From assembly GCA_030159075.1 (NCBI GenBank), contig BROG01000465.1, positions 1 to 64,000 on the forward strand: a DNA stretch of 64,000 nucleotides. The letters are read 5' to 3'. Source of the stretch: Atrina japonica. Lineage: Eukaryota > Mollusca > Bivalvia > Pterioida > Pinnidae. A model generated the notes under the pieces. It saw only the letters and a list, made by a program, of their open reading frames with translations, was not told where the DNA came from and ran no database searches. Position 1 is the first letter of the stretch; every line of letters begins with the position of its first letter. The translations under genes and the position numbers were made by a program. This document shows positions 1-64,000 of the stretch, piece after piece.

Positions 1-195
1 GAAAACAAATGTTCATGTTTAACCGTTATTTTAGGGCTATGTTCCATATTTTTCCTTAAATATTGTTTTTTTTTCTGTTTTATGATATCAAAAGCAATCC
101 GTCCGCGGACGCTAAACAGAGAAAAAAAACTTCGAATGGCCTAATATTGAAATATAACGATAACAGATACAACAGTATTAATCGTCATTAACTCT

Positions 196-437
196 AGGAC
201 ACATTTTACAAATGTAGGGAACATTGGGGAAGCACGAACCACTGAAAATACAGAGGTGGGATCAGGCGCTATGGGTGAGTACTGTTAATTGGTCACACCC
301 GCGGCGAGTGAAATTGAAATATGAAGATGGGATAAATCCTCGTTATGACCACTTCGAACGTGTAGGTGACTCGACATTTCATTTAGCGAAACATAGTTTC
401 AAACAAGGTCATTATACCGAGCGTACAATTTGAGAAA
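196..437 (-). mobile_element. PLE family A, 3'-end relic (divergent)
   Basis: Reversed, this matches the last part of the family A Penelope-like element: the block after the reverse transcriptase (RT), then the C-terminal RT segment with its GTCGGTATAATAG-type core. On the + strand it is open and reads like KHEPLKIQRWDQ, the antisense reading that recurs at other copies. Many substitutions mark it as one of the older copies. It is not a gene. Confidence 0.6.
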
Positions 438-654
438 CCCTAGCTAGATATACTAGTACGGACAAAATATCATTACGTGATTTGCCTCTGTATGCTAATG
501 TTCAACTTAAAGGACCATTAACTTTAATAAAATCGTCCCCCTTTTTCACTACAAAGACATGTTAGATTAATATGTAATAACAAAAAGAGATATACACAGG
601 CATAACACAAAGTCCTATACATTTTGTCAAAATTGCTCGAAAAACCAACGTTTG

Positions 655-775
655 ACACTTTATCAATTGCTATTGATAAACTCAACCTTACTATTTGTAG
701 TATGAGCCTGTGTATAGATCTTTTTGTTATTGTACATCAAGTGCAAGTATCAAATGTAGAAAAAAATGAAGTAAA
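655..775 (+). repeat. Anonymous dispersed repeat, copy 1
   Basis: This stretch shares blocks (AAACTCAACCTTACTATTTG, then CAAGTGCAAGTA and GTAGAAAAAAAT) with 28620-28775. Two related copies 28 kb apart indicate a dispersed repeat. No coding potential or ends were recognised. Confidence 0.5.
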
Positions 776-810
776 ACGGATATTTCTGAATGGGGAATCG
801 CTGATACCGT

Positions 811-1188
811 GTCAGTGACAAATTATTGACACAGGGATATCGAAAACCGCGTTTAATTTCAACGTTCCGCAAATTTTATGGTCGGTATAATAGTCTTGTT
901 TGCGACTACTCTATTTCACTAAGTGAAATGTTGAGTTGCCTTTTTGTTGGCGGTTGTTGAGACGTCTGTACCAATTGTGACGATAATACACTCCTCACGT
1001 GTTTCATTGGACTTGACAGTGGACTCACGGCGGGTGTGCCCGGTCGACAGGGAATGCTTACTCCTCCATGGCACCTGATCCCACCCCTTGGTTTCCAGAG
1101 GTCCGTGTTTGTCCATTTTTTACCGGATTTGTATCTATGTCCTGGACATTTTATTGATTTATACTTTGGTGTCTGAATTTTTTATATT
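811..1188 (+). mobile_element. PLE family A, 5'-truncated 3' end
   Basis: The fragment begins in the last ~45 codons of the PLE RT (TDK..TQGY, FRKFYGRYNSLV-like residues), passes the RT stop after a VGGC-like end, and continues through the non-coding 3' block (GGTCGACAGGGAATGCTTAC region). It ends with the shared terminus TTTATACTTTGGT...TTTTTATA. Such 5'-truncated copies are what target-primed reverse transcription leaves. No intact ORF remains. Confidence 0.75.
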
Positions 1189-1189
1189 T

Positions 1190-2220
1190 TTTTAAAACAT
1201 GTCACATGGAAACCGTATTCTAATGCCTGCACATTTCAAATTAGCATTTTAATGACAGAAACGACAAGAAATGTTGACTTATGCTGGCTCTTATCTTTAT
1301 CTATGACCAAAATACTTTGCTGAGTATATTGAAGCGGTAAAATAGTTACTGATTTATCATATGGATTTCGTATTTTCTATATCGATTTAGTGATACGATA
1401 TAGTTTTTAAGTTTCGTATTTTAAGCAAGGAACTCTAGAGAATGAAATAAAATGTTTCGATATGCATTGTGTTACAAAATATGTGAACAGTAAATGTTCA
1501 GCAAGTGCATCGAAGTCAGTCTGCATAACTTTGTGTGGCTTCATATATAAAAACTCGTGAATCGCCTGCGAGTTTTCAACGTTATAGACCAATGGATTAA
1601 CGCAAAGTAAACATAGTGCATTAGAATTATTGTATATAATTGTAAATTAATGATGGACAATTTTGCTGACTTGAATGAAAAACTTTAGAAATACCAAAAA
1701 GTAGCTGAATACATATTCAATGTTTGATCACCACACTTAAGGTATTTTTCCTTTTGATAAGAACATTCTAAATTTGATCCTGTTTGAGCCATAACCCTTT
1801 TCAAAATTCCCAGGAATAGGGATCTAACCCGGATCCTTTACATTGCAACACAACGGTTCTTACTTCGAGACACCTCATCAATCGGTCGTAACGGAATGCA
1901 CTATGTGATGTATCGGTATTCAAACGTAAGGTCTGACTATAACGTGGTAACAAATTGTATCATAAATCTTAAAGACCATTAGCCAATGCAAAAGTGGTAA
2001 TTAAGCCAAGATAATTCAGCTATGGTATCGAAAAAAATTGAATCAAAAGTCAGTGTAGGATTTAGTCTTAAATATTACGGTATGCTTCAGTACTATAGAG
2101 ATATTTAAATTATTGTATTGGACATGGATAGTTGCTGAAACACATATATTCTATTTCTTTTGCTCAATATTTTATCTGCACTGAAAAAGAGCCCACGTTT
2201 TAACATGTATCGAAGCCTTC
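1190..2220. other. Gene-free AT-rich stretch
   Basis: I see no gene here. At about 1805-1885 the - strand has a weak tRNA-like B box (GGGTTAGATCCC), possibly a decayed SINE head. Nothing else was recognised. Confidence 0.4.
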
Positions 2221-2224
2221 CTGG

Positions 2225-2475
2225 TCAAGTGTTTGGAACATCACGTTTTAAACCATAAAACCTCTGACCTCCGATCAGTGCGGATCCGAAACCCAGAGGA
2301 ACCTAAGCTGATTGATTTAGAAAGATTGCAAGTTTAATTGCCTGAGGTCGCTGATTTTTTTCCCGGGTACATTTTAGCCAGATTCACTTGTCCACCATTA
2401 CAAATCAGCCACCACCATATGACTGAAAGATTGTTGCGTGTAGAGTAAAACATCAAAATAAACAAACAAGCATAT
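2225..2475 (+). mobile_element. tRNA-derived SINE, second SINE family
   Basis: A B-box-like GATCCGAAACCC near 2283-2294 marks a tRNA-derived head. The body has the block TTCCCGGGTACATTTT and the tail has CACCATATGACTGAAAG, ending in a run of AAACA repeats. The same body recurs at 37143-37337. The tail resembles the 3' end of the other SINE family in this window, suggesting a shared LINE-type tail. Confidence 0.6.
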
Positions 2476-2477
2476 TT

Positions 2478-2592
2478 GTTTGCCTTGGACTGAAATGTTG
2501 ACATTTCATTTGGGTACAATGAGCCATCTGACTGCCGTCCGTGGCAATAAGGACGATCAGTAACAAAAATAGAGGGCAATGGCGGTTGATAC
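2478..2592 (+). repeat. Anonymous dispersed repeat R2, copy 1
   Basis: This is similar to 5492-5612 (shared CATTTCATT, CTGACTGC-type and GATGGCAATGG-type blocks). It directly follows a SINE tail here. Function unknown. Confidence 0.45.
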
Positions 2593-2697
2593 TATTTACA
2601 ATTCTGTGTACAGTGGCAATTTAAAACATTTGCTAAATCAGAGTATGGTCCTAGACAAAATAAAACAGTTGTCAGGTCTACTACTGACCCTTCACAA

Positions 2698-2760
2698 AAT
2701 ATGTCGGGTTGATCAAGTCCATGGAAGGCGAGGCGAAGAGCTTGATCAAGCCGACATATT
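2698..2760. repeat. Short fold-back hairpin with GAGGCGAAG loop
   Basis: AATATGTCGGGTTGATCAAG (2698-2717) is the near-perfect reverse complement of CTTGATCAAGCCGACATATT (2741-2760). The loop contains GAGGCGAAG, which is also found at the centre of the hairpins near 8.1 and 11.97 kb. It is probably a small fold-back element. Confidence 0.6.
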
Positions 2761-2844
2761 CCCGTGGGTGGTCAGTAACAAAGCTATAATAACTAATAAT
2801 ATAGTAGCCTACAGCTACAGCGTGTCATATGTAGATTGATCAAC

Positions 2845-3400
2845 AAAGAAGATAATAGATGAGATATTTTATAACATGCAATAATTTTTTGTCAAGCCCC
2901 CGACTGCTGCATTCGTGGTAGACGTTAATTCATCTTAACTGTCTCATGAATGCTTTTCTTAAGTGGACTTTAAGACACTCATGTGCTCAAAGATCTTTTG
3001 TTAAGTGTGTCTATAAACGTCCTTTGGGAGAATTTTATTTAGGACTTCCCGATTAATACACATACCAGTGCGTCTTATTTAAGATCTCTTTCACTGGGGT
3101 TGATAACTACTTATTTTAAACATTGAATGACATCCGTTAGAGATTGAACACGTCACCAGAACCGAAAGTGATAATTGTTATAGATCTCCAGTCTGCATGC
3201 GACAAAAACATTTCGATTTAAATAGTAAACAAAATACTTTCATTCCACTTATATCCTGTTTTCTTAATGGGATATATTTATGCTGAACAACACCCAACAA
3301 AAATATGATTCTGTTGTTTTATACAGTCTTAGGTCTCCACATGAAAGAAAAAGTAAGCCGCATTAAGGTTCGATTTTACATATAGCTACATCGAAGATAA
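2845..3400. other. Gene-free stretch
   Basis: AT-rich sequence with no recognised gene, repeat or RNA. It leads into the PLE relic at 3404. Confidence 0.4.
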
Positions 3401-3403
3401 ATA

Positions 3404-3850
3404 AAAAAGAATTGCGGAATAAACTCGACCAGATATATCCTTCTGACCTTGAGATAAATATGACGACAGAAGGGAAACTTATACATTATGTTAGGGCATG
3501 CTCTTCTCATGAATGTTTTATTCTGAGGGCCAAACAAGTTGCTAATCAACTACTCACACAGGGTTATGTTGTTGAAAACTTGGGAGTCGTCATTAAGGAT
3601 ATTTTATAGTAGATACGGGGATGTTTTAGTATTCTGGAGCACGACCATACACAATGATTACCTTTCGCCGATCATATCTAAAACTGATGGCATTTACTAA
3701 GCTTGACCTTTTCACCGACATCGAGAGGTTTCTATGTAGCATTTGCGACGGTTGTGACATGCTAACAGGTGACCCTGACCCTTCCGGATGCCTGGTCTAA
3801 TCCAGTTTGTGATTCGCAATTGTTTTTCATGTTGACACCATTTGTGGAGT
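3404..3850 (+). mobile_element. PLE family B relic with internal deletion
   Basis: The first 200 bp encode an IYPSDLEI stretch, then jump to RACSSHECF..LLTQGYV, which are separated by about 40 codons in the better copy at 42827-43471. The RT C-terminus has therefore suffered an internal deletion. An ILEHD-like end follows. From about 3675 the sequence matches the family B 3' block (TGCGACGGTTGTGACATGC, CCTTCCGGATGCCTGGTC), also seen at 17500, 38285 and 58090. Confidence 0.65.
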
Positions 3851-3904
3851 TTTGATTGCTAAGAACTAAAACTTAATTAATCATTTCCTATTATTAAATC
3901 ACTT

Positions 3905-4245
3905 CGATTCCTATTGAAATTCATACGATCATCAATTAGTAATTATAATAGACATACTGTAATGAATAAAAGTGTCATAAAAATGCAGGATAGTGCCGCT
4001 ATTGGCAACATTCTGACACTGAAACTGATTGTAATACATAAAGCATACTACCAGAGCATTATAAAGATTTTGTGGTGCATGCTGGCAAAGGGCGGTAACT
4101 ATCTGGACACCTGGTCGTATACCGTTTGGGATTCGCAATTGTTCGTCGTTGTTGAGACCGTTTTAATATCAAATTTTTCGTATTCTAATGGACGTTCAGT
4201 TTCGAATACCCATTGGTTCTTCTTCATTCTAATTAAATGGTAAAC
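3905..4245 (+). mobile_element. PLE family B 3' block, second fragment
   Basis: From about 4060 this repeats the family B 3' block (CTGGACACCTGGTC, GTTTGGGATTCGCAATTGTT, then a CCATTGGTTCTTCTTCATT tail). It lies in the same orientation 200 bp after the previous fragment, consistent with tandem partial copies. The open reading frames over it are incidental. Confidence 0.55.
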
Positions 4246-4527
4246 TGACCGCTATATTTAGAGGCAATAACAGTGTACGGGATGTATGCATTCAAGTAGT
4301 CTGATTTCATTAGATAGATGCACAACGAGTTTGTGTTTACGTTAACACTATCAATGCACGAGGGTCAAAATTGATAAAGATTGGAGGAACTATAAATATG
4401 TGGTTCATACGGTACATCGTGTTATATTTTATTTACGCGTAAGTTTGGGAGAGTTCTCGCACGTAAAAAAATCCTCGCTTAATTTTCTAACCGGATATTG
4501 AAAATGAAAGGCACAATATAGTATTCC

Positions 4528-4668
4528 TGAGCTAGAGTTAAGCCAAAAGACGTAAAAGAAAACAACAAGTTTCAGAAAACGGTTGATATTAGTTAATTTC
4601 AGAATACATATGTACTGGCAAATTTTGTTATGAAGAACGATAGTATGAAAAAATGGACAATCAGGAAA
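4528..4668 (+). repeat. Inverted dispersed repeat, left arm
   Basis: This ~140 bp is the reverse complement of 6100-6240 at roughly 90% identity by eye (for example ATTTTGTTATGAAGAACGAT against ATCGTTCTTCATAACAAAAT). The two arms face each other around a 1.4 kb interval that holds a PLE fragment. Nature unknown. Confidence 0.6.
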
Positions 4669-4689
4669 ATAACATATCGTGAATAAATT

Positions 4690-5490
4690 AAGAACCAGTA
4701 TATCGCGAAAAAAAGGTCGAAATCAAATGTATATTTTTGTTAGTAATAGTGATTTTATTATAAATGCTATATCAGTACAATGAATTTCTCATCTGAATAA
4801 AAATATATATCTGTACATGTTATAACATTGATATATTTATTTTTAAAATGGAAATTAAATTCAACTTATTTGCTACCCAAACACTTTCACTGCTGATAAA
4901 GGGAACAGTATATATAAAATAGTGTCAGAATGACGCTACAAGATGGTATTAGAAGAGTGCCACAAAATAATATCGAAAAACGATAATGCCGCAATTCTGC
5001 GATATTATATTGCCGCAATAGTGGCTCAACATAGCTCCGCAAAAGTTTATATTTTGGAAAAGTAATCCTTTCTATGAAATCACTGTCAATATCAAAACAC
5101 ATTTCCAGATAGATTTTAAGACATCAGTAAAACTGTTTTTCTCATTTTTATATTATGGCTTCCATTATTGTACATAGCAGGATGCCGTCAAGTAAATCAT
5201 TTTACTCTAAAAGGGTTTCATCATTAGGTTGAAATGTTAAGGATTCAGATTTCATGAACAAGACATATACGCCTTGAAAATAATTGAAAAATCACAAGTA
5301 AACAGACAACACAATAAAATACAAATCTAGACAAGAACAAGAACGAAGACAAAAGTCAAAATAAATTAATTAATAGATAAACTAATAAACAAATAATAAA
5401 TGATAATTATAGTTAAAATAATCACAGTGTTTCACCATCGTATTGCAGCTTGCTACTCTAATTAAAAACCAATCCCTCACCACTTCCCAT
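4690..5490. other. Gene-free AT-rich stretch
   Basis: Very AT-rich, with no supported gene. Nothing recognised apart from short A-rich tracts. Confidence 0.4.
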
Positions 5491-5491
5491 G

Positions 5492-5612
5492 TATGATTTG
5501 TTTTGCCTCGGACCGAAATCATTATGTCATTTCATTGGATATAAGGGGTCACGTGACTGCATTTTATGGTTCTATGGATGGTCAGTAAAACAATAGATGG
5601 CAATGGTTTTTA
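5492..5612 (+). repeat. Anonymous dispersed repeat R2, copy 2
   Basis: The second copy of the repeat at 2478-2592, with the same order of blocks (GTTTTGCCTCGGACCGAAATC, TGTCATTTCATT, GGTCAGTAAAACAATAGATG). Confidence 0.45.
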
Positions 5613-5700
5613 TAACTAATAATGTCGCATAGATAATCTAACATAATCTGCTTTTGTGCCACGTCCGGATGACCTCGTAGGTGTGTAATGTTCGATCATT

Positions 5701-5912
5701 GAAATATAAAAAATTTAAATCAATAGAATGTCCAGGACATAGATACAAATCCAGTAAAATGGACAAACACGAACCTCTGGAAACCAAGAGGTGGGATCAG
5801 GTTCCATGGATGACTAAGTATCCCCTGTCGACCGGTCACACCCGCCGTGAATCCACAGTCAAGTCAAATGAAACACGTGAGGAGTGTATCCTCGTCACAA
5901 TTGGTACAAATG
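5701..5912 (-). mobile_element. PLE family A 3' end
   Basis: Reversed, this is the terminal ~210 bp of family A: the end motif TTTATACTT-like, the GGATTTGTATCTATGTCCTG block, and the CGACAGGGG block. It stops before the RT coding part. The + strand reading starting MDKHEPLETKRWDQ is the antisense of this conserved block and recurs wherever the block is inserted in reverse. Confidence 0.75.
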
Positions 5913-6099
5913 GCAAACAGATGTACATTGGAATTTATTTTGAAATAAAGAAAGCGGCAGTCAGCAAAATTCATTCGGAATACCTTTGGCGATACGATCC
6001 TAACCAAGATTATGAAAAGAATTCTCTACTTCCATATTTTGAGTTTATAGTGTTGTTTAAAATGTTAAAGATGTTTACATCTCTTTGCCATTTGATAAA

Positions 6100-6240
6100 C
6101 TTACAAGATTGTCCATTTTTTCATACTATCGTTCTTCATAACAAAATTTGCCACTACATGTGTATTCTGAAATGAACTAATATCAACCGCTTTCTGAAAC
6201 TTGCTATTTTCTGTTACGTTTTTTTGGCTTAACTCTACCC
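6100..6240 (-). repeat. Inverted dispersed repeat, right arm
   Basis: The reverse-complement partner of 4528-4668. It runs from ATTGTCCATTTTTTCATACT to GGCTTAACTCTA. Confidence 0.6.
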
Positions 6241-6244
6241 CAAG

Positions 6245-8030
6245 ATCACGTAAGTCTCATTTTCATCGGTCGAAAATGACACAACCACGAGGTCATCCAT
6301 ACGTGACCCAACAGCGGTTGCTTTAGATCCTATACGCGATATGTCAGCAAACGGGAGCAATTAGAAGTCAGTTTTAATTAGATTGACAAATGGCAAATTT
6401 GTAATTCTGATTAGATTTATTGTGTTATGGGAAAACTACACTTGATACATTGAGCTATAATAAAAAAAACTATATTACAATTCCTATGATACAATGAGAG
6501 GTGAAATGTTACTCTTATCTTCAATTTAATATCTATGTTATACAGGAAAAGTCCGTAAAATATCTTACCGAGTAGTTACAACAACAAAACATCAAACAAA
6601 AAGGAATGTGGTCTCTCTGGTTTTACGGGGAATTAGAAATACTCTAAGTTGCTTACCGCTTTGGTAAACTATTGGTAGAGAAATGGAGTCGCAAACTCAG
6701 GAACCTCTTCGATTCTCGGTACGGATCATACTAAAGAATTTTAAAAAACGGTAGTAATTTTTTCTTCGCCAAGTGCCCGTTATACGGAGAGAAATTCGCG
6801 CGCTCTCGGATGAGACTTAATACCGATGTTCCGTGTCACGGAGGGGCGTGGCATAAAAAAAATCCGACTGCAATGGCTCCTCATTTGGTACTGACCAAAT
6901 TTGTAGCACTTCGTCTTAAGTTGCTGACATAAAAGGAAATTGGAAGAAAAAGAACAAACATACAAACTTTCTAAGTTCGATTCCCGAATTAGATTTTGGA
7001 GATCGTATGTCGGTCGCCGGCTTATCCGGGATTTGCAGTTTCTTTCCACAATACGCAACCTATCACACCAACATCAAATTTGAAACATTAATACAATTTG
7101 TATAACTTGTTTGTAAAACATAAGTCTACATTTATTATTTCATAATCGCCCATGTTAATTTGCCGAGAACCGCGTTAAATCATGTTTGCGGTACCATCAC
7201 ATGTGTTTCATGACCGTTTCCTAAACTTTCGAGACATGTTCCAGAGTTGACATGTTACCAAGTTTTCCTTTTGCCATTACATGAACGTCAGTATGAAATT
7301 ATCAACAAATGAACAGAAGTTGTACAACGAGTGTTAGTTGCTTATCACGTTTATATAACTCAAGTTTGAAGATAAACAAACGAGAGATGATAAACATGAT
7401 AATCAACTGAATACACGAGTTCTTGAACCACGTTTCTATCATAACTTTAAACATGCGTGGTATGTAAAATTACATTCTAGACTCTCTCGGACTCTCGCGA
7501 TGACGTCAAATCTGTATCTCACGCTTACGTCACAATTTTTTCATCATTGTGTCAAATGTAAGAAAACCAATATCATTAGATACTTCAATAACATACCCCC
7601 AAATTAATTTTAAAACATCGTCAAATTTGACGGCTGGCAACAGGCCTGATGCTTCCTGATGAGACAGCCAGTTTTTCATTAGTAGTGTTGAGTCAAGGTT
7701 TGATTTTTCAACCAATAAAAACAATAAAAACGGTTGGCAGATTTAATAATCTATTTACACATGTTAATCAACCACAGCCTCGTTTAAACGACTGTTTGAG
7801 AGTGGTGAAACATTAAACAACACGATTGAAGGAAAATTTAGTTATAACACCATAAGTATGTGTAGGACGTGACGTAACGATTTTTGTATGAATAAAGTAT
7901 AAGAATAATACTAGGCCTACTGTTACAGTTTATTTTGTGTTTTAAGTGATTCAATGGATAATATATGCTTCAATACAGTGGATCGGTATAATATAATAAA
8001 TATAACTTCGGTATAATATAATAAATATAA
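6245..8030. other. Gene-free stretch with CRE-like motif
   Basis: There is no supported gene. Reading frames on the - strand at 7058-6780 and 7724-7530 have no recognisable domain. A palindromic TGACGTCA at 7501-7508 with TACGTCA 24 bp on resembles paired cAMP-response elements, but no gene start is visible nearby. Just before 8033, two direct copies of CGGTATAATATAATAAATAT occur. Confidence 0.4.
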
Positions 8031-8032
8031 AA

Positions 8033-8166
8033 TATAACATTCCTGAGAGGGTGATAATGGAAATTGTCACCCCTTGAAAATCATTGTCAACCGAGGCGAA
8101 GCCGCGGTTGACAATGTATTTCTTCGGGGTGACATTTTCCACTACCACCCTCTCAGGAATGTTATA
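8033..8166. mobile_element. Fold-back MITE (near-perfect palindrome)
   Basis: The arms run TATAACATTCCTGAGAGGGT... and, reversed, ...ACCCTCTCAGGAATGTTATA. They are about 60 nt each with a short GAGGCGAAG-containing loop. The structure would fold into one long hairpin. It is inserted just upstream of a PLE fragment. No coding capacity. Confidence 0.8.
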
Positions 8167-8183
8167 TATATATATAATATTCA

Positions 8184-8568
8184 CTTTACTCACTGACAAA
8201 TTATTGACACAGGGATATCGAAAACCGCGTTTAATGTCAACGTTCCGCAAATTTTATGGTCGGTATAATAGTCTTGTTTGCGACTACTCTGTTTCACTAA
8301 GTGAAATGTTGAGTTGCCTTTTCGTTGGCGGTTGTTGAGACGTCTGTACCAATTGTGACGAGGATACACTCCTCACGTGTTTCATTGGACTTGACTGTGG
8401 ACTCACGGCGGGTGTGACCGGTCGACAGGGGATGCTTACTCCTCCTTGGCACCTGATCCCACCTCTTGGTTTCCAGAGGTCCGTGTTTGTCCATTTTTAC
8501 CGGATTTGTATCTATGTCCTGGACATCCTATTGATTTATACTTTGGTATCTGAAATTTTTATAATTTA
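8184..8568 (+). mobile_element. PLE family A, 5'-truncated 3' end
   Basis: This begins at the RT C-terminus (TDK..TQGY-like, FRKFYGRYNSLV, SVSLSEML), ends the RT frame after LFVGGC, and carries the whole 3' block to the terminus TTTGGTATCTGAAATTTTTAT. It is among the least diverged tails in the window. A - strand hammerhead relic begins within a few bases of its 3' end. Confidence 0.8.
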
Positions 8569-8569
8569 A

Positions 8570-8682
8570 ATCTTATGAACATAATACCAAAGATATAGCT
8601 TTTCAAAATGGTCAAAACAAGTGATAGATCAAGACGATCGTTTCTGTCAATAAGACTTCATCAGATGAACTCGAATCAATTG
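8570..8682 (-). mobile_element. Hammerhead retrozyme relic
   Basis: The - strand contains CTGATGA, a GTC...GAC helix II, GAA, a stem III ACGATCGT and the cleavage-site C, in hammerhead order. It is followed by the retrozyme motif TTTGGTATTATGTTCAT. The stem I strands match only in part. It abuts the 3' end of a PLE copy. Confidence 0.6.
8627..8670 (-). ncRNA. Hammerhead ribozyme, stem I degraded
   Basis: The catalytic core (CTGATGA, GAA, U then C at the cleavage site) is present on the - strand. The helix I strands GTTCAT and TTGATC have two mismatches, so self-cleavage is doubtful. Confidence 0.55.
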
Positions 8683-8760
8683 TGTATGCCTTCAGTAATG
8701 TTGTAAGTCTAGTTTTTAATGTAAATTGTTTATAGAAGTGTTTCTGTAGTTTTCAGTGTA

Positions 8761-8886
8761 CAATTAAACTTGTCTATTAAAGTCATTCAAATCAACAATG
8801 TTATGTTTGAATGACCTTTACAGGCAGATGGTCTTTATACAGAGGTGGCTTTTGTATAGAAGTGGCTTTAAAAGCAAGTTGGACTG
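8761..8886. mobile_element. TA-flanked MITE (126 bp)
   Basis: Terminal sequences CAATTAAACTTG and CAAGTTGGACTG are imperfect inverted repeats flanked by TA on both sides, as in Tc1/mariner-type MITEs. The interior has the GAGGTGGCTTTTGTATAGAAG motif shared with the elements at 21276 and 26901. Confidence 0.55.
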
Positions 8887-9236
8887 TAATTTCTATAAAA
8901 TAGGGCTTTCTGAATTCTTCTATGTTGATTGTTTAAAATTGGAATTAGATACACCCACACATTATCTTTCAAAATGATTGCTAAATCTCACAAAATATTG
9001 TAATACATTTATAAAAATGAAAATCCTTGCCAAAAAAATAAAAAAAGCAAAGAAATCATAACTGAACAAAGAAAGCAATATAACAATGTATAGTTATATT
9101 ACTTTTTCTTAAACCTATAATATGGGGCATAAATGTCTGTGTGAATCTGTAATAAGGGCGAAACAGCACGTATTGAATTGCGCCACGTTTAAGAAAGAGG
9201 GGAATAGTTGAGAATTTATTTTAATTATCATTCTTC

Positions 9237-9248
9237 TTCTTCTTCTTC

Positions 9249-9292
<44 letters not shown>
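9237..9292. repeat. (TTC)n/(TTA)n microsatellite
   Basis: Direct run of TTC then TTA trinucleotides. Confidence 0.95.
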
Positions 9293-9293
<1 letters not shown>

Positions 9294-9294
9294 G

Positions 9295-10150
9295 TAAATT
9301 TGTTCATCACTCACACCTTAAAACACGCTGCCAATCTTTATACAGAATTTATCCTGTTTCGTTATATTCATCGTTTTTCATTCGGGTTACCATTTGTTGC
9401 AGTTGATAGTACCATGCCTACCTCTTGAAAATTTGGAACCGTCAAGATCTGACGTCATTACGTATACACGAAAATTCCCTTCCCAGTGGATGGCAATATG
9501 CAGATATAACGGACGATCACACCTACCCTATTTGAATCATTTTCGCTCGTCCAGTTGAATAGATAAAAATGAAAAATAATATTTGAATTCTTAGGCAAGC
9601 AATTTCAGCCACTGGAAGCTTTTATTGTAAATTCGCTGTGGTTTTGTTGAATACTTTGTTGTTGTTTTTTAGTGTCAGAAGTGCTGTAAACATACTTTGC
9701 CTTTAATCAAGCATTCATATAATCTTTTTTTATTTTGACCTCTTAGAACAACACATTTCCTTTTGTGATGATTGTATTCGAATATTTTTGTCAAGTGATT
9801 TTATCCCACTGGTAAAATATAAATTGTTCTTAGGGTTTTATGACATTAACGTGATCAATAAATTATCAAAATATAAACCCCAAACGCAAATTGGATTTGA
9901 GTTTATTCATTATTTCAGTCTGCCATTATTCCTAATGGACTTGTTTCTTAGATTGCATGTCAAAAGATTAAAGTGTCTTGGCAACCAACCAAGATTTAAT
10001 CATTTAACAATAATAAGACCAAACGTTTTTGTTTTGAAAAGTCCATTATGTCGACAGATATTTCATCAAATTGAAATTTCTTATTACAAATGACCAAATA
10101 ATATCAGATTGTCAAAAATTATATGGGTTGTTGATATATTAAAGCTCAGA
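9295..10150. other. Gene-free stretch
   Basis: No gene supported. An open frame at 9788-10093 (about 100 codons) has a low-complexity composition and no recognised domain. Confidence 0.4.
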
Positions 10151-10165
10151 TACGACAAAATATTA

Positions 10166-11393
10166 TTAAACCTATTTTTTCTCTAGTTAAACCTTGTTTT
10201 CCTTTAGTTAATCCTAGCTTTTCCTATGGTTAAACCTAGTTTTTCTCTAGTTTTACAAAGGCAAAATCTAGTTTTTCTCTAGTTATACCTAGTGTTTTTC
10301 TAGTAAAACCTAGTTTCTCTAGTTAATCTAGTCTTTTCTAGTTAAACCTAGTTTCTCTAGTTTACCTAGTCTTTATAAGTTAAACCTAGTTTTTCTCTAG
10401 ATAAACCTAGTGTTTTTCTGGTTAAACCTCGTGTTTATCTAGTTAAACTTACTGTTTCTCTAGTTAAATTTAGTGTTTCTCTAGTTAATTTTAGTTTTTC
10501 TCTAGTTACAACTAGTGTCCCTCTAGTTAAAAAAGTGCATCTCTCTAGTTAAACCTACTGTTTCTCTTGTTAAACTAATTTTCTCTAGTTAAACCTTGTT
10601 TTTCTCTAGTTAAATCTAGTGTTTCTATAGTTAAAACTAGTGTTTCTTTAGTTAAAGCTCGATTTTTCTAGTAAAACCTAGAGTCTCTAGTTAAACATTC
10701 TCTAGTTAACCTAGTTTTTTCTAGTTAAACCTAGTTTTTCTCTAGTTAAACCCAGTGTTTCTTTGGTTAAACCTCGTGTTTATCTAGCTAAACCTACTGT
10801 TTCTCTAGTAAAAGCTATTGTATCTCTGGTCAAAACTAGTGTTTCCATAGTTGAACCTAGATTTTTCTAGTGAGACCTAGTGTTTGTCTGTTTAAACCTT
10901 GTTTTTTTCTTATATAACCTAGGGTTTATTTATTCAAACCTAGTTTTTCTCTAGTTAAAACTAATTTTTCCCTAGTTAAATAGTTTTATGTAGCTTAACC
11001 TAGTGTGTCTCTACTTAAACCTAGTGTTTCCCGAGTTAAATCTACTGTTTATCTACTTAAATCTAGTTTATTTTGTCGGATATTACTTACTCTTCAGGAA
11101 ATCTATTTAAAATTTTAGCTCAACTGATGAATTCTAATTGACAGAATCTATCGTCTTGAGTATTATAACTTTCGTATTATGTTTGTAATATTTAAACCTA
11201 GGTTTTCTCTAGTTAATTCTAGTCTGTCCCAAGTTAAACAGCGTTTCTCTAGTTATACATAGTTAAACCTGTTCATCTAGTTAAACCTAGCGTGTCTCGT
11301 GTTAAACCCAGTTTTTCTCTAGTTAAACTTAGTGTTTCTCTAGTTAAGACTGGTGTTTCTGTAGTTACACCTAATTATTCTCTGGTTTTTCTC
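10166..11393. repeat. 22-bp satellite, CTAGTTAAACCTAG type, with hammerhead relic
   Basis: About 50 degenerate copies of a ~22-bp unit built on CCTAGTTTTTCTCTAGTTAAA. Short inverted flanks TACGACAAAATA (10151-10162) and TATTTTGTCGGATA (about 11069-11082) bracket the main block. Within the array, 11085-11200 is a hammerhead retrozyme relic, after which the 22-bp units resume. Similar CTAG units border another hammerhead array at 33330-33445. Confidence 0.85.
11118..11161 (+). ncRNA. Hammerhead ribozyme relic inside satellite
   Basis: GCTCAA and TTGAGT form helix I, with one G.U end pair. CTGATGA and GAA are intact, but helix II has lost its GTC strand (ATTC instead) and stem III begins with U. 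It is probably inactive. Confidence 0.6.
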
Positions 11394-11689
11394 AGGAGTC
11401 TTTGGAAAGCATTGTTTAACTGGACGATAACAATTAGCTCAAGATTTCAAATGATTGGAGAAAAACTAGATTTTGGTAATTTTTTAGGTTTTAGAGCAGA
11501 TAAGCTGAGTGTTTTTTTTTTACCATTAATTCAAGTTTCCCCAAATTAATGTGAATTAACGAGTCTCTTTGTAACTTGCAATGGCACTCTTAATTTTATC
11601 CAACTGAAAACTAGAATTTTAACTCAATTACTCCTAAAGATACGAAACAGACCATTACGCTTTATTATTAATTAAATCTAATACAAGAT

Positions 11690-12030
11690 TATCTGCCCAA
11701 ACAATGTGAAATTCAAAACTGGGCCAATATTGATAAAACTAAGCCAATATATAAAAAAAACTAAGTCGGTATAGAAAATCTCGGCCAATATTGAGGTCAC
11801 GTGACCAAACGAATTAAAGTGAGAGTGGCCAGCATCTTTTTCAAATCGAACCGTAGCATTGGCTTGGCTGGATTTTATATTGGCCGAATCAATTAATAAT
11901 ATGAACATTAATCCGTGATTTGCATATTGGCCTACTTACTGTGCCTCTGTCTGTCGTATCGACCTTCGACTTCGCCTCAGGCCAATATGACAGACATCGG
12001 CGCAATAACTAGGCCAATATTACAAGAATC
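11690..12030. repeat. GGCCAATAT motif cluster with fold-back core
   Basis: At least six copies or reverse complements of GGCCAATAT lie within about 340 bp. A fold-back sits near the right side: TGTCTGTCGTAT (11948-11959) pairs with ATATGACAGACA (11985-11996) around a loop carrying CTTCGCCTC, the complement of GAGGCGAAG. Probably a nested palindromic MITE. Confidence 0.5.
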
Positions 12031-12380
12031 ATGTGGCAGCCTGCTACAGCTTCATACATGATGTATCCTCCTTACCTCAAAATGTGATTTCATGTTTTAT
12101 ACAAAGGATATTAGGTAATCGTATCTGTAAAACAGATAAAAAACCAGATTATTATAACGGGCTGCACACCTATATCAAATCAAGAGAAAAATAAATGACA
12201 TGTAATCTAAAATGATGCTGTGCTAAAGACTATTCTGACGAAGAAATAGTGTTTCAACCCGATCCTTTGGATCTGAAACAAGGTACAGAGAAACAACTTG
12301 TGTAAAATGTTTGACTTGGCATCGAAAAAAATCGGATAAAAGTGTGGTAGAAGAATAAAAATTACAACTACTAAAGTTTG
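12031..12380. other. Gene-free stretch
   Basis: Nothing recognised. - strand frames at 12207-12501 run into the PLE tail that follows and show no domain. Confidence 0.4.
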
Positions 12381-12381
12381 T

Positions 12382-12482
12382 TCCAAGAAACAGATACAAA
12401 TCTGGTGAATACATGACAAACACAGACCTCTGGTAATCAAAAGGTGAGGTCAGGTGCCATAAAGGATTAAATTGACCAACCA
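12382..12482 (-). mobile_element. PLE family A 3'-end relic
   Basis: Reversed, this gives a diverged copy of the family A end block (ACAGATACAAATCTGGT, GACAAACACAGACCTCTGG, GTCAGGTGCCAT). Only about 100 bp is recognisable. Confidence 0.5.
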
Positions 12483-12489
12483 AATAGTA

Positions 12490-13120
12490 GTGTAAGCGCA
12501 CAGTTTAAGCGCCTCTGTGGTTGAGTTGTCAGGGCATCGCAATTCAAACCACAACGTATTTCTCCTCTAATTACCACAGGTTAGAGGCTCACTGGAATCT
12601 TAGCTGTTTAAATGTTTTGTTACTTTGCATGTCGAATACCGAAGCCCATTCCTGAATACATCGGAATTATTTGTCCCCCACTATTAACGGTGTCTGTTAT
12701 AAAATAAACTCGAGTGTGGCGCAGAATAGAAATACTAGGAAAATAAAACATAATGAGTGTGTTCGGAACTCCTAGTAATTCTTAAGCAAATTTGTTTCTA
12801 CGGTTAACAATGCAATTTTAGCAACGCCAGATAAATGCAAAATTGCATTTTATATCATTATATTTATAGTATATTGGCCAATTCAAAACGCCACTCATTC
12901 GATTAACTTTGAGAGTTACAATTTAACGAAATACTTAGATATTAGGAATTAGGGAATGGAGCACTGTTATGTCTGTATGTGTTTTATTTCACACATCAAC
13001 CAGCCTTCCTGAACATTACTTTCTCAAGAGGCTATTTGATTGACAAACATCAGTAAGAAAGTGATGCTTACGAATAATCGATGAAAAGATTACTTGCAAT
13101 ACAAGTATTTAAAAATGCGT
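12490..13120. other. Gene-free stretch
   Basis: No gene. Near 12510-12560 there is a faint tRNA-like stretch (GTGGTTGAGTTG, AATTCAAACC) too weak to call. The remainder is anonymous AT-rich DNA. Confidence 0.35.
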
Positions 13121-13122
13121 CT

Positions 13123-13123
<1 letters not shown>

Positions 13124-13160
<37 letters not shown>
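13124..13160. repeat. (AT)n microsatellite
   Basis: Uninterrupted AT dinucleotide run. Confidence 0.95.
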
Positions 13161-13162
<2 letters not shown>

Positions 13163-13260
13163 CACAAAATATCACTACAACATTATCATTTACTATGAAT
13201 ATTGAATCAGAAATGATACTATCTGCGTAAATAAATCATACATACAGAACAAATACAGAA

Positions 13261-13402
13261 ATAACAAGGTACCTGCAAACTCACCATGCCATGGCTGGGT
13301 CTCGAACCCTCGACCAACGACACCAATCGCCTGACTCTAATACACGACGTCCTTACCACTTGGCCAACTACGCATTCACACTTGAGTTTGTAGGTACCTT
13401 GT

Positions 13403-13405
<3 letters not shown>
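13261..13405 (-). mobile_element. Hairpin element enclosing a tRNA-like sequence
   Basis: The outer arms are 23 nt and match at 22 positions (ATAACAAGGTACCTGCAAAC... against the mirrored end TGTAGGTACCTTGTTAT). Between them the - strand has an A box TGGCCAAGTGG and a perfect B box GGTTCGAGACC, spaced as in a type II tRNA. The acceptor-stem ends do not pair, so this is not a functional tRNA gene. A second copy of the tRNA-like part lies at 39405-39475 without arms. Confidence 0.7.
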
Positions 13406-13436
<31 letters not shown>

Positions 13437-13448
13437 TGTTTGTGTGTG
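13406..13448. repeat. (TG)n microsatellite
   Basis: TG dinucleotide run with a few interruptions. Confidence 0.95.
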
Positions 13449-13589
13449 TTTTGCAAACTAGTATACAGATTGATAATCAGAAATGAAATTTCTTGTGATT
13501 TTTTATATATCGGGTAGTTCTTTTTTGCTGCGTTGTACTAATGTTTGTTTTTGTTTGTGTTTTACACTGCTCGCAACAATGTTGCAGAT

Positions 13590-13930
13590 ATATGGTGGGC
13601 TGGGATTTCCATTTCCTTGTGATGGACGGCATTTCCGTTTTCTAGATGGATATTTGACTTCCATATTTTTACATCTTACGCAACTTCTATTCTGTAATGG
13701 TACAAGTAACTTCCAAATTCTAGTAGAACACTTAACTTCTGTTTTCCAGTTGTTCATTTGGCATTTGTTTTCCGGTTGTCAATTGGACTTCCGTTTTCTA
13801 GTTGCCTATTGGAGTTCCGTTTTATGTTGCCTGTATTACTTTCGTTCTGTGGTGGCACAAGAGATTTCCAGATTCTAGTAGTACACGTATCTTTTGTTTT
13901 ATTGTTTACACGAGACTTTTGTTTTCTGTC
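13590..13930. repeat. Degenerate tandem repeat, ~155-bp higher order
   Basis: Blocks such as CCAAATTCTAGTAGAACACTT (from about 13713) and CCAGATTCTAGTAGTACACGT (from about 13868) recur at an offset of about 155 bp. Shorter ACTTCCGTTTTCTAGTTG-type units recur within them. The 131-codon open frame over this stretch is hydrophobic and repeat-derived, not a recognised protein. Confidence 0.55.
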
Positions 13931-14327
13931 TTGTTCTGAAAATAAATAACGTTTCGATGGAGAAGGAATGGAGAGGGCTTAATCGTTGATGAAAAAGTTT
14001 TCATAGTATCGAAATACGAAAGGCATTTGACTAGTGAATAGAGCACTAATAAGGACCCATGGGTATCCAATCAATAATTTATATCTGTTAGATATTCTAG
14101 AATTGTTTGAATTTATCGTAGGAAGAAGACATTTTTATTTTTCAAAATTGTAGTAATACCGTGGGGGGACAGAATAAAATTATCTCTCCAAATTTCAAAT
14201 TCACATGTAACATAATTTGCATTTTATAAACATTCCTTTTAATGCTGAAAGTGTGTTATCAGAATACATGAATTGCATTTAAATTGACACATGATGGAAA
14301 ATAAATAATGTATATTCGATTATAGAT

Positions 14328-14433
<106 letters not shown>

Positions 14434-14605
14434 GTCGTTTTTACACTATTTTTATTTTGAATCTAATAATTCGATATTTCATTTTTAAATTAAAAACATT
14501 TGTATGATTATTTTTATCAAGATGATTAATTTTTGGCAAAATCTCTGAATATCTATTGATTTCCCAAATAGTACATTAAACATATTTTCTAATCATTGAT
14601 AGAAA

Positions 14606-14649
14606 GACAGACAGTCGCACACACAGACGAACAGACAGACAGACAGATG

Positions 14650-14703
<54 letters not shown>

Positions 14704-14796
14704 CTGGAAGGTAGACAGACAGACAGAAAGATAAACAGATAGGCAGACTGGCAAGCAGACAGACAGACAGGCTGGCAGACTGGCAAGCAGACAGAG

Positions 14797-14850
<54 letters not shown>

Positions 14851-14895
14851 TAATTGACAGATAGATAAATAGATAGAGTGGATAGATGGGTGGAT
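14606..14895. repeat. (GATA)n/(GACA)n microsatellite
   Basis: Alternating GACA and GATA tetranucleotide blocks. The Cys/Ser/Leu-rich - strand frame here is an artefact of the repeat. Confidence 0.97.
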
Positions 14896-14899
14896 GGAC

Positions 14900-15210
14900 A
14901 GATAGGAAACTTATCTACTAAATACAAATATTTATGATGTTATTATCATTAAGTGGACAGTGTTTTCTTTTCATCCTAGTCATAAATATGGGCGTTTCAT
15001 TCATATTGAATTATGTATATGAATAATTATGATATGTAGAACAGAATTGTCAACCTATTTCATAAGAGAATAGGGATAAATAATGTCATTCGATGAATAG
15101 AAAAAAAGCAAAATTGTTTACTGAAAAATGACATATTCAATTTATTGAACACAATGTATGTCCAAGTGTCACGACAACAAGAAATCAATCATCTTAATAG
15201 TAGAGCCAAT
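14900..15210. other. Gene-free stretch
   Basis: Nothing recognised. Confidence 0.4.
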
Positions 15211-15214
15211 CACG

Positions 15215-15423
15215 CAATGGGACTAATTCATGTACCACCAGATAACCTCTAATGTGTGGTACTAGTATCTCAAATGGTGATGGAACGTAGCTCTGCGTAA
15301 TTCTCCCGCTAAAGTGACGATACCGCGGAATATTGTCTATAAGCGTCATTACATCACGAATAGAAACAACAGTCCCGCACAAACGGTATCGGGTATCACG
15401 TGGTATATGAATTAGTCCCATTG
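15215..15423. mobile_element. TIR element / MITE (209 bp)
   Basis: The left end CAATGGGACTAATTCATGTA is mirrored by TATATGAATTAGTCCCATTG at the right, with 23 of 24 positions complementary if ACCAC/GTGGT is included. No target duplication is obvious. The - strand frame that spans it is incidental. Confidence 0.7.
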
Positions 15424-15531
15424 TATCGAAATGTGATACAATTGTAAACTTTATACTATATTTCTGTTATAAAAAAAACCAATGCAGTGGTGATAATATT
15501 TATTACCAAGAAACTCGAGATAAAAAAAAAA

Positions 15532-15713
15532 TGCACCACAATTTACTGGTGTTTTCCCGCCACATCCAACAACTTCCATATATGCTAAAGCGGTCAGCTG
15601 GTAATAGTGAAGACGAAAAAATTGCAGCACAATTTACTGGTGTTTTCCCGCCACATCCAACAACTTCCATATATGCTAAAGCGGTCAGCTGGTAATAGTG
15701 AAGACGAAATTCC
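15532..15713. repeat. 91-bp tandem duplication
   Basis: AATTTACTGGTGTTTTCCCG at 15540 recurs at 15631 and the two 91-bp units are almost identical to the end (AATAGTGAAGACGAAA). This is a recent local duplication. Nature unknown. Confidence 0.85.
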
Positions 15714-15719
15714 AGGTCA

Positions 15720-16655
15720 AAGTGTATAGGGAAAAGGTAAACCATCAGATGTAGGATAATGTGACATGTCCATCGATCGTTACCTGTTGGAAAACATGAA
15801 AGGAAAAGGTCTACTAAAGTGAAGTGGTACATCCGGGTTCCGTCAAAAACCAAAACAAAATACTCTGTTTTTCAAAATTAAGTTGTACAAATAAAACATA
15901 TTGATTATATATACTTTGACAACCGATTGATGTTATAGTTATATTAGCATTTTCTACAATCACACCTGCTTTGAGTCAAATTGCCAAAACAAATAAGGAA
16001 CTATTCCCAATCATAATATGAATAAGCAATTAAATATCTACTTTCGGAAAAAGTAACCCATTTTTCAGTTTGTCTCCGAAATGATATGCCTGAGCTTGTT
16101 TAACATCCGACCATTCTATATATAAAGAAAAAACTTTTATATAATTTGTTGTGACAAGGATATGAGAAATCAAGTCTACAGTCACATTGTGAAAATATCA
16201 TGGTCGTTATTATGACCTTGTTGTTGAGTTTGGCGTGAAACACCATTCAAAATTAAAAATATAATGACGTTGTTCGCAATAACCATGCTTCATCTACTGG
16301 AATGTGAAGTTACTTTTCCGATGGTCGAGGCGGCTTCTTTTCAAGATTTATTACTGTCTTACTCACACCTTTTTATTTATTTGAGTTTTTGTGATTTCAG
16401 CGGGTGTGTCCCAGAAGTCTGTGTTAATTCAATGTTTGCTGTATTTGTATATTGTCGTTCTAACTTCCTGACGGTATAGATTTTGGTAATATGTGGTTTT
16501 TATATTTGTAAAACATGGTAATTGAAACAAGGTCAAAACTTCAATTGCATACTTTCTAAATTTAGAATAAAATTACAAAGAAAAATTCGAGAAGTTTGAT
16601 CGCCAACAATTACTTATCTAAAACAAAAAATTGGTACATCACAAGATATAACAAA
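15720..16655. other. Gene-free stretch
   Basis: No supported gene. The open frame at 16264-16479 shows no domain and no convincing splice context. Confidence 0.4.
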
Positions 16656-16658
16656 TTA

Positions 16659-16836
16659 CAGTAATTCAAGGACATCCCTGTGTAAAAGACACCTAGCTAT
16701 CAAGGTCATTCAAATATAACCATTGTTAACTTTTATATAATGAATATACGTTGTAAACCTCCATATAGAGGACACCTGTCTATAATGACTACTTATGCCT
16801 GCTGTCTTCAGTGGCCTTTATCGACGAGTTTTATTG
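16659..16836. mobile_element. TA-flanked MITE, GGCCTTTAT family
   Basis: CAGTAATTCAAG and CGAGTTTTATTG sit inside TA flanks as weak inverted ends. The interior matches 26901-27060 block by block (AAGGTCATTCAAATATAACC, GTGGCCTTTATC near the right end). Confidence 0.55.
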
Positions 16837-16839
16837 TAT

Positions 16840-17495
16840 TGGGGATAAAGTAAGTTGTTCAATATTGAAAAAAATTGATGGATTGAATAACAATATCTAA
16901 TTAGATTAAAATATTTTACGTCACATACAAATTGAAAATTATTTTGATATTTTGTTAAATCAGAATCATTATTGAAAAAAATTGCTCAGATACAATAAAC
17001 TGGTTTTTGGTCCCATCGATATTTGTACACAATTTTGAGTTCAAGCGATTAGTTCCCAAATTGTTCTTGATCAACGGAAAGAATAATGAATTTAAAATAA
17101 TAAATATATATTTATTCTTCGTTTTGGTTCTTGGTAAATTTGAAAATATTTACAAAGTACCAAATTATATATCTGATCAACTTGTTATGTGTGACGTTGA
17201 ATGACATTGGGCGATTATATAGCGAAATGCTGTCCACAGGAGACACTAAATATCGACTACGCATTGACACTAATACATGTGTTCCTTTCGATAAGGAATA
17301 TCATATATAACTTGTCGGTAACTGTTGATTTATATATGTGGAACAAAATCAATTCAAATTCTATTCATTCATTAGATACTACGATGATCAGTTGCAAACG
17401 TTTGAACATATGTTTTGTATCTTTATGTCTCAAAAGTTTGCATGAGAAGGAAGTGTATTACATTTCTTCTTGAAAAGCCTAAAATTCATTAAATG
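16840..17495. other. Gene-free stretch
   Basis: AT-rich, nothing recognised. Two short frames at 17007-17204 and 17201-17473 lack domains. Confidence 0.4.
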
Positions 17496-17499
17496 GTGA

Positions 17500-17722
17500 C
17501 ATTTTCTACGAGCTTGTCGTATTCACCGAACTCGAGAAGTTTCAATCAAACATTTACGACGGATGTGGCATACTAACAGGGGACGCCGATACCTTCCGTA
17601 CACTTGGTCTCATTTGTGATTCGCAATTCCTCTTCACGTTCAGACGATTTTTACTATCCAATTTTTCGTATGTAAATGAACTGTCGATTATCCTTTGGTA
17701 CTTCTTCATTTTTACTTACACT
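17500..17722 (+). mobile_element. PLE family B 3' block
   Basis: This matches the family B downstream block: TACGACGGATGTGGCATACT, CAGGGGACGCCGATACCTTCC, GTGATTCGCAATTCC and TGGTACTTCTTCATTTTTACT. No RT portion is attached. Confidence 0.6.
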
Positions 17723-17904
17723 TGTCTGATTCTGTTTAAATCTATAGCATTTTCCTCGACTATAATTATACATAGCAATGCTTGCTGCTGTCGTATCTAG
17801 CCTTTTCATCGATAAAGAACTTGATCGGATATCATTATTATGATTATGTTTTACATAACACTATCAATTGGTATGAAACTGCATTTGAATCGCCTTAGAA
17901 AAAA

Positions 17905-18525
17905 TATACCTTACGTAAGACTTATTACCTCTTACATAACACTAGTATCTCTTATATAAGACGACGTATCTCTATGTCAGACTCAGTTTCACTTTCGTAG
18001 GACTTATAATCTTTTACGTAGGACTTATATCTAACGTATGACATAGCATCTCTAACGTTAGATTTAGTATATCTTACCTACGACTTAGTATTTCTGAGTA
18101 AAGCTTTGTATCTCTTATGTAAGACTTAGTATCTCTTAAGTAAAACGTAAAACGTAGTATCTCTAACCTAAGACTTAGTATTTTTATAACGTAAGACTTA
18201 GTACCTCTTACGTAAGACTTAGTATCTTTAATGTTAGATTAAATATATTTTAAGACTTAGTCTCTCGTGTAAGACTTAATATCTCTAATGCAAGACTTTG
18301 TATATCTAACGTTAGATTTAATACCTTTTAGATAAGACACAGTATCTCTATAATATAAGACTTAGTATTTCGAATGTTAAATTTAGTATCTCTAACTTAA
18401 GACTTAGTATATCAATGTAAGACTTAGTATCTCTTAGGTAAGACTTATTATCTCTAAAGCTAGATTTAATATATTTTGGGTAAGACTTATTATCTCTTAC
18501 TTAAGATTTATCATATGTTATCTCT
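17905..18525. repeat. ~21-bp satellite, TTACGTAAGACTTAGTATCTC type
   Basis: About 28 degenerate tandem units of the form (T)TACGTAAGACTTAGTATCTC. Each unit has a palindromic centre (TTACGTAA or AACGTTAG). The unit size is close to the CTAG satellite at 10.2 kb but the sequence is different. Confidence 0.85.
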
Positions 18526-18529
18526 CATA

Positions 18530-19095
18530 TCGAAAATTGAAAAAGTGAAATTGACGCCTTGAGAGATCTGGCAAATGAAACGGGGGTATTATAAAAAAGA
18601 TTTCACTGAATATTAAAAGGCGTGTAAATTAATTAAAGAATATCTACAAGATGTTAAAATAAGTTTACTTAATTATATTGCAAGCACCTTACAAGTTTTA
18701 CACTCAATTGTAAAATTGTGCTTTACTGAAACGTACACAGATTACAAATAATACTCTTGTATTTGTTCTTTTACCCACCAGGGCCTGGCATAAAAAAAAC
18801 TTGAGAATTCACTCAGGCCTGAGAATATCATCAACTTGACCTGCTCATTCAATCAGATTTCAGGATTTGCTAAACCCAAGTAAAATGTTCAGACCTAGTC
18901 CTTCTTAGGTTTTATGGTACCAATTACGACGTCAAAACACTGGTAGAAAAACAAGTTAATGACATATGTGTTTTGAATATATTTTTAAAAGAATCGCCTG
19001 TGTGATGCCTACATGTTCATGTAATTAAACTCGAGCTAATGAATTTACAATCATCCTAAAGAGGTGAAAATAAGTTTCAGCTGCTCTATACATAT
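18530..19095. other. Gene-free stretch
   Basis: Nothing recognised. Confidence 0.4.
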
Positions 19096-19099
19096 CCAG

Positions 19100-19492
19100 A
19101 TACAAGAGCATATCATACACACAGGTAAATTACTTACTGATAAGCTGTTGTCACTCCGATATCGGGAGTTGTGTTTGATGTCAACATTCCGCAAACTTTT
19201 AGGTCGGTATTATGATCTTGTTTGCAGTTACCATGTTTCATTAATATGAAAAGTTGAGTATCCCATTTGATAGCCGTTGTTGAGTCGTCTGTACAAATTG
19301 TGACGAGGATTTTTCCTCAAACATTTTATCTGAATTTGACTGTGGACTCGCGGCGGGTGTGAAAGGATCGAAGGTATGCTTACTCCTTACATATCTGGAT
19401 TTCCACGGGTCCATGATAGTCCATTGTTCCCCAGATTGTATAATGTATTCTTGACATCCTGAAAAATTAATTTTTTGGTATCTATGATTTTA
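19100..19492 (+). mobile_element. PLE family A, diverged 3' end
   Basis: The RT C-terminus is recognisable (GKLLTDKLL, MSTFRKLLGRYYDLV), followed by the 3' block with many substitutions and small deletions, then the end motif TTTTTTGGTATCTATGATTTT. Divergence is clearly higher than in the copies at 8.2 or 43.4 kb. Confidence 0.7.
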
Positions 19493-19630
19493 CATCCATC
19501 CCCGTCTTTATCGAAGTATACTTAAATGACCTTATGTTTTACGTGTCTAACCTTCAATGTTTTGTAATGAAATATTGTGTAATAGATATATACTCTAATT
19601 AGAGGTTAATTGAATGCCAGGAATTCTGCC

Positions 19631-19779
19631 TTTTCGTTAGTCAGCGTTATTTCCCATGTCAGCAGGTATCGATTGTTATGTCATACATTTACGCGAGAAT
19701 AAAACGTCCGTTTTCACACAAACATATGTCGTCACAATTGATACCTGCTGACATGGGAGACAACTCTGACTAACGAAAA
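19631..19779. mobile_element. Palindromic MITE, 46-nt arms
   Basis: The left arm TTTTCGTTAGTCAG... is complementary to the right arm ...CTGACTAACGAAAA at 42 of 46 positions. The arms contain CCCATGTCAGCAGGTAT, a type of sequence I recall as common in bivalve repeats. The spacer is 57 nt. Confidence 0.75.
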
Positions 19780-19965
19780 TACCTAATAGTGTTGTTGTTT
19801 AACATCGCTCCAGGAAGTATCACTTACGTCATTAGCTAAAGATGAATTGCTACAAAATTTGATCTGAGCTAGGGGCTGATGCCGATGAACTGGGGTTCAC
19901 AGTATCACTGTTTTAGATTTTAAAGAAAAATAATTTTTTTGTGAATTGAAAGACTAAGGTATGAC

Positions 19966-20033
19966 TCTTAATCGAACCCAGAACCTTCAACTTGTGAATC
20001 TCGCCCTCTACCATAAGATCACCACCAGGCCTT
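19966..20033 (-). repeat. tRNA-like SINE head relic
   Basis: On the - strand an A-box-like TGGTAGAGGGCG precedes a B-box-like GGGTTCGATTA. This looks like the head of a decayed SINE. No tail was identified. Confidence 0.4.
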
Positions 20034-20060
20034 TGAGCGAACTGTTGTTGTGCTTTTAAG

Positions 20061-20152
20061 GAGAAAACATCCCCTGTTGACCGGTTACACTCGCCGTGAG
20101 TCCATAGTAAAATTCAAATGAAATAAGTGAGGAATAAAGACGACTCAACAAG
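20061..20152 (-). mobile_element. PLE family A fragment
   Basis: About 90 bp of the reversed 3' block (AACATCCCCTGTTGACCGGT, CGCCGTGAGTCCATAGT). Confidence 0.55.
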
Positions 20153-20159
20153 ACAGATG

Positions 20160-21045
20160 TCCTAACAAAATCAGTAAATAAAATAGAATACTACAGAGAA
20201 AATGGAATAACGTCCGGAAAATACAAGACATAATGATAAACGATTATTATTAGTTTAAGTCAGTGGCAAGAAATACATTTCTGATGTATTGCCATTTTGT
20301 CATATATTCTTTATAAAATCACTAACTTTAATATAGGATATGCATGTCAAATTATTTTTCATTAATGAAATATTTCAAACAGGAAAAAAAACCAATGTTT
20401 TGTTTATTTACTGAAACATGCAGCAGGAAGATCTAGACCATGGGGTTTTTTATTTGTTTTTATCAGTGACGTTTCATGTATATATGATAAAACTTTGATA
20501 ATTGTTCAAAATAGCATGACTATTTTGTAACTACGGCAGAAATAGGTTGTACTACTTCACCTCTTTCAAAGGATGCCTGATCCTGCCTCCTGGACATTTT
20601 CAGGATTTATACTATGATATCTGTGATTTTTATGTTAAAAACGTAAACAACTGGCAAAAATTACTGTCAAACAGCATAACCATTGTTTAGGTTGAGCACC
20701 ATACTGATATCGAAATCCTGTAAATTCTAAAAAAATTACTAAAATTTGACAAAATGCTACATGATTAAATAAGCGAAATAAAATGAAAGAAAACAACATG
20801 ATATATAATTATCGTCATTGTGATTTTCATTTACTATAATTTAGATTTTAAAAATCTTTATCTGTCAATTCAGGTGGAGCCACAGATTTCAATAAGCTAG
20901 CGAAATAAGATATAATGTTACATTAGAACTAACTTGTTTTAGAGAAATTTAAATTTTGCAATACTGTTATGTTACTGTCCACAAACATCAATTCTTAGTA
21001 CAGGAATATAGATTCCAAAATACATATCATCTAAATCACTCAATA
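20160..21045. other. Gene-free stretch with faint PLE end
   Basis: Nothing clear apart from 20560-20635, which has a weak match to the family A terminus (CTCCTGGACATTTTC, GGATTTATACTATGATATCTG). Confidence 0.35.
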
Positions 21046-21046
21046 A

Positions 21047-21050
<4 letters not shown>

Positions 21051-21125
<75 letters not shown>

Positions 21126-21143
21126 CATCTTACATATATATAT

Positions 21144-21240
<97 letters not shown>

Positions 21241-21241
21241 A

Positions 21242-21275
<34 letters not shown>
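21051..21275. repeat. (TC)n followed by (TA)n microsatellite
   Basis: About 70 bp of TC then about 145 bp of TA with rare C interruptions. The reading frames through it on both strands are artefacts. Confidence 0.98.
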
Positions 21276-21278
<3 letters not shown>

Positions 21279-21454
21279 TAAAACCTGTATATAGGGGCCA
21301 CCCAAGGGACCAGTAAATATTGGCCCTTATGTGCAGGTGACCCTTATACACAGGTTCAATTTAGTTGAAGTATGCAGGCAAGGGACTTGACAAAACTGGC
21401 CCTTATAAACAGGTAATCCTTATATAGAGGTGGCTGCTATAGCAGGTTTTACTG
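21276..21454. mobile_element. TA-flanked MITE with perfect 12-bp TIRs
   Basis: CAGTAAAACCTG at the left is perfectly inverted as CAGGTTTTACTG at the right, and TA lies directly outside each end. At 179 bp with no coding capacity, it fits a Tc1/mariner-type MITE inserted into a TA microsatellite. Confidence 0.8.
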
Positions 21455-21459
21455 TATAT

Positions 21460-22260
21460 ATATATCTGTGTGTGTATGTGTGTGTGTGTTCAAATACTTT
21501 TCTATCCATAACAGGTATTACTATTGCGCATGTTAATAGTTAACTAATCGATAATATTAAATTCATTAGCACTATCATCTTGTTAATTCTCCAAACATTA
21601 AGTATATTCCGCCTCAGCAATATCAGCCAATCAATCTGCACCACAAAATTATGTACTGGATAAATAGTCGTTTCGTAGCATAGCTGTTATTTCAAAAACC
21701 GCAACACATTGGAATTGCATGGTATAGTGTAAGTTAAGAGCTTTACGTTCGGTTATGAATTAAAACTGATTTTTACAACTGATGAAATTTTACCTGTTGG
21801 TTGTGTTATTTACATACATTTCCGAAAGACTGAAAAAGGAATAAACAACAAGTTCATCTTTTTTTCGGGTAAGTACATACAAGTGTAATTTTACGCTTTT
21901 TATTTTATTTTTTGTTTAAGATGCTTGTTCTTGGGTGGTCGATTGATGGGCACCATTTTGTTTTCGCATGAGGTATTTTGTTGTATTGAAAAGATTAATC
22001 AATTATCATTACCAGATCGACTTAAACAGCAATGATAACGAAACACCGTTTAATCTGCACTCATTTGCATTAAATGTATAGAAATCATACTACAATTTAT
22101 AGTTTGCGAGAACAGAATCTAAAACATGATCGTGTCGTCTGTCAGTTAAGCTTAATATTGGCTTAACATAAATGATAATGTAAGTTCCATAACATTCTAT
22201 GAACAGCATCTTCAAAACAATATATATATATTCACCCGTTAATCGTTAATCTATCTACCT
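21460..22260. other. Gene-free stretch
   Basis: A short TG run near 21470-21490, otherwise nothing recognised. Confidence 0.4.
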
Positions 22261-22266
22261 GTACGA

Positions 22267-22308
22267 ACATCTATCTATCTATCTATCTATCTCTCTATCT
22301 ATCTATCT
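22267..22308. repeat. (CTAT)n microsatellite
   Basis: CTAT tetranucleotide run. Confidence 0.95.
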
Positions 22309-22314
22309 ACACCT

Positions 22315-23215
22315 ACACTGGACCCTCGCCTTAGGACGACCTCGCTTAGGAGATCACATCACAATTAAGACCATGAATTTCCACTCTCTTCATTATTATT
22401 GAATCAGTACAAAACATCACGTAAGAGACCACCTCACTAATCAGACCACTCTGGATCGGCCAGTTAGGTGTTCTGACTGCGAGGTTGTAATGTAACATTC
22501 TCACTAATCAGACCCCTTTCAATCAACCAGTTAGGTGGTCCTAATAACGAGACTCCACCGTAACATTTTACTAATCAGACCACTTTTAGTCAGTCACTTA
22601 GGTGGTCTTAATAGCAAGTTTCCACCGTAACACCTCACTAAATATATCACTCTGTTTAGTCAGTAAGGTGGGCTTAATAGCAAGGTTCCACTGTAACACC
22701 TCACTAATCAGACCACTTTGAGTAAGTCAGTCAATCAGTCAGGTGCTCTTAGATGAGATGTCTTATTGTAACACCTCACTAATCAGACCACTTTGAGTAA
22801 GTCAGTCAATCAGTCAGGTGCTCTTAGATGAGATGTTTTATTGTAACACCTCACTTATCAGACCACTTTGAGTAAGTCAGTCAATCAGTCAGGTGCTCTT
22901 AGATGTGATGTTTTATTGTAACACACACTTATCAGACCACTTTGAGTAAGTCAGTCAATCAGTCAGGTGCTCTTAGATGTGATGTTTTATTGTAACACCT
23001 CACTTATCAGACCACTTTGAGTAAGTCAGTCAATCACTCAGATCAGTCAGGTGCTCTTAGATGTGATGTTTTATTGTAACACCTCACTAATCAGACCACT
23101 TTGAGTAAGTCAGTCAATCAGTCAGGTGCTCTTAGATGAGATGTTTTATTGTAACACCTCACTTATCAGACCACTTTCAGTCAGTTATGTGGGCTTAATA
23201 GTGAGGTTCCACTGT
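22315..23215. repeat. 75-bp tandem array
   Basis: The unit contains CCTCACTAATCAGACCACTT, AGTAAGTCAGTCAATCAGTC and GTGCTCTTAGATGAGATGTT. Near-identical units start at 22699, 22774, 22849, about 22923, 22998, 23082 and 23157 (period 75, one unit 84). The portion before 22699 holds older, shorter versions. A stray fragment of the older unit sits at 29214-29262. Confidence 0.9.
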
Positions 23216-23234
23216 ATTCTGATACATACATATT

Positions 23235-24145
23235 TTTTGCACCTTTTATATTACCCTATCACAATCGAGACAAATTACGCTTGTCAAATCATATTTTTTC
23301 TAATAAATCAAAGCAATAAACCATTATAGTATGCATGTACATTACAACAACCCGTCAAACTGTCAATCAATATCACACTCCTCCAGGATATCAATAAAAC
23401 AGTTCCGTTAATCAACGGATCCGGGTTTTTTTCTCTTACAGTTTATGAGACCAAATGGTATTAAGTACATGCTGTTTCTAGGCATCATTTAAACGACGTT
23501 TAAACATAGCATTTGGAACCTGAATTGGAATAATGAATCTCTGAATCGTATCATTTAGGCTTATAATTCAGAATTGCATACATCCAGTGGTCATTGTGTC
23601 AAAACCTGGTGAATGTCTCTGAATTAACTTTATTTTTCTAAGAAGACACTGGTGTATGTATTTGCACTTTTATTCCTTTAACATGCCTTCATATTAATCG
23701 TGTTTGACCATACTGTTCTGTATATCAAATTCAATATTTTTCAAGGAAAGATAAGACATGAAACCTCTTATTGCATGTTTTTTTCTACAAAAGCACTTCA
23801 AGTGAACTATGAATTATTGTATCCACGAAATTTCCGCACCTGATTATATTCGCCCTTTAACGACAGGTAAATATATCCTTCACGTTTTAAATTCACCCTT
23901 AATCAGATCAATCCCACGGATAGCATAGACGGTCATGTTTCAAGTACTTAGCTTGTAAATTTCGCTTTCATTTCGATTTCACCTTTGCTTTTTAATGACG
24001 CAAATTAAACGGGATCGGCCAATTTCCAGATATACAGTAAACAGATGACGTAATCAATCCGAAATTTATCACATACTCTTATCATTCACCATGTTACAAT
24101 GTATACTTTCAGAAAAATGTTAAGAAGATAACTCGAAGAATAAAA
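23235..24145. other. Region upstream of the receptor gene
   Basis: No repeat recognised. It presumably contains the 5' UTR and promoter of the receptor. A possible acceptor TTTCAG at about 24107-24112 would allow an upstream non-coding exon. No convincing TATA box could be assigned in this AT-rich DNA. Confidence 0.35.
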
Positions 24146-25823
24146 ATGACGTCGAATTATTCGCTGGAGAGAAGCAGCCCGACGGCGGCTGAATCGTATC
24201 TTTATAATGCAATGTATACTTCAGACAATCTTTCTACGGTAAATATTTCTCACATAGCCAGGGGTTTGAGATGCGGCGAAAGTGTGCACGACAAAGACTA
24301 CAACAAAAAAGTGAGAGTAATTGTACTGTACGTGACTATAATTTTTGGGGTCATCGGTGGTTCACTCGTGTTCTTCTGGATGTGGAAAAACAGACGACTG
24401 AAGTCACGTGTCAATTACCTCATTCTGAATCTAACTTTGGCGGACATGATGGTAATGCTCCTCGCCGCTCTACCACAATTGATTTGGGAATACCAAGATC
24501 AGAGGAGTTGGTATGCAGGGGAATTTTTGTGCAAAACTATTAAGTTTTGTCAGAGTTTTTCAATCATGGCAAGCACCAACATGCTTGTTGTAATAGCGTT
24601 AGACAGACATCAAGCGATAACGAGGCCACTGAAAACAACATTACCGGTAAGTAAACAGCATATGCACTTTGCATTGTATTTTATTTATATATCTATAGTA
24701 ACTCATCGACCATGCAGCAACATTGTAACTCTCCCGTTTCAATTAATTGTAAAGTCCACTCTCAAAATTTAGGAGAGTACAATTTAACAAGTTCTACAGA
24801 ATGTACTTGCAACTTGTTCCCTCCTGTCTTATAACTGTAAACCGCACCTATTTCGGTTTAAGGTTAGTCTAAATGTGACCACAGGAGTAGATGAGTTAAA
24901 TATGAGATAAAAAAGAGATCACATTACATTTGTGCTAAGGCATTTCATTTAATATTAATTCGAAATATAAGTATTGTTTTTTTTAAATATTCAAAAATCT
25001 GAAATAAATACTAAAACAAAATTTAGATTCTCTTACAAATTTAAGAAATGACAAAATAGTGTCACATTTTAGTTTCACTCTCTATTCTCCTGCTTTTCGG
25101 TGAAATGGTAAAATGTTTATTGTTATACTTCAACAGGTCTGGCAGATGACAGGGGCAGCATGGTTCATGGCAGCATTGGCATCGTCGCCCATGTTTTTTG
25201 TTTTCCGACTGAATCATATGAAGACAGGCATTCCCAAATGTGAAAATATTTTCAGGGGCAAACCAGTTTTTCACCGTCAAGTATTTCTCACATACGCTAC
25301 CATAATGGTTTTCGTCATCCCTCTGACTGTCCTTACGGTGTCATATGTCCGAATATTTCTGACCATAGCCAGAAAAACAAGAGGAAATAGACTTGCAAAA
25401 AGACGAAACGGTTCCAAAAAACCCGGAAAAGTGAATCTTCAAAGTACGGGATCAAAATCTCTTCCCAAAGCAAAAATTAAGACATTGAAAATGACATTTG
25501 TTATAGTTATGGTTTTTATCTTATGTGGCATTCCATACTTTATCGGAGAAATGATCATGTCTTATGGCGACCCGTGTACCATATCAATGTTGGTGTACGG
25601 CTTGCTAGGAGGACTTGCAGCCGCTAATTCAGCTGCGAATCCATACGTTTTTCTAGTCTTTAACATCAACCGAAAAGCAACACACGATACACGCCGGACG
25701 TTTTCTGATAGAAATGGAACTATCCGAAATTTCATTTTTTCCACAGCCAGCACGAGATCCTCGTATATGGCGGATTCGAAATGCATGTATCAATCTTCAG
25801 TCAAAAACAGTGTACGCCGCTGA
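24146..25823 (+). CDS. Class A GPCR, GnRH/vasopressin/CCAP-receptor-like (2 exons)
   Basis: Predicted plasma-membrane receptor for a neuropeptide, signalling through G proteins. The coding sequence is join(24146-24646, 25137-25823), 395 residues, split in phase 0 by a GT-AG intron. The N-terminus has N-glycosylation sequons at N4, N28 and N33. Seven hydrophobic segments lie at about 56-80, 90-114, 129-152, 169-190, 214-245, 284-308 and 316-342. Family features are D100 in TM2, LPQLIW at 109-114, WYAGEFLC ending in C129 (disulfide partner C202), LDRHQAITRPL at 152-162, W176, P229, KTLKMT at 282-287 and NPYVF at 335-339. WYAGE, DR..AITRPL and KTLKMT point to GnRH-receptor-like proteins, whereas LPQ..W recalls vasopressin receptors. 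It departs from canon with G71-G72 where TM1 usually has GN, DRH for DRY, CGIP for CWxP and NPYVF for NPxxY. The ligand cannot be assigned. No AATAAA was found just downstream. Confidence 0.88.
24647..25136 (+). other. Intron of the receptor gene
   Basis: 490 bp. The donor is GTAAGT directly after the CCG codon at 24644-24646 and the acceptor is CAACAG before GTC at 25137. Both flanking codons are whole (phase 0). The exon 1 frame stays open for 42 more codons into the intron, so the donor consensus and the resumption of TM4 homology in exon 2 define the boundary. Confidence 0.85.
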
Positions 25824-26135
25824 CGTTGTACTCACTGTGGTTTGTACTGTGTACCCTTTGATTTCGTGTTGTTCGACATCGACAAAAACAAACAAAACAG
25901 CAACAAAAACATTTAATTGAAATTCTAAGCACAATGCAAGTCTCTGATTGGTTATTTTTTCTGATCAGGTGCTTAAATGTCGGGTCGCCAGATCCTCATG
26001 AGACATTATAGAAGGAACTACGGAGAAAGTGCAGATGTGCCAATAAGGCTAAAACGGTTTCTGTTTCGTTCAAATATGTCTGACATAGTAATGTCCTGTC
26101 GCATCCTAGAGATACGTTAGATGGTGAGGAGATAG
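25824..26135. other. Region downstream of the receptor gene
   Basis: Presumed 3' UTR at first (A/C-rich ACAAAACAGCAACAAAAAC near 25893-25911), then anonymous sequence. No canonical polyadenylation signal is visible close to the stop. Confidence 0.35.
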
Positions 26136-26139
26136 TACA

Positions 26140-26396
26140 AAAGTCTGGTGAACATTGGACAAACACTGATCCCCGGGATATCCGGACATAATAACTGACA
26201 AGTTGTTATTAAATTAAAATTTAAAATATACAGATAACAAAGTATTCATCGAAAGGTGAATATTGGACGAAAACAGACCTCTGAAAATCCAGAGATGAGA
26301 TCAGATGCCACTGAGGAGTAACCTTCCCTATTGACCAGTCACACCAACCGCTAGTCCATAGTACAATCTAATGGAAATGATGGAGGAATTATTGGT
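26140..26396 (-). mobile_element. Two nested partial PLE family A 3' ends
   Basis: Reversed, 26225-26396 carries the end motif and 3' block (GACGAAAACAGACCTCTG, GACCAGTCACACC, GTCCATAGTACAATC). A shorter piece at 26140-26190 repeats the first ~50 bp. Both are strongly diverged. Confidence 0.55.
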
Positions 26397-26399
26397 AAA

Positions 26400-26895
26400 C
26401 ACGAATCGAACAGTGTATTCCCATTGACATACAACTCTGTGTCTAATGACTAGAAAATATCGTTGAATATTGTTTTCACATTCCAGGTTAATGAACTATC
26501 TTAATGGTCTTACACACTTTTTGACAAATTTATAAAAAAGAAATGTCGAATTATACAGTAGTCGTTTTAATTATCCATATTGTTTTTTTTTCGGTGTTGA
26601 CCTGTTTAACACATAAAGTAATTACCAGTCATATGATTATGATATAAAATGATATTTCAAAAATGAAAGTTTTGGTGTCAGACAATCAGACCACCATCTC
26701 TACGGAAACTGTTTACTTAGAGGTGAATTAAGAGCGATATTTCACAATTAAATTCTTTATAATTTTGTTGTTTATAGCGAACATTGGTATAATTTTTCTC
26801 TGAAATTTATATTATTCGGACAACGAGAAAATATGCGTGTATTTTATAAGATAAACTGGAATTAAAAAAAACAAAGAAATGATGTTTAGTTTTGT
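26400..26895. other. Gene-free stretch
   Basis: Nothing recognised. Confidence 0.4.
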
Positions 26896-26900
26896 TTATA

Positions 26901-27060
26901 CTATCAAACTTGCATTAAAGGCCACCTCGGTATAAAGGGTATATATCTGTAAAGGTCGTTCACACATAACCTTCATTTACTTTTTATATTGAATAAACCT
27001 CATCATAATGACCACCTGTTGCCTGTTTCCGTGAGTGGCCTTTATCTACAAGTTTGACTA
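26901..27060. mobile_element. TA-flanked MITE (160 bp)
   Basis: The left end CTATCAAACTTG and right end CAAGTTTGACTA are imperfect inverted repeats inside TA flanks. Subterminal AAAGGCCAC and GTGGCCTTT are also inverted. It is homologous to 16659-16836. Confidence 0.65.
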
Positions 27061-27064
27061 TATT

Positions 27065-28615
27065 TTTATCGTGTTGTTTTATTACAGCTTTGTCCAGGTT
27101 CCATCAATTGTAAGACTATACTTTTATCAATGTAATACTCTCTTATCAAATCTTACGTACATTAGGATGATGAAAGTTGATTTTTTACAATCTATCATTT
27201 AATCCCGTTGTCGTCATTGATGTAATTTTATCCTCATAAGAAATTCATAACACATTTAGTAATGTCAGACATTCTATACCAAGCTTATGGCAAATAACTA
27301 AACACTTTCTTATATGTGTTAGGTTATTTACTATCTGTTTACTGATCAGAACATTTACTGACGACCTTCCCTGATCTAAGGCTAGAGTTTTATGTGAGTT
27401 AAGTAAATCAGATTTTAGGATGAAATGATGTTAAGAATATATTTAGATTTTCAGAGCCTAGCTTGAAATAGTATGCATAAAATGATATGGCAAATGTAAT
27501 GACTAGGGTAATCGTTATATAAATAGTCTAGTGATTAGACAGAAAAGATTCCTGTATATACAAAACTTTGTGTGTATGTATTTATATATATTTCGTAATT
27601 TATGTCTCTTTTGTCGCTTGGAATAGTTGGATGTAAATTTAACCAGACCTTTGACAAATTAACTAGCCCCAAAGAAACTAGTACAAAGAAATACCAAATC
27701 TCACATATTTACTGAATCGGTACTATAATTTCAGAATTTGTACTGAGTATCTATTTCTGTCTTTTTATATTCTCATGAGTCAAAACTGATATCATCTTGA
27801 CCCGAGTTGAGAAAAAAATAAGGGGTCGATTAGGTCATTTTTGTGTACAATGTATATACATGTAATTTCAATAATTATTGTTCATGTTTAAACAGATTTT
27901 CTACAAGTCAACTGAACTACAAGAAGGTGTGTGTTAAAAATACGAATCGACACGTTAAAAATATGAATAGAATTTGTCATAAAATATTTGCATACATATT
28001 CAAACGCATTGCTGTAATGTAGTTACTTTTTAAACTCATTAATCTAATTAATCCGGGATTTTTATATTTCCGACCAATAACCGAGCTACCGTGTATGGTT
28101 ACTTAAAAGGTAATAAATTATATTCCTGACCACATGTGACATAATAGAACAATGCTGTGGTTCTGAGTGTTTTATGTAGATCGCGTTTGAACATTTATTT
28201 TATACTGTTTGACAGTCAGATAAACGCATACGACTGAATATTTATTATGTTGTCTTTTGCGACAAAATAGATTATTTTTCTGTCAAAAAATCAATAACTC
28301 CGGAAATGGAAAACAAAAATCACGTATGTTATCTGTGGAAACGACGCGGACAGTGAAATGAAACGTTATCTCCTTCTCTTGATTATGTCGTATCTTTGTA
28401 AATTAACAAAACCTGTAAAGAATTGTCAGGCATAGGTTGCATTTATACTCATACTACATACAATGAACGTCCGCCTAACTAACACCTCATACACAAGATA
28501 ACATCGCCTTTAAAGGGTGTATTACCTGTGTTTACCAAAAATTATTGGAATTTTTTCTACTTTTCCTACTTACACTTGATGTTTAATAATAAATAAAAGC
28601 TTGCACTTTTTCACT
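27065..28615. other. Gene-free stretch
   Basis: 1.5 kb of AT-rich DNA without recognised genes, repeats or RNAs. Confidence 0.4.
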
Positions 28616-28619
28616 TACA

Positions 28620-28775
28620 ATTGATTAACTCAACCTTACTATTTGTATATCATGCATACCACACTGGACCTGACCTTATTTTCACACAATATATAGGAAT
28701 ATACGATTTTTTTTATTGCTCTTATTTGTTATCGTGCACCAAGTGCAAGTAGTAAAGGTAGAAAAAAATCGAAAT
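28620..28775 (+). repeat. Anonymous dispersed repeat, copy 2
   Basis: The partner of 655-775, with the same TTAACTCAACCTTACTATTT and CAAGTGCAAGTAGTAAAGG-type blocks. Confidence 0.5.
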
Positions 28776-28777
28776 GT

Positions 28778-28782
<5 letters not shown>

Positions 28783-28873
<91 letters not shown>

Positions 28874-28968
28874 AACACAGCTAATGACTTCTTAACTCAA
28901 AATCGAAATGTAAATTATATATATATATATATATGTGCCAACACAGCTAATGACTTCTTAACTCATTC
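28783..28968. repeat. (TA)n tract with a 66-bp tandem duplication
   Basis: GCCAACACAGCTAATGACTT starts at 28871 and again at 28937. The unit includes ATCGAAATGTAAATTATAT and a TA run that has expanded far more before the first copy. Confidence 0.8.
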
Positions 28969-29011
28969 ACCCATAGAGACACATTTTGACTGTTCTAAGT
29001 CATTGATTTAC

Positions 29012-29214
29012 TGCAGAGTCATTTCCTGTCCTGCGGATGAGACAGTAAAAACCGAGGTCCCGTGTCACAGTAGGTGTCGGCACGTTAAAGAGCCCTGGTC
29101 GTAAGTGCCAAGCATAGGCCAAAATTTGAAGCCCTTCACTGGCGTTTGGTGAATTCTCCATATGAGCGAAAAATTCTTGAGTGGGACGTTAAACAACAAT
29201 AAACAAACAAATTA
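29012..29214 (+). mobile_element. tRNA-SINE body, 5'-truncated (MetaSINE-like)
   Basis: The body blocks are GGATGAGACAGTAAAAACCG, GTCCCGTGTCACAGTAGGTG, AGCATAGGCCAAAATTTGAA and the tail TTCTTGAGTGGGACGTTAAA followed by CAATAAACAAACAAA. They match the copies at 40717 and 47115. The tRNA head is missing. The body resembles what I remember as the Meta-domain of MetaSINEs, an assignment made from memory. Confidence 0.75.
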
Positions 29215-29264
29215 AGTCAGTCACTTAGGTGGTATTGATAGCGAGTTTCCATATAATATAAATT

Positions 29265-30080
29265 ATCAGTAGAAATGACTAGATATGATATGACAGAACA
29301 GTTTGAATTTTCTTTTAATAAAAAAGAGAAAATAGAAACACAATGTTGTAATTAAAAAGACGAACTAGAAACCCATTTTTATCGGTTTCTACATCAGTTC
29401 TAAAGTAGAATAACATCTTAGGTGTTCTGTATAGAGAAGACTTACTGTATAACTGTGGAATATATCATATCGAGTTTAATCAATGTGATATCATAAGATT
29501 TATTTATTGGGTTTGCACTTGTCTGACGCATTTCGATTCTTTCATCGTCTGTTGTTTAACCAAAACAATATCTGATGCAAATTGAATTTACACATGTACA
29601 ACTTTAATTGCGCGGGGCTCTGAATAGATTATAAAACCACAAATATCAAACAAGTGCAAACCAAAAAACACATATATCAAATATCATTGAATTTAAAAGG
29701 CCTTTAGTCAACTGTTGGTAAGAAGAATTCAGTTTAATTAAAATAATTATTAGATTTCCGACCAGCACTGGAGTTCTCAATGACGGGAACACTAATTAGC
29801 CACGCCCACTGGTCTATCAGGATATTGTTGCCGCAAACGACACAATAAATGCGTGTCTGTTTCACGTGTTTATCTAAGTAATAAAAAAAAACAAAAAACA
29901 AAAATATAAACAGCTCCTGCAATATTTGACTTATTGAAATCTTATTATATGCATTGATTTTATATCTTCCAGTGTTATTGCTACGCAAATAAATCTTTAT
30001 TCGGGTCAATCGCCAAATTTCTGGAAAAATATATAATCAATGCTTAAATGTCCTTATAGAAAGATAAGAATAGCAAAATC
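29265..30080. other. Gene-free stretch
   Basis: No gene. The - strand frame at 29734-30009 has no recognised domain. Confidence 0.4.
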
Positions 30081-30465
30081 CATTTACAACTTTGGTATTA
30101 TGGTTATAATATTTAATACCACTAGATCGTTGCCACTGCTGGTGGACCGTTTGAGTCCCCAAGGATATACATAAACCTAGTACCTGGTATTTCGGTACCA
30201 GCTGTTCATCTTATACTAAAGTAATATTTGGCACTTTAAACACCGTTTAAATTCGGGAAAAAATTTAAAGCTAAGATAGTCATTTTTTTACAGTGGGTAC
30301 TCTTAGACGGATTTCGGCTTTACTTTTAGAGATATTATTTGGTCTTGTATAATACCACTTTCTCTTTAGAAAATACACACGGATTTCGGCTATACTTTTA
30401 GAGATATTATTTGGCCTTGTATAATACCACTTTCTTTAGAAAATACACATACTTTTTAAATTGGA

Positions 30466-30511
30466 GCTCAACTGATGAAGTCTAACTGACAGAAACGAAA
30501 TCGTCATGAGC
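30466..30511 (+). ncRNA. Hammerhead ribozyme, near-intact
   Basis: The core CTGATGA and GAA are intact, with helix II GTC/GAC. Helix I GCTCAA/ATGAGC has a mismatch next to the cleavage site and stem III is imperfect (ACG AAAT CGT). Confidence 0.7.
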
Positions 30512-30749
30512 ATTATAACTTTGGTATTATGTTTATAATATTTATAACCACTAGGTCGTTGCCACTGACTGCTGGTGGACCGTTTAAGTCCTCAAGAGTA
30601 TACATCAACCTAGTACCTTGTATTTCGGTACCAGCTATTCATCTTATACCAATGATTACTCTTAGACGGATTTCGGCTATACACCTTTTTTCTTGGCCTT
30701 GTATGATACCACTTTATCTTTAGAAAATACACATACTTTTCAAATTGGA

Positions 30750-30795
30750 GCTCAACTAATAAAGTCTTATTGACAGAAACGATATCGTCTTGAGC
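30750..30795 (+). ncRNA. Hammerhead ribozyme, core mutated
   Basis: Helices I and III are perfect but the core reads CTAATAA instead of CTGATGA. The invariant G residues are lost, so it is predicted inactive. Confidence 0.65.
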
Positions 30796-31138
30796 ATTAT
30801 AACTTTGTTATTATGTTTATGATATTTATAACCACTAGGTCGTTGCTACTGCTGGTGGAGCATTGGAGTCCCTGAGGGTATACATAAACCTAGTACCTGG
30901 TATTTCGGTACCAACTGTTCATCTTATACTAAAGTAATATTTGGCACTATTTAAATTCGAAAACATTTTAAATCTAAGATAGTCATTTTTTTACAGTTTG
31001 TACTCTTAGACGGATTTCGGCTATTCATCTTATACTAATGATTACTCTTAGACGGATTTCGGCTATACTTTTAGAGATATTATTTGGCCTTGTATAACAC
31101 CACTTTATCTTTAGAAAATACACGATTTTGAAATTGGA

Positions 31139-31184
31139 GCTCAACTGATGAAGTCGAATTGACAGAAACGATATCGTCTTGAGC
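31139..31184 (+). ncRNA. Hammerhead ribozyme type I, intact
   Basis: Helix I is GCTCAA with TTGAGC (6 bp). The core is CTGATGA (31145-31151) and GAA (31165-31167). Helix II has GTC/GAC with a GAATT loop and an A.A apposition next to the core. Stem III is ACG/CGT with an ATAT loop. The predicted cleavage is after C31178. The very short stem III is typical of hammerheads thought to work as dimers. Confidence 0.85.
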
Positions 31185-31538
31185 ATTATAACTTTGGTAT
31201 TATGTTTATAATATTTATAACCACTAGGTCGTTGCCAGTGCTGGTGGACCATTGGAGTCCCTGAGGGTATACATAAACCTAGTACCTGGTATTTCGGTAC
31301 CAACTGTTCATCTTATACTAAAGTAATATTTGGCACTGTTAACACTATTTAAATTCGAAAACATTTTAAATCTAAGATAGTCATTTTTTTACAGTTTGTA
31401 CTCTTAGACGGATTTCGGCTATTCATCTTATACTAATGATTACTCTTAGACGGATTTCGGCTATACTTTTAGAGATATTATTTGGCCTTGTATAACACCA
31501 CTTTATCTTTAGAAAATACACATATTTTTGAAATTGGA

Positions 31539-31584
31539 GCTCAACTGATGAAGTCGAATTGACAGAAACGATATCGTCTTGAGC
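31539..31584 (+). ncRNA. Hammerhead ribozyme type I, intact
   Basis: Identical in all core and helix positions to the copy 400 bp upstream. Predicted cleavage is after C31578, so the pair would release the 400-nt monomer 31179-31578. Confidence 0.85.
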
Positions 31585-31878
31585 ATTATAACTTTGGTAT
31601 TATGTTTATAATATTTATAACCACTAGGTCGTTGCCAGTGCTGGTGGACCGTTTGTATCCCCGAGGGTATACATAAACCTAGTACCTGGTATTTCGGTAC
31701 CAGCTGTTCATCTTATACTAAGGTAATATTTGGCACTGTTAACACCATTTAAATTCGAAAATTGTTTTAAACCTCATTTTTACTCTTAGACGGATTTCGG
31801 CTATACTTTTAGAGATTTTATTTGGCCTTGTATGGTACCATTTTATCTTTAGAAAATACATATACTTTTCAAATTGGA

Positions 31879-31924
31879 GGTCAACTGATAAAGTCTTATT
31901 GACAAAAACGATATCGTCTTGAGG
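31879..31924 (+). ncRNA. Hammerhead ribozyme, degraded
   Basis: The core is CTGATAA, the GAA is changed to AAA, and helix I has lost two outer pairs. It is the last unit of the array. Confidence 0.6.
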
Positions 31925-32152
31925 ATTATAATATAAAAATTTCAGATATATGGGTGTATCTACCCTACTAAAATAACCTATCTGCACTAGTTTTTGCCAT
32001 GTATAGTCCAATCCACGTTCTGTGACAGTTGATGTAAACTTTTGATCATTATAAGAATGATTGAGTTTTAGCGGATATGATAGGCTTCAATAAAAAAAAT
32101 ACTGCTTACTGGATACTCGAACGTACAGTGAATATTATAAACATAATACCAT

Positions 32153-33330
32153 AGTTCATTTGATATACCTACAACGGATCCCGATTTCGACTTACCACAT
32201 TTATACTGGATACCTAAACTTCATAAAACCCAATATAAGCAAAGATACATAGCAGGATCCAGCAAATGTTCTACCAAGCCTTTATCTTTACTCACCAAGA
32301 TATTGACAGCCGCTAAGGAGAAACTTCAACAATACTGTACAGTTGCTTATTCCAGAAGCGGTGTAAATCAATGTGATACTTTAAAAATTCTAAACAGCTT
32401 GTAGAAAATTTGAAGGCACACAAATTTTTCTCGAATTCACAGTATCAAAACTTATGACTTCTCTACTCTTTACACTACTATTCCACATAAAAAATTAAAA
32501 GAAAGACTTTTCAGCATCAAAGCAACTGCTTTTATCACTAAAGGAGGATCCGAAAAAATATCTAGTGATTGGCTACAGGATACTTAGGTCAAACACCACT
32601 CTGATTCTACACATAAATATACTGAAGGATATAAAAAAACATGCTGTAATTTCTAATTAGACCTATATCACAATGTTCGGAGACGTGGTCTTTCAACAAA
32701 CTGTCGGGATTCCTTTGGGAACCAATTGTGCAACTTTATTGGCCGACCTGTTCCTTTATTCATACGAAGCAGACTTCATTCAGAAACTGCTGAATCAAAA
32801 GAAGAAAAAGTTAGCGTGTCCTTTAAATTTGACATTTAGATATATCGACGACGTTTTGACAATTAATAATGACAATTTTCATACGTATGATGCGATATAT
32901 CCCAGCGAACTAGAAATTAAAGATATTGAATCAAGCACACACGCTTCATACTTAGACATTTTACTTCATATAAACACAGACGGGAAATTAGCAGCTATGC
33001 TATGATAAACGCGACGATTTTCGGCCCATCGTACATTTTCCACATTTAAGTATTATATCCCTCAGTCACCGGATATGGATTTATATTTCACAAATGATCC
33101 GATATGCAGGGCGTGCAGAACATATAAAGATTTCATATACAGACTTAAACTACTCACTGAACAAATTATTGACACAGGGATATCGAAAACCGCGTTTAAT
33201 GTCAACGTTCGCGTTTATGGTCGGTATAATAGTCTTGTTTGCGACTACTCTGTTTCACTAAGTGAAATGTTGAGTTGCCTTTTCGTTGGCGGTTGTTGAG
33301 ACGTCTGTACCAGTTGTGACGAGGGTATAA
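32153..33330 (+). mobile_element. PLE family A copy, frame-broken
   Basis: Starts in the conserved N-terminal RT block (LHKTQYKQRYIAGSSKCSTK-like) and continues through motif A (YDFSTLYTTIPH), motif B, the YIDD motif and the FYGRY-like C-terminus, but stops soon after the RT end (about 33330) where a CTAG-type tandem repeat begins. Several 1-2 nt indels break the frame. It lies between a + strand hammerhead array ending at 31935 and a - strand array starting at 33458. A short - strand hammerhead-unit fragment (32131-32152) abuts its left edge. Confidence 0.8.
32673..33005 (+). pseudogene. PLE reverse transcriptase core fragment
   Basis: 110-residue open segment with motif B (GIPLGTNCATLLADLFLYSY; P and M replaced by T and L against other copies) and the catalytic RYIDDVLTIN motif. 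It ends at a TGA caused by a small deletion relative to 42827-43471. Nuclear copying enzyme for a retroelement. This copy cannot make full RT. Confidence 0.8.
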
Positions 33331-33450
33331 CACCTAGTTTTACCTCAGTTAAACAATGCTTTCCTCCCGTGAAACCTAGTTTTCCTCTGTATATCATTGC
33401 TTTGCTCCCAGTAAATGCGAGGTACGCCAAAAACTAGGTTTTGCTCAATT
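33330..33450. repeat. CTAG-type satellite fragment
   Basis: Degenerate units ACCTAGTTTTACCTCAGTTA, AAACCTAGTTTTCCTCTG and AAACTAGGTTTTGCTCAATT resemble the satellite at 10.2-11.4 kb. They lie directly against a - strand hammerhead unit. Confidence 0.6.
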
Positions 33451-33487
33451 AATTTGACTATTATAAAAATACTACCAAAGTTATAAT

Positions 33488-33533
33488 GCTCAAGACGATA
33501 CCGTTTCTGTCAATTAGGCTTCATCAGTTGAGC
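33488..33533 (-). ncRNA. Hammerhead ribozyme, core intact
   Basis: Helix I is GCTCAA/TTGAGC, CTGATGA and GAA are intact, and the cleavage C is present. Helix II carries one mismatch (GCC against GAC) and stem III is ACGGTATCGT. Confidence 0.7.
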
Positions 33534-33820
33534 TCCAATTTAAAAGTTATGTGTAAAGAGAGAGTGGTATTATATTAATATCTAAAAGTATAGCCGAAAT
33601 CCGTCGTAACCACTGTAAAAATGACTATCTTAGATTTAGAAAAAAATTGGAATTTAAATGATGTTACACAGTGCCAAATATTACTTTAGTATCTTGTACA
33701 GCTGGTACCAAAATACCAGGTACTAGGTTTATGTTTACCCTCGGGGACTCAAATGGTCCACCAGCATTGGCAACAACCTAGTGGTTATAAATATTATAAA
33801 CATACTACCAAAGTTATAAT

Positions 33821-33866
33821 GCTCAAAACAATACCGTTTCTGTCAATTCGACTTCATCAGGTGAGC
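33821..33866 (-). ncRNA. Hammerhead ribozyme, variant
   Basis: The core CTGATGA and GAA are intact and the cleavage-site base is U, which is still allowed. Helix I has one mismatch (GCTCAC). Confidence 0.65.
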
Positions 33867-34084
33867 TCCAATTTAAAAATTATGTGTATTTTCTAAAGAG
33901 AAAGTGGTATTATACAAATCGAAATAATATCTCTAAAAGGTTCTAAGAGTAACCACTGTAAAAATGACTATCTTAGATTTAGATAAAAAATTGAATTTAA
34001 ATGATGTTAACAGTGCCAAATATTACTTTAGTATAAGATGAACAGCTGGTACCAAAATACCAGGATAATCACTTGTATGATATT

Positions 34085-34540
34085 ACATCATAATCCGACA
34101 ATTTCTTAATTAGTGTTTTACATCATAATATTAATATACTATAATTCGACACTTTCTTAGGCCAATTTTTACATCTGGCGTGTCGGAAATATCTGTATGA
34201 CCCGTTTAAGTCACTGGTACCATGGTACACTTTCTTGTGTAGGTTTTTACATCGTAATTAATCTGACATTTCTTTGATAAGTTTTTACACTATGATACGA
34301 CACTTACTTTGGTGGGCTTTTTCAAAATAAATCTATACTTTATTAGGTAGGTTTTTATATCTGGCGTGGGAGACATACCCGTACGACGCTTTCTCCAGTC
34401 ATTGGTACAGAAAGATCAATAACCGTGCATCAATTTGAAATGGATAGTCAGTTGTATTATATGACATTATAATCCGACACTTTGTTTTGTAGGTTTTTAC
34501 ATCAGACTCCGACACTTTTTTAGGTAGGATTTTCGATCCG
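34085..34540. repeat. Degenerate ~35-40 bp tandem repeat
   Basis: Repeated blocks of the form CCGACACTTTCTTAGG followed by TAGGTTTTTACATC. They occur about eight times with strong drift and a longer period that includes ATCTGGCGTG(T/G)(C/G). Confidence 0.6.
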
Positions 34541-34544
34541 GTTT

Positions 34545-34920
34545 GTGTAATGCTAGGTGGACAAAAATGGGAATCATTTAACTAAAATTTTAACCATTTA
34601 CTTTAAAATCCTTTACACATTGATAGAACATAAAATATATAACCAACCGCATTAAATGTCGAATTTCTAGATGTTCGGTCCATCGTCTCTGATTTGTGAA
34701 GGATTGTCATTTAGCATTGGCAACATTCAACAAGAAAAATAACTAGTGAAGGCGATTCCACTTGTTCAAATATTACTGAAAATGTATTGAAGTAAAAAGT
34801 TTCTAAGTCTTATCCTGAGATAAGAAAAGGTAAATAGTGCTAAATCAGTATACAAACAAAAAACTTCAACAGGGCAAGCCTTGAAAGAACTTGAACACAA
34901 ATACAATCAACTATCAATAT
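34545..34920. other. Gene-free stretch
   Basis: Nothing recognised. Confidence 0.4.
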
Positions 34921-34925
34921 GTAAA

Positions 34926-34988
34926 ACACATACACACACACACACACACTCTCTCTCTCTCTCTCTCTCTCTTGTCTCTCCCTCTCTC
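34926..34988. repeat. (CA)n/(CT)n microsatellite
   Basis: ACAC run followed by CTCT run. Confidence 0.95.
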
Positions 34989-35123
34989 TTGTGTAATCAT
35001 TGCTGATTACACACTGACGTCATACGTTGCTGAAGGGTCTAATTTTGAGCGATTTTCTTTACAGATTTACCTGATGATTGAAAAGTTAAGATAAGCTTCA
35101 ATCCGTATAACCCCGTATAAGAT

Positions 35124-35160
35124 TCTTCAGTAGGACGTTAAACAACAATACAATATTATT
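35124..35160 (+). repeat. SINE tail fragment
   Basis: GATTCTTCAGTAGGACGTTA followed by AACAACAATACAATA matches only the 3' tail of the MetaSINE-like family. Confidence 0.5.
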
Positions 35161-35164
35161 TATT

Positions 35165-36110
35165 AGAGTCACATTCATCTAAATATATGAGAACGTCTCT
35201 CCCACACCAATACGTGGTAGTCATTCAGTACTTATTTCTAAAGTAGACTTAATAAAATTCATATAACATGGTGGTTGGAGTTTTGCTGAACCTGTTCTTT
35301 GAAATGGACGAGTTTAAAGTTTAGGTAATTTAGCATAACATTAAATTTGCACCGGCAAGACCAATCGTTCCTATTTGTCACTATACATAATAGAATATCC
35401 AGTGGTCCCGTTCTTGTTCTTATTCGAGAGAAATTGATTAGTCCGATTACCAGAAAAAGGCAGCAATTGTTGTTGTTTTCTGTGTAATTGTATTGGTTAA
35501 TTTCTCCTAGTATGAATAATTGCCAAGACAAAACTTATTTGAGTATGATGAGGGTCCGAGAGTAATTACTGGACATGAAGGATTAATGGAAGCCATTAGT
35601 TAGCGAAGTCAGTGTTTCTAATGGGTTTGTTTTCAGTATTTATTACATCTCTACTTATCATTAAACATTAATCATTAAACTAGCTTACTGCCTAGAAATC
35701 GCTGAAAATGGCTATTTACCAATATAACATTGCGTAAGTTTGGATATTATTTTCCTGTGGGCGGGGCGTTACGTGTTAGCTAATCAGAGCATTTCGATCT
35801 CAGTTTTCACCGACCACACGGCAAATAAACAAATTTATTACTATGGTGGCTTCCAGATTCACCGAGGAGAACGGATGAAAATCACAAAAACTTCCAAATC
35901 GTTTAAAGCCTCACTCGAATGAAATGTTTCTTTCGGTATAAAAATAACAATTCAAGTATACAAGGGAGTTAGTAATATTCTGGTTCCCAAAGACCATACC
36001 TATTTCCCTCGAGGAGAAATAGGTCAAGTAATGTGGAATCAACATCATCACAAAATACGCTATAAATGTGATATAAAAAGATTAAGATGTTTGTAATGTA
36101 TTAAAAGAGC
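35165..36110. other. Gene-free stretch
   Basis: No gene supported. A GC-rich TGGGCGGGGCGTTACGTG at about 35758-35775 stands out from the AT-rich background but no gene start is attached. Confidence 0.35.
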
Positions 36111-36112
36111 GA

Positions 36113-36231
<119 letters not shown>

Positions 36232-37140
36232 TGACATATTATCTGTGCACGGCCCCATAGGGACACTAAAGGTCAACGTTACATCGAAATAAGATTTACA
36301 TGTGGTCAAATAACACGAAACTATCTTTGAACGAGACAAAAATCTTCTATCGTAACATTTGCGAACTTGCAATTGGTTATCCATACTTAAAGCAAATCCC
36401 ATTAGCACAGACAGACATTCTCCCCATGCATATTGTCGTCTTTGTCTTTTTCCCAGTTGAATAAGAAACTTTACATCATTCATCTATAAATTACCCATTT
36501 CCCCTTGAAACATTTGCATTATCTCGATTAACATCTATGTAATAAAATGTCTATTTTTTTCAACCTTTAGTAATGTTTGATCTATTCTATACATTAAGCA
36601 GTCATTAAAGATTACAATGATGAAAATTCAAACAATCAAAGCAAACAGACATGTATTTGTTATTTATAGGATAGGTTTGTTTTGTAATGTAGGATCAAGT
36701 GCAGAGAGGACAATGTCTAAACCACAAACTCAATTTGTTTAATAGGAGTGGTTCTTTAGTGCAGCAGAATTTTTTTTAATTAAAATGAACATTTATCGAT
36801 ACCTTACGGGAAAGACAATGTTTGGCAAATGATTTAAATAAATAGTGCTTTACACTCTAACACATATCATGAACCATATTAAGTGTTCCATATGGTAGTG
36901 TAAAGGGTACTGCATTTTAAAACTGGAATTGTTGTGAATTACAGGGCGATGCTCTAACCACTCTAGCCAGATACTTCGTTAATCATTAAACCAACTTTAG
37001 ATAAATCTCACGAAATAAGTATTCCAATATACACTATTTGTTTTGCGTCATGTAGTGGTCGCAGAAGTAAATATTCGCATTTGATGTTTTATATGACGCC
37101 ATATACAATTTCTTTAACCTTCTTCTAAGCACTTGCAGGG
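36232..37140. other. Gene-free stretch
   Basis: No gene. At about 36940-36982 the - strand has TGGCTAGAGTGGTTAGAGCA, an A-box-like SINE-head remnant. Confidence 0.4.
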
Positions 37141-37142
37141 GA

Positions 37143-37337
37143 AAACATTTGCTAGTGCTTAGAATATCGCGCTTTAAACCATAATGTCTCTCATATCAGG
37201 TCAACGCCGACTGAAGGCAAAAATCTAAGATGATTTCTTGAGAAACATTTCCAGTTAATTTGCGGAAGGTGGGTGGTCTCTTCCCGGGTAAATTACAACC
37301 AGATCCCCCCAATAAAAAAGACCGTCACCATATAGCT
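37143..37337 (+). mobile_element. tRNA-derived SINE, second family, 3'-truncated
   Basis: Same body as 2225-2475 (CGCGCTTTAAACCATAATG, GTGGTCTCTTCCCGGGTAA, CACCATATAG). It stops abruptly where a - strand hammerhead unit begins, so one element interrupts or joins the other. Confidence 0.6.
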
Positions 37338-37365
37338 ATTATAAACATAATACCAAAGTTATAAT

Positions 37366-37411
37366 GCTCAAGACGATATCGTTTCTGTCAATTAGACTTC
37401 ATCAGTTGAGC
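37366..37411 (-). ncRNA. Hammerhead ribozyme type I, intact
   Basis: On the - strand helix I GCTCAA/TTGAGC, core CTGATGA and GAA, helix II GTC/GAC with a TAATT loop, stem III ACGATATCGT, and the cleavage C are all present. Confidence 0.85.
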
Positions 37412-37721
37412 TCCAATTTGAAAGTATGTGTATTATCTAAATATAAAGTGGTATTATACAAGGCCAAATAATATCTCTAAAAGTATAGCCGAAATCCGTC
37501 TAAGAGTAACCACTGAAAAAAATGATTATCTTAGCTTTAGAAAATTTTCGAATTTAAATGGTGTTAACAGTGCCAAAAATTACTATAGTATAAGATGAAC
37601 AGCTGGTACCGAAATACCAGGTACTAGGTTTATTTATACCCTCGGGGACTCAAACGGTTCACCAACAGTGGCAACGACCTAATAGTTACAAATATTATAA
37701 ACATAATGCAAAAGTTATAAT

Positions 37722-37767
37722 GCTCAATACGATATCGTTTCTGTCAATTAGACTTCAATAGTTGAGC
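37722..37767 (-). ncRNA. Hammerhead ribozyme, core mutated
   Basis: Helices are conserved but the core reads CTATTGA and the cleavage-site base is A. Predicted inactive. Confidence 0.6.
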
Positions 37768-38279
37768 TCCAATTTGAACAGTGCCAAAAATTACTTTAGT
37801 ATAACTGAATAATTTTGGTCGGGACGTAAACACCAATAATACTAACAACACTTTTAAAATATTTAAATATTTCTATGGTATACATTTAACATAATTAATC
37901 TATAACTTGCTCATTTCTCTTGAAACATTTTTACTATCGCTAAAAACGGGCACACATTAAAATATCTATATTTTTTCTTCGGTAGTAAAACTGATTTATT
38001 TAATAAACTTGGCAGTATCTGGAAATATTAACAATGACGGAAAATGAAGCAATTAAATTGATAACTGTGTATTTGGAAATTGTGTCGAAATATATATTGT
38101 TTATTTATCACACACAACGCAACAGCATCATGCAGCATAAGACAATCCGAACCTCTGCCTGTAACAATTATTTGATAAGAGATATCAGGTATACACTAGT
38201 ACCATACTGTTCACTATTAAATCAACAGACCATGCGCTGCTCTCATATGCTGACTACAATACTTTTTCGAGGTGGAGAA

Positions 38280-38700
38280 AGTAAAAATGAATAAGTACCA
38301 ATTGGTAATCGAAACTCCAAGTCCATTACAACACGACGAATTAGATATGTAAAAAATCGCGAATCCCAAACGGGATAGGACCAGGTGTCCGGAAGGAGTC
38401 AGCATCCCCTGCTGGTATGCCACACCCGTCGCAAATGTCACATGGAAACCATTCTAGTTCCATGAAAAGGACTGCTGTCGTGTTCCAGAATGCTATCTAA
38501 CATTCCTGAGCGAAAGGACTTCGAATTACAGAGATACCCGTATCGACCATAACACGTCTTAAACGACGATTTCAAGCGTTCAGCAACGTAATCTATTGTA
38601 AGTAGTGTAATGGCGAGATACCCGTATTGACCATAACACGTCTTAAACGACGATTTCAAGCGTTCACCAACGTAACCTTGTGTAAATAGTTTAATGGCGA
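38280..38700 (-). mobile_element. PLE family B RT C-terminus with 84-bp duplication, plus 3' block
   Basis: On the - strand the C-terminal RT signature appears twice in frame: LKSSFKTCYGQYGYL and LKSSFKTCYGRYGYL, because 38531-38614 and 38615-38698 are near-identical 84-bp (28-codon) tandem copies. An ILEHDSSPF-like end follows, and then the family B 3' block (CCGGACACCTGGTCCTATCC on the - strand, to about 38285). Confidence 0.7.
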
Positions 38701-39400
38701 GTCGTTTCGTTCTCTGAATAAAACATTCATAAGAAGAGAATGCAATAGGCAGGAGAAGATGGAATATTACTACTTAGAAACGGTGTTCGTGATATGGAAA
38801 TTGAAATCGTTGCGTTTGTCATAAAGGGGTGTGTGAAGTTGACCGTCCTTTTCAAGTATGAAAATAAACACAAAAAAGCAATATTATTTTGAAAATATGT
38901 TTATTTTCTTATTTCTTATTTTTATTGTGGGGCTATGGCTGTACTCAGCTTAAATATGAAGCGAGTACCCAAGTTGAGACCTATGGGCAGCCCAAGAAAT
39001 ATTAATATGCAAAAATGATAATGTTTAAGTCTTAACTCCGAGACCGTTCGAACAGAGTAAATATAAATAGCGTCTGAAAATGACGGAAACTGATAGAGAA
39101 ATTAACAATTCACAGACTTTAATGAATCAAGGGTTGATGTGACATCTGGTCCAATCTCAACCACTCAGCACTGTCTGAGTAATTTACAGTGAAATTAAGA
39201 GAGGGACGGAGGGTAGAAAATTTCCAAGTGAACTGACACATGTCGCAAAGCTCTCATGTGCTTCATATATACTTGTGTTTCTCTATATGCATCGTATTCG
39301 ATCCATTGTCATTTACTTTAGGATTAAACACCTTTCACCTCTATTTCTGCGACCGAGTTCTCATGTTCGGAATTCTAATTACCACTATCGAAACATTCAT
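38700..39400. other. Gene-free stretch
   Basis: Nothing recognised. Confidence 0.4.
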
Positions 39401-39404
39401 TTAT

Positions 39405-39475
39405 GTGAATGCGTAGATGGCCAAGTGGTTAGGAAGACGTGTATGAGAGCCAGGCGATTGGTAATGTATATAAAT
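39405..39475 (+). repeat. tRNA-like sequence (A box half)
   Basis: GAATGCGTAGATGGCCAAGT then GGTTAGGA and CAGGCGATTGGT match the tRNA-like core of the hairpin at 13261-13405. The B-box half is missing. Confidence 0.55.
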
Positions 39476-39489
39476 GTCGTAAATATTAA

Positions 39490-40070
39490 CACTGGGACAA
39501 TGGAGAGAATGCTTTATATATATATATATAACACGTCATTACATCATGTACAAAATATTATTTAAGGAAAATAAATGTTTAATAAAATGCTGTAAATGAG
39601 TAGGATGTTGCACACAAATACTTTGATTTAACTTCTAGACTGACAATTTGAAGTCGTGTATTGATATCATTGTTAGAAGCATGTAACAAATCACACCTTA
39701 CTTTTTCTAACAGGTGTAAATATCAATTAATGTTATTCATTATATATGTAAATACCATGATATAATGACAACAGGTTTGTTCCTGATAAAGTGTGAAGTT
39801 TATTTACCTAAATTTGGATCCATTGTCTTTCATTAATACATTTAACAGATTCATTCATAAGAATTATTTATCACAGCGTAAGAAAAGTTCATACTTTGGT
39901 CTTTGTTCTAAGCCAGAGTTATCCTTCACAGATTTTTTTCTCGCTAAAACAAGTTATTTTTAATTTTCCGTAATTTCAGATAAACAGACAAAATAATCAC
40001 AAAGAACAGATCGTCATGGATGTATGATGTTGAACTATGTAATACGAGAGCAGAATATATCATTTAAGGA
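39490..40070. other. Gene-free stretch
   Basis: A short TA run near 39517-39530, otherwise nothing recognised. Confidence 0.4.
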
Positions 40071-40077
40071 CTCTCTC

Positions 40078-40079
40078 TT

Positions 40080-40174
<95 letters not shown>
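40078..40174. repeat. (CT)n then (TA)n microsatellite
   Basis: CT run of about 50 bp followed by TA run of about 42 bp, the same order as at 21051-21275. Confidence 0.97.
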
Positions 40175-40177
<3 letters not shown>

Positions 40178-40179
40178 CC

Positions 40180-40570
40180 GTTTATTCGCTAGGCATATTT
40201 TAGCAGTCATCAACATCTTAAAAATTATTTTACCTGATATAATTTCTTCTATTCATCAGTTTATAGATCTAGAGCAGCGGATTCCAAGATTCTAGCTGAT
40301 TTACTGAAAGATGCCATAGAAATTTAAACTGGCAATTTGGCTCCTTCATTGATACCTTTACAGCGATTGGTCAATATATAAAAATAATCAACAAATCAAA
40401 TGAATATTAAGCATTTATTTTAACCTGCGAAGTCGTACTTTTTTATTTAATTACAAGCATTGTTTCTCTTTCAGCGCGCTTGTCTTTATCGCTTCACGTT
40501 GATAAAGCTGCATAATGTACAACATAAAACGCAGCACTTAGTCATCTGTCTAAATGTTACATGATCTTGT
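40180..40570. other. Gene-free stretch
   Basis: Nothing recognised. Confidence 0.4.
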
Positions 40571-40716
40571 TATGACACTAGTATCTGTATACTTTGTATT
40601 TCTGATTAATTTAATACTAAAGAAATATTTGGAATAGACAGCATGGTTTCAATTTAATCCTCCTCAAATGCTAAAACAGTTATCTTTTTACATTGGTTAC
40701 TTTTAGAGTGATTTGG

Positions 40717-40982
40717 ATCCGGCCTGGCTCAGTTGGTAGCGCATTTGTCTCTTGATCGTGAGTTCAAGTCCAGCCGGCGGCAGGTGAAATTCCTGTCGTT
40801 CGGATGAGACAGTAAAAACGGAGTCCCCGTGTGTCACTCGTTCAAGAACCCTCACTGCTCAATGGCCGTAAGTTCCGACCATAGGCCAAAATTTGAAGCC
40901 CTTCACCGGCATTTGGTGACGTCTCCATATGAGTGAAAGATTCTTGAGTGGAAAGTTAAACAACAATAAACAACAAAACAAC
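40717..40982 (+). mobile_element. tRNA-derived SINE, full length (MetaSINE-like)
   Basis: The tRNA-derived head has an A box TGGCTCAGTTGG and B box GAGTTCAAGTCC. It is followed by the body blocks CGGATGAGACAGTAAAAACG, CCATAGGCCAAAATTTGAAG and a tail TTCTTGAGTGGAAAGTTAAA ending in CAACAATAAACAAC. Imperfect target duplications TTAGAGTGATTTGG (40703-40716) and TTAGATTGACTTAGG (40983-40997) flank it. It is transcribed by RNA polymerase III in principle and depends on a LINE in trans. Confidence 0.85.
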
Positions 40983-41076
40983 TTAGATTGACTTAGGAAT
41001 ACCATTGTCCTGGGTTTTTTTTGCCTTGCATGATACCACTTTTTGTTTCGGAACGCTTTATCTATTTTAAATTCCA

Positions 41077-41120
41077 GCTCAACTGATGAAGTTTTATTGA
41101 CAGAAACTATCGTCTTGATC
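41077..41120 (+). ncRNA. Hammerhead ribozyme, core intact
   Basis: Helix I GCTCAA/TTGATC has one mismatch. CTGATGA and GAA are intact, helix II is GTT/GAC with a G.U pair, stem III is AC/GT with a short loop, and the cleavage C is present. Confidence 0.7.
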
Positions 41121-41194
41121 ATTTGTTTTGACTCGTTTTTTTGCAAAACTATAACTTTGGTATTATGTTTATGAAATTTATAATGACCTGTCTA

Positions 41195-41540
41195 AATGTA
41201 TTCACAGTAGCTATATATTTTTTATCTTGTTTTACGGTTTCCTGTTTGCTTTTTATATTTGTTTTGGTTTTACTTTTATCTTTTATTTTCAATTAATTTA
41301 TTGATTGATATAATAACTTTGGGAGGATGTGTTTTCATTTGAAAAAGTATTTATGTAGAACTTTCAAAGAACATAAATAGTAAAACCTTGCTCAATATCC
41401 AATTTGCAGGTCCGACCAGAAAAAGTGATTGAGTAGAAATGTTTGCCTCTACCATAATAGCCTAACGATTGTAAAACGAAAGTTGTGTGGCTTTGATTAG
41501 ACCATATACCAATAGCAATATATGTAATCGAACTTATTAT
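41195..41540. other. Gene-free stretch
   Basis: T-rich, nothing recognised. Confidence 0.4.
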
Positions 41541-41544
41541 TTAC

Positions 41545-41862
41545 TTTCACAGGGATATCGAAAATTTCTCAAATTTCATGGTCTTAATAATAGTCTTGTT
41601 TGCAATTACTCTGTTTCAGTAAGTGAAATGTTGAGTTACCTGTTCGATGGCGGTTGTTAAGACGTATGTACCAAATGTGACGGGGATTCGTTCTTTATAT
41701 ATTTCATTTTGATTTAACTATGGACTCACGCCGGATGTGACCTGTCGACAGGGTATGCTTACTCCTCCATGGCACCTGATCCCACCTCTTAATTCCCAAA
41801 GACCCGTTGTTTATCTATTTTTACCAGATTTGTACCTATATCCTGAACATCCTATAAACTAG
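41545..41862 (+). mobile_element. PLE family A 3' end
   Basis: Covers the last RT codons (with a deletion around MSTFRKFYGRY) and the 3' block to CCTGAACATCCTATAAAC. It lacks the final ~30 bp of the element. Confidence 0.7.
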
Positions 41863-41864
41863 GC

Positions 41865-42183
41865 ACGAGGAATTTTAATGACAAATTCCACGCGAATTAC
41901 GAAAACAAAATCGCGAACATCCGTTATTCTGAATGGTATTAAGAACCTTCAGCGGTCGGAATTTCGATTTCCGGAACTCTCGAATCCTCGATCACTTAAA
42001 ACCTCGAAATGGTTCCGTGGACTTCGAAGTATTGAGAGAATCTATTGCTGGATGACATTAACAATGAACAGACTACAGCCTGTGACGGCCAATTAACATA
42101 TATCAATGTCTACTTATTTTCGAAAATTACGACCAATATAAAGCTATATTGTTCAATACATCAAACACGTATTTTTTTATTGA
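41865..42183. other. Intervening stretch with TCGAA-rich block
   Basis: 41878-42096 is open on the + strand but repeats short ATTCGCGAA, CCTCGAA and CTTCGAA words. This looks like a repeat-derived sequence, not a recognised protein. Confidence 0.35.
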
Positions 42184-42185
42184 AA

Positions 42186-43703
42186 TATTTTTATTAGAAG
42201 AACTTGGGTTTAATACGAATTCTGGAAATCCTACATACACACGTAGCTCACTTTCAAAGGACGAGATCCTTCAAAATCACGTGTCCGTATTACGCTCATT
42301 TGATATACCTACAACGGATACCGATTTCGAGCTACCACATTTATATTGCATATCTCAACTTCATAAAACCCCATATAAGCAAAGATACATAGCAGGATCC
42401 AGCAAATGTTCTACCAAGCCTTTATCTTTACACCTTACCAAGATATTGACAGCCGTTAAGGAGAAAATTCAACAATACTGTACAGTTGCTTATTCCAGAA
42501 GCGGTGTAAATCAGATGTGGATACTTAAAAATTCTAAACAGTTTTTTAGAAAATTTGAAGGCACACAATTTTTGTCGAATTCACAGTATCAAAACTTATG
42601 ACTTCTCTACTCTTTACACTACTATTCCACATAAAAAATTAAAAGAAAGACTTTCAGCATCATAGACAACTGTTTTTTCACTAAAGGTGGTACCCGAAAA
42701 TTTAAATATCTAGTGATTGGCTATCAGGATACTTATTTCGTCAAACACCACTCTGATTCTACACATAAATATACTGAAGTTGATATAAAAAACATGCTGT
42801 AATTTCTAATAGACAATATATTTGTAATGTTCGGAGACGTGGTCTTTCAACAAACTGTCGGGATTCCTATGGGAACCAATTGTGCTCCTTTATTGGTCGA
42901 CCTGTTCCTTTATTCATACAAAGCAGACTTCATTCAGAAACTGCTGAATCAAAGGAAGAAAAAGTTAGCGGTGTCCTTTAATTTGACATTTAGATATATC
43001 GACGACGTTTTCTCAATTAATAATGACAATTTTCATACATATGTCAATGCGATATATCCCAGCGAACTAGAAATTAAAGATACAACAGAATCAAGCACAT
43101 ACAATTCATACTTAGACATTTTACTTAATATAAACACAGACGGGAAATTAGCAACTAAGCTATACGACAAACGCAACGATTTCGGCTTTCCCATCGTAAA
43201 TTTTCCACATTTAAGTAGCAATATCCCTCAGTCATCCGCATGTGTAGTTTATATTTCACAAATGATCCGATATGCCAGGGCGTGTACAGCATATGAAGAT
43301 TTCATATACAGAGGTAAACTACTCACTGACAAGTTATTGACACAGGGATATCGAAAACCACGTTTAATGTCAACGTTCCGCAAATTTTACGGTCGGTATA
43401 ATAGTCTTGTTTGCGACTACTCTGTTTCACTAAGTGAAATGTTGAGTTGCCTTTTCGTTGGTGGTTGTTGAGACGTCTGTACCAATTGTGACGAGGATAC
43501 ACTCCTCACGTATTTCATTGGACTTGACTGTGGACTCAAGGCGGGTGTAACCGGTCGACAGGGGATGCTTACTCCTCCATGGTACCCGATCCCACCTCTT
43601 GGTTTCCAGAGGTCCGTGTTTGTCCATTTTTACCGGATTTGTATTCATGTCCTGGACATTCTATTGATTTATACTTTGGTATCTGAAATTTTATATATAT
43701 AAA
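42186..43703 (+). mobile_element. PLE family A, longest copy
   Basis: A 1.5 kb copy. It begins at LLEELGFNTNSGNPTYT, then has the LHKTPYKQRYIAGSSKCSTK block (RT motifs 1-2 region), motif A with catalytic Asp at codon 42600-42602 (one frameshift just before it), motif B, YIDDV, the FYGRY C-terminus, the RT stop at 43469-43471 and the complete 3' block. There is no GIY-YIG domain after the RT. The upstream part is truncated. Its 3' end meets another copy tail-to-tail at about 43702. Confidence 0.85.
42827..43471 (+). pseudogene. PLE reverse transcriptase, C-terminal 214 residues
   Basis: The longest open RT segment in the window. It has GIPMGTNCAP at residues 12-21 (motif B), RYIDDV at 56-61 with the catalytic Asp pair 59-60, IYPSELEIKDTTE, a SYLDILLNINTDGKL block (motif D/E and start of the thumb), and the thumb-like LLTQGYRKPRLMSTFRKFYG. 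The ORF ends at LFVGGC. Upstream motif A is in another frame and a stop separates the parts (CTGTAATTT where CTGGAATTT is seen at 59607), so no full enzyme is encoded. The GIPMGTNCAP/YIDDV combination is typical of Penelope-type RTs that I recall from invertebrate genomes. Confidence 0.85.
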
Positions 43704-43826
43704 AATCTTAGATACCGAAGTATAAATCTACAGGATGTCCAGGATACAGAATATTGGACTTCCGAAAATCCAGAGGTGGGATCAAGTGTCATGGAGGAGT
43801 AAGCATCCCCTGTTAACCGGTTACAT
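43701..43826 (-). mobile_element. PLE family A 3' end, tail-to-tail with previous copy
   Basis: Reversed, this is the terminal 125 bp of family A, starting from its very end (AAAAATCTTAGATACCGAAG on the + strand). It is broken at the GACCGGTTACAT block, where a - strand hammerhead relic begins. Confidence 0.75.
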
Positions 43827-43831
43827 ATATC

Positions 43832-44030
43832 TGAAAGAAATAATGGTATCATACAATGTCAAATAATAAATCTAAATGTATTGCAAAATCCGTGTAAATA
43901 TTGAATATCTTTTAGGAAGTGTAGAATTTAAATGGTACTATCTGACAGAAATATTACTTTAGTATAAAAAATGGTATTGAAGTACAAGGTACTGGATTTA
44001 TGTATACTCTGGGTGACTCAAATTATTTTC
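43832..44030 (-). mobile_element. Diverged hammerhead-unit relic (body only)
   Basis: On the - strand it follows the retrozyme body order: the GTGACTC and ATAAATCC blocks, TAGTACCTTGTACTTCAAT, the ATATTTCTGTCAG region, and GATACCATTATT. The hammerhead itself is not included. Confidence 0.5.
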
Positions 44031-44034
44031 AAAG

Positions 44035-45020
44035 TACGCTTAATAGATGTTTTGATTTACTCTCATTTCACAATTTTAAGGCCCCTTGGCGACAATATCT
44101 GTAAAAGGTACGTGGTATCAATGCTGGACGGTTGACAGCTTCATTGGCAATTGTTAGTTACGTAGATGTAGTCACATAACTTCGCCATCAAAATTGCAAT
44201 GGATATATAATCAGATTTCACAAAAAAAGGGTCGTAAATACATTGGCTACATTCCATCTAATCTTGACATATTTTCTGTTTTGCCATTTTAGATAGGATT
44301 ATATTGCTGTGTTGTTCTACAAAATTGAAATCTGATACATTGATTTCCGAAAAAAGTAAAAACATCAACACTTGTATTTACTGAGTTGTTTTAATACAGA
44401 TGACTGCGCTTGTTTTATTGTTATGTTGGTGCTGCTTTGCTCAAAGTATTTAGCTCTAACAATACGTAGATGAGAAAGAAAGCCAACGGTTTCCAACAAA
44501 GATGACAACCATACAGGAATGCTTATTCCTTAGCATTGGAAATTGACATGAAATTGATACATGCAGGTTAAATATGCTCCATGTTTTTGACTATAACTGA
44601 CAGAGCAGTCGCAATAAAGACGATAAGTACCCAAAATATTGGCCAAAAATCAATACTAATTGTAAACGGAAGTAGTCGTCTATGGAATATGTCATGAATT
44701 TATTCCAGATACATTTGTATTCTCATGATATATGTTATTATTAAGTTTCCAATAACGGTTATGATTGTCACTGCTTCTACTCAAAAGATTCTTATAAGGT
44801 GAATAGTGTATATTGCAGACAATAGTAAGTTAAATGAAACCCTATTATCTTATAAATGTAAATCTAATACACTCTCATTGCTTCTCGTTATTTTATTGGT
44901 CGGTGAAGTTGAAAATTCGCTCAGGATTGGCGTGCCATTGTTATCTTATATGGCGTCATGTCGTTATATCATTTCACCTTTCCAAAGCAGAGCATGTTGG
45001 TACGATTCAGTGTTCTTTCT
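44035..45020. other. Gene-free stretch
   Basis: No supported gene. The open frame from 44806 runs by chance into the PLE tail that follows. Confidence 0.4.
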
Positions 45021-45025
45021 TGTTC

Positions 45026-45238
45026 TCAATGACGAGGATACACTCCTCGCGTATTTCATTGGACTTGACTGTGGACTCATGGCGGGTGTGACCGGTCGAC
45101 AGGGGATGCTTACTCCTCCATGGCACCTGATCCCACCTCTTGGTTTCCAGAGGTCCGTGTTTGTCCATTTTTACCGGATTTGTATCTATGTACTGGACAT
45201 TTTATTGACTAATACTTTGGTATCTGAGATTTTTATAT
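45026..45238 (+). mobile_element. PLE family A 3' block, followed by (TA)n
   Basis: Only the post-RT block, in very good condition, from TGACGAGGATACACTCCTCG to ACTTTGGTATCTGAGATTTT. It has no RT codons. It is followed within 20 bp by a long TA tract. Confidence 0.8.
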
Positions 45239-45244
45239 CGTATC

Positions 45245-45260
45245 TTTATATATATACATG

Positions 45261-45338
<78 letters not shown>
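45245..45338. repeat. (TA)n microsatellite
   Basis: TA run of about 75 bp after a short TATATACATGTATG lead-in. Confidence 0.97.
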
Positions 45339-45341
<3 letters not shown>

Positions 45342-45950
45342 ACACACGTACGCAAGACGCCATGCAGTCTGTACAATATTTGCAGTGTTCGTTTACAGCC
45401 TGTATGTTATAAATGTACAGATTAGTAGTTCTCCTTGTGAAGAGTCCATATTATGATGGATTACTCTAATTAAGGTACATAATATATGCAATATTACAAT
45501 GTTGTTTAATTTGGATAAAATTATTTTTACTAATATCTTTGGCCAATACCTCATTCTATATTCAATACCTCAATTCCTGATTTCAACAAGAGATTTATGC
45601 TTAAATGAGTAGTGTCACTCATCACCAATTTGTCACTACACAAAGTAAAAAATCTTTGGAATCGTTTTATACCAGACAATCGTCCATTTTCAACAGGTAG
45701 TCTTTTATTATTAACTGTACTCTATCGGCGTTATCAGGTATATCTAAATATATTTCAAAATGAAATTGGTCTTTTAAAATTCCATAAAAAATCTTCAAGT
45801 GAATAAAATACCCCATTTGGCCACTTCTGCTAAAACTATTCACAAAGTATTCTCTTTAATGAACAATTTAACCACTTAAAAATAAAGTTAATATTTGTTG
45901 TCCAAATATTGCTGAAAATCCACAGAATATACGAAAGTGTATTGATTCCT
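45342..45950. other. Gene-free stretch
   Basis: Nothing recognised. Confidence 0.4.
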
Positions 45951-45955
45951 GTGTA

Positions 45956-46066
45956 AATATTATTAAACATAATACCAAAGTCATGTTTTTTATTAAAAAA
46001 AGTGGGCCAAAACAAATGCAAAAGACAATCGTTTCTGTCAACAAGACTTCATCAGTTGAATTTATC
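45956..46066 (-). mobile_element. Hammerhead retrozyme relic
   Basis: - strand hammerhead at 46018-46061 followed by the TTTGGTATTATGTTTAATA motif. It belongs to the same subfamily as 8570 and 41077, with a TTTTGGCCCAC-type insertion between ribozyme and motif. Confidence 0.6.
46018..46061 (-). ncRNA. Hammerhead ribozyme, helix I weak
   Basis: CTGATGA, helix II GTC/GAC, GAA and the cleavage C are intact. Helix I strands (ATTCAA, TTTTGC) pair poorly. Confidence 0.55.
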
Positions 46067-46227
46067 TACAATATTCGCATAAATCAACAATTCAGATAGT
46101 TCAACAGTATTGATATAGGTAAATCTTCACGTCAGCCGTAAACAAATAAGTGAAATGTTCATTTTTTACGAGGATGCCAGATCGCCTAATAACTTCAATT
46201 TTCTTTTCATCAATTTTCTTGAATATA

Positions 46228-46378
46228 ATTATAAAAGTCACTCCTTCCAGACACCTGATTCCATCCCATTTGGGATTTGCAATTGTCTTCATGTGGAGAC
46301 CATATGTATATCTTATTGGCCATATTCTAAAGGACTTGGAATTTCGAATATCCATTGATACTCTTTCATTTTTACTTT
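46228..46378 (+). mobile_element. PLE family B 3' block
   Basis: CACTCCTTCCAGACACCTGA, TCCCATTTGGGATTTGCAAT and TTCATTTTTACTTT match the family B block, with an insertion near 46300. Confidence 0.5.
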
Positions 46379-46507
46379 AAAACATTTCTCATCAGACCAC
46401 GGAAGATAACTTCTATACACTGAGATCTGCCTCTGTTAATGTGCAAACAACATTGGTGGACTTCGTTTACTTTTATACATGCGTTCTGAAAATAGGATTT
46501 TCTTTTC

Positions 46508-46922
46508 ATATAAAAATCTTAGATACCAAAGTATAAATCAATAGAATGATATAGATACAAATCCGGTAAAAATGGACAAACACGGAACTCTGGAAACAAA
46601 GAGATGGGATCAGGTACCATGGAGGAGTAAGCATCCCCTGTCTACCGATCACACCCACCGTGAGTCCACAGTCAAGTCCAATGAAATACTTGAGGAGTGA
46701 ATCCTCGTCACAATTGGTACATACGTCTCAACAACCGCCAACGAAAAGGCAACTCAACATTTCACTTAGTGAAACAGAGTAATAGCAAACAAGGCTATTA
46801 TACCGAAGGTAAAATTTGCGGAACGTTGACATTAAATGCGGATTTTGATATCCCTGTGTCCATAATTTGTCAGTGAGTAGTTTACCTCTTCATATGTTGT
46901 ACACGCCATGGCATATCGGATA
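46508..46922 (-). mobile_element. PLE family A 3' end
   Basis: A complete tail on the - strand: terminus, 3' block, RT C-terminus and back to the IRYA.ACTAYEDF-like codons near 46890-46922. Moderately diverged. Confidence 0.75.
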
Positions 46923-47114
46923 GTAAGATGGGTGCCAGGTTGATCAATTCTTCAGGAATAATTATATAGAATATAATAATCAATAATATAACGTATGTCT
47001 TGTTTTAAATTTGGAACTGTCCGGGTGGGATGGTATTTACACCCATCCGGTTAAATTTAAACTTTTTCAATATGACACATGTGCATTTAAAATATTCCTA
47101 CGAATTCCATCAGA

Positions 47115-47409
47115 ACGCCGTCGAGGCTTCGCGGTAGAGTGTTCGATTTGCAACCGGAGGGTCGCGGGTTCGAGTCCCGGTGGATGTGGCTGACTTTTCC
47201 TGTCCTTCGGATGAGACAGTAAAAACCGAGGTTCCGTGTCACAGTAGGCGTAAGCACGTTAAAGAACCCTCACTACTCAATGACCTTAAGTGCCGAGCAT
47301 AGGTCAAAATTTGAAGCCCTTCGTTAACATTTGGTGAAGTCTCCATATTATTGAAAGATTCTTGACTGGGAAGTTAAACAACAATACAACAACAGCAACA
47401 ACAACGACA
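47115..47409 (+). mobile_element. tRNA-derived SINE (MetaSINE-like)
   Basis: The head has GGTAGAGTGTTCGATTTG and a perfect B box GGGTTCGAGTCCCGG. The body has GGATGAGACAGTAAAAACCG, AGCATAGGTCAAAATTTGAA and the tail AAGTTAAACAACAATACAAC with CAACAACAACGAC. It shares its body with 40717 but has a different tRNA head. Confidence 0.8.
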
Positions 47410-47414
47410 TAAAT

Positions 47415-49570
47415 TATTTTCACAAACAAATGTGTTTGTCATTGTTGTCCTTCTTTATATATTCCTGTGAGAATAATATGAAAGGCCGATTGTGTCATAA
47501 ACGCGATAAACTAACGTAATGATAACCTGCACGCAAATATTTTCGAGTTGCATGTAAAAAGTCACTTTATACATGAAAAAGAATACATTTTACATCCAAG
47601 TAGTGACTCTTAATGTGTAAGACCCTGCCGCATGCAAACCAAAACTCTTCTTACACCACAAACAACAGATAATCGGAAATGTTTTGAAGTGTATAATATT
47701 TGTATAAACAATATTTACTAAACCAGAAAATAATTTACTTTTATTTTTATTTGAAAATCTTGATACAAAGGCTGGTAAAATCATCACATGTAAACCTATA
47801 AAATGTCAAAAATATATATTACCATGTACCTACAATAGGACAACGTAGAAGAGTATTTCGATCTCGGTGATGCTTTTTTCTTAACTAAAATGTTATGTTC
47901 AATCCAGTCGCCAATATTTACAAAACAAAGCAACATTTTGAAATTAACAAATTAGGTATTAAAGATAAATATTTGGAATTTTCAAAAATACAGAAATTTA
48001 GAAACTAATATATATGTATTTAGTATATGTGCATAGTACATGTATTGTATGGTGAAAATATATTACGATATCCGGGCGCAATTTTTAAACGAAACAAGGC
48101 CACTGATCAGTTTATTTCATCACTTACGTGTATACCGCACTTCCTTGAATCTTAAAAATATTTAAGAGTTTAGATATCCTCTTGCACATTGAAGTTACTA
48201 CTTGCAAACTGTATGTTTTTTTCATGTATAAAGTTACTTTTTGCACGCAAATCAAATGTGACACAAACGGCCTTTTATAAAATAATTGTTCTGGCGCAAG
48301 ACGTATGGTAAACCATAAAAAAATCGGCTGAAGTTGTTTAAAATTTTCGAGTTAACCACACGTGGTTAACACACTTCGAGCATTTTCATTGGGCGACATA
48401 GGAATGTATACTTTGACACGCATTACATTTTGGCTGAACCCGCAGTACTACTGTAATGAAAATGTTAGTACATGAAATTGCATCACGCCAGTTGTTGGCA
48501 ATAAAAGTAACTGGAAGGAAAGAGTTCCCTTATTGAAATGTCTAACAATGTCAGGTTTCCTGCAATATATATATATTGATGTAATCTGGAGAAACTGTGA
48601 TTGAAGCGAGGTACAAGTTTGACGCGATCATGAGAGTCCGAGTCCGATGGTGTCTAGACGTGATGTATGGTAATATTCCACTACGCACGTTTTCAGTTAT
48701 GGTAGAAACAGATATAACAACAAGTGTAAGTCATCTGTCAGGGATGTTATTCCATGATGGTAAAAAGGAGGAAAATGGTTTCGTGTCATTTAATAGGGTA
48801 AATAAAGATTTAACATTGCAACAAAAGTTTGAAAAAGGAGGAATTTGTCCATATGGAGGAAATTTCACAACCCTGAGTTTATCTTCCTCTCGTTCGTTGA
48901 TTTTCAAAATCAACTAACTCTCGTTGTAGAATCTCTATTTACATTATCGACAGTGTATATATAATACAGTTAACATGCTCGCTTTCGGTGACAATAGAAT
49001 TAATTTTTGTGGCTACTATTCTCAAGGATCACTTGCTAGTATTGTCAAGTAGTTCCTTAATACAGTTATGTTATGGATAATGCCGTTAACCCCGTTATAA
49101 CCCAATTCGTCCCTTACAACAACTAGGATACATCTCTTTTATATAAATGACACTACTGCAATTACTTGTCGGGAGAATTTCAAGAATAAACGTATGCACA
49201 ATCAATACATTTGATTAGCGCAGGAAGTATTTGTTAAACTGAAATCAGCTTACATATCTAGCCCCTCACACATAATTACTTTGTGTATCATTTTATGGTT
49301 ATATACAAGTTGGTTGGGCGGATTTATATATATAATATCGCTATTACCGCTTTTAAATTCAAGTTAAGATTTTTTTTTAGAATTTTCTTTACATTTTAAA
49401 TAAGACCAAACATGTGTACAATGGTGTATCTTACGGAAATGTAGTACGGGCGTTTTGTTAACATGTTGTAGATAATGTCAGATGAAGATTCATCTGACTG
49501 AAATCACTGGATTACTGTGAGCAGAAAAACAAGTGCAAGATACGTAACTCCTAAATGATGAAATGGACAA
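47415..49570. other. Gene-free stretch with one unassigned open frame
   Basis: 48597-48917 is open for 106 codons without an ATG at its 5' edge. A GTAAGT lies inside it at about 48727-48732. I recognise no domain and cannot support it as an exon. The remainder is anonymous. Confidence 0.35.
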
Positions 49571-49574
49571 CATA

Positions 49575-49825
49575 TGAAACCCACAAGAACCCAGTACCTC
49601 GGCTTGTGATCGTATAGATACAATACAACATGTTCAGGTAACAGTAGCTTGTAACAAAATGAAAATGCTGATCATGGGAAGCCCAAAAACTCTGGTGATT
49701 ATATACGAATGTCGATTCCGAACAACGTGGAACACCGGAATTCTAGAAGTTTCTCACATATTTTGATCAACAAAAAAATCGTAGTAATACTGGCGCTGTG
49801 TATATAAAAATGTCTCAAAGTTTCT
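49575..49825 (-). repeat. Long terminal repeat, left (3' LTR of the element)
   Basis: Aligned to 51014-51289 by shared CCACAAG, CTCGGCT/CTCGGCTCGTGATC, CAGTAGCTTGTAAC, TATATACGAATGTC and GGCGCTGT blocks. Confidence 0.65.
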
Positions 49826-49849
49826 ATTTTTTGTTTTGTTTCTGTACAT

Positions 49850-50505
49850 TATTTGAATTCTGACAAATGAATATTATCTTCACTATCTGAATCATCTCGA
49901 ATACGTCGAGAACTTTTACCAATATGTTCACCTTTAACCGTACCATCTTTAAATGCCTGAATTACTCTTTCCCCAAACATTTGTTCAGATTCATCTGTTT
50001 TAAATTTCGTAATTTTACCTATGCTTGCCTCCTATTTGTAATTTCTATAATCTTATTCTTTAGTAATTTCTTGCTCAATCAAATAATAAAATCTTCTATT
50101 GTCCGTTATTATGTCACCAAGGCCACAATTGGTATCTTCTCTACAGTTAGCTCTACGAAGTTAGCATATCTTTCAATATCAGAAATCCACGTTTTGAAAT
50201 CTGTCGGTTTACCCGAGAAATTCTTAATAATCTGATACACAGGTACTGCCATAGCGCTAGTCATAATTGCAAATTGTTTCCTTATCTTATCAAATAATTG
50301 TTTCACTTCATTATCATTTTTATTTTCTACAGTTTTACGTCCAAATTCTCCTGACAAACTATAATATTGGCTATCTGATTACCTATTTTCTATTTCAGTT
50401 TAATTAAAGCGTTTCCTTTTTCAAATATTGTTTGGCCCTCTATTATATCTGCTAACTATTCGACGTTATCTCCTAACTTAATTTCATTTCTACTTTTTGT
50501 CATTT
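49850..50505 (-). pseudogene. Gag-like remnant
   Basis: The clearest stretch (50357-50109) contains NFSGKPTDFKTWISDIERYA, which fits the N-terminal pattern of retrotransposon Gag proteins (a short F-x-G-x-P-x-D-F-x-x-W motif before an alpha-helical capsid-like region). Upstream, back to about 50502, the frame continues with two stops and a shift (MTKSRNEIKLGDNVE start). Downstream it drifts into acidic SDSEDN-like codons. It is not functional. Confidence 0.6.
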
Positions 50506-51013
50506 TAATTTTCATTTTCAAAAATCTCAGTTTATTTTTAATTGTCTGTATAAAATCTATTAATACAATAAAGTAGGGTTTTATTGTAATCAACCACAAA
50601 GTGTCTGTTGTATCTTAAATACTAAAACATTTAATATAACTGTAACCAAATAAATAAAGTTTTCACTGTATTCAAATTATGCAAGTTTTAAATGTGTTCA
50701 AACTTATCAAATATTTAATGTATCTTAATTAACTTTGTCTATATTAGCAAAGTTCTTATTTGAAGTTTTTACTATTTCTAAGTCAACTAATGTTTATTTA
50801 CCTAGTTGAACAACGTATTTACTTTGCCTAAATTCACAAAGTTTTAACAATATTGCAAAAATAAAGTTTCAGATTTTCACAAAATTAGTTTTTGAGTTTT
50901 TAAATATTTTACTAGAAAGCAAATAAATTTTAAAGTCTGTTAAATTAATAGAGTACTGCAAAAAGTAAAAGTCATACCTTGATATCCAGGTCTCCGGCAA
51001 CAAATCGATTTCT

Positions 51014-51289
51014 TGTAATCCACAAGTATCCAATAGCTCGGCTCGTGATCCTATGGATTTTATCTAACACCAAGTGAGACCATAAAGAACGTTCAGGAAA
51101 CAGTAGCTTGTAACATAATGGCGATCTCTCTATGCTGGTATGTGGAAGCCCTAAAACCCTGTTGCCTATATACGAATGTCAATTCCAAACAATGTAAAAC
51201 ACCAGAATTCTAGACATTTCTCTCGTATTCTGATCAACAAAGAACCAGAGGAATATTGGCGCTGTACATAAAAATCTTGTAAAGTTTCA
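51014..51289 (-). repeat. Long terminal repeat, right (5' LTR of the element)
   Basis: The partner of 49575-49825. TG at 51014 and CA at 51288-51289 mark its likely ends. Confidence 0.65.
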
Positions 51290-51570
51290 TCTCCCGTAAC
51301 CTTTTTACACCATCATAACCAGTACGAATTTAATACATTTTATAATTCAACATTACAGTCAAAACGTTTAAACTTGTTTACCAATGATGACGATGGAAGA
51401 TATTGAACTATTTAACCTTGTAGTTGTAACAATTATCAAAATTTAATTTCTATATTTGTTTTCGATTCTTTGAATTAAACTTAATTGAATTGTGCTTCAA
51501 TTAATTAAATTGAACTCCATTATGTAACTAAATCAGCTGCCCGTATTTCCCACATACATGTAGTTATGGT
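51290..51570. other. Gene-free stretch
   Basis: Nothing recognised. Confidence 0.35.
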
Positions 51571-51572
51571 GG

Positions 51573-51896
51573 CTGATTTTAAACATCGTAATTTAAGTAG
51601 TAATATCCCACAGTCACCCGCATATGGAGTTTAAATTTCATAAATGATCCGATATGCCAGGGAGTGTTCAACATATGAACATTTCATATACAGATGTAAA
51701 CTACTCACTGACATATTATCGACACAGGAATAACGAAAACTGGCGGGTTTGACCGGTCGACAGGGGATGCTTACTCCTCCATGGCACCTGATCTCACCTC
51801 TTGGTTTCCAGAGGTCCGTGTTTGTCCATTTTACCTGATTTGAATCTATATCCTGGACATCCTAATATTTATACTTTGGTATTTGCGATATTTTTC
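51573..51896 (+). mobile_element. PLE family A 3' end with internal deletion
   Basis: Begins further upstream than most tails, at codons around NFPHLSSNIPQSPA, reaches ATCGACACAGGAATAACGAA, and then jumps at about 51740 straight into the 3' block (GGCGGGTTTGACCGGTCGAC). About 260 bp including the FYGRY codons and RT stop are deleted. Confidence 0.75.
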
Positions 51897-51964
51897 ATAT
51901 TTACTGTCCAATCATGCATACAAAAATTGAAAGTTATCTGATCATAGGTTCATGAGAAGAGATT

Positions 51965-52262
51965 TTTAAAGATGTACCGAGTTTTGGCCTCTTGTGGTTC
52001 CCCTATGGATCCTAGACCCTTTTTATACGCAAACTTTATGCGGCTTTACATGGGGATGCCAAGCGTGGTTAAAATGGCACATTGGTTCTTGAGAAGTCAA
52101 AAAAGTCAAATTTGACAAAAATCTTATATTTTCTAGATACTTAGATGCCAGTGACCCTGGGCCTATGACCTTTGTGTAAATGTTACCGACGCACGTAACC
52201 GACGACAGACAAAAAAACCCGATCACAATAGGTTATCATGAGCCATTTGCTCAGGTGACCTA
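51965..52262. repeat. Bivalve-type dispersed repeat ending in GCTCAGGTGACCTA
   Basis: The right end CATGAGCCATTTGCTCAGGT then GACCTAG is a near-palindromic terminus of a type I recall as very common in bivalve DNA. The left part contains TTGTGGTTCCCCTATGGATC. No coding capacity was recognised; the - strand frame is incidental. Confidence 0.55.
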
Positions 52263-52332
52263 GAAATCAATTCAAAATAATATTCAGTATTGTTTTGTTT
52301 GGTTCACTGACTTTAAGGTTCCAATTAGAATA

Positions 52333-52416
52333 TCTCTCTCTCTCTCTCTTTCTTTCTCTCTCTCTCTCTCCACACACACACACACACAACTCACACACAC
52401 ATATATATATATATAT

Positions 52417-52465
<49 letters not shown>

Positions 52466-52466
52466 T

Positions 52467-52505
<39 letters not shown>
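52333..52505. repeat. (CT)n, (CA)n, (TA)n compound microsatellite
   Basis: CT then CACA then imperfect TA tracts. Frames on both strands are artefacts. Confidence 0.97.
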
Positions 52506-52508
<3 letters not shown>

Positions 52509-52510
<2 letters not shown>

Positions 52511-52563
52511 GGGAGCCAGCGGCTTGTGCCGTAGGTCGACAGTTCGAATCCCAGCCGGGGCAT
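52509..52563 (+). repeat. tRNA-like 3' half (SINE head relic)
   Basis: CAGTTCGAATCCCAGCCGGG at 52540-52559 is a strong B-box/T-arm sequence. The 5' half (GGGAGCCAGCGGCTTGTGCC) does not make a full cloverleaf, so a SINE relic is more likely than a tRNA gene. Confidence 0.5.
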
Positions 52564-52947
52564 AATGAATTTTTAGGTGATTATTATTTCTGTATTTTTG
52601 CTTCATGTGTGATTTATTTACTGTCATGTCCGGATTACCCGGATCCGTGTTACTGTGTGTGACTCGAACCTAGTCTTTGTGTTGCTAATACTGCAACGTA
52701 ATTTCCGGTGTCATCGTCTTTTTATCATCTGTTAGATGTCAACCATATACAGTGTTTCAACTGTTTGTTTACACTAATATGCTGGCACTTGAAATATAAA
52801 GCTTATTGTGGTTTATAAGTCTCATAACTTGTTCCGTTAAAATAGTTTTTGTACGTACAAATGACTCTTTGTACGGACGAATTAGTTCTATGTACGTACA
52901 AGTATTATTTGTATGGACGAATAACCCTAGTTCTTCCAATAAACTAT

Positions 52948-53443
52948 AGTAATGTACCTAACAAATCGAACACTATATTTTTAGACCTTGTCTGCTGGGA
53001 CCAGTACATATTGGTCATATAATCTATTCAGCTCGATTACGACTTTTGGGGCACTAAATACAGAAGGATAACTTTTTCATAGTTCGTATACTTTTTCAAT
53101 ACAAGGAATCTTCTGGAATAAACAACAGTACAGTATTGCTGCATTTTTACATTAAACTCAACTTAACTACAATTAATTATCACAACAATACACAGATGGA
53201 TCGGATTGGATCTGTGTGATGATTGCGAATTGTTAATTAGCACGCTGATTAACACCACCCTTCCTTAAAGATGGAGATAGTGTGCCTGGGCTTCTCTTTA
53301 GTGTCATGGTCTTCTTCGGCACTGTCCACACAATTACGTACGTAGGATGAACTATCTATCCATTTTCCTTTCTTTCAGTTTACTCGTCTATTCATCTATC
53401 TATATCAATTTTTCTTTCTTTAGTCTACTCGTCTATTCATCTA
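52948..53443 (+). repeat. Anonymous repeat R1, copy 1
   Basis: Highly similar to 56823-57393, with shared AATGTACCTAACAAATC, GGGACCAGTACATATTGGTC, CACAACAATACACAGATG and GTTTACTCGTCTATTCATCT. It lacks about 75 bp present in copy 2. Ends undefined. Confidence 0.8.
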
Positions 53444-53490
53444 TCTATCTGTCTATATCATTACTTCTGTCTGTCTGTCTGTTTATCTAC
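53444..53490. repeat. (CTAT)/(TCTG) microsatellite
   Basis: Short tetranucleotide runs extending the pyrimidine-rich end of repeat R1. Confidence 0.8.
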
Positions 53491-53516
53491 CTGTGACATC
53501 ACGTATTTATCAGTTT

Positions 53517-53720
53517 CTATCAATGAAACTTCATCAGTTGAGCTCGAATTTAGTATAATTGTATAGTTCAGAAAGAAAAGGTGGTATCATACAGGGCCAA
53601 ATAATAAGTCTAAGTGTATTGCCTAATCCGACCAAGATTGACCACCGTAAATATTTTAGCTGTTGGGAAGATAAAAATTTAAATCCTGTAATTTGAGCGA
53701 AATAATACTTTAGTATCAAA
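53517..53720 (-). mobile_element. Diverged hammerhead-unit relic
   Basis: The - strand has GAGCTCAACTGATGAAGTTT, the 5' half of a hammerhead, but its GAA and stem III are lost. The retrozyme body follows in reverse (GGTATCATACAGGGCCAAAT, ATACTTTAGTAT). Confidence 0.55.
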
Positions 53721-53724
53721 TAAA

Positions 53725-54445
53725 GATAGATATAGAATTAATATATTATTTGATTTTAAATTCAATAAGGATGATTACAAAAGGGATCGAAAAGTTTTCA
53801 TGCACCTATTTAGATCTTGGACACACTCTGGCGTCAACTTGCTTCTCGATTCTGAATATTCATGATGATGACCTTGATCGCTGCTATAGCCGACCATGAA
53901 TCTCTAATGAAAGAAAATACATACTTGTTTACTTTTACATTTAGGACAAAAATCACTGATTTTATAAAATGGTTTTACAAAAATACAAGTAAACTTTTCA
54001 TTAAAAAGGGTTCACTAAGATGCAGCACCTTTGAAGCAAAATTCTCATGTGTTGAGTTGGGTATATATATATCTATCGATCTAAAGGTACTTTTTGCTAC
54101 TTTTGCGTAGGATTATTTACCAGTGACATGTCTCTCTGTATTTGTATATGAATTTTTACCAGTCTTTACCGAGAGTTAACTGCACTTTTACCCTTACATT
54201 CGCTTGCATTGGATACAGACACATTGCGGATGTGAGATGCCTGCATCACATGTAATTAAGTACTAAAGTAAGTATTAAAAGTAGTATTAACATAAATCCA
54301 AAATGGCTGCCAAACGTGTAAGTCAAAACACCATTGCCCATGTAAAGCAAGGTCAAACCTTGCAACAGCGGGTTTTATTATACCATCTTATCTACGGGAA
54401 GCTACTTAACATTGTATCCAGGTTTCGTGAAAATCCATGTTGATA
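53725..54445. other. Gene-free stretch
   Basis: Nothing recognised. The frame at 53862-54110 has no domain. Confidence 0.4.
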
Positions 54446-54448
54446 AAA

Positions 54449-54641
54449 AAATGTAAACATTATCGGAACGTTGACATCCAACCCGTTTTCTGATAAACCC
54501 TTGTCAATAATTTGTCAGGGAGTATTTTACCTCTGTATATGAAATGTTCAAATGTTGACCACACCCTTGCATATCGAATCATTTATGAACTATAAACGCC
54601 ATATGCAGGTGATTGTGGAATATTACTACTTAAATGTGGAA
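54449..54641 (-). mobile_element. PLE family A RT C-terminal fragment, diverged
   Basis: The reversed sequence passes through FPHLS-like, IRYARV..., GKILPDKLLTRVYQKTG-like codons and ends near the MSTF position. The FYGRY part and 3' block are missing. Confidence 0.55.
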
Positions 54642-54644
54642 AAG

Positions 54645-55715
54645 GAGTAGGCCCTGTGAAATGGTAAAAACGAAACCTAAGTTTTGACGAACTATTTTTT
54701 AATAAAAGATACTATGGGTATTGTATTGTTTATCAAGATAGAATTTTTGTTTAGTTTTGTACCTGTGTGTCATAAACCCAAGGTCCCAAATTACAGGAAG
54801 TATAAGAATTTCCTTAAATCTAGCACATTTTGGAGCAACATGCTCAAATTGTATATAGAGTACAGGTCTGCTCCAAAATAAATTTTTTATCAGTGTAAAT
54901 ATAATATTCGGAGGATTTTTATTTTGATAAAATTTTAGTGGGGCAGGCCTGTGCACATACCTAGAAAAACAATTTTACAAGTTCACGAGGCAGCCATTTT
55001 CAACAATTTTGCACATTGTAATAATAGACGAATATAGCATAAATGTCTCTGTTGTGATAGATCCAAATAAAATATGCTGAAACAAAAAAATACCTTTCCA
55101 ATATTAATGTATTTTAAATTGTAGATTTCTGGTCATGATATATGTCCGAGAATAACTAGTTATTTTAATCGGGTAACGTTGATTACGTTATGTTTACGGT
55201 CATTAGTTGGACCCGTTGTGAATATAAACAGACGATACCTGTATCTGCTGGTTTGCGTGGTGCAGTTCTAAAGTGCACATCAAATTAAAAGAATAGATGT
55301 TAACATAGTATTTTCCATCAAATAACAGATCAATTTCTACACATACATCGTAGAACAAAATAAGAAACAACTATCATAACCATAAGCAATGTAGGCTACT
55401 GCAGTACGGTTCCCACGCTTTGGTATAGGCCTATATTTTCAGGCTTCATGCATTTTGCGCTGGTACCTGGCAATGTCTTTATATTTTGGAGCAATAAATA
55501 CAAAGAACTTATCAATAGTATCGCTGTAACACTATTCTAATAACGTGTATCATCTTTGTTTAGGAGGCTAAATATAGCATAGGGAAAAATCGTCCTAGAC
55601 GGAATGCACTATTACCTCTTTCTCCTTTAAATTAAATGGGCGAAACAGTATGAGCTAAACAACGTGCAGTGCAATTACTTCGATGGATACTTTAAGGTAA
55701 CTTGTAGCAAGCCAT
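54645..55715. other. Gene-free stretch
   Basis: Contains a small hairpin (TTTTGGAGCA near 54829 against TGCTCCAAAA near 54870). No gene recognised. Confidence 0.4.
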
Positions 55716-55716
55716 T

Positions 55717-55817
55717 ATTATTATTATTATTATTACTATTCTTCTTTTTCTTCTTCTTCTTCTTCGTCTTCTTCTTTTTCTTCTTCTGTTCTTTATTACT
55801 ATTATTATTACTATTAC

Positions 55818-55859
<42 letters not shown>

Positions 55860-55889
55860 TCTTCTTTTTCTTCTTCTTTTCTTTATTAC

Positions 55890-55932
<43 letters not shown>

Positions 55933-55933
55933 G
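55717..55933. repeat. (TTA)n/(TTC)n compound microsatellite
   Basis: Two rounds of TTA then TTC/TTCTT tracts, with a near-duplicated CCATTCTTCTTTTTCTTCTT segment. The Leu/Phe frame through it is an artefact. Confidence 0.97.
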
Positions 55934-55939
55934 TATAGA

Positions 55940-56820
55940 ATTTGGTCAGTAAAACTGACTAAATATGTAATTTTGTAATCATTATCAAATATACTTATTC
56001 TTCTTTATCATAATGGTGATTTTCGCATTAGCCTAACTGTATCATCTGCTGTCATAGGAATCCATCTACAGTACAGGGCTAATGTTAAAGTACAGGACCT
56101 TCTAAATACCAGAAATTAACCTTTTTATGGGATTTATCTAAATACAAATAAGATAATAAAGGAAAATATATCACTTATTATGTTTGTTTTATTACACACG
56201 TGTACACGCACGCAAGTAGGCGTGTGTATATGTACATGAAGAATAGATATTAGCTGATTACAGAACTTTTATTGCACTTTGATATATTATATATAAATTA
56301 TAAATATTTCCAGTTCTTGTTCTCCAAATCATTATACAAATGTATCATAATTATGTACATGTGCCTGGAATTAAAATATTCCATACGGATAGATTTACAT
56401 TATATAATTATGATAGAATATGTGCATTATCGATATAAGCTGATATGATGAGATGTTGTAGATTTATATGAAGTGCGATAATTATCCTGTTTTTGGTTCA
56501 CCACTCACTTTTATTATTTCCTAGACATGAAACTTCAGCATATCTTGACACAGGACAAGTAAAAAAAAAAACCAAACTCAATCTTATCCTTAATTTTCCC
56601 ATGTGTTGTACCTTTCCTTGGTGAAGGGGATTTATTGCCTCAATGATCTTGATAGTTATGCTGGTTGGATGTAACGACCTAAATACTAAAAAGTGGGGAT
56701 ATGCAAAGATATATAAAACCTCTGCAACAACCACCATGCTAACTTGCAGTAATGTTTGGTGTTTAATTGCAAGTCATTACTTTTTAAATGACAGTGTTAT
56801 ATCTCTGTTCAGACATTCAG
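55940..56820. other. Gene-free stretch
   Basis: Nothing recognised. Confidence 0.4.
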
Positions 56821-56822
56821 TT

Positions 56823-57393
56823 AGTAATGTACCTAACAAATCAAACACTATATTTTTTAGACTTTGTCTGCTGGGACCAGTACATATTGGTCATATAATC
56901 TATTCAGCTCGATTACGACTTTTGGGGCACTAAATACAAAAGGATAACTTTTTCATAGTTCGTATACTTTTTAATACAAGGAATCTTCTGAAAAAAAACA
57001 GTACAGTATTGCTGAAGTGTACTTTCCGTGATTTTCAATAATTATGAATAGGCATCATTTTAGAAGAAATGTGACATTTTTTATATACAGCATTTTTACA
57101 TTAAACTCAATTTAACTACAATTAATTATCACAACAATACACAGATGACTCGGATTGGATCTGTGTGATGACTGCGAATTGTTAATTAGCACGCTGATTA
57201 ACATCACCCTTCCTTAAAGATGGAGATAGTGTGCCTGGGCTTCTCTTTAGTGTCATGGTCTTCTTCGGCACTGTCCACACGATTACGTACGTAGGATGAA
57301 CTATCTATCCATTTTTCTTTCTTTTAGTTTACTCGTCTATTCATCTATCTATATCCATTTTTCTTTTTTTAGTCTACTCGTCTATTCATCTAT
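56823..57393 (+). repeat. Anonymous repeat R1, copy 2
   Basis: The longest of three copies. It includes the AAGTGTACTTTCCGTGATTT block that copy 1 lacks and copy 3 shares. Confidence 0.8.
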
Positions 57394-57725
57394 TGGTTGG
57401 AATGAATTTCATCGGACAACACAGACAATACATATAAATAAATAAAAAATTTGTGTTTTTCAATCATTTCCTATGGTTTTACCCTGAGGTAACCATGCAT
57501 AATCATATATGGGAACTTTCAAGTTGTCCGTAATATGGAATGCTTGCACGTAAATGCATGTATTACTTGATCTGATACATATCACAAAAGACATTTCTAA
57601 TAAATAATTCCCCAGAAAACCACGATTTTAAATCATTTTTCATGGTTTTTACCTAAAAATAACCTTGTAAAACCATTTGTTGAAACTTTCCAGATTTTGT
57701 GATATGAAATGACTCTTCATATAGA
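57394..57725. other. Gene-free stretch
   Basis: Contains two loosely similar halves (CAATCATTTCCTATGGTTTT and AAATCATTTTTCATGGTTTT), perhaps a diverged ~190-bp duplication. Otherwise nothing. Confidence 0.35.
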
Positions 57726-57728
57726 CAA

Positions 57729-57743
57729 ATATATATATATATG

Positions 57744-57777
<34 letters not shown>

Positions 57778-57822
57778 GTATATATATATATATATTATAT
57801 AGTATATATATATATATAATAT
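57729..57822. repeat. Imperfect (TA)n microsatellite
   Basis: TA runs broken by G and single-base slips. Confidence 0.95.
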
Positions 57823-58093
57823 AGAAGAATAACGTTTTTTCATAGTTCGTATAAGTTTTCGAATACGAGGAATCTTCTGGAATAAACAACTTACAGTACA
57901 TTAATGCTGAAGTGTACTTTCCGTGATTTGACCATGAATAGGAAACAGTTCAGGAAAACGTGATGTATTTTAATATACTGCGTTTTGACATTTAACTCTG
58001 TCAACTTAACTATATTTAATTATCACAACAATACACAAATGGCTCGGATTGGATCTGTGTAATGAATTCGAATTGTTAATTAGCACGCTGAAT
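57823..58093 (+). repeat. Anonymous repeat R1, copy 3 (partial)
   Basis: Matches the middle of copies 1 and 2 from ATAACGTTTTTTCATAGTTC to TTGTTAATTAGCACGCTGA, with more substitutions. Confidence 0.7.
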
Positions 58094-58300
58094 TTGACAT
58101 ATTTTTCGAACTAGAAAGTTTTCCATTGAACATTTGCGACCGGTGTGGCATGCTAGCAGCCTCCTTCCGGACACCTGGTCCTCTCCCGTTTGAGATTCAC
58201 AATTGTTCTTTATGTTTAGACCTTTTTTTTACATCTAATTCGTCCTGTTCTAATGATCTAATTTTTATTATCAATGGGTACTTCTTCATTTTTACTTTTT
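58094..58300 (+). mobile_element. PLE family B 3' block
   Basis: TGCGACCGGTGTGGCATGCT, CCTCCTTCCGGACACCTGGT and TTGAGATTCACAATTGTTCT match the family B block. In one frame it reads CDRCGMLAASFRTPGPLPF. Confidence 0.65.
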
Positions 58301-58474
58301 ACGTCTATCCATGTATTGCTATTGGTAGACTAGTTGTTCCCGAGGATACCTGTCGGGTAGAACATTCCCATGAATATTAGACAAGAAGTAACCAAGTGAC
58401 CCACTATAAAAAGGTGTCATACTGCCATACCTGAGGACATGGGTATGTCAGCTATCACAGGTGTCACTCGCATG

Positions 58475-58835
58475 GTCCTTCAAAATTACGCTTTTTTGAT
58501 GTACCTATAACCGATATTGATTTTGAGCTACCTTATTTATGTTGGATACCTCAACTTCATAAAACCCCATATAAGCAGAGGTAAATAGCAGGATCCAGCA
58601 AATGTTCTACCAAACCTTTATCTTTACTCCTTACCAAGATATTGACAGCCATTAAGGAGAAACTTCAGCGATGCTGTACAATTGCTTATTCCAAAAGCGG
58701 TGTAAATCAGATGTGGATACTTAAGAACTCTAAACAACTTTTAGAAAATTTGAAGGCACACAATTTGTCAAACACCACTCTGATTCTAGACATAAATTCA
58801 CTGAAGTTAATATAAAAACATGATGGAATTTCTTA
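58475..58835 (+). mobile_element. PLE family A, RT N-terminal fragment
   Basis: Covers the LHKTPYKQR block (with a stop at the following codon), the GSSKCSTKPLSLLLTKILTA-like block and then, after a deletion, VKHHSDSRHKFTEVNIKT. It stops where the next copy begins with upstream codons. Confidence 0.7.
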
Positions 58836-59998
58836 TACGATGGTTGATAAAATCTCGTATTCGAAAACTTAAAGGGACTATGAAAACACGTCATCCCTCT
58901 GTATTTAATGATCCAGAAGTAGTAACTGAACTGGATAGATTACATGACCAATACTGTAGCTGGTACCAGCAGACAAAGCCTCAAATAATATAGTTTTTAT
59001 TTGTAAGGCACGATTACTATAATTGTTTATTAGAAGAACTTGGGTTTAATACGAATTCTGGAAATCCTACATACACAGGTACCTCACTTTCAAAGGACGA
59101 GATCCTTCAAAATCACGTGTCCGTATTACGCTCATTTGATATACCTACAACGGAGACCGATTTCGAGCTACCATATTTATACTGGATACCTCAACTTCAT
59201 AAAACCCCATATAAGCAAAGATACATAGCAGGATCTAGCAAATGTTCTACCAAACCTTTATCTTTACTCTCCTTACCAAGATATTGACAGGCGTTAAGGA
59301 GAAAATTCAACAATACTGTACAGTTGCTTTTTCCAAAAGTGGTGTAAATCAGACATGGATTCATAAAAATTCTAAACAGCTTTTAGAAAATTTGAAGGCA
59401 CACAATTTTTCTCAAATTCACAGTATTAAACTTATGACTTCTCTACTCTTACACTTCTATTCCACATAAAAAAATTAAAGAAAGACTTTTCAGCATCATA
59501 GACAAGTGTTTTTTCACTAAAGGTGGTACCCGAAAATTTAAATATCTAGTGATTGGCTATCAGGATACTTATTTCGTCAAACACACTTGATATAAAAAAC
59601 ATGCTGGAATTTCTAATAGACAATATATTTGTAATGTTCGGGGACGTGGTCTTTCAACAAACTGTCGGCATTTCTATGGGAACCAATTGTGCTCCTTTAT
59701 TGGCCTACCTGTTTCTTTATTCATACGAAGCAGACTTCATTCAGAAATTGCCGAATCAAAAGAAGAAAAAGTTAGTGGTGTCCTTTAATTTGACATTTAG
59801 ATATATCGACGATGTTTTGTCAATTAATAATGACAATTTTCATACATATGTCAAACACACAAGCGTGTGTACTCCATGGCACCTGATCCCACCTCTTGGT
59901 TTCTAGAGGTCCGTGTTTGTCCATTTTTACCGGATTTGTATCTATGTCCTGGACATTCCATTGATTTACACTTTGGTATCTGAATTTTATTTATATAT
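58836..59998 (+). mobile_element. PLE family A copy with the most upstream sequence
   Basis: Starts with codons RIRKLKGTMKTRHPSVFNDP and ELDRLHDQY, absent elsewhere in the window, then a frameshifted form of the VLVPADKASNNIVF-type motif common in Penelope RTs, then GFNTNSGNPTYT through YIDDVLSIN. At about 59855 an internal deletion joins HTYV codons directly to the 3' block (CCATGGCACCTGATCCCACC), and the copy ends at the normal terminus. Together with the previous and next fragments it forms a head-to-tail chain. Confidence 0.8.
59553..59906 (+). pseudogene. PLE reverse transcriptase fragment fused to 3' block
   Basis: Open segment of 117 residues. Motif B is changed to GISMGTNCAP (Pro to Ser), RYIDDV is intact, and after NDNFHTYV the frame runs into the translated 3' block because of an internal deletion. 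It is non-functional. Confidence 0.75.
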
Positions 59999-60990
59999 TA
60001 TAGACAATATATTTGTAATGTTCGGAGACGTAATATTTTAACAAAGTGTCGGCATTCATCTGGGAACCAATCGTGCCCCTTTATTGGCCGACCTGTTCCT
60101 TTATTCATACGAAGCAGACTTTATTCAGAAACCCCTGAATCAAAAGAAGAAAAACGTGGCGGTGTCCTGTAATTTGACATTTAGATATATCGACGACGTT
60201 TTGTGAATTAATAATGACAAGTTAGTATAGATGGTCAGCGTTCAAAGTCCATCGACAGTGGATTGGTAAGAAAACCAAGGGCTCCATGGGAATCGCCTGC
60301 ATTTTCTTACAATTCCGGAACACCAAGGAAAAATCCAGATGATATATATTCCGAAGGGACAAATCAGCACAAAGGAAAACTAAAGCTAGCTCAGTAGGAC
60401 AACAAGGGGCACCATGGGGAAGCCTCAGAAATAGAGAAAAAAAGTGGAATGACACCCCAAGAAAAATAATGATGACCTATTTAGAAGAGATAGTTATTTT
60501 AAGGATCGGGGCAATAACCGGATATAGCAAACTCAGTCAAATCCTCCATGGGAAACCCCAGTAAATGGAGGATGTTCCAATGACTTTGATGTTATGTTTG
60601 GAAAACCTGCATATCATGGGGAAATGCATATGAATGGAATAAGAAAAAGTAATTCCGTTGATAACGGCTACAGGATTAGCTGGGAAACCCTGCCACCAAA
60701 GAACAAGACTAAAGCCGAGGAATATCATAAAATGCTGCACAATGATTACCTTCATCCTCGAGGACAAGGGTACTGATGTCCTCTATATAGAGGTGTATGC
60801 ATTTCATACATATGTCAATGCGATATATCCCAGCGAAATAGAAATTAAAGATACAACAGAATCAAGCACATACGCTTCATACTTAGACATTTTACTTAAT
60901 ATAAACACAGACGGGAAGTTAGCAACTAAGCTATACGACAAACGCGACGATTTCGGCTTTCCAATCGTAAATTTTCCACAATTAAGAGTA
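59999..60990 (+). mobile_element. PLE family A copy interrupted by a 580-bp segment
   Basis: 59999-60220 covers motif B to YIDDV and NNDN codons with two stops. The element resumes at 60802 exactly where expected (HTYVNAIYPSEIEIKDTTES) and runs to the FPQL codons near 60988, where it stops. The intervening 60221-60800 is unrelated to the PLE. Confidence 0.8.
60221..60800 (+). pseudogene. Coding-like insert of unknown origin, frame-broken
   Basis: Across three + strand frames this segment reads as one hydrophilic protein piece, with recurring Pro-Trp motifs: RAPWESPAF, GAPWGSLRN and NPPWETPVN, later GYRISWETLPPKNKTKAEEY. Frame changes occur near 60390 and 60465 and a stop near 60530. Its base composition is richer in G and C than the surroundings. 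It could be a captured host exon, a retrocopy piece or part of another element's ORF. I do not recognise the protein. Confidence 0.5.
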
Positions 60991-61246
60991 ATTCTATGTA
61001 AAGGCCAAAGAATTATTTAAGTGCTGAGAAATGGTATGTCACAGAATACGCTCATATTTACTATATCTGTTTATTATAGAATACTTAAACATAATATTGA
61101 TTTTAAAATTGAAAAAAATATATATTGTTGTCATGGCAACAAAGAGTTGTTTGTTACAAGATTTGTCCTCTTACCCATATAGAAAAAGGCATTTTTGCGT
61201 AGTTTCAACATTTTATTTTTATTTAACATACAAGATATATCAATAA

Positions 61247-62996
61247 GGCCATAATAAAGAAATTGCTAGATTCTCATCCATTTTTTCAAAAAATTTGGGG
61301 CGGGGGGGCCAATTTTAATTTTTATTTTTTCTGAAATGGAATGGAACACTGAAAGTGACTAAATTGACCCGGCCAAACAGTGGAAAAAAAAAACATTGTT
61401 AAGCTTTCATATATTTTATGTAACCAATGTCATGTCAAAAACAAGAAATCCTACTTGCGTTTTTTTCTTGCTTTGAAGGCCGTCAATACCCTTCAAAAAT
61501 GAGCAAGAGGTGCTGGGTATTATGGCATCCCATTCATTCTAAATGTATGATGATTTTCCATCAATGTAGGCTACCATAGACAGACAGCCAATGTATGAAT
61601 AAACCACTTACCAAGTGTGTTAACATTGGCACAAAGAAATCCTACATTTTGCTCTTGTAGCCGTTCAATAATTGAATAATGTCATTCAGTAGGACAGCAT
61701 GATTTAACCAAAAAACATTCAAAAGACCCCAAAAAACATCAAAAATGACCCAAAAAACACAAAAAAAAAAAAAACATTTAAAACACTAACAATTTTAGCA
61801 ATCTTATTATAATATGATGAATATCTTTTATGACTGTAGATGTTTTTGACTTTGAATTTGATAATGCTGTTTTTATCCAAGTTCCATGATAAGTGATAAA
61901 TGTTGATTTTTTTTAATTTCTAGCTGTCTATGAAATATTTATTACAGAAGAAAAAATGCATTTAAAATGATTATGTGATGCAAACTTATTTCGATTTTAA
62001 TGGTTTTTGGGGTGGTTTTTATGTTTTGGGGTCTTTTTGGGTAGTTTTTGTTTTTTGAGGTAAAATCGTACCGCCGCATTCTGTAGCTTTATTTTGTCAT
62101 TAACTGTGTTGCTATGCTTCTCCGGGTAAAATAGTTTGCCTTTGATGCTGCAGACATAAGAAAACAGAATGCATCCTGCAAAGGATCATTGTTACTTTTT
62201 TCAGAACCATCCGAGTTCTGGGAAAACTTATTTTTCTGAATATTTTTCAGAACCATCAGAGTTCTGGGAAAAAACTGAATATAGTTGCCAAGAAAAAGCA
62301 CAATATCGCAACTTTGCATTCAGGGTCACATGAAACGAACGTTCCGTCTTTTAGATTTTCCAACAGTAACTGTCGCTTATCTAGCCGAAAAACTGGCCGA
62401 ACTGTATCGGGCAGAGAAGTCCTCCCATATATTTTATCTTCGTAGCAAGGTGCTGTGCCATTTTCACAGCAGTTTAGCGATCATTTCAACACACCTATTT
62501 CTTATCACTGACTGTCCGATATTTGTTGATATGCTCACTTGATCGTTAAGATTTATAAATCCATCGTCATTAAGTTATGACCATGACATAATTTCCATAA
62601 CTCTGAGATGTTCTATTTCTAGCTACACGTCGTTTTTTGTATTCACGTCGTCTGTCCTCCATTTTGAACAGAAGGAAAATCTAAGACGTTCGTTGATTGG
62701 TTGATCGCAAATGCACATTCATTGTTGCGTTATGTATCAACCAATCAGCTAACGTCTTAGATGTCCTTATGAATAACGCGAAGACCATGTTGGTCTGCTT
62801 TTTAATATATAAAAATAACCACCGAAGTCATCTGAAGCAAGAACATTACGGAACGGAATCGGAGAAGACACGGGATATTTTTCCGGTCGACTATATTCGT
62901 TTAAAAAACGTAAATTCAAAAATAAAAAAAATCGGGGCGGGCGTGAAAATCGGGGCGGGCGGGGATGAGAATCTAGGATTTTTTTTTATTATGGCC
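61247..62996. mobile_element. Non-autonomous DNA transposon, TAA target duplication (PIF/Harbinger-like)
   Basis: The left end GGCCATAATAAAG...GATTCTCATCC is mirrored at the right as GGATGAGAATC...TTTATTATGGCC, about 33 bp. TAA flanks both sides (61244-61246 and 62997-62999). Just inside each end is a G-rich block (GGGGCGGGGGGGCC and CGGGGCGGGCGTG). GG..CC ends with a 3-bp TNA duplication fit PIF/Harbinger. The 1.75 kb interior has no transposase that I recognise. It holds an A/C-rich and T/G-rich inverted pair (61707-61765/61995-62055), a ~45-bp tandem duplication (TTTTTCAGAACCAT... near 62197 and 62243) and an inner hairpin. Confidence 0.75.
62683..62762. repeat. Inner hairpin in the TAA-flanked element
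   Basis: ATCTAAGACGTTCGTTGATT then GGTTGAT pairs with ATCAACC then AATCAGCTAACGTCTTAGAT, about 27 nt per arm with a 25-nt loop. It may be a nested MITE. Confidence 0.7.
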
Positions 62997-62999
62997 TAA

Positions 63000-64000
63000 T
63001 GTAAATATTTTATTTGAATCACCTTTGATTAGACATTCAAAACAATAAAATCCAAAGTGATAATCAGTACAGAAGGGATTTTGCCTAATAACTTAAAGAT
63101 AGGGGTTTCTGCAATTATCCAATTAGAAACATTTTATGATTTTTTGATTTTTCAAGACTTTACCCCCCAAAAATGCAGAATAGAAATTTTAAGATACTTT
63201 GACCTAAAGTTTGAATTAGTCTTATAGAACAGTATATTATAAAATCAGAGCGGGTATTTCTTTCTTTTCTTAGCAACGGTCACTCAAAGTTTGGCTATTA
63301 TTTAAGAATTTTCAACGTATATAGTTCAAACTAAATATCTCCCTATCATTTCAAATCTTCCTAATATTTTTAAATCTAAACTTTCTAATATAGTAAATAA
63401 CAACTGTCGAGTATCAAATAATATATTATAATACTTTCATTATTATACTGTATTAGCAATATAGTATACCTAAATATACCTTACCCCCAAATTTCCGCGT
63501 CCGTTCAAATCAGGACTCCGACATTGTCCTTTTTCAAACCGATTTTATAGCATCTCGTAAATCTTGATTTTTACACAAAATATGCTATTTGATTGTCATT
63601 TGATAATATTTAGGGACACCTATGATCATATACAATAATTAAATTCAGTTTATCTTTAGTAAAAAAGCTTCAGATTAGTGTAAATAGACCTGTCATCTCA
63701 ACTCTGCCACTGAAATCCGACCACTAATTTTAGTGTGCTGGCATCAGCCAAAATCTAGCGTAAATCTAAAACGAACGAACCAAAATTTGAGTAACGTTTT
63801 ACTGAAAATTAATTCAGGGAAACGATGTCCTTAATTATCATTGAAAAAGGATTACTTAAATAGAATTAGAACTGGGTGAGAAAATCAACGATTATTTATT
63901 TCGAATCCACCGCTAATCGAATCCGAAAACACTATACTATCAGAGAATCCGACATTAGGCATCTTTCGATCCGACTCTGTAGTATTACTAAGCGATTACA
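63000..64000. other. Gene-free stretch
   Basis: AT-rich DNA to the window edge with no gene, repeat or RNA recognised. Confidence 0.4.

Follow-up and report, generated by a model that had tools for sequence, protein, structure and literature searches.

We analysed a window of 64,000 nucleotides from the bivalve Atrina japonica (positions 1 to 64,000 of the forward strand of contig BROG01000465.1, assembly GCA_030159075.1). A tandem array carrying five copies of a hammerhead-like motif occupies positions 30084-31931 of the + strand, as delimited by blastn of its unit on the window, a TRF period of 400 and direct repeats. The array comprises partial, truncated and full units, three of which span the whole unit (389, 400 and 340 nt), and by blastn on the window its units share 80-100% identity with the unit at 31139-31538. 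Its GC content is 33%, and no ORF of more than 115 codons overlaps it.

Two of the five motifs, at 31139-31184 and 31539-31584, consist of the same 46 letters and lie exactly 400 nt apart. Each contains GCTCAA/TTGAGC, CTGATGA, GAA and the palindromic stem III sequence ACGATATCGT, with predicted cleavage 3' of C31178 and C31578, respectively, which would delimit a 400-nt monomer at 31179-31578. The letters, the spacing and the identical relative positions given in the initial annotation were thus confirmed letter for letter. In both motifs, stem II has only 3 bp, and positions 10.1/11.1, where its closing pair would be expected, carry A and A. The remaining + strand motifs are an intact core with one helix I mismatch at 30466-30511 (core match at 30472), a degenerate copy with a broken core (CTAATAA) at 30750-30795 (core match at 30756), and a last copy at 31879-31924 (core match at 31885), also with a broken core (CTGATAA, GACAAAAAC). 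Directly 3' of the first 46-nt motif, the segment at 31185-31219 holds a hairpin, TATTATGTTTATAATA, and a tail motif, CTTTGGTAT, and is where other copies mostly terminate. Two related segments of ~42 nt also lie in tandem within the unit at 31376-31459 (starts at 31376 and 31418; repeat family D8, spacing 42).

The core pattern CTGATGA-A-GTC-N5-GAC-A-GAAACG, searched with up to three mismatches, occurs 14 times in the window, whereas it was absent from all of 100 dinucleotide shuffles. On the minus strand, a second array of the unit lies at 33459-34064, with one motif that equals the core pattern (33835) and one with a single change (33502), and a further copy at 37331-37804 again has two motifs (37380, equal to the core pattern, and 37736, with two changes). 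Shorter pieces of the unit were found near 8.6, 11.1, 41.1, 46.0 and 53.5 kb. The motif fragment at 11118-11203 is embedded in a 21-bp minisatellite (10166-11373). Other repeats in the window include a satellite-like array with periods of 75 and 233 bp and 91-93% matches (22692-23185) and, by eye, a tRNA-like SINE head at about 40700-40900 (GGCCTGGCTCAGTTGGTAGCGC...GTTCAAGTCC), where ARAGORN reported no tRNA gene.

Because the units of the window array differ from one another by 8.5% on average and two of the five + strand cores are broken, the array is an old, decaying copy that is probably dead or weakly active. Its unit length is also atypical: the unit reaches 400 nt because of an internal duplication, a second, related copy of an internal stretch that adds 42 nt absent from the usual unit. 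To place the locus in its genomic context, we searched the genome (832 Mb in 2347 contigs). The core signature CTGATGAARTYNNNNNGACAGAAAC has 8046 exact matches (3935 + 4111), and the reversed control has none. The search with the whole unit yielded 157 matches from the best 40 scored of 3158 candidates, so that its counts are lower bounds, and the array and divergence data given below refer to these best-scoring matches. Among the matches listed, full units at many loci measure mostly ~350-365 nt (typically ~358), with longer ones in C52 (389 nt) and C792 (379 nt). The 400-nt spacing reported earlier therefore holds for the window, but not as the typical length of the family. Tandem arrangement with an exact core is found at a minority of the sites sampled: an exact neighbour one unit away (344-364 nt) was present at 16 of the 98 core sites listed for contigs C1 and C2, the other 82 being solo or having mutated neighbours. 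A second, solo motif family keeps the core and the tail behind a different spacer (four copies in the sequence examined).

We then considered whether the motif is a hammerhead ribozyme. The Rfam hammerhead models gave no match at the gathering threshold in the window, none at E<=5 in the 2.7 kb between 29500 and 32200, and none at E<=10 in the 121 nt between 31110 and 31230. A genome-wide search with RF00008 also returned nothing; since no control genome gave a match either, this last result is uninformative. Covariance scores below threshold are one of three observations that the initial annotation had named as together refuting its reading, and that is what was found. Together with the A10.1/A11.1 mismatch, the 3-bp stem II and an alternative fold that is favoured in prediction (see below), this makes the original description of the ribozymes as intact too strong. 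The mismatch is present in nearly all of 85 listed copies, retrieved with a search pattern in which 10.1 and 11.1 are themselves set to A and four changes are tolerated; judging from these copies, it is probably the state of the family rather than a product of decay at the window locus. In an alignment of 44 young units, divergence was 1.2% in the motif, 1.7% at the core positions and 2.1% elsewhere in the unit. Conservation of the motif is hardly higher than that of the remaining sequence, which gives no clear indication that selection acts on it.

Folding predictions raise the question of whether the conserved element might simply be a long hairpin in which GAUGA pairs with UCGUC, the hammerhead letters being coincidental. 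In the minimum-energy fold the core indeed pairs with the cleavage strand, both in two variants of the motif and in the string of the second family, and in a 522-nt context the pairs of this alternative hairpin have probabilities of 0.93-0.96. The hammerhead fold is predicted to make up only 3e-6 of the structures of the window motif and 5e-4 of those of the commonest variant, in models that treat secondary structure alone and ignore both the tertiary contacts of hammerheads and dimers. A purely coincidental resemblance would nevertheless have to account for core letters and a cleavable C in the right order and spacing, a combination that did not arise in any of the 100 window shuffles; divergence within the family is too low for covariation to test either pairing. 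We regard this explanation as the least probable of those considered here. With its core letters, an open helix I and a C at the predicted cleavage site, the motif resembles a type I hammerhead, and we take its putative cleavage to be likely but conditional. Excerpts of PMC7229834 describe weak type I motifs, among them one whose stem II has U.U at its base, that are more active as dimers, and for the hammerhead of an Anolis Penelope-like element (PLE), excerpts of PMC11167929 report cleavage only with protein, the ribozyme being dispensable for insertion in vitro.

Of 24 arrays outside the window, nearly all have their 3' junction after the hairpin TATTATGTTTATAATA, the exceptions being L024, which stops earlier, and L003, whose last unit is altered. 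Among the matches listed, 38 short end pieces, including that of the window, start at unit position 1-3 and measure less than 100 nt; by hand count, 31 of them end between unit positions 76 and 82. The end piece of C99 is no true end, as the array runs on in L036. The fixed 3' end lies 36-42 nt downstream of the point at which cleavage is predicted. The 5' ends, on the other hand, are spread round the unit (for example at 41, 48, 55, 86, 158, 173, 316, 339 and 343), and that of L026 is exactly the first base after the predicted cleavage site. We found no target-site duplication, with a mean longest common flank string of 5.8 compared with 5.6 in mismatched pairs. In their fixed 3' end and variable 5' ends, the copies at these loci resemble products of retrotransposition.

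Comparison of the units themselves showed that divergence within arrays is 1.1% (29 pairs from nine non-window arrays), compared with 2.75% between arrays (751 pairs), and none of 2000 label permutations gave a within-array value as low. Two of the nine arrays, C52 (7.1%) and C20 (2.9%), depart from this pattern and are not clonal. In C84, the number of differences among the eight full units stays at 5.5-7.7 positions across all lags, a star-like pattern in which only 6 of 22 variable columns are common to at least two units. Three further arrays are less regular. The five units of C73 show 2.7-4.0 differences, and the five of C382 show 7.0-8.5, rising to 11.0 at the longest lag, with no clear trimer period in the latter array. 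The older C99, with 17 units, shows about 20-23 differences between units a short lag apart, 25-27 once the lag reaches 12-15, and 4.0 in its outermost pair. On balance, these patterns are more easily reconciled with repeated copying round a single template, or with copying of a uniform multimer, than with duplication step by step.

These observations bear on the possibility that the family is a satellite or dispersed repeat carrying a dead hammerhead relic, whose arrays grow by unequal crossing-over, the ribozyme being irrelevant. Such an origin would agree with A.A at the closing pair throughout almost the whole set of listed copies (with the proviso on the search pattern given above), with the Rfam-negative motif, with the high pair probabilities of the alternative hairpin, and with the lack of an exact tandem neighbour at most sampled sites. 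It is at odds with the fixed 3' and variable 5' ends seen at many loci, with the star-like units of C84 and their lack of a distance effect, and with the retention of core and tail, despite another spacer, in the four copies of the solo family. We therefore consider a satellite origin unlikely, while giving it more weight than the coincidental hairpin.

Downstream of the array, the + strand carries, at 32147-33327, part of a Penelope-like reverse transcriptase (RT) element, truncated at its 5' end and frameshifted, which was recognized by RT homology and by the structure model of a relative. It begins 216 nt after the array, in sense orientation, and the inverted units follow it. The element is very abundant: a first look at the genome gave 24,799 candidates (best 150 scored). 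Pfam RVT_1 matches it weakly, and sequence searches against solved structures gave nothing usable. A structure model of a 377-aa relative (pLDDT 71.9) had telomerase as its 11 best PDB matches, with modest TM-scores by query of 0.37-0.44. Two loci of this genome with ORFs of 782 and 760 aa are 98% alike over 2.55 kb; neither ORF contains a GIY-YIG domain and, by length, ~220 N-terminal residues of the ~1000-aa relatives are missing from them. GIY-YIG lies at residues 117-226 in all six homologues scanned, which had been picked for that label, and the label is carried by 12 of 120 listed RT relatives. Two of the 120 are from the pearl oyster Pinctada imbricata. Two relatives, P0350 and P0352, combine a ubiquitin carboxyl-terminal hydrolase domain (PF00443) with GIY-YIG, and the scan of P0350 also shows RT. 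Taking these data together, the neighbouring element is best called Penelope-like.

Further truncated RT copies lie in the window at 812-1188, 41570-41855, 42190-43698, 45030-45240, 46508-46921, 51591-51902 and 58485-60992. Elsewhere in the genome, RT protein matches were found near 5 of 24 arrays, and pieces of the RT 3' region, some of them weak, near five more (L010, L015, L024, L025 and L030). Since the 64-kb window alone has 14 RT 3' ends and RT pieces occur all over it, nearness of arrays and RT copies says little, and we rejected it as evidence. Two RT copies abut tail to tail, almost without a gap, at 43693 (+) and 43701 (-), and an RT 3' tail (8187-8570, +) abuts a solo hammerhead-like motif of the second family (8639-8664, -). 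Tail-to-tail junctions of RT and motif were noted by eye at window positions 8570, 31940 and 43698 and, with a unit array, at position 7700 of L031. An enrichment of such junctions was also rejected, as a strict scan returned 1 compared with 1.4 expected.

The position of the RT fragment is relevant to another explanation, namely that the units are pseudo-LTRs of the adjacent Penelope-like element and that the motifs are the minimal hammerheads of an autonomous PLE end. Minimal type I hammerheads do occur in PLE pseudo-LTRs, according to excerpts of PMC6155905 and PMC7761336, and in the window an RT fragment lies in sense 216 nt after the array, with inverted units behind it. Reverse transcription in the Anolis PLE likewise starts 3' of the hammerhead cut, the cut lying 26 nt and the start 111-118 nt into the ORF (excerpts of PMC11167929). 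The RT copies outside the window speak against it. In 28 of 29 of them (L040-L068), the element ends in its own tail, ...TATACTTTGGTATCTGAGATTTTTATAT or a close variant, and is followed by other sequence; a hammerhead-like motif lies within ~1.5 kb on either side of only 2 of the 29, and none was found in the two 7-kb loci with the longest ORFs among those listed. The separate tails and the motif-free 7-kb loci rule out the unit as a pseudo-LTR at the 3' side of the PLE. As a whole, we rate the pseudo-LTR explanation as improbable, below a satellite origin and about on a level with, or slightly above, a hairpin with chance hammerhead letters.

A different connection between the two elements emerged from their 3' tails. 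The RT element ends in ...TTATA-CTTTGGTAT followed by 15 nt, and the arrays in ...TTATAACTTTGGTAT followed by about 14-17 nt. TTATA(A)CTTTGGTAT is thus common to the two tails, and in both its CTTTGGTAT part begins some 23-26 nt from the terminus. The local score of the shared tail was reached by 88 of 20000 dinucleotide shuffles, before requiring equal distance from the end. In the window, 110 of 25586 35-mers reach this score, at 22 places that include the RT and unit ends and also a few others. Among motif copies outside the downstream pattern of the unit, the tail motif is kept in 6 of 13, compared with none upstream and one for the reversed motif. These statistics are modest, and the comparison was chosen after the fact. 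LINE/SINE pairs offer a precedent for partner elements with shared tails, and by analogy with them the tails suggest that the RT element moves the retrozyme arrays. Because both 3' tails share TTATA(A)CTTTGGTAT, the abundant RT element is the best candidate for the mobilizing enzyme, although the lead is a modest one.

Taken together, we think it likely that the array in the window, old and decaying, derives from a non-autonomous retrotransposon without LTRs that belongs with the animal retrozymes. The retrozyme reading of the initial annotation can be kept for the family, for which it is the best one because of the tandem non-coding units of ~358 nt, the type I-like motif, the fixed 3' and variable 5' ends and the mostly higher identity within arrays; its two complete, active ribozymes are not supported, and the release and circularization of a 400-nt RNA stay predictions. 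According to this retrozyme model, tandem units would be transcribed, and the type I hammerhead-like motif, probably as a dimer through the palindromic stem III or with the help of a protein, would cut the RNA into unit-length pieces, which may then be joined into circles. Reverse transcriptase would begin on the small hairpin, which lies 36-42 nt downstream of the cleavage site, and would copy a circle, or possibly a multimer, several times, leaving a fixed 3' end, a variable 5' end and near-identical units. The enzyme would probably be Penelope-like, with the element of the 32147-33327 fragment as the best candidate. A more specific version, which we put forward tentatively and hold to be possible rather than likely, is that a PLE with GIY-YIG and a telomerase-like RT is the autonomous partner, that the retrozyme mimics its 3' tail, and that the enzyme starts on the hairpin and copies the circle repeatedly; the motif would then be an A10.1/A11.1 variant hammerhead, and the alternative hairpin would keep circles uncut.

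Excerpts of PMC7229834 call PLEs a 'strong candidate' for moving animal retrozymes, and excerpts of PMC7761336 name them as likely candidates; in the titles and abstract openings surveyed, nothing settles which enzyme does so. The present family has thousands of copies, its ends are precise, some of its arrays are young and clonal, and the same genome contains a very abundant PLE with a similar tail, which makes the question of the mobilizing enzyme directly testable. The window locus is an ordinary old copy, and what most deserves to be followed is the shared tail.

Animal retrozymes are described in excerpts of PMC7229834 as tandem units of 150-450 bp with type I motifs, low GC and no LTR. 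The present unit is tandem and within ~150-450 bp, low in GC and without an ORF, and the family probably belongs to this known kind. By description, it most resembles the retrozymes of Mytilus galloprovincialis (~350-390 bp; excerpts of PMC7229834), with which it shares low-GC tandem units, length class, thousands of copies and a type I hammerhead-like motif without most of the usual loop-contact nucleotides. Some Mytilus galloprovincialis circles are likewise exceptions to the motif being free to fold. The window family differs from these retrozymes, as far as the same excerpts describe them, in the A10.1/A11.1 mismatch and in having a candidate autonomous partner. The minimal hammerheads of PLEs (Cervera and de la Pena 2014; Lunse 2017; as described in papers that cite them) are similar in being minimal type I motifs, thought to be dimeric, and dispersed or tandem, whereas the units of the window family stand alone and the neighbouring PLE-type element is without the unit at its 3' end. 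Finally, the HHR_Amex2 retrozymes of axolotl (excerpts of PMC7229834) also have a non-Watson-Crick pair at the base of stem II (U.U there, A.A here) and, like the window family, a short stem III with a four-base loop; HHR_Amex2 is more efficient as a dimer, and the window family is set apart from it by a 3-bp stem II, another host and another unit sequence.
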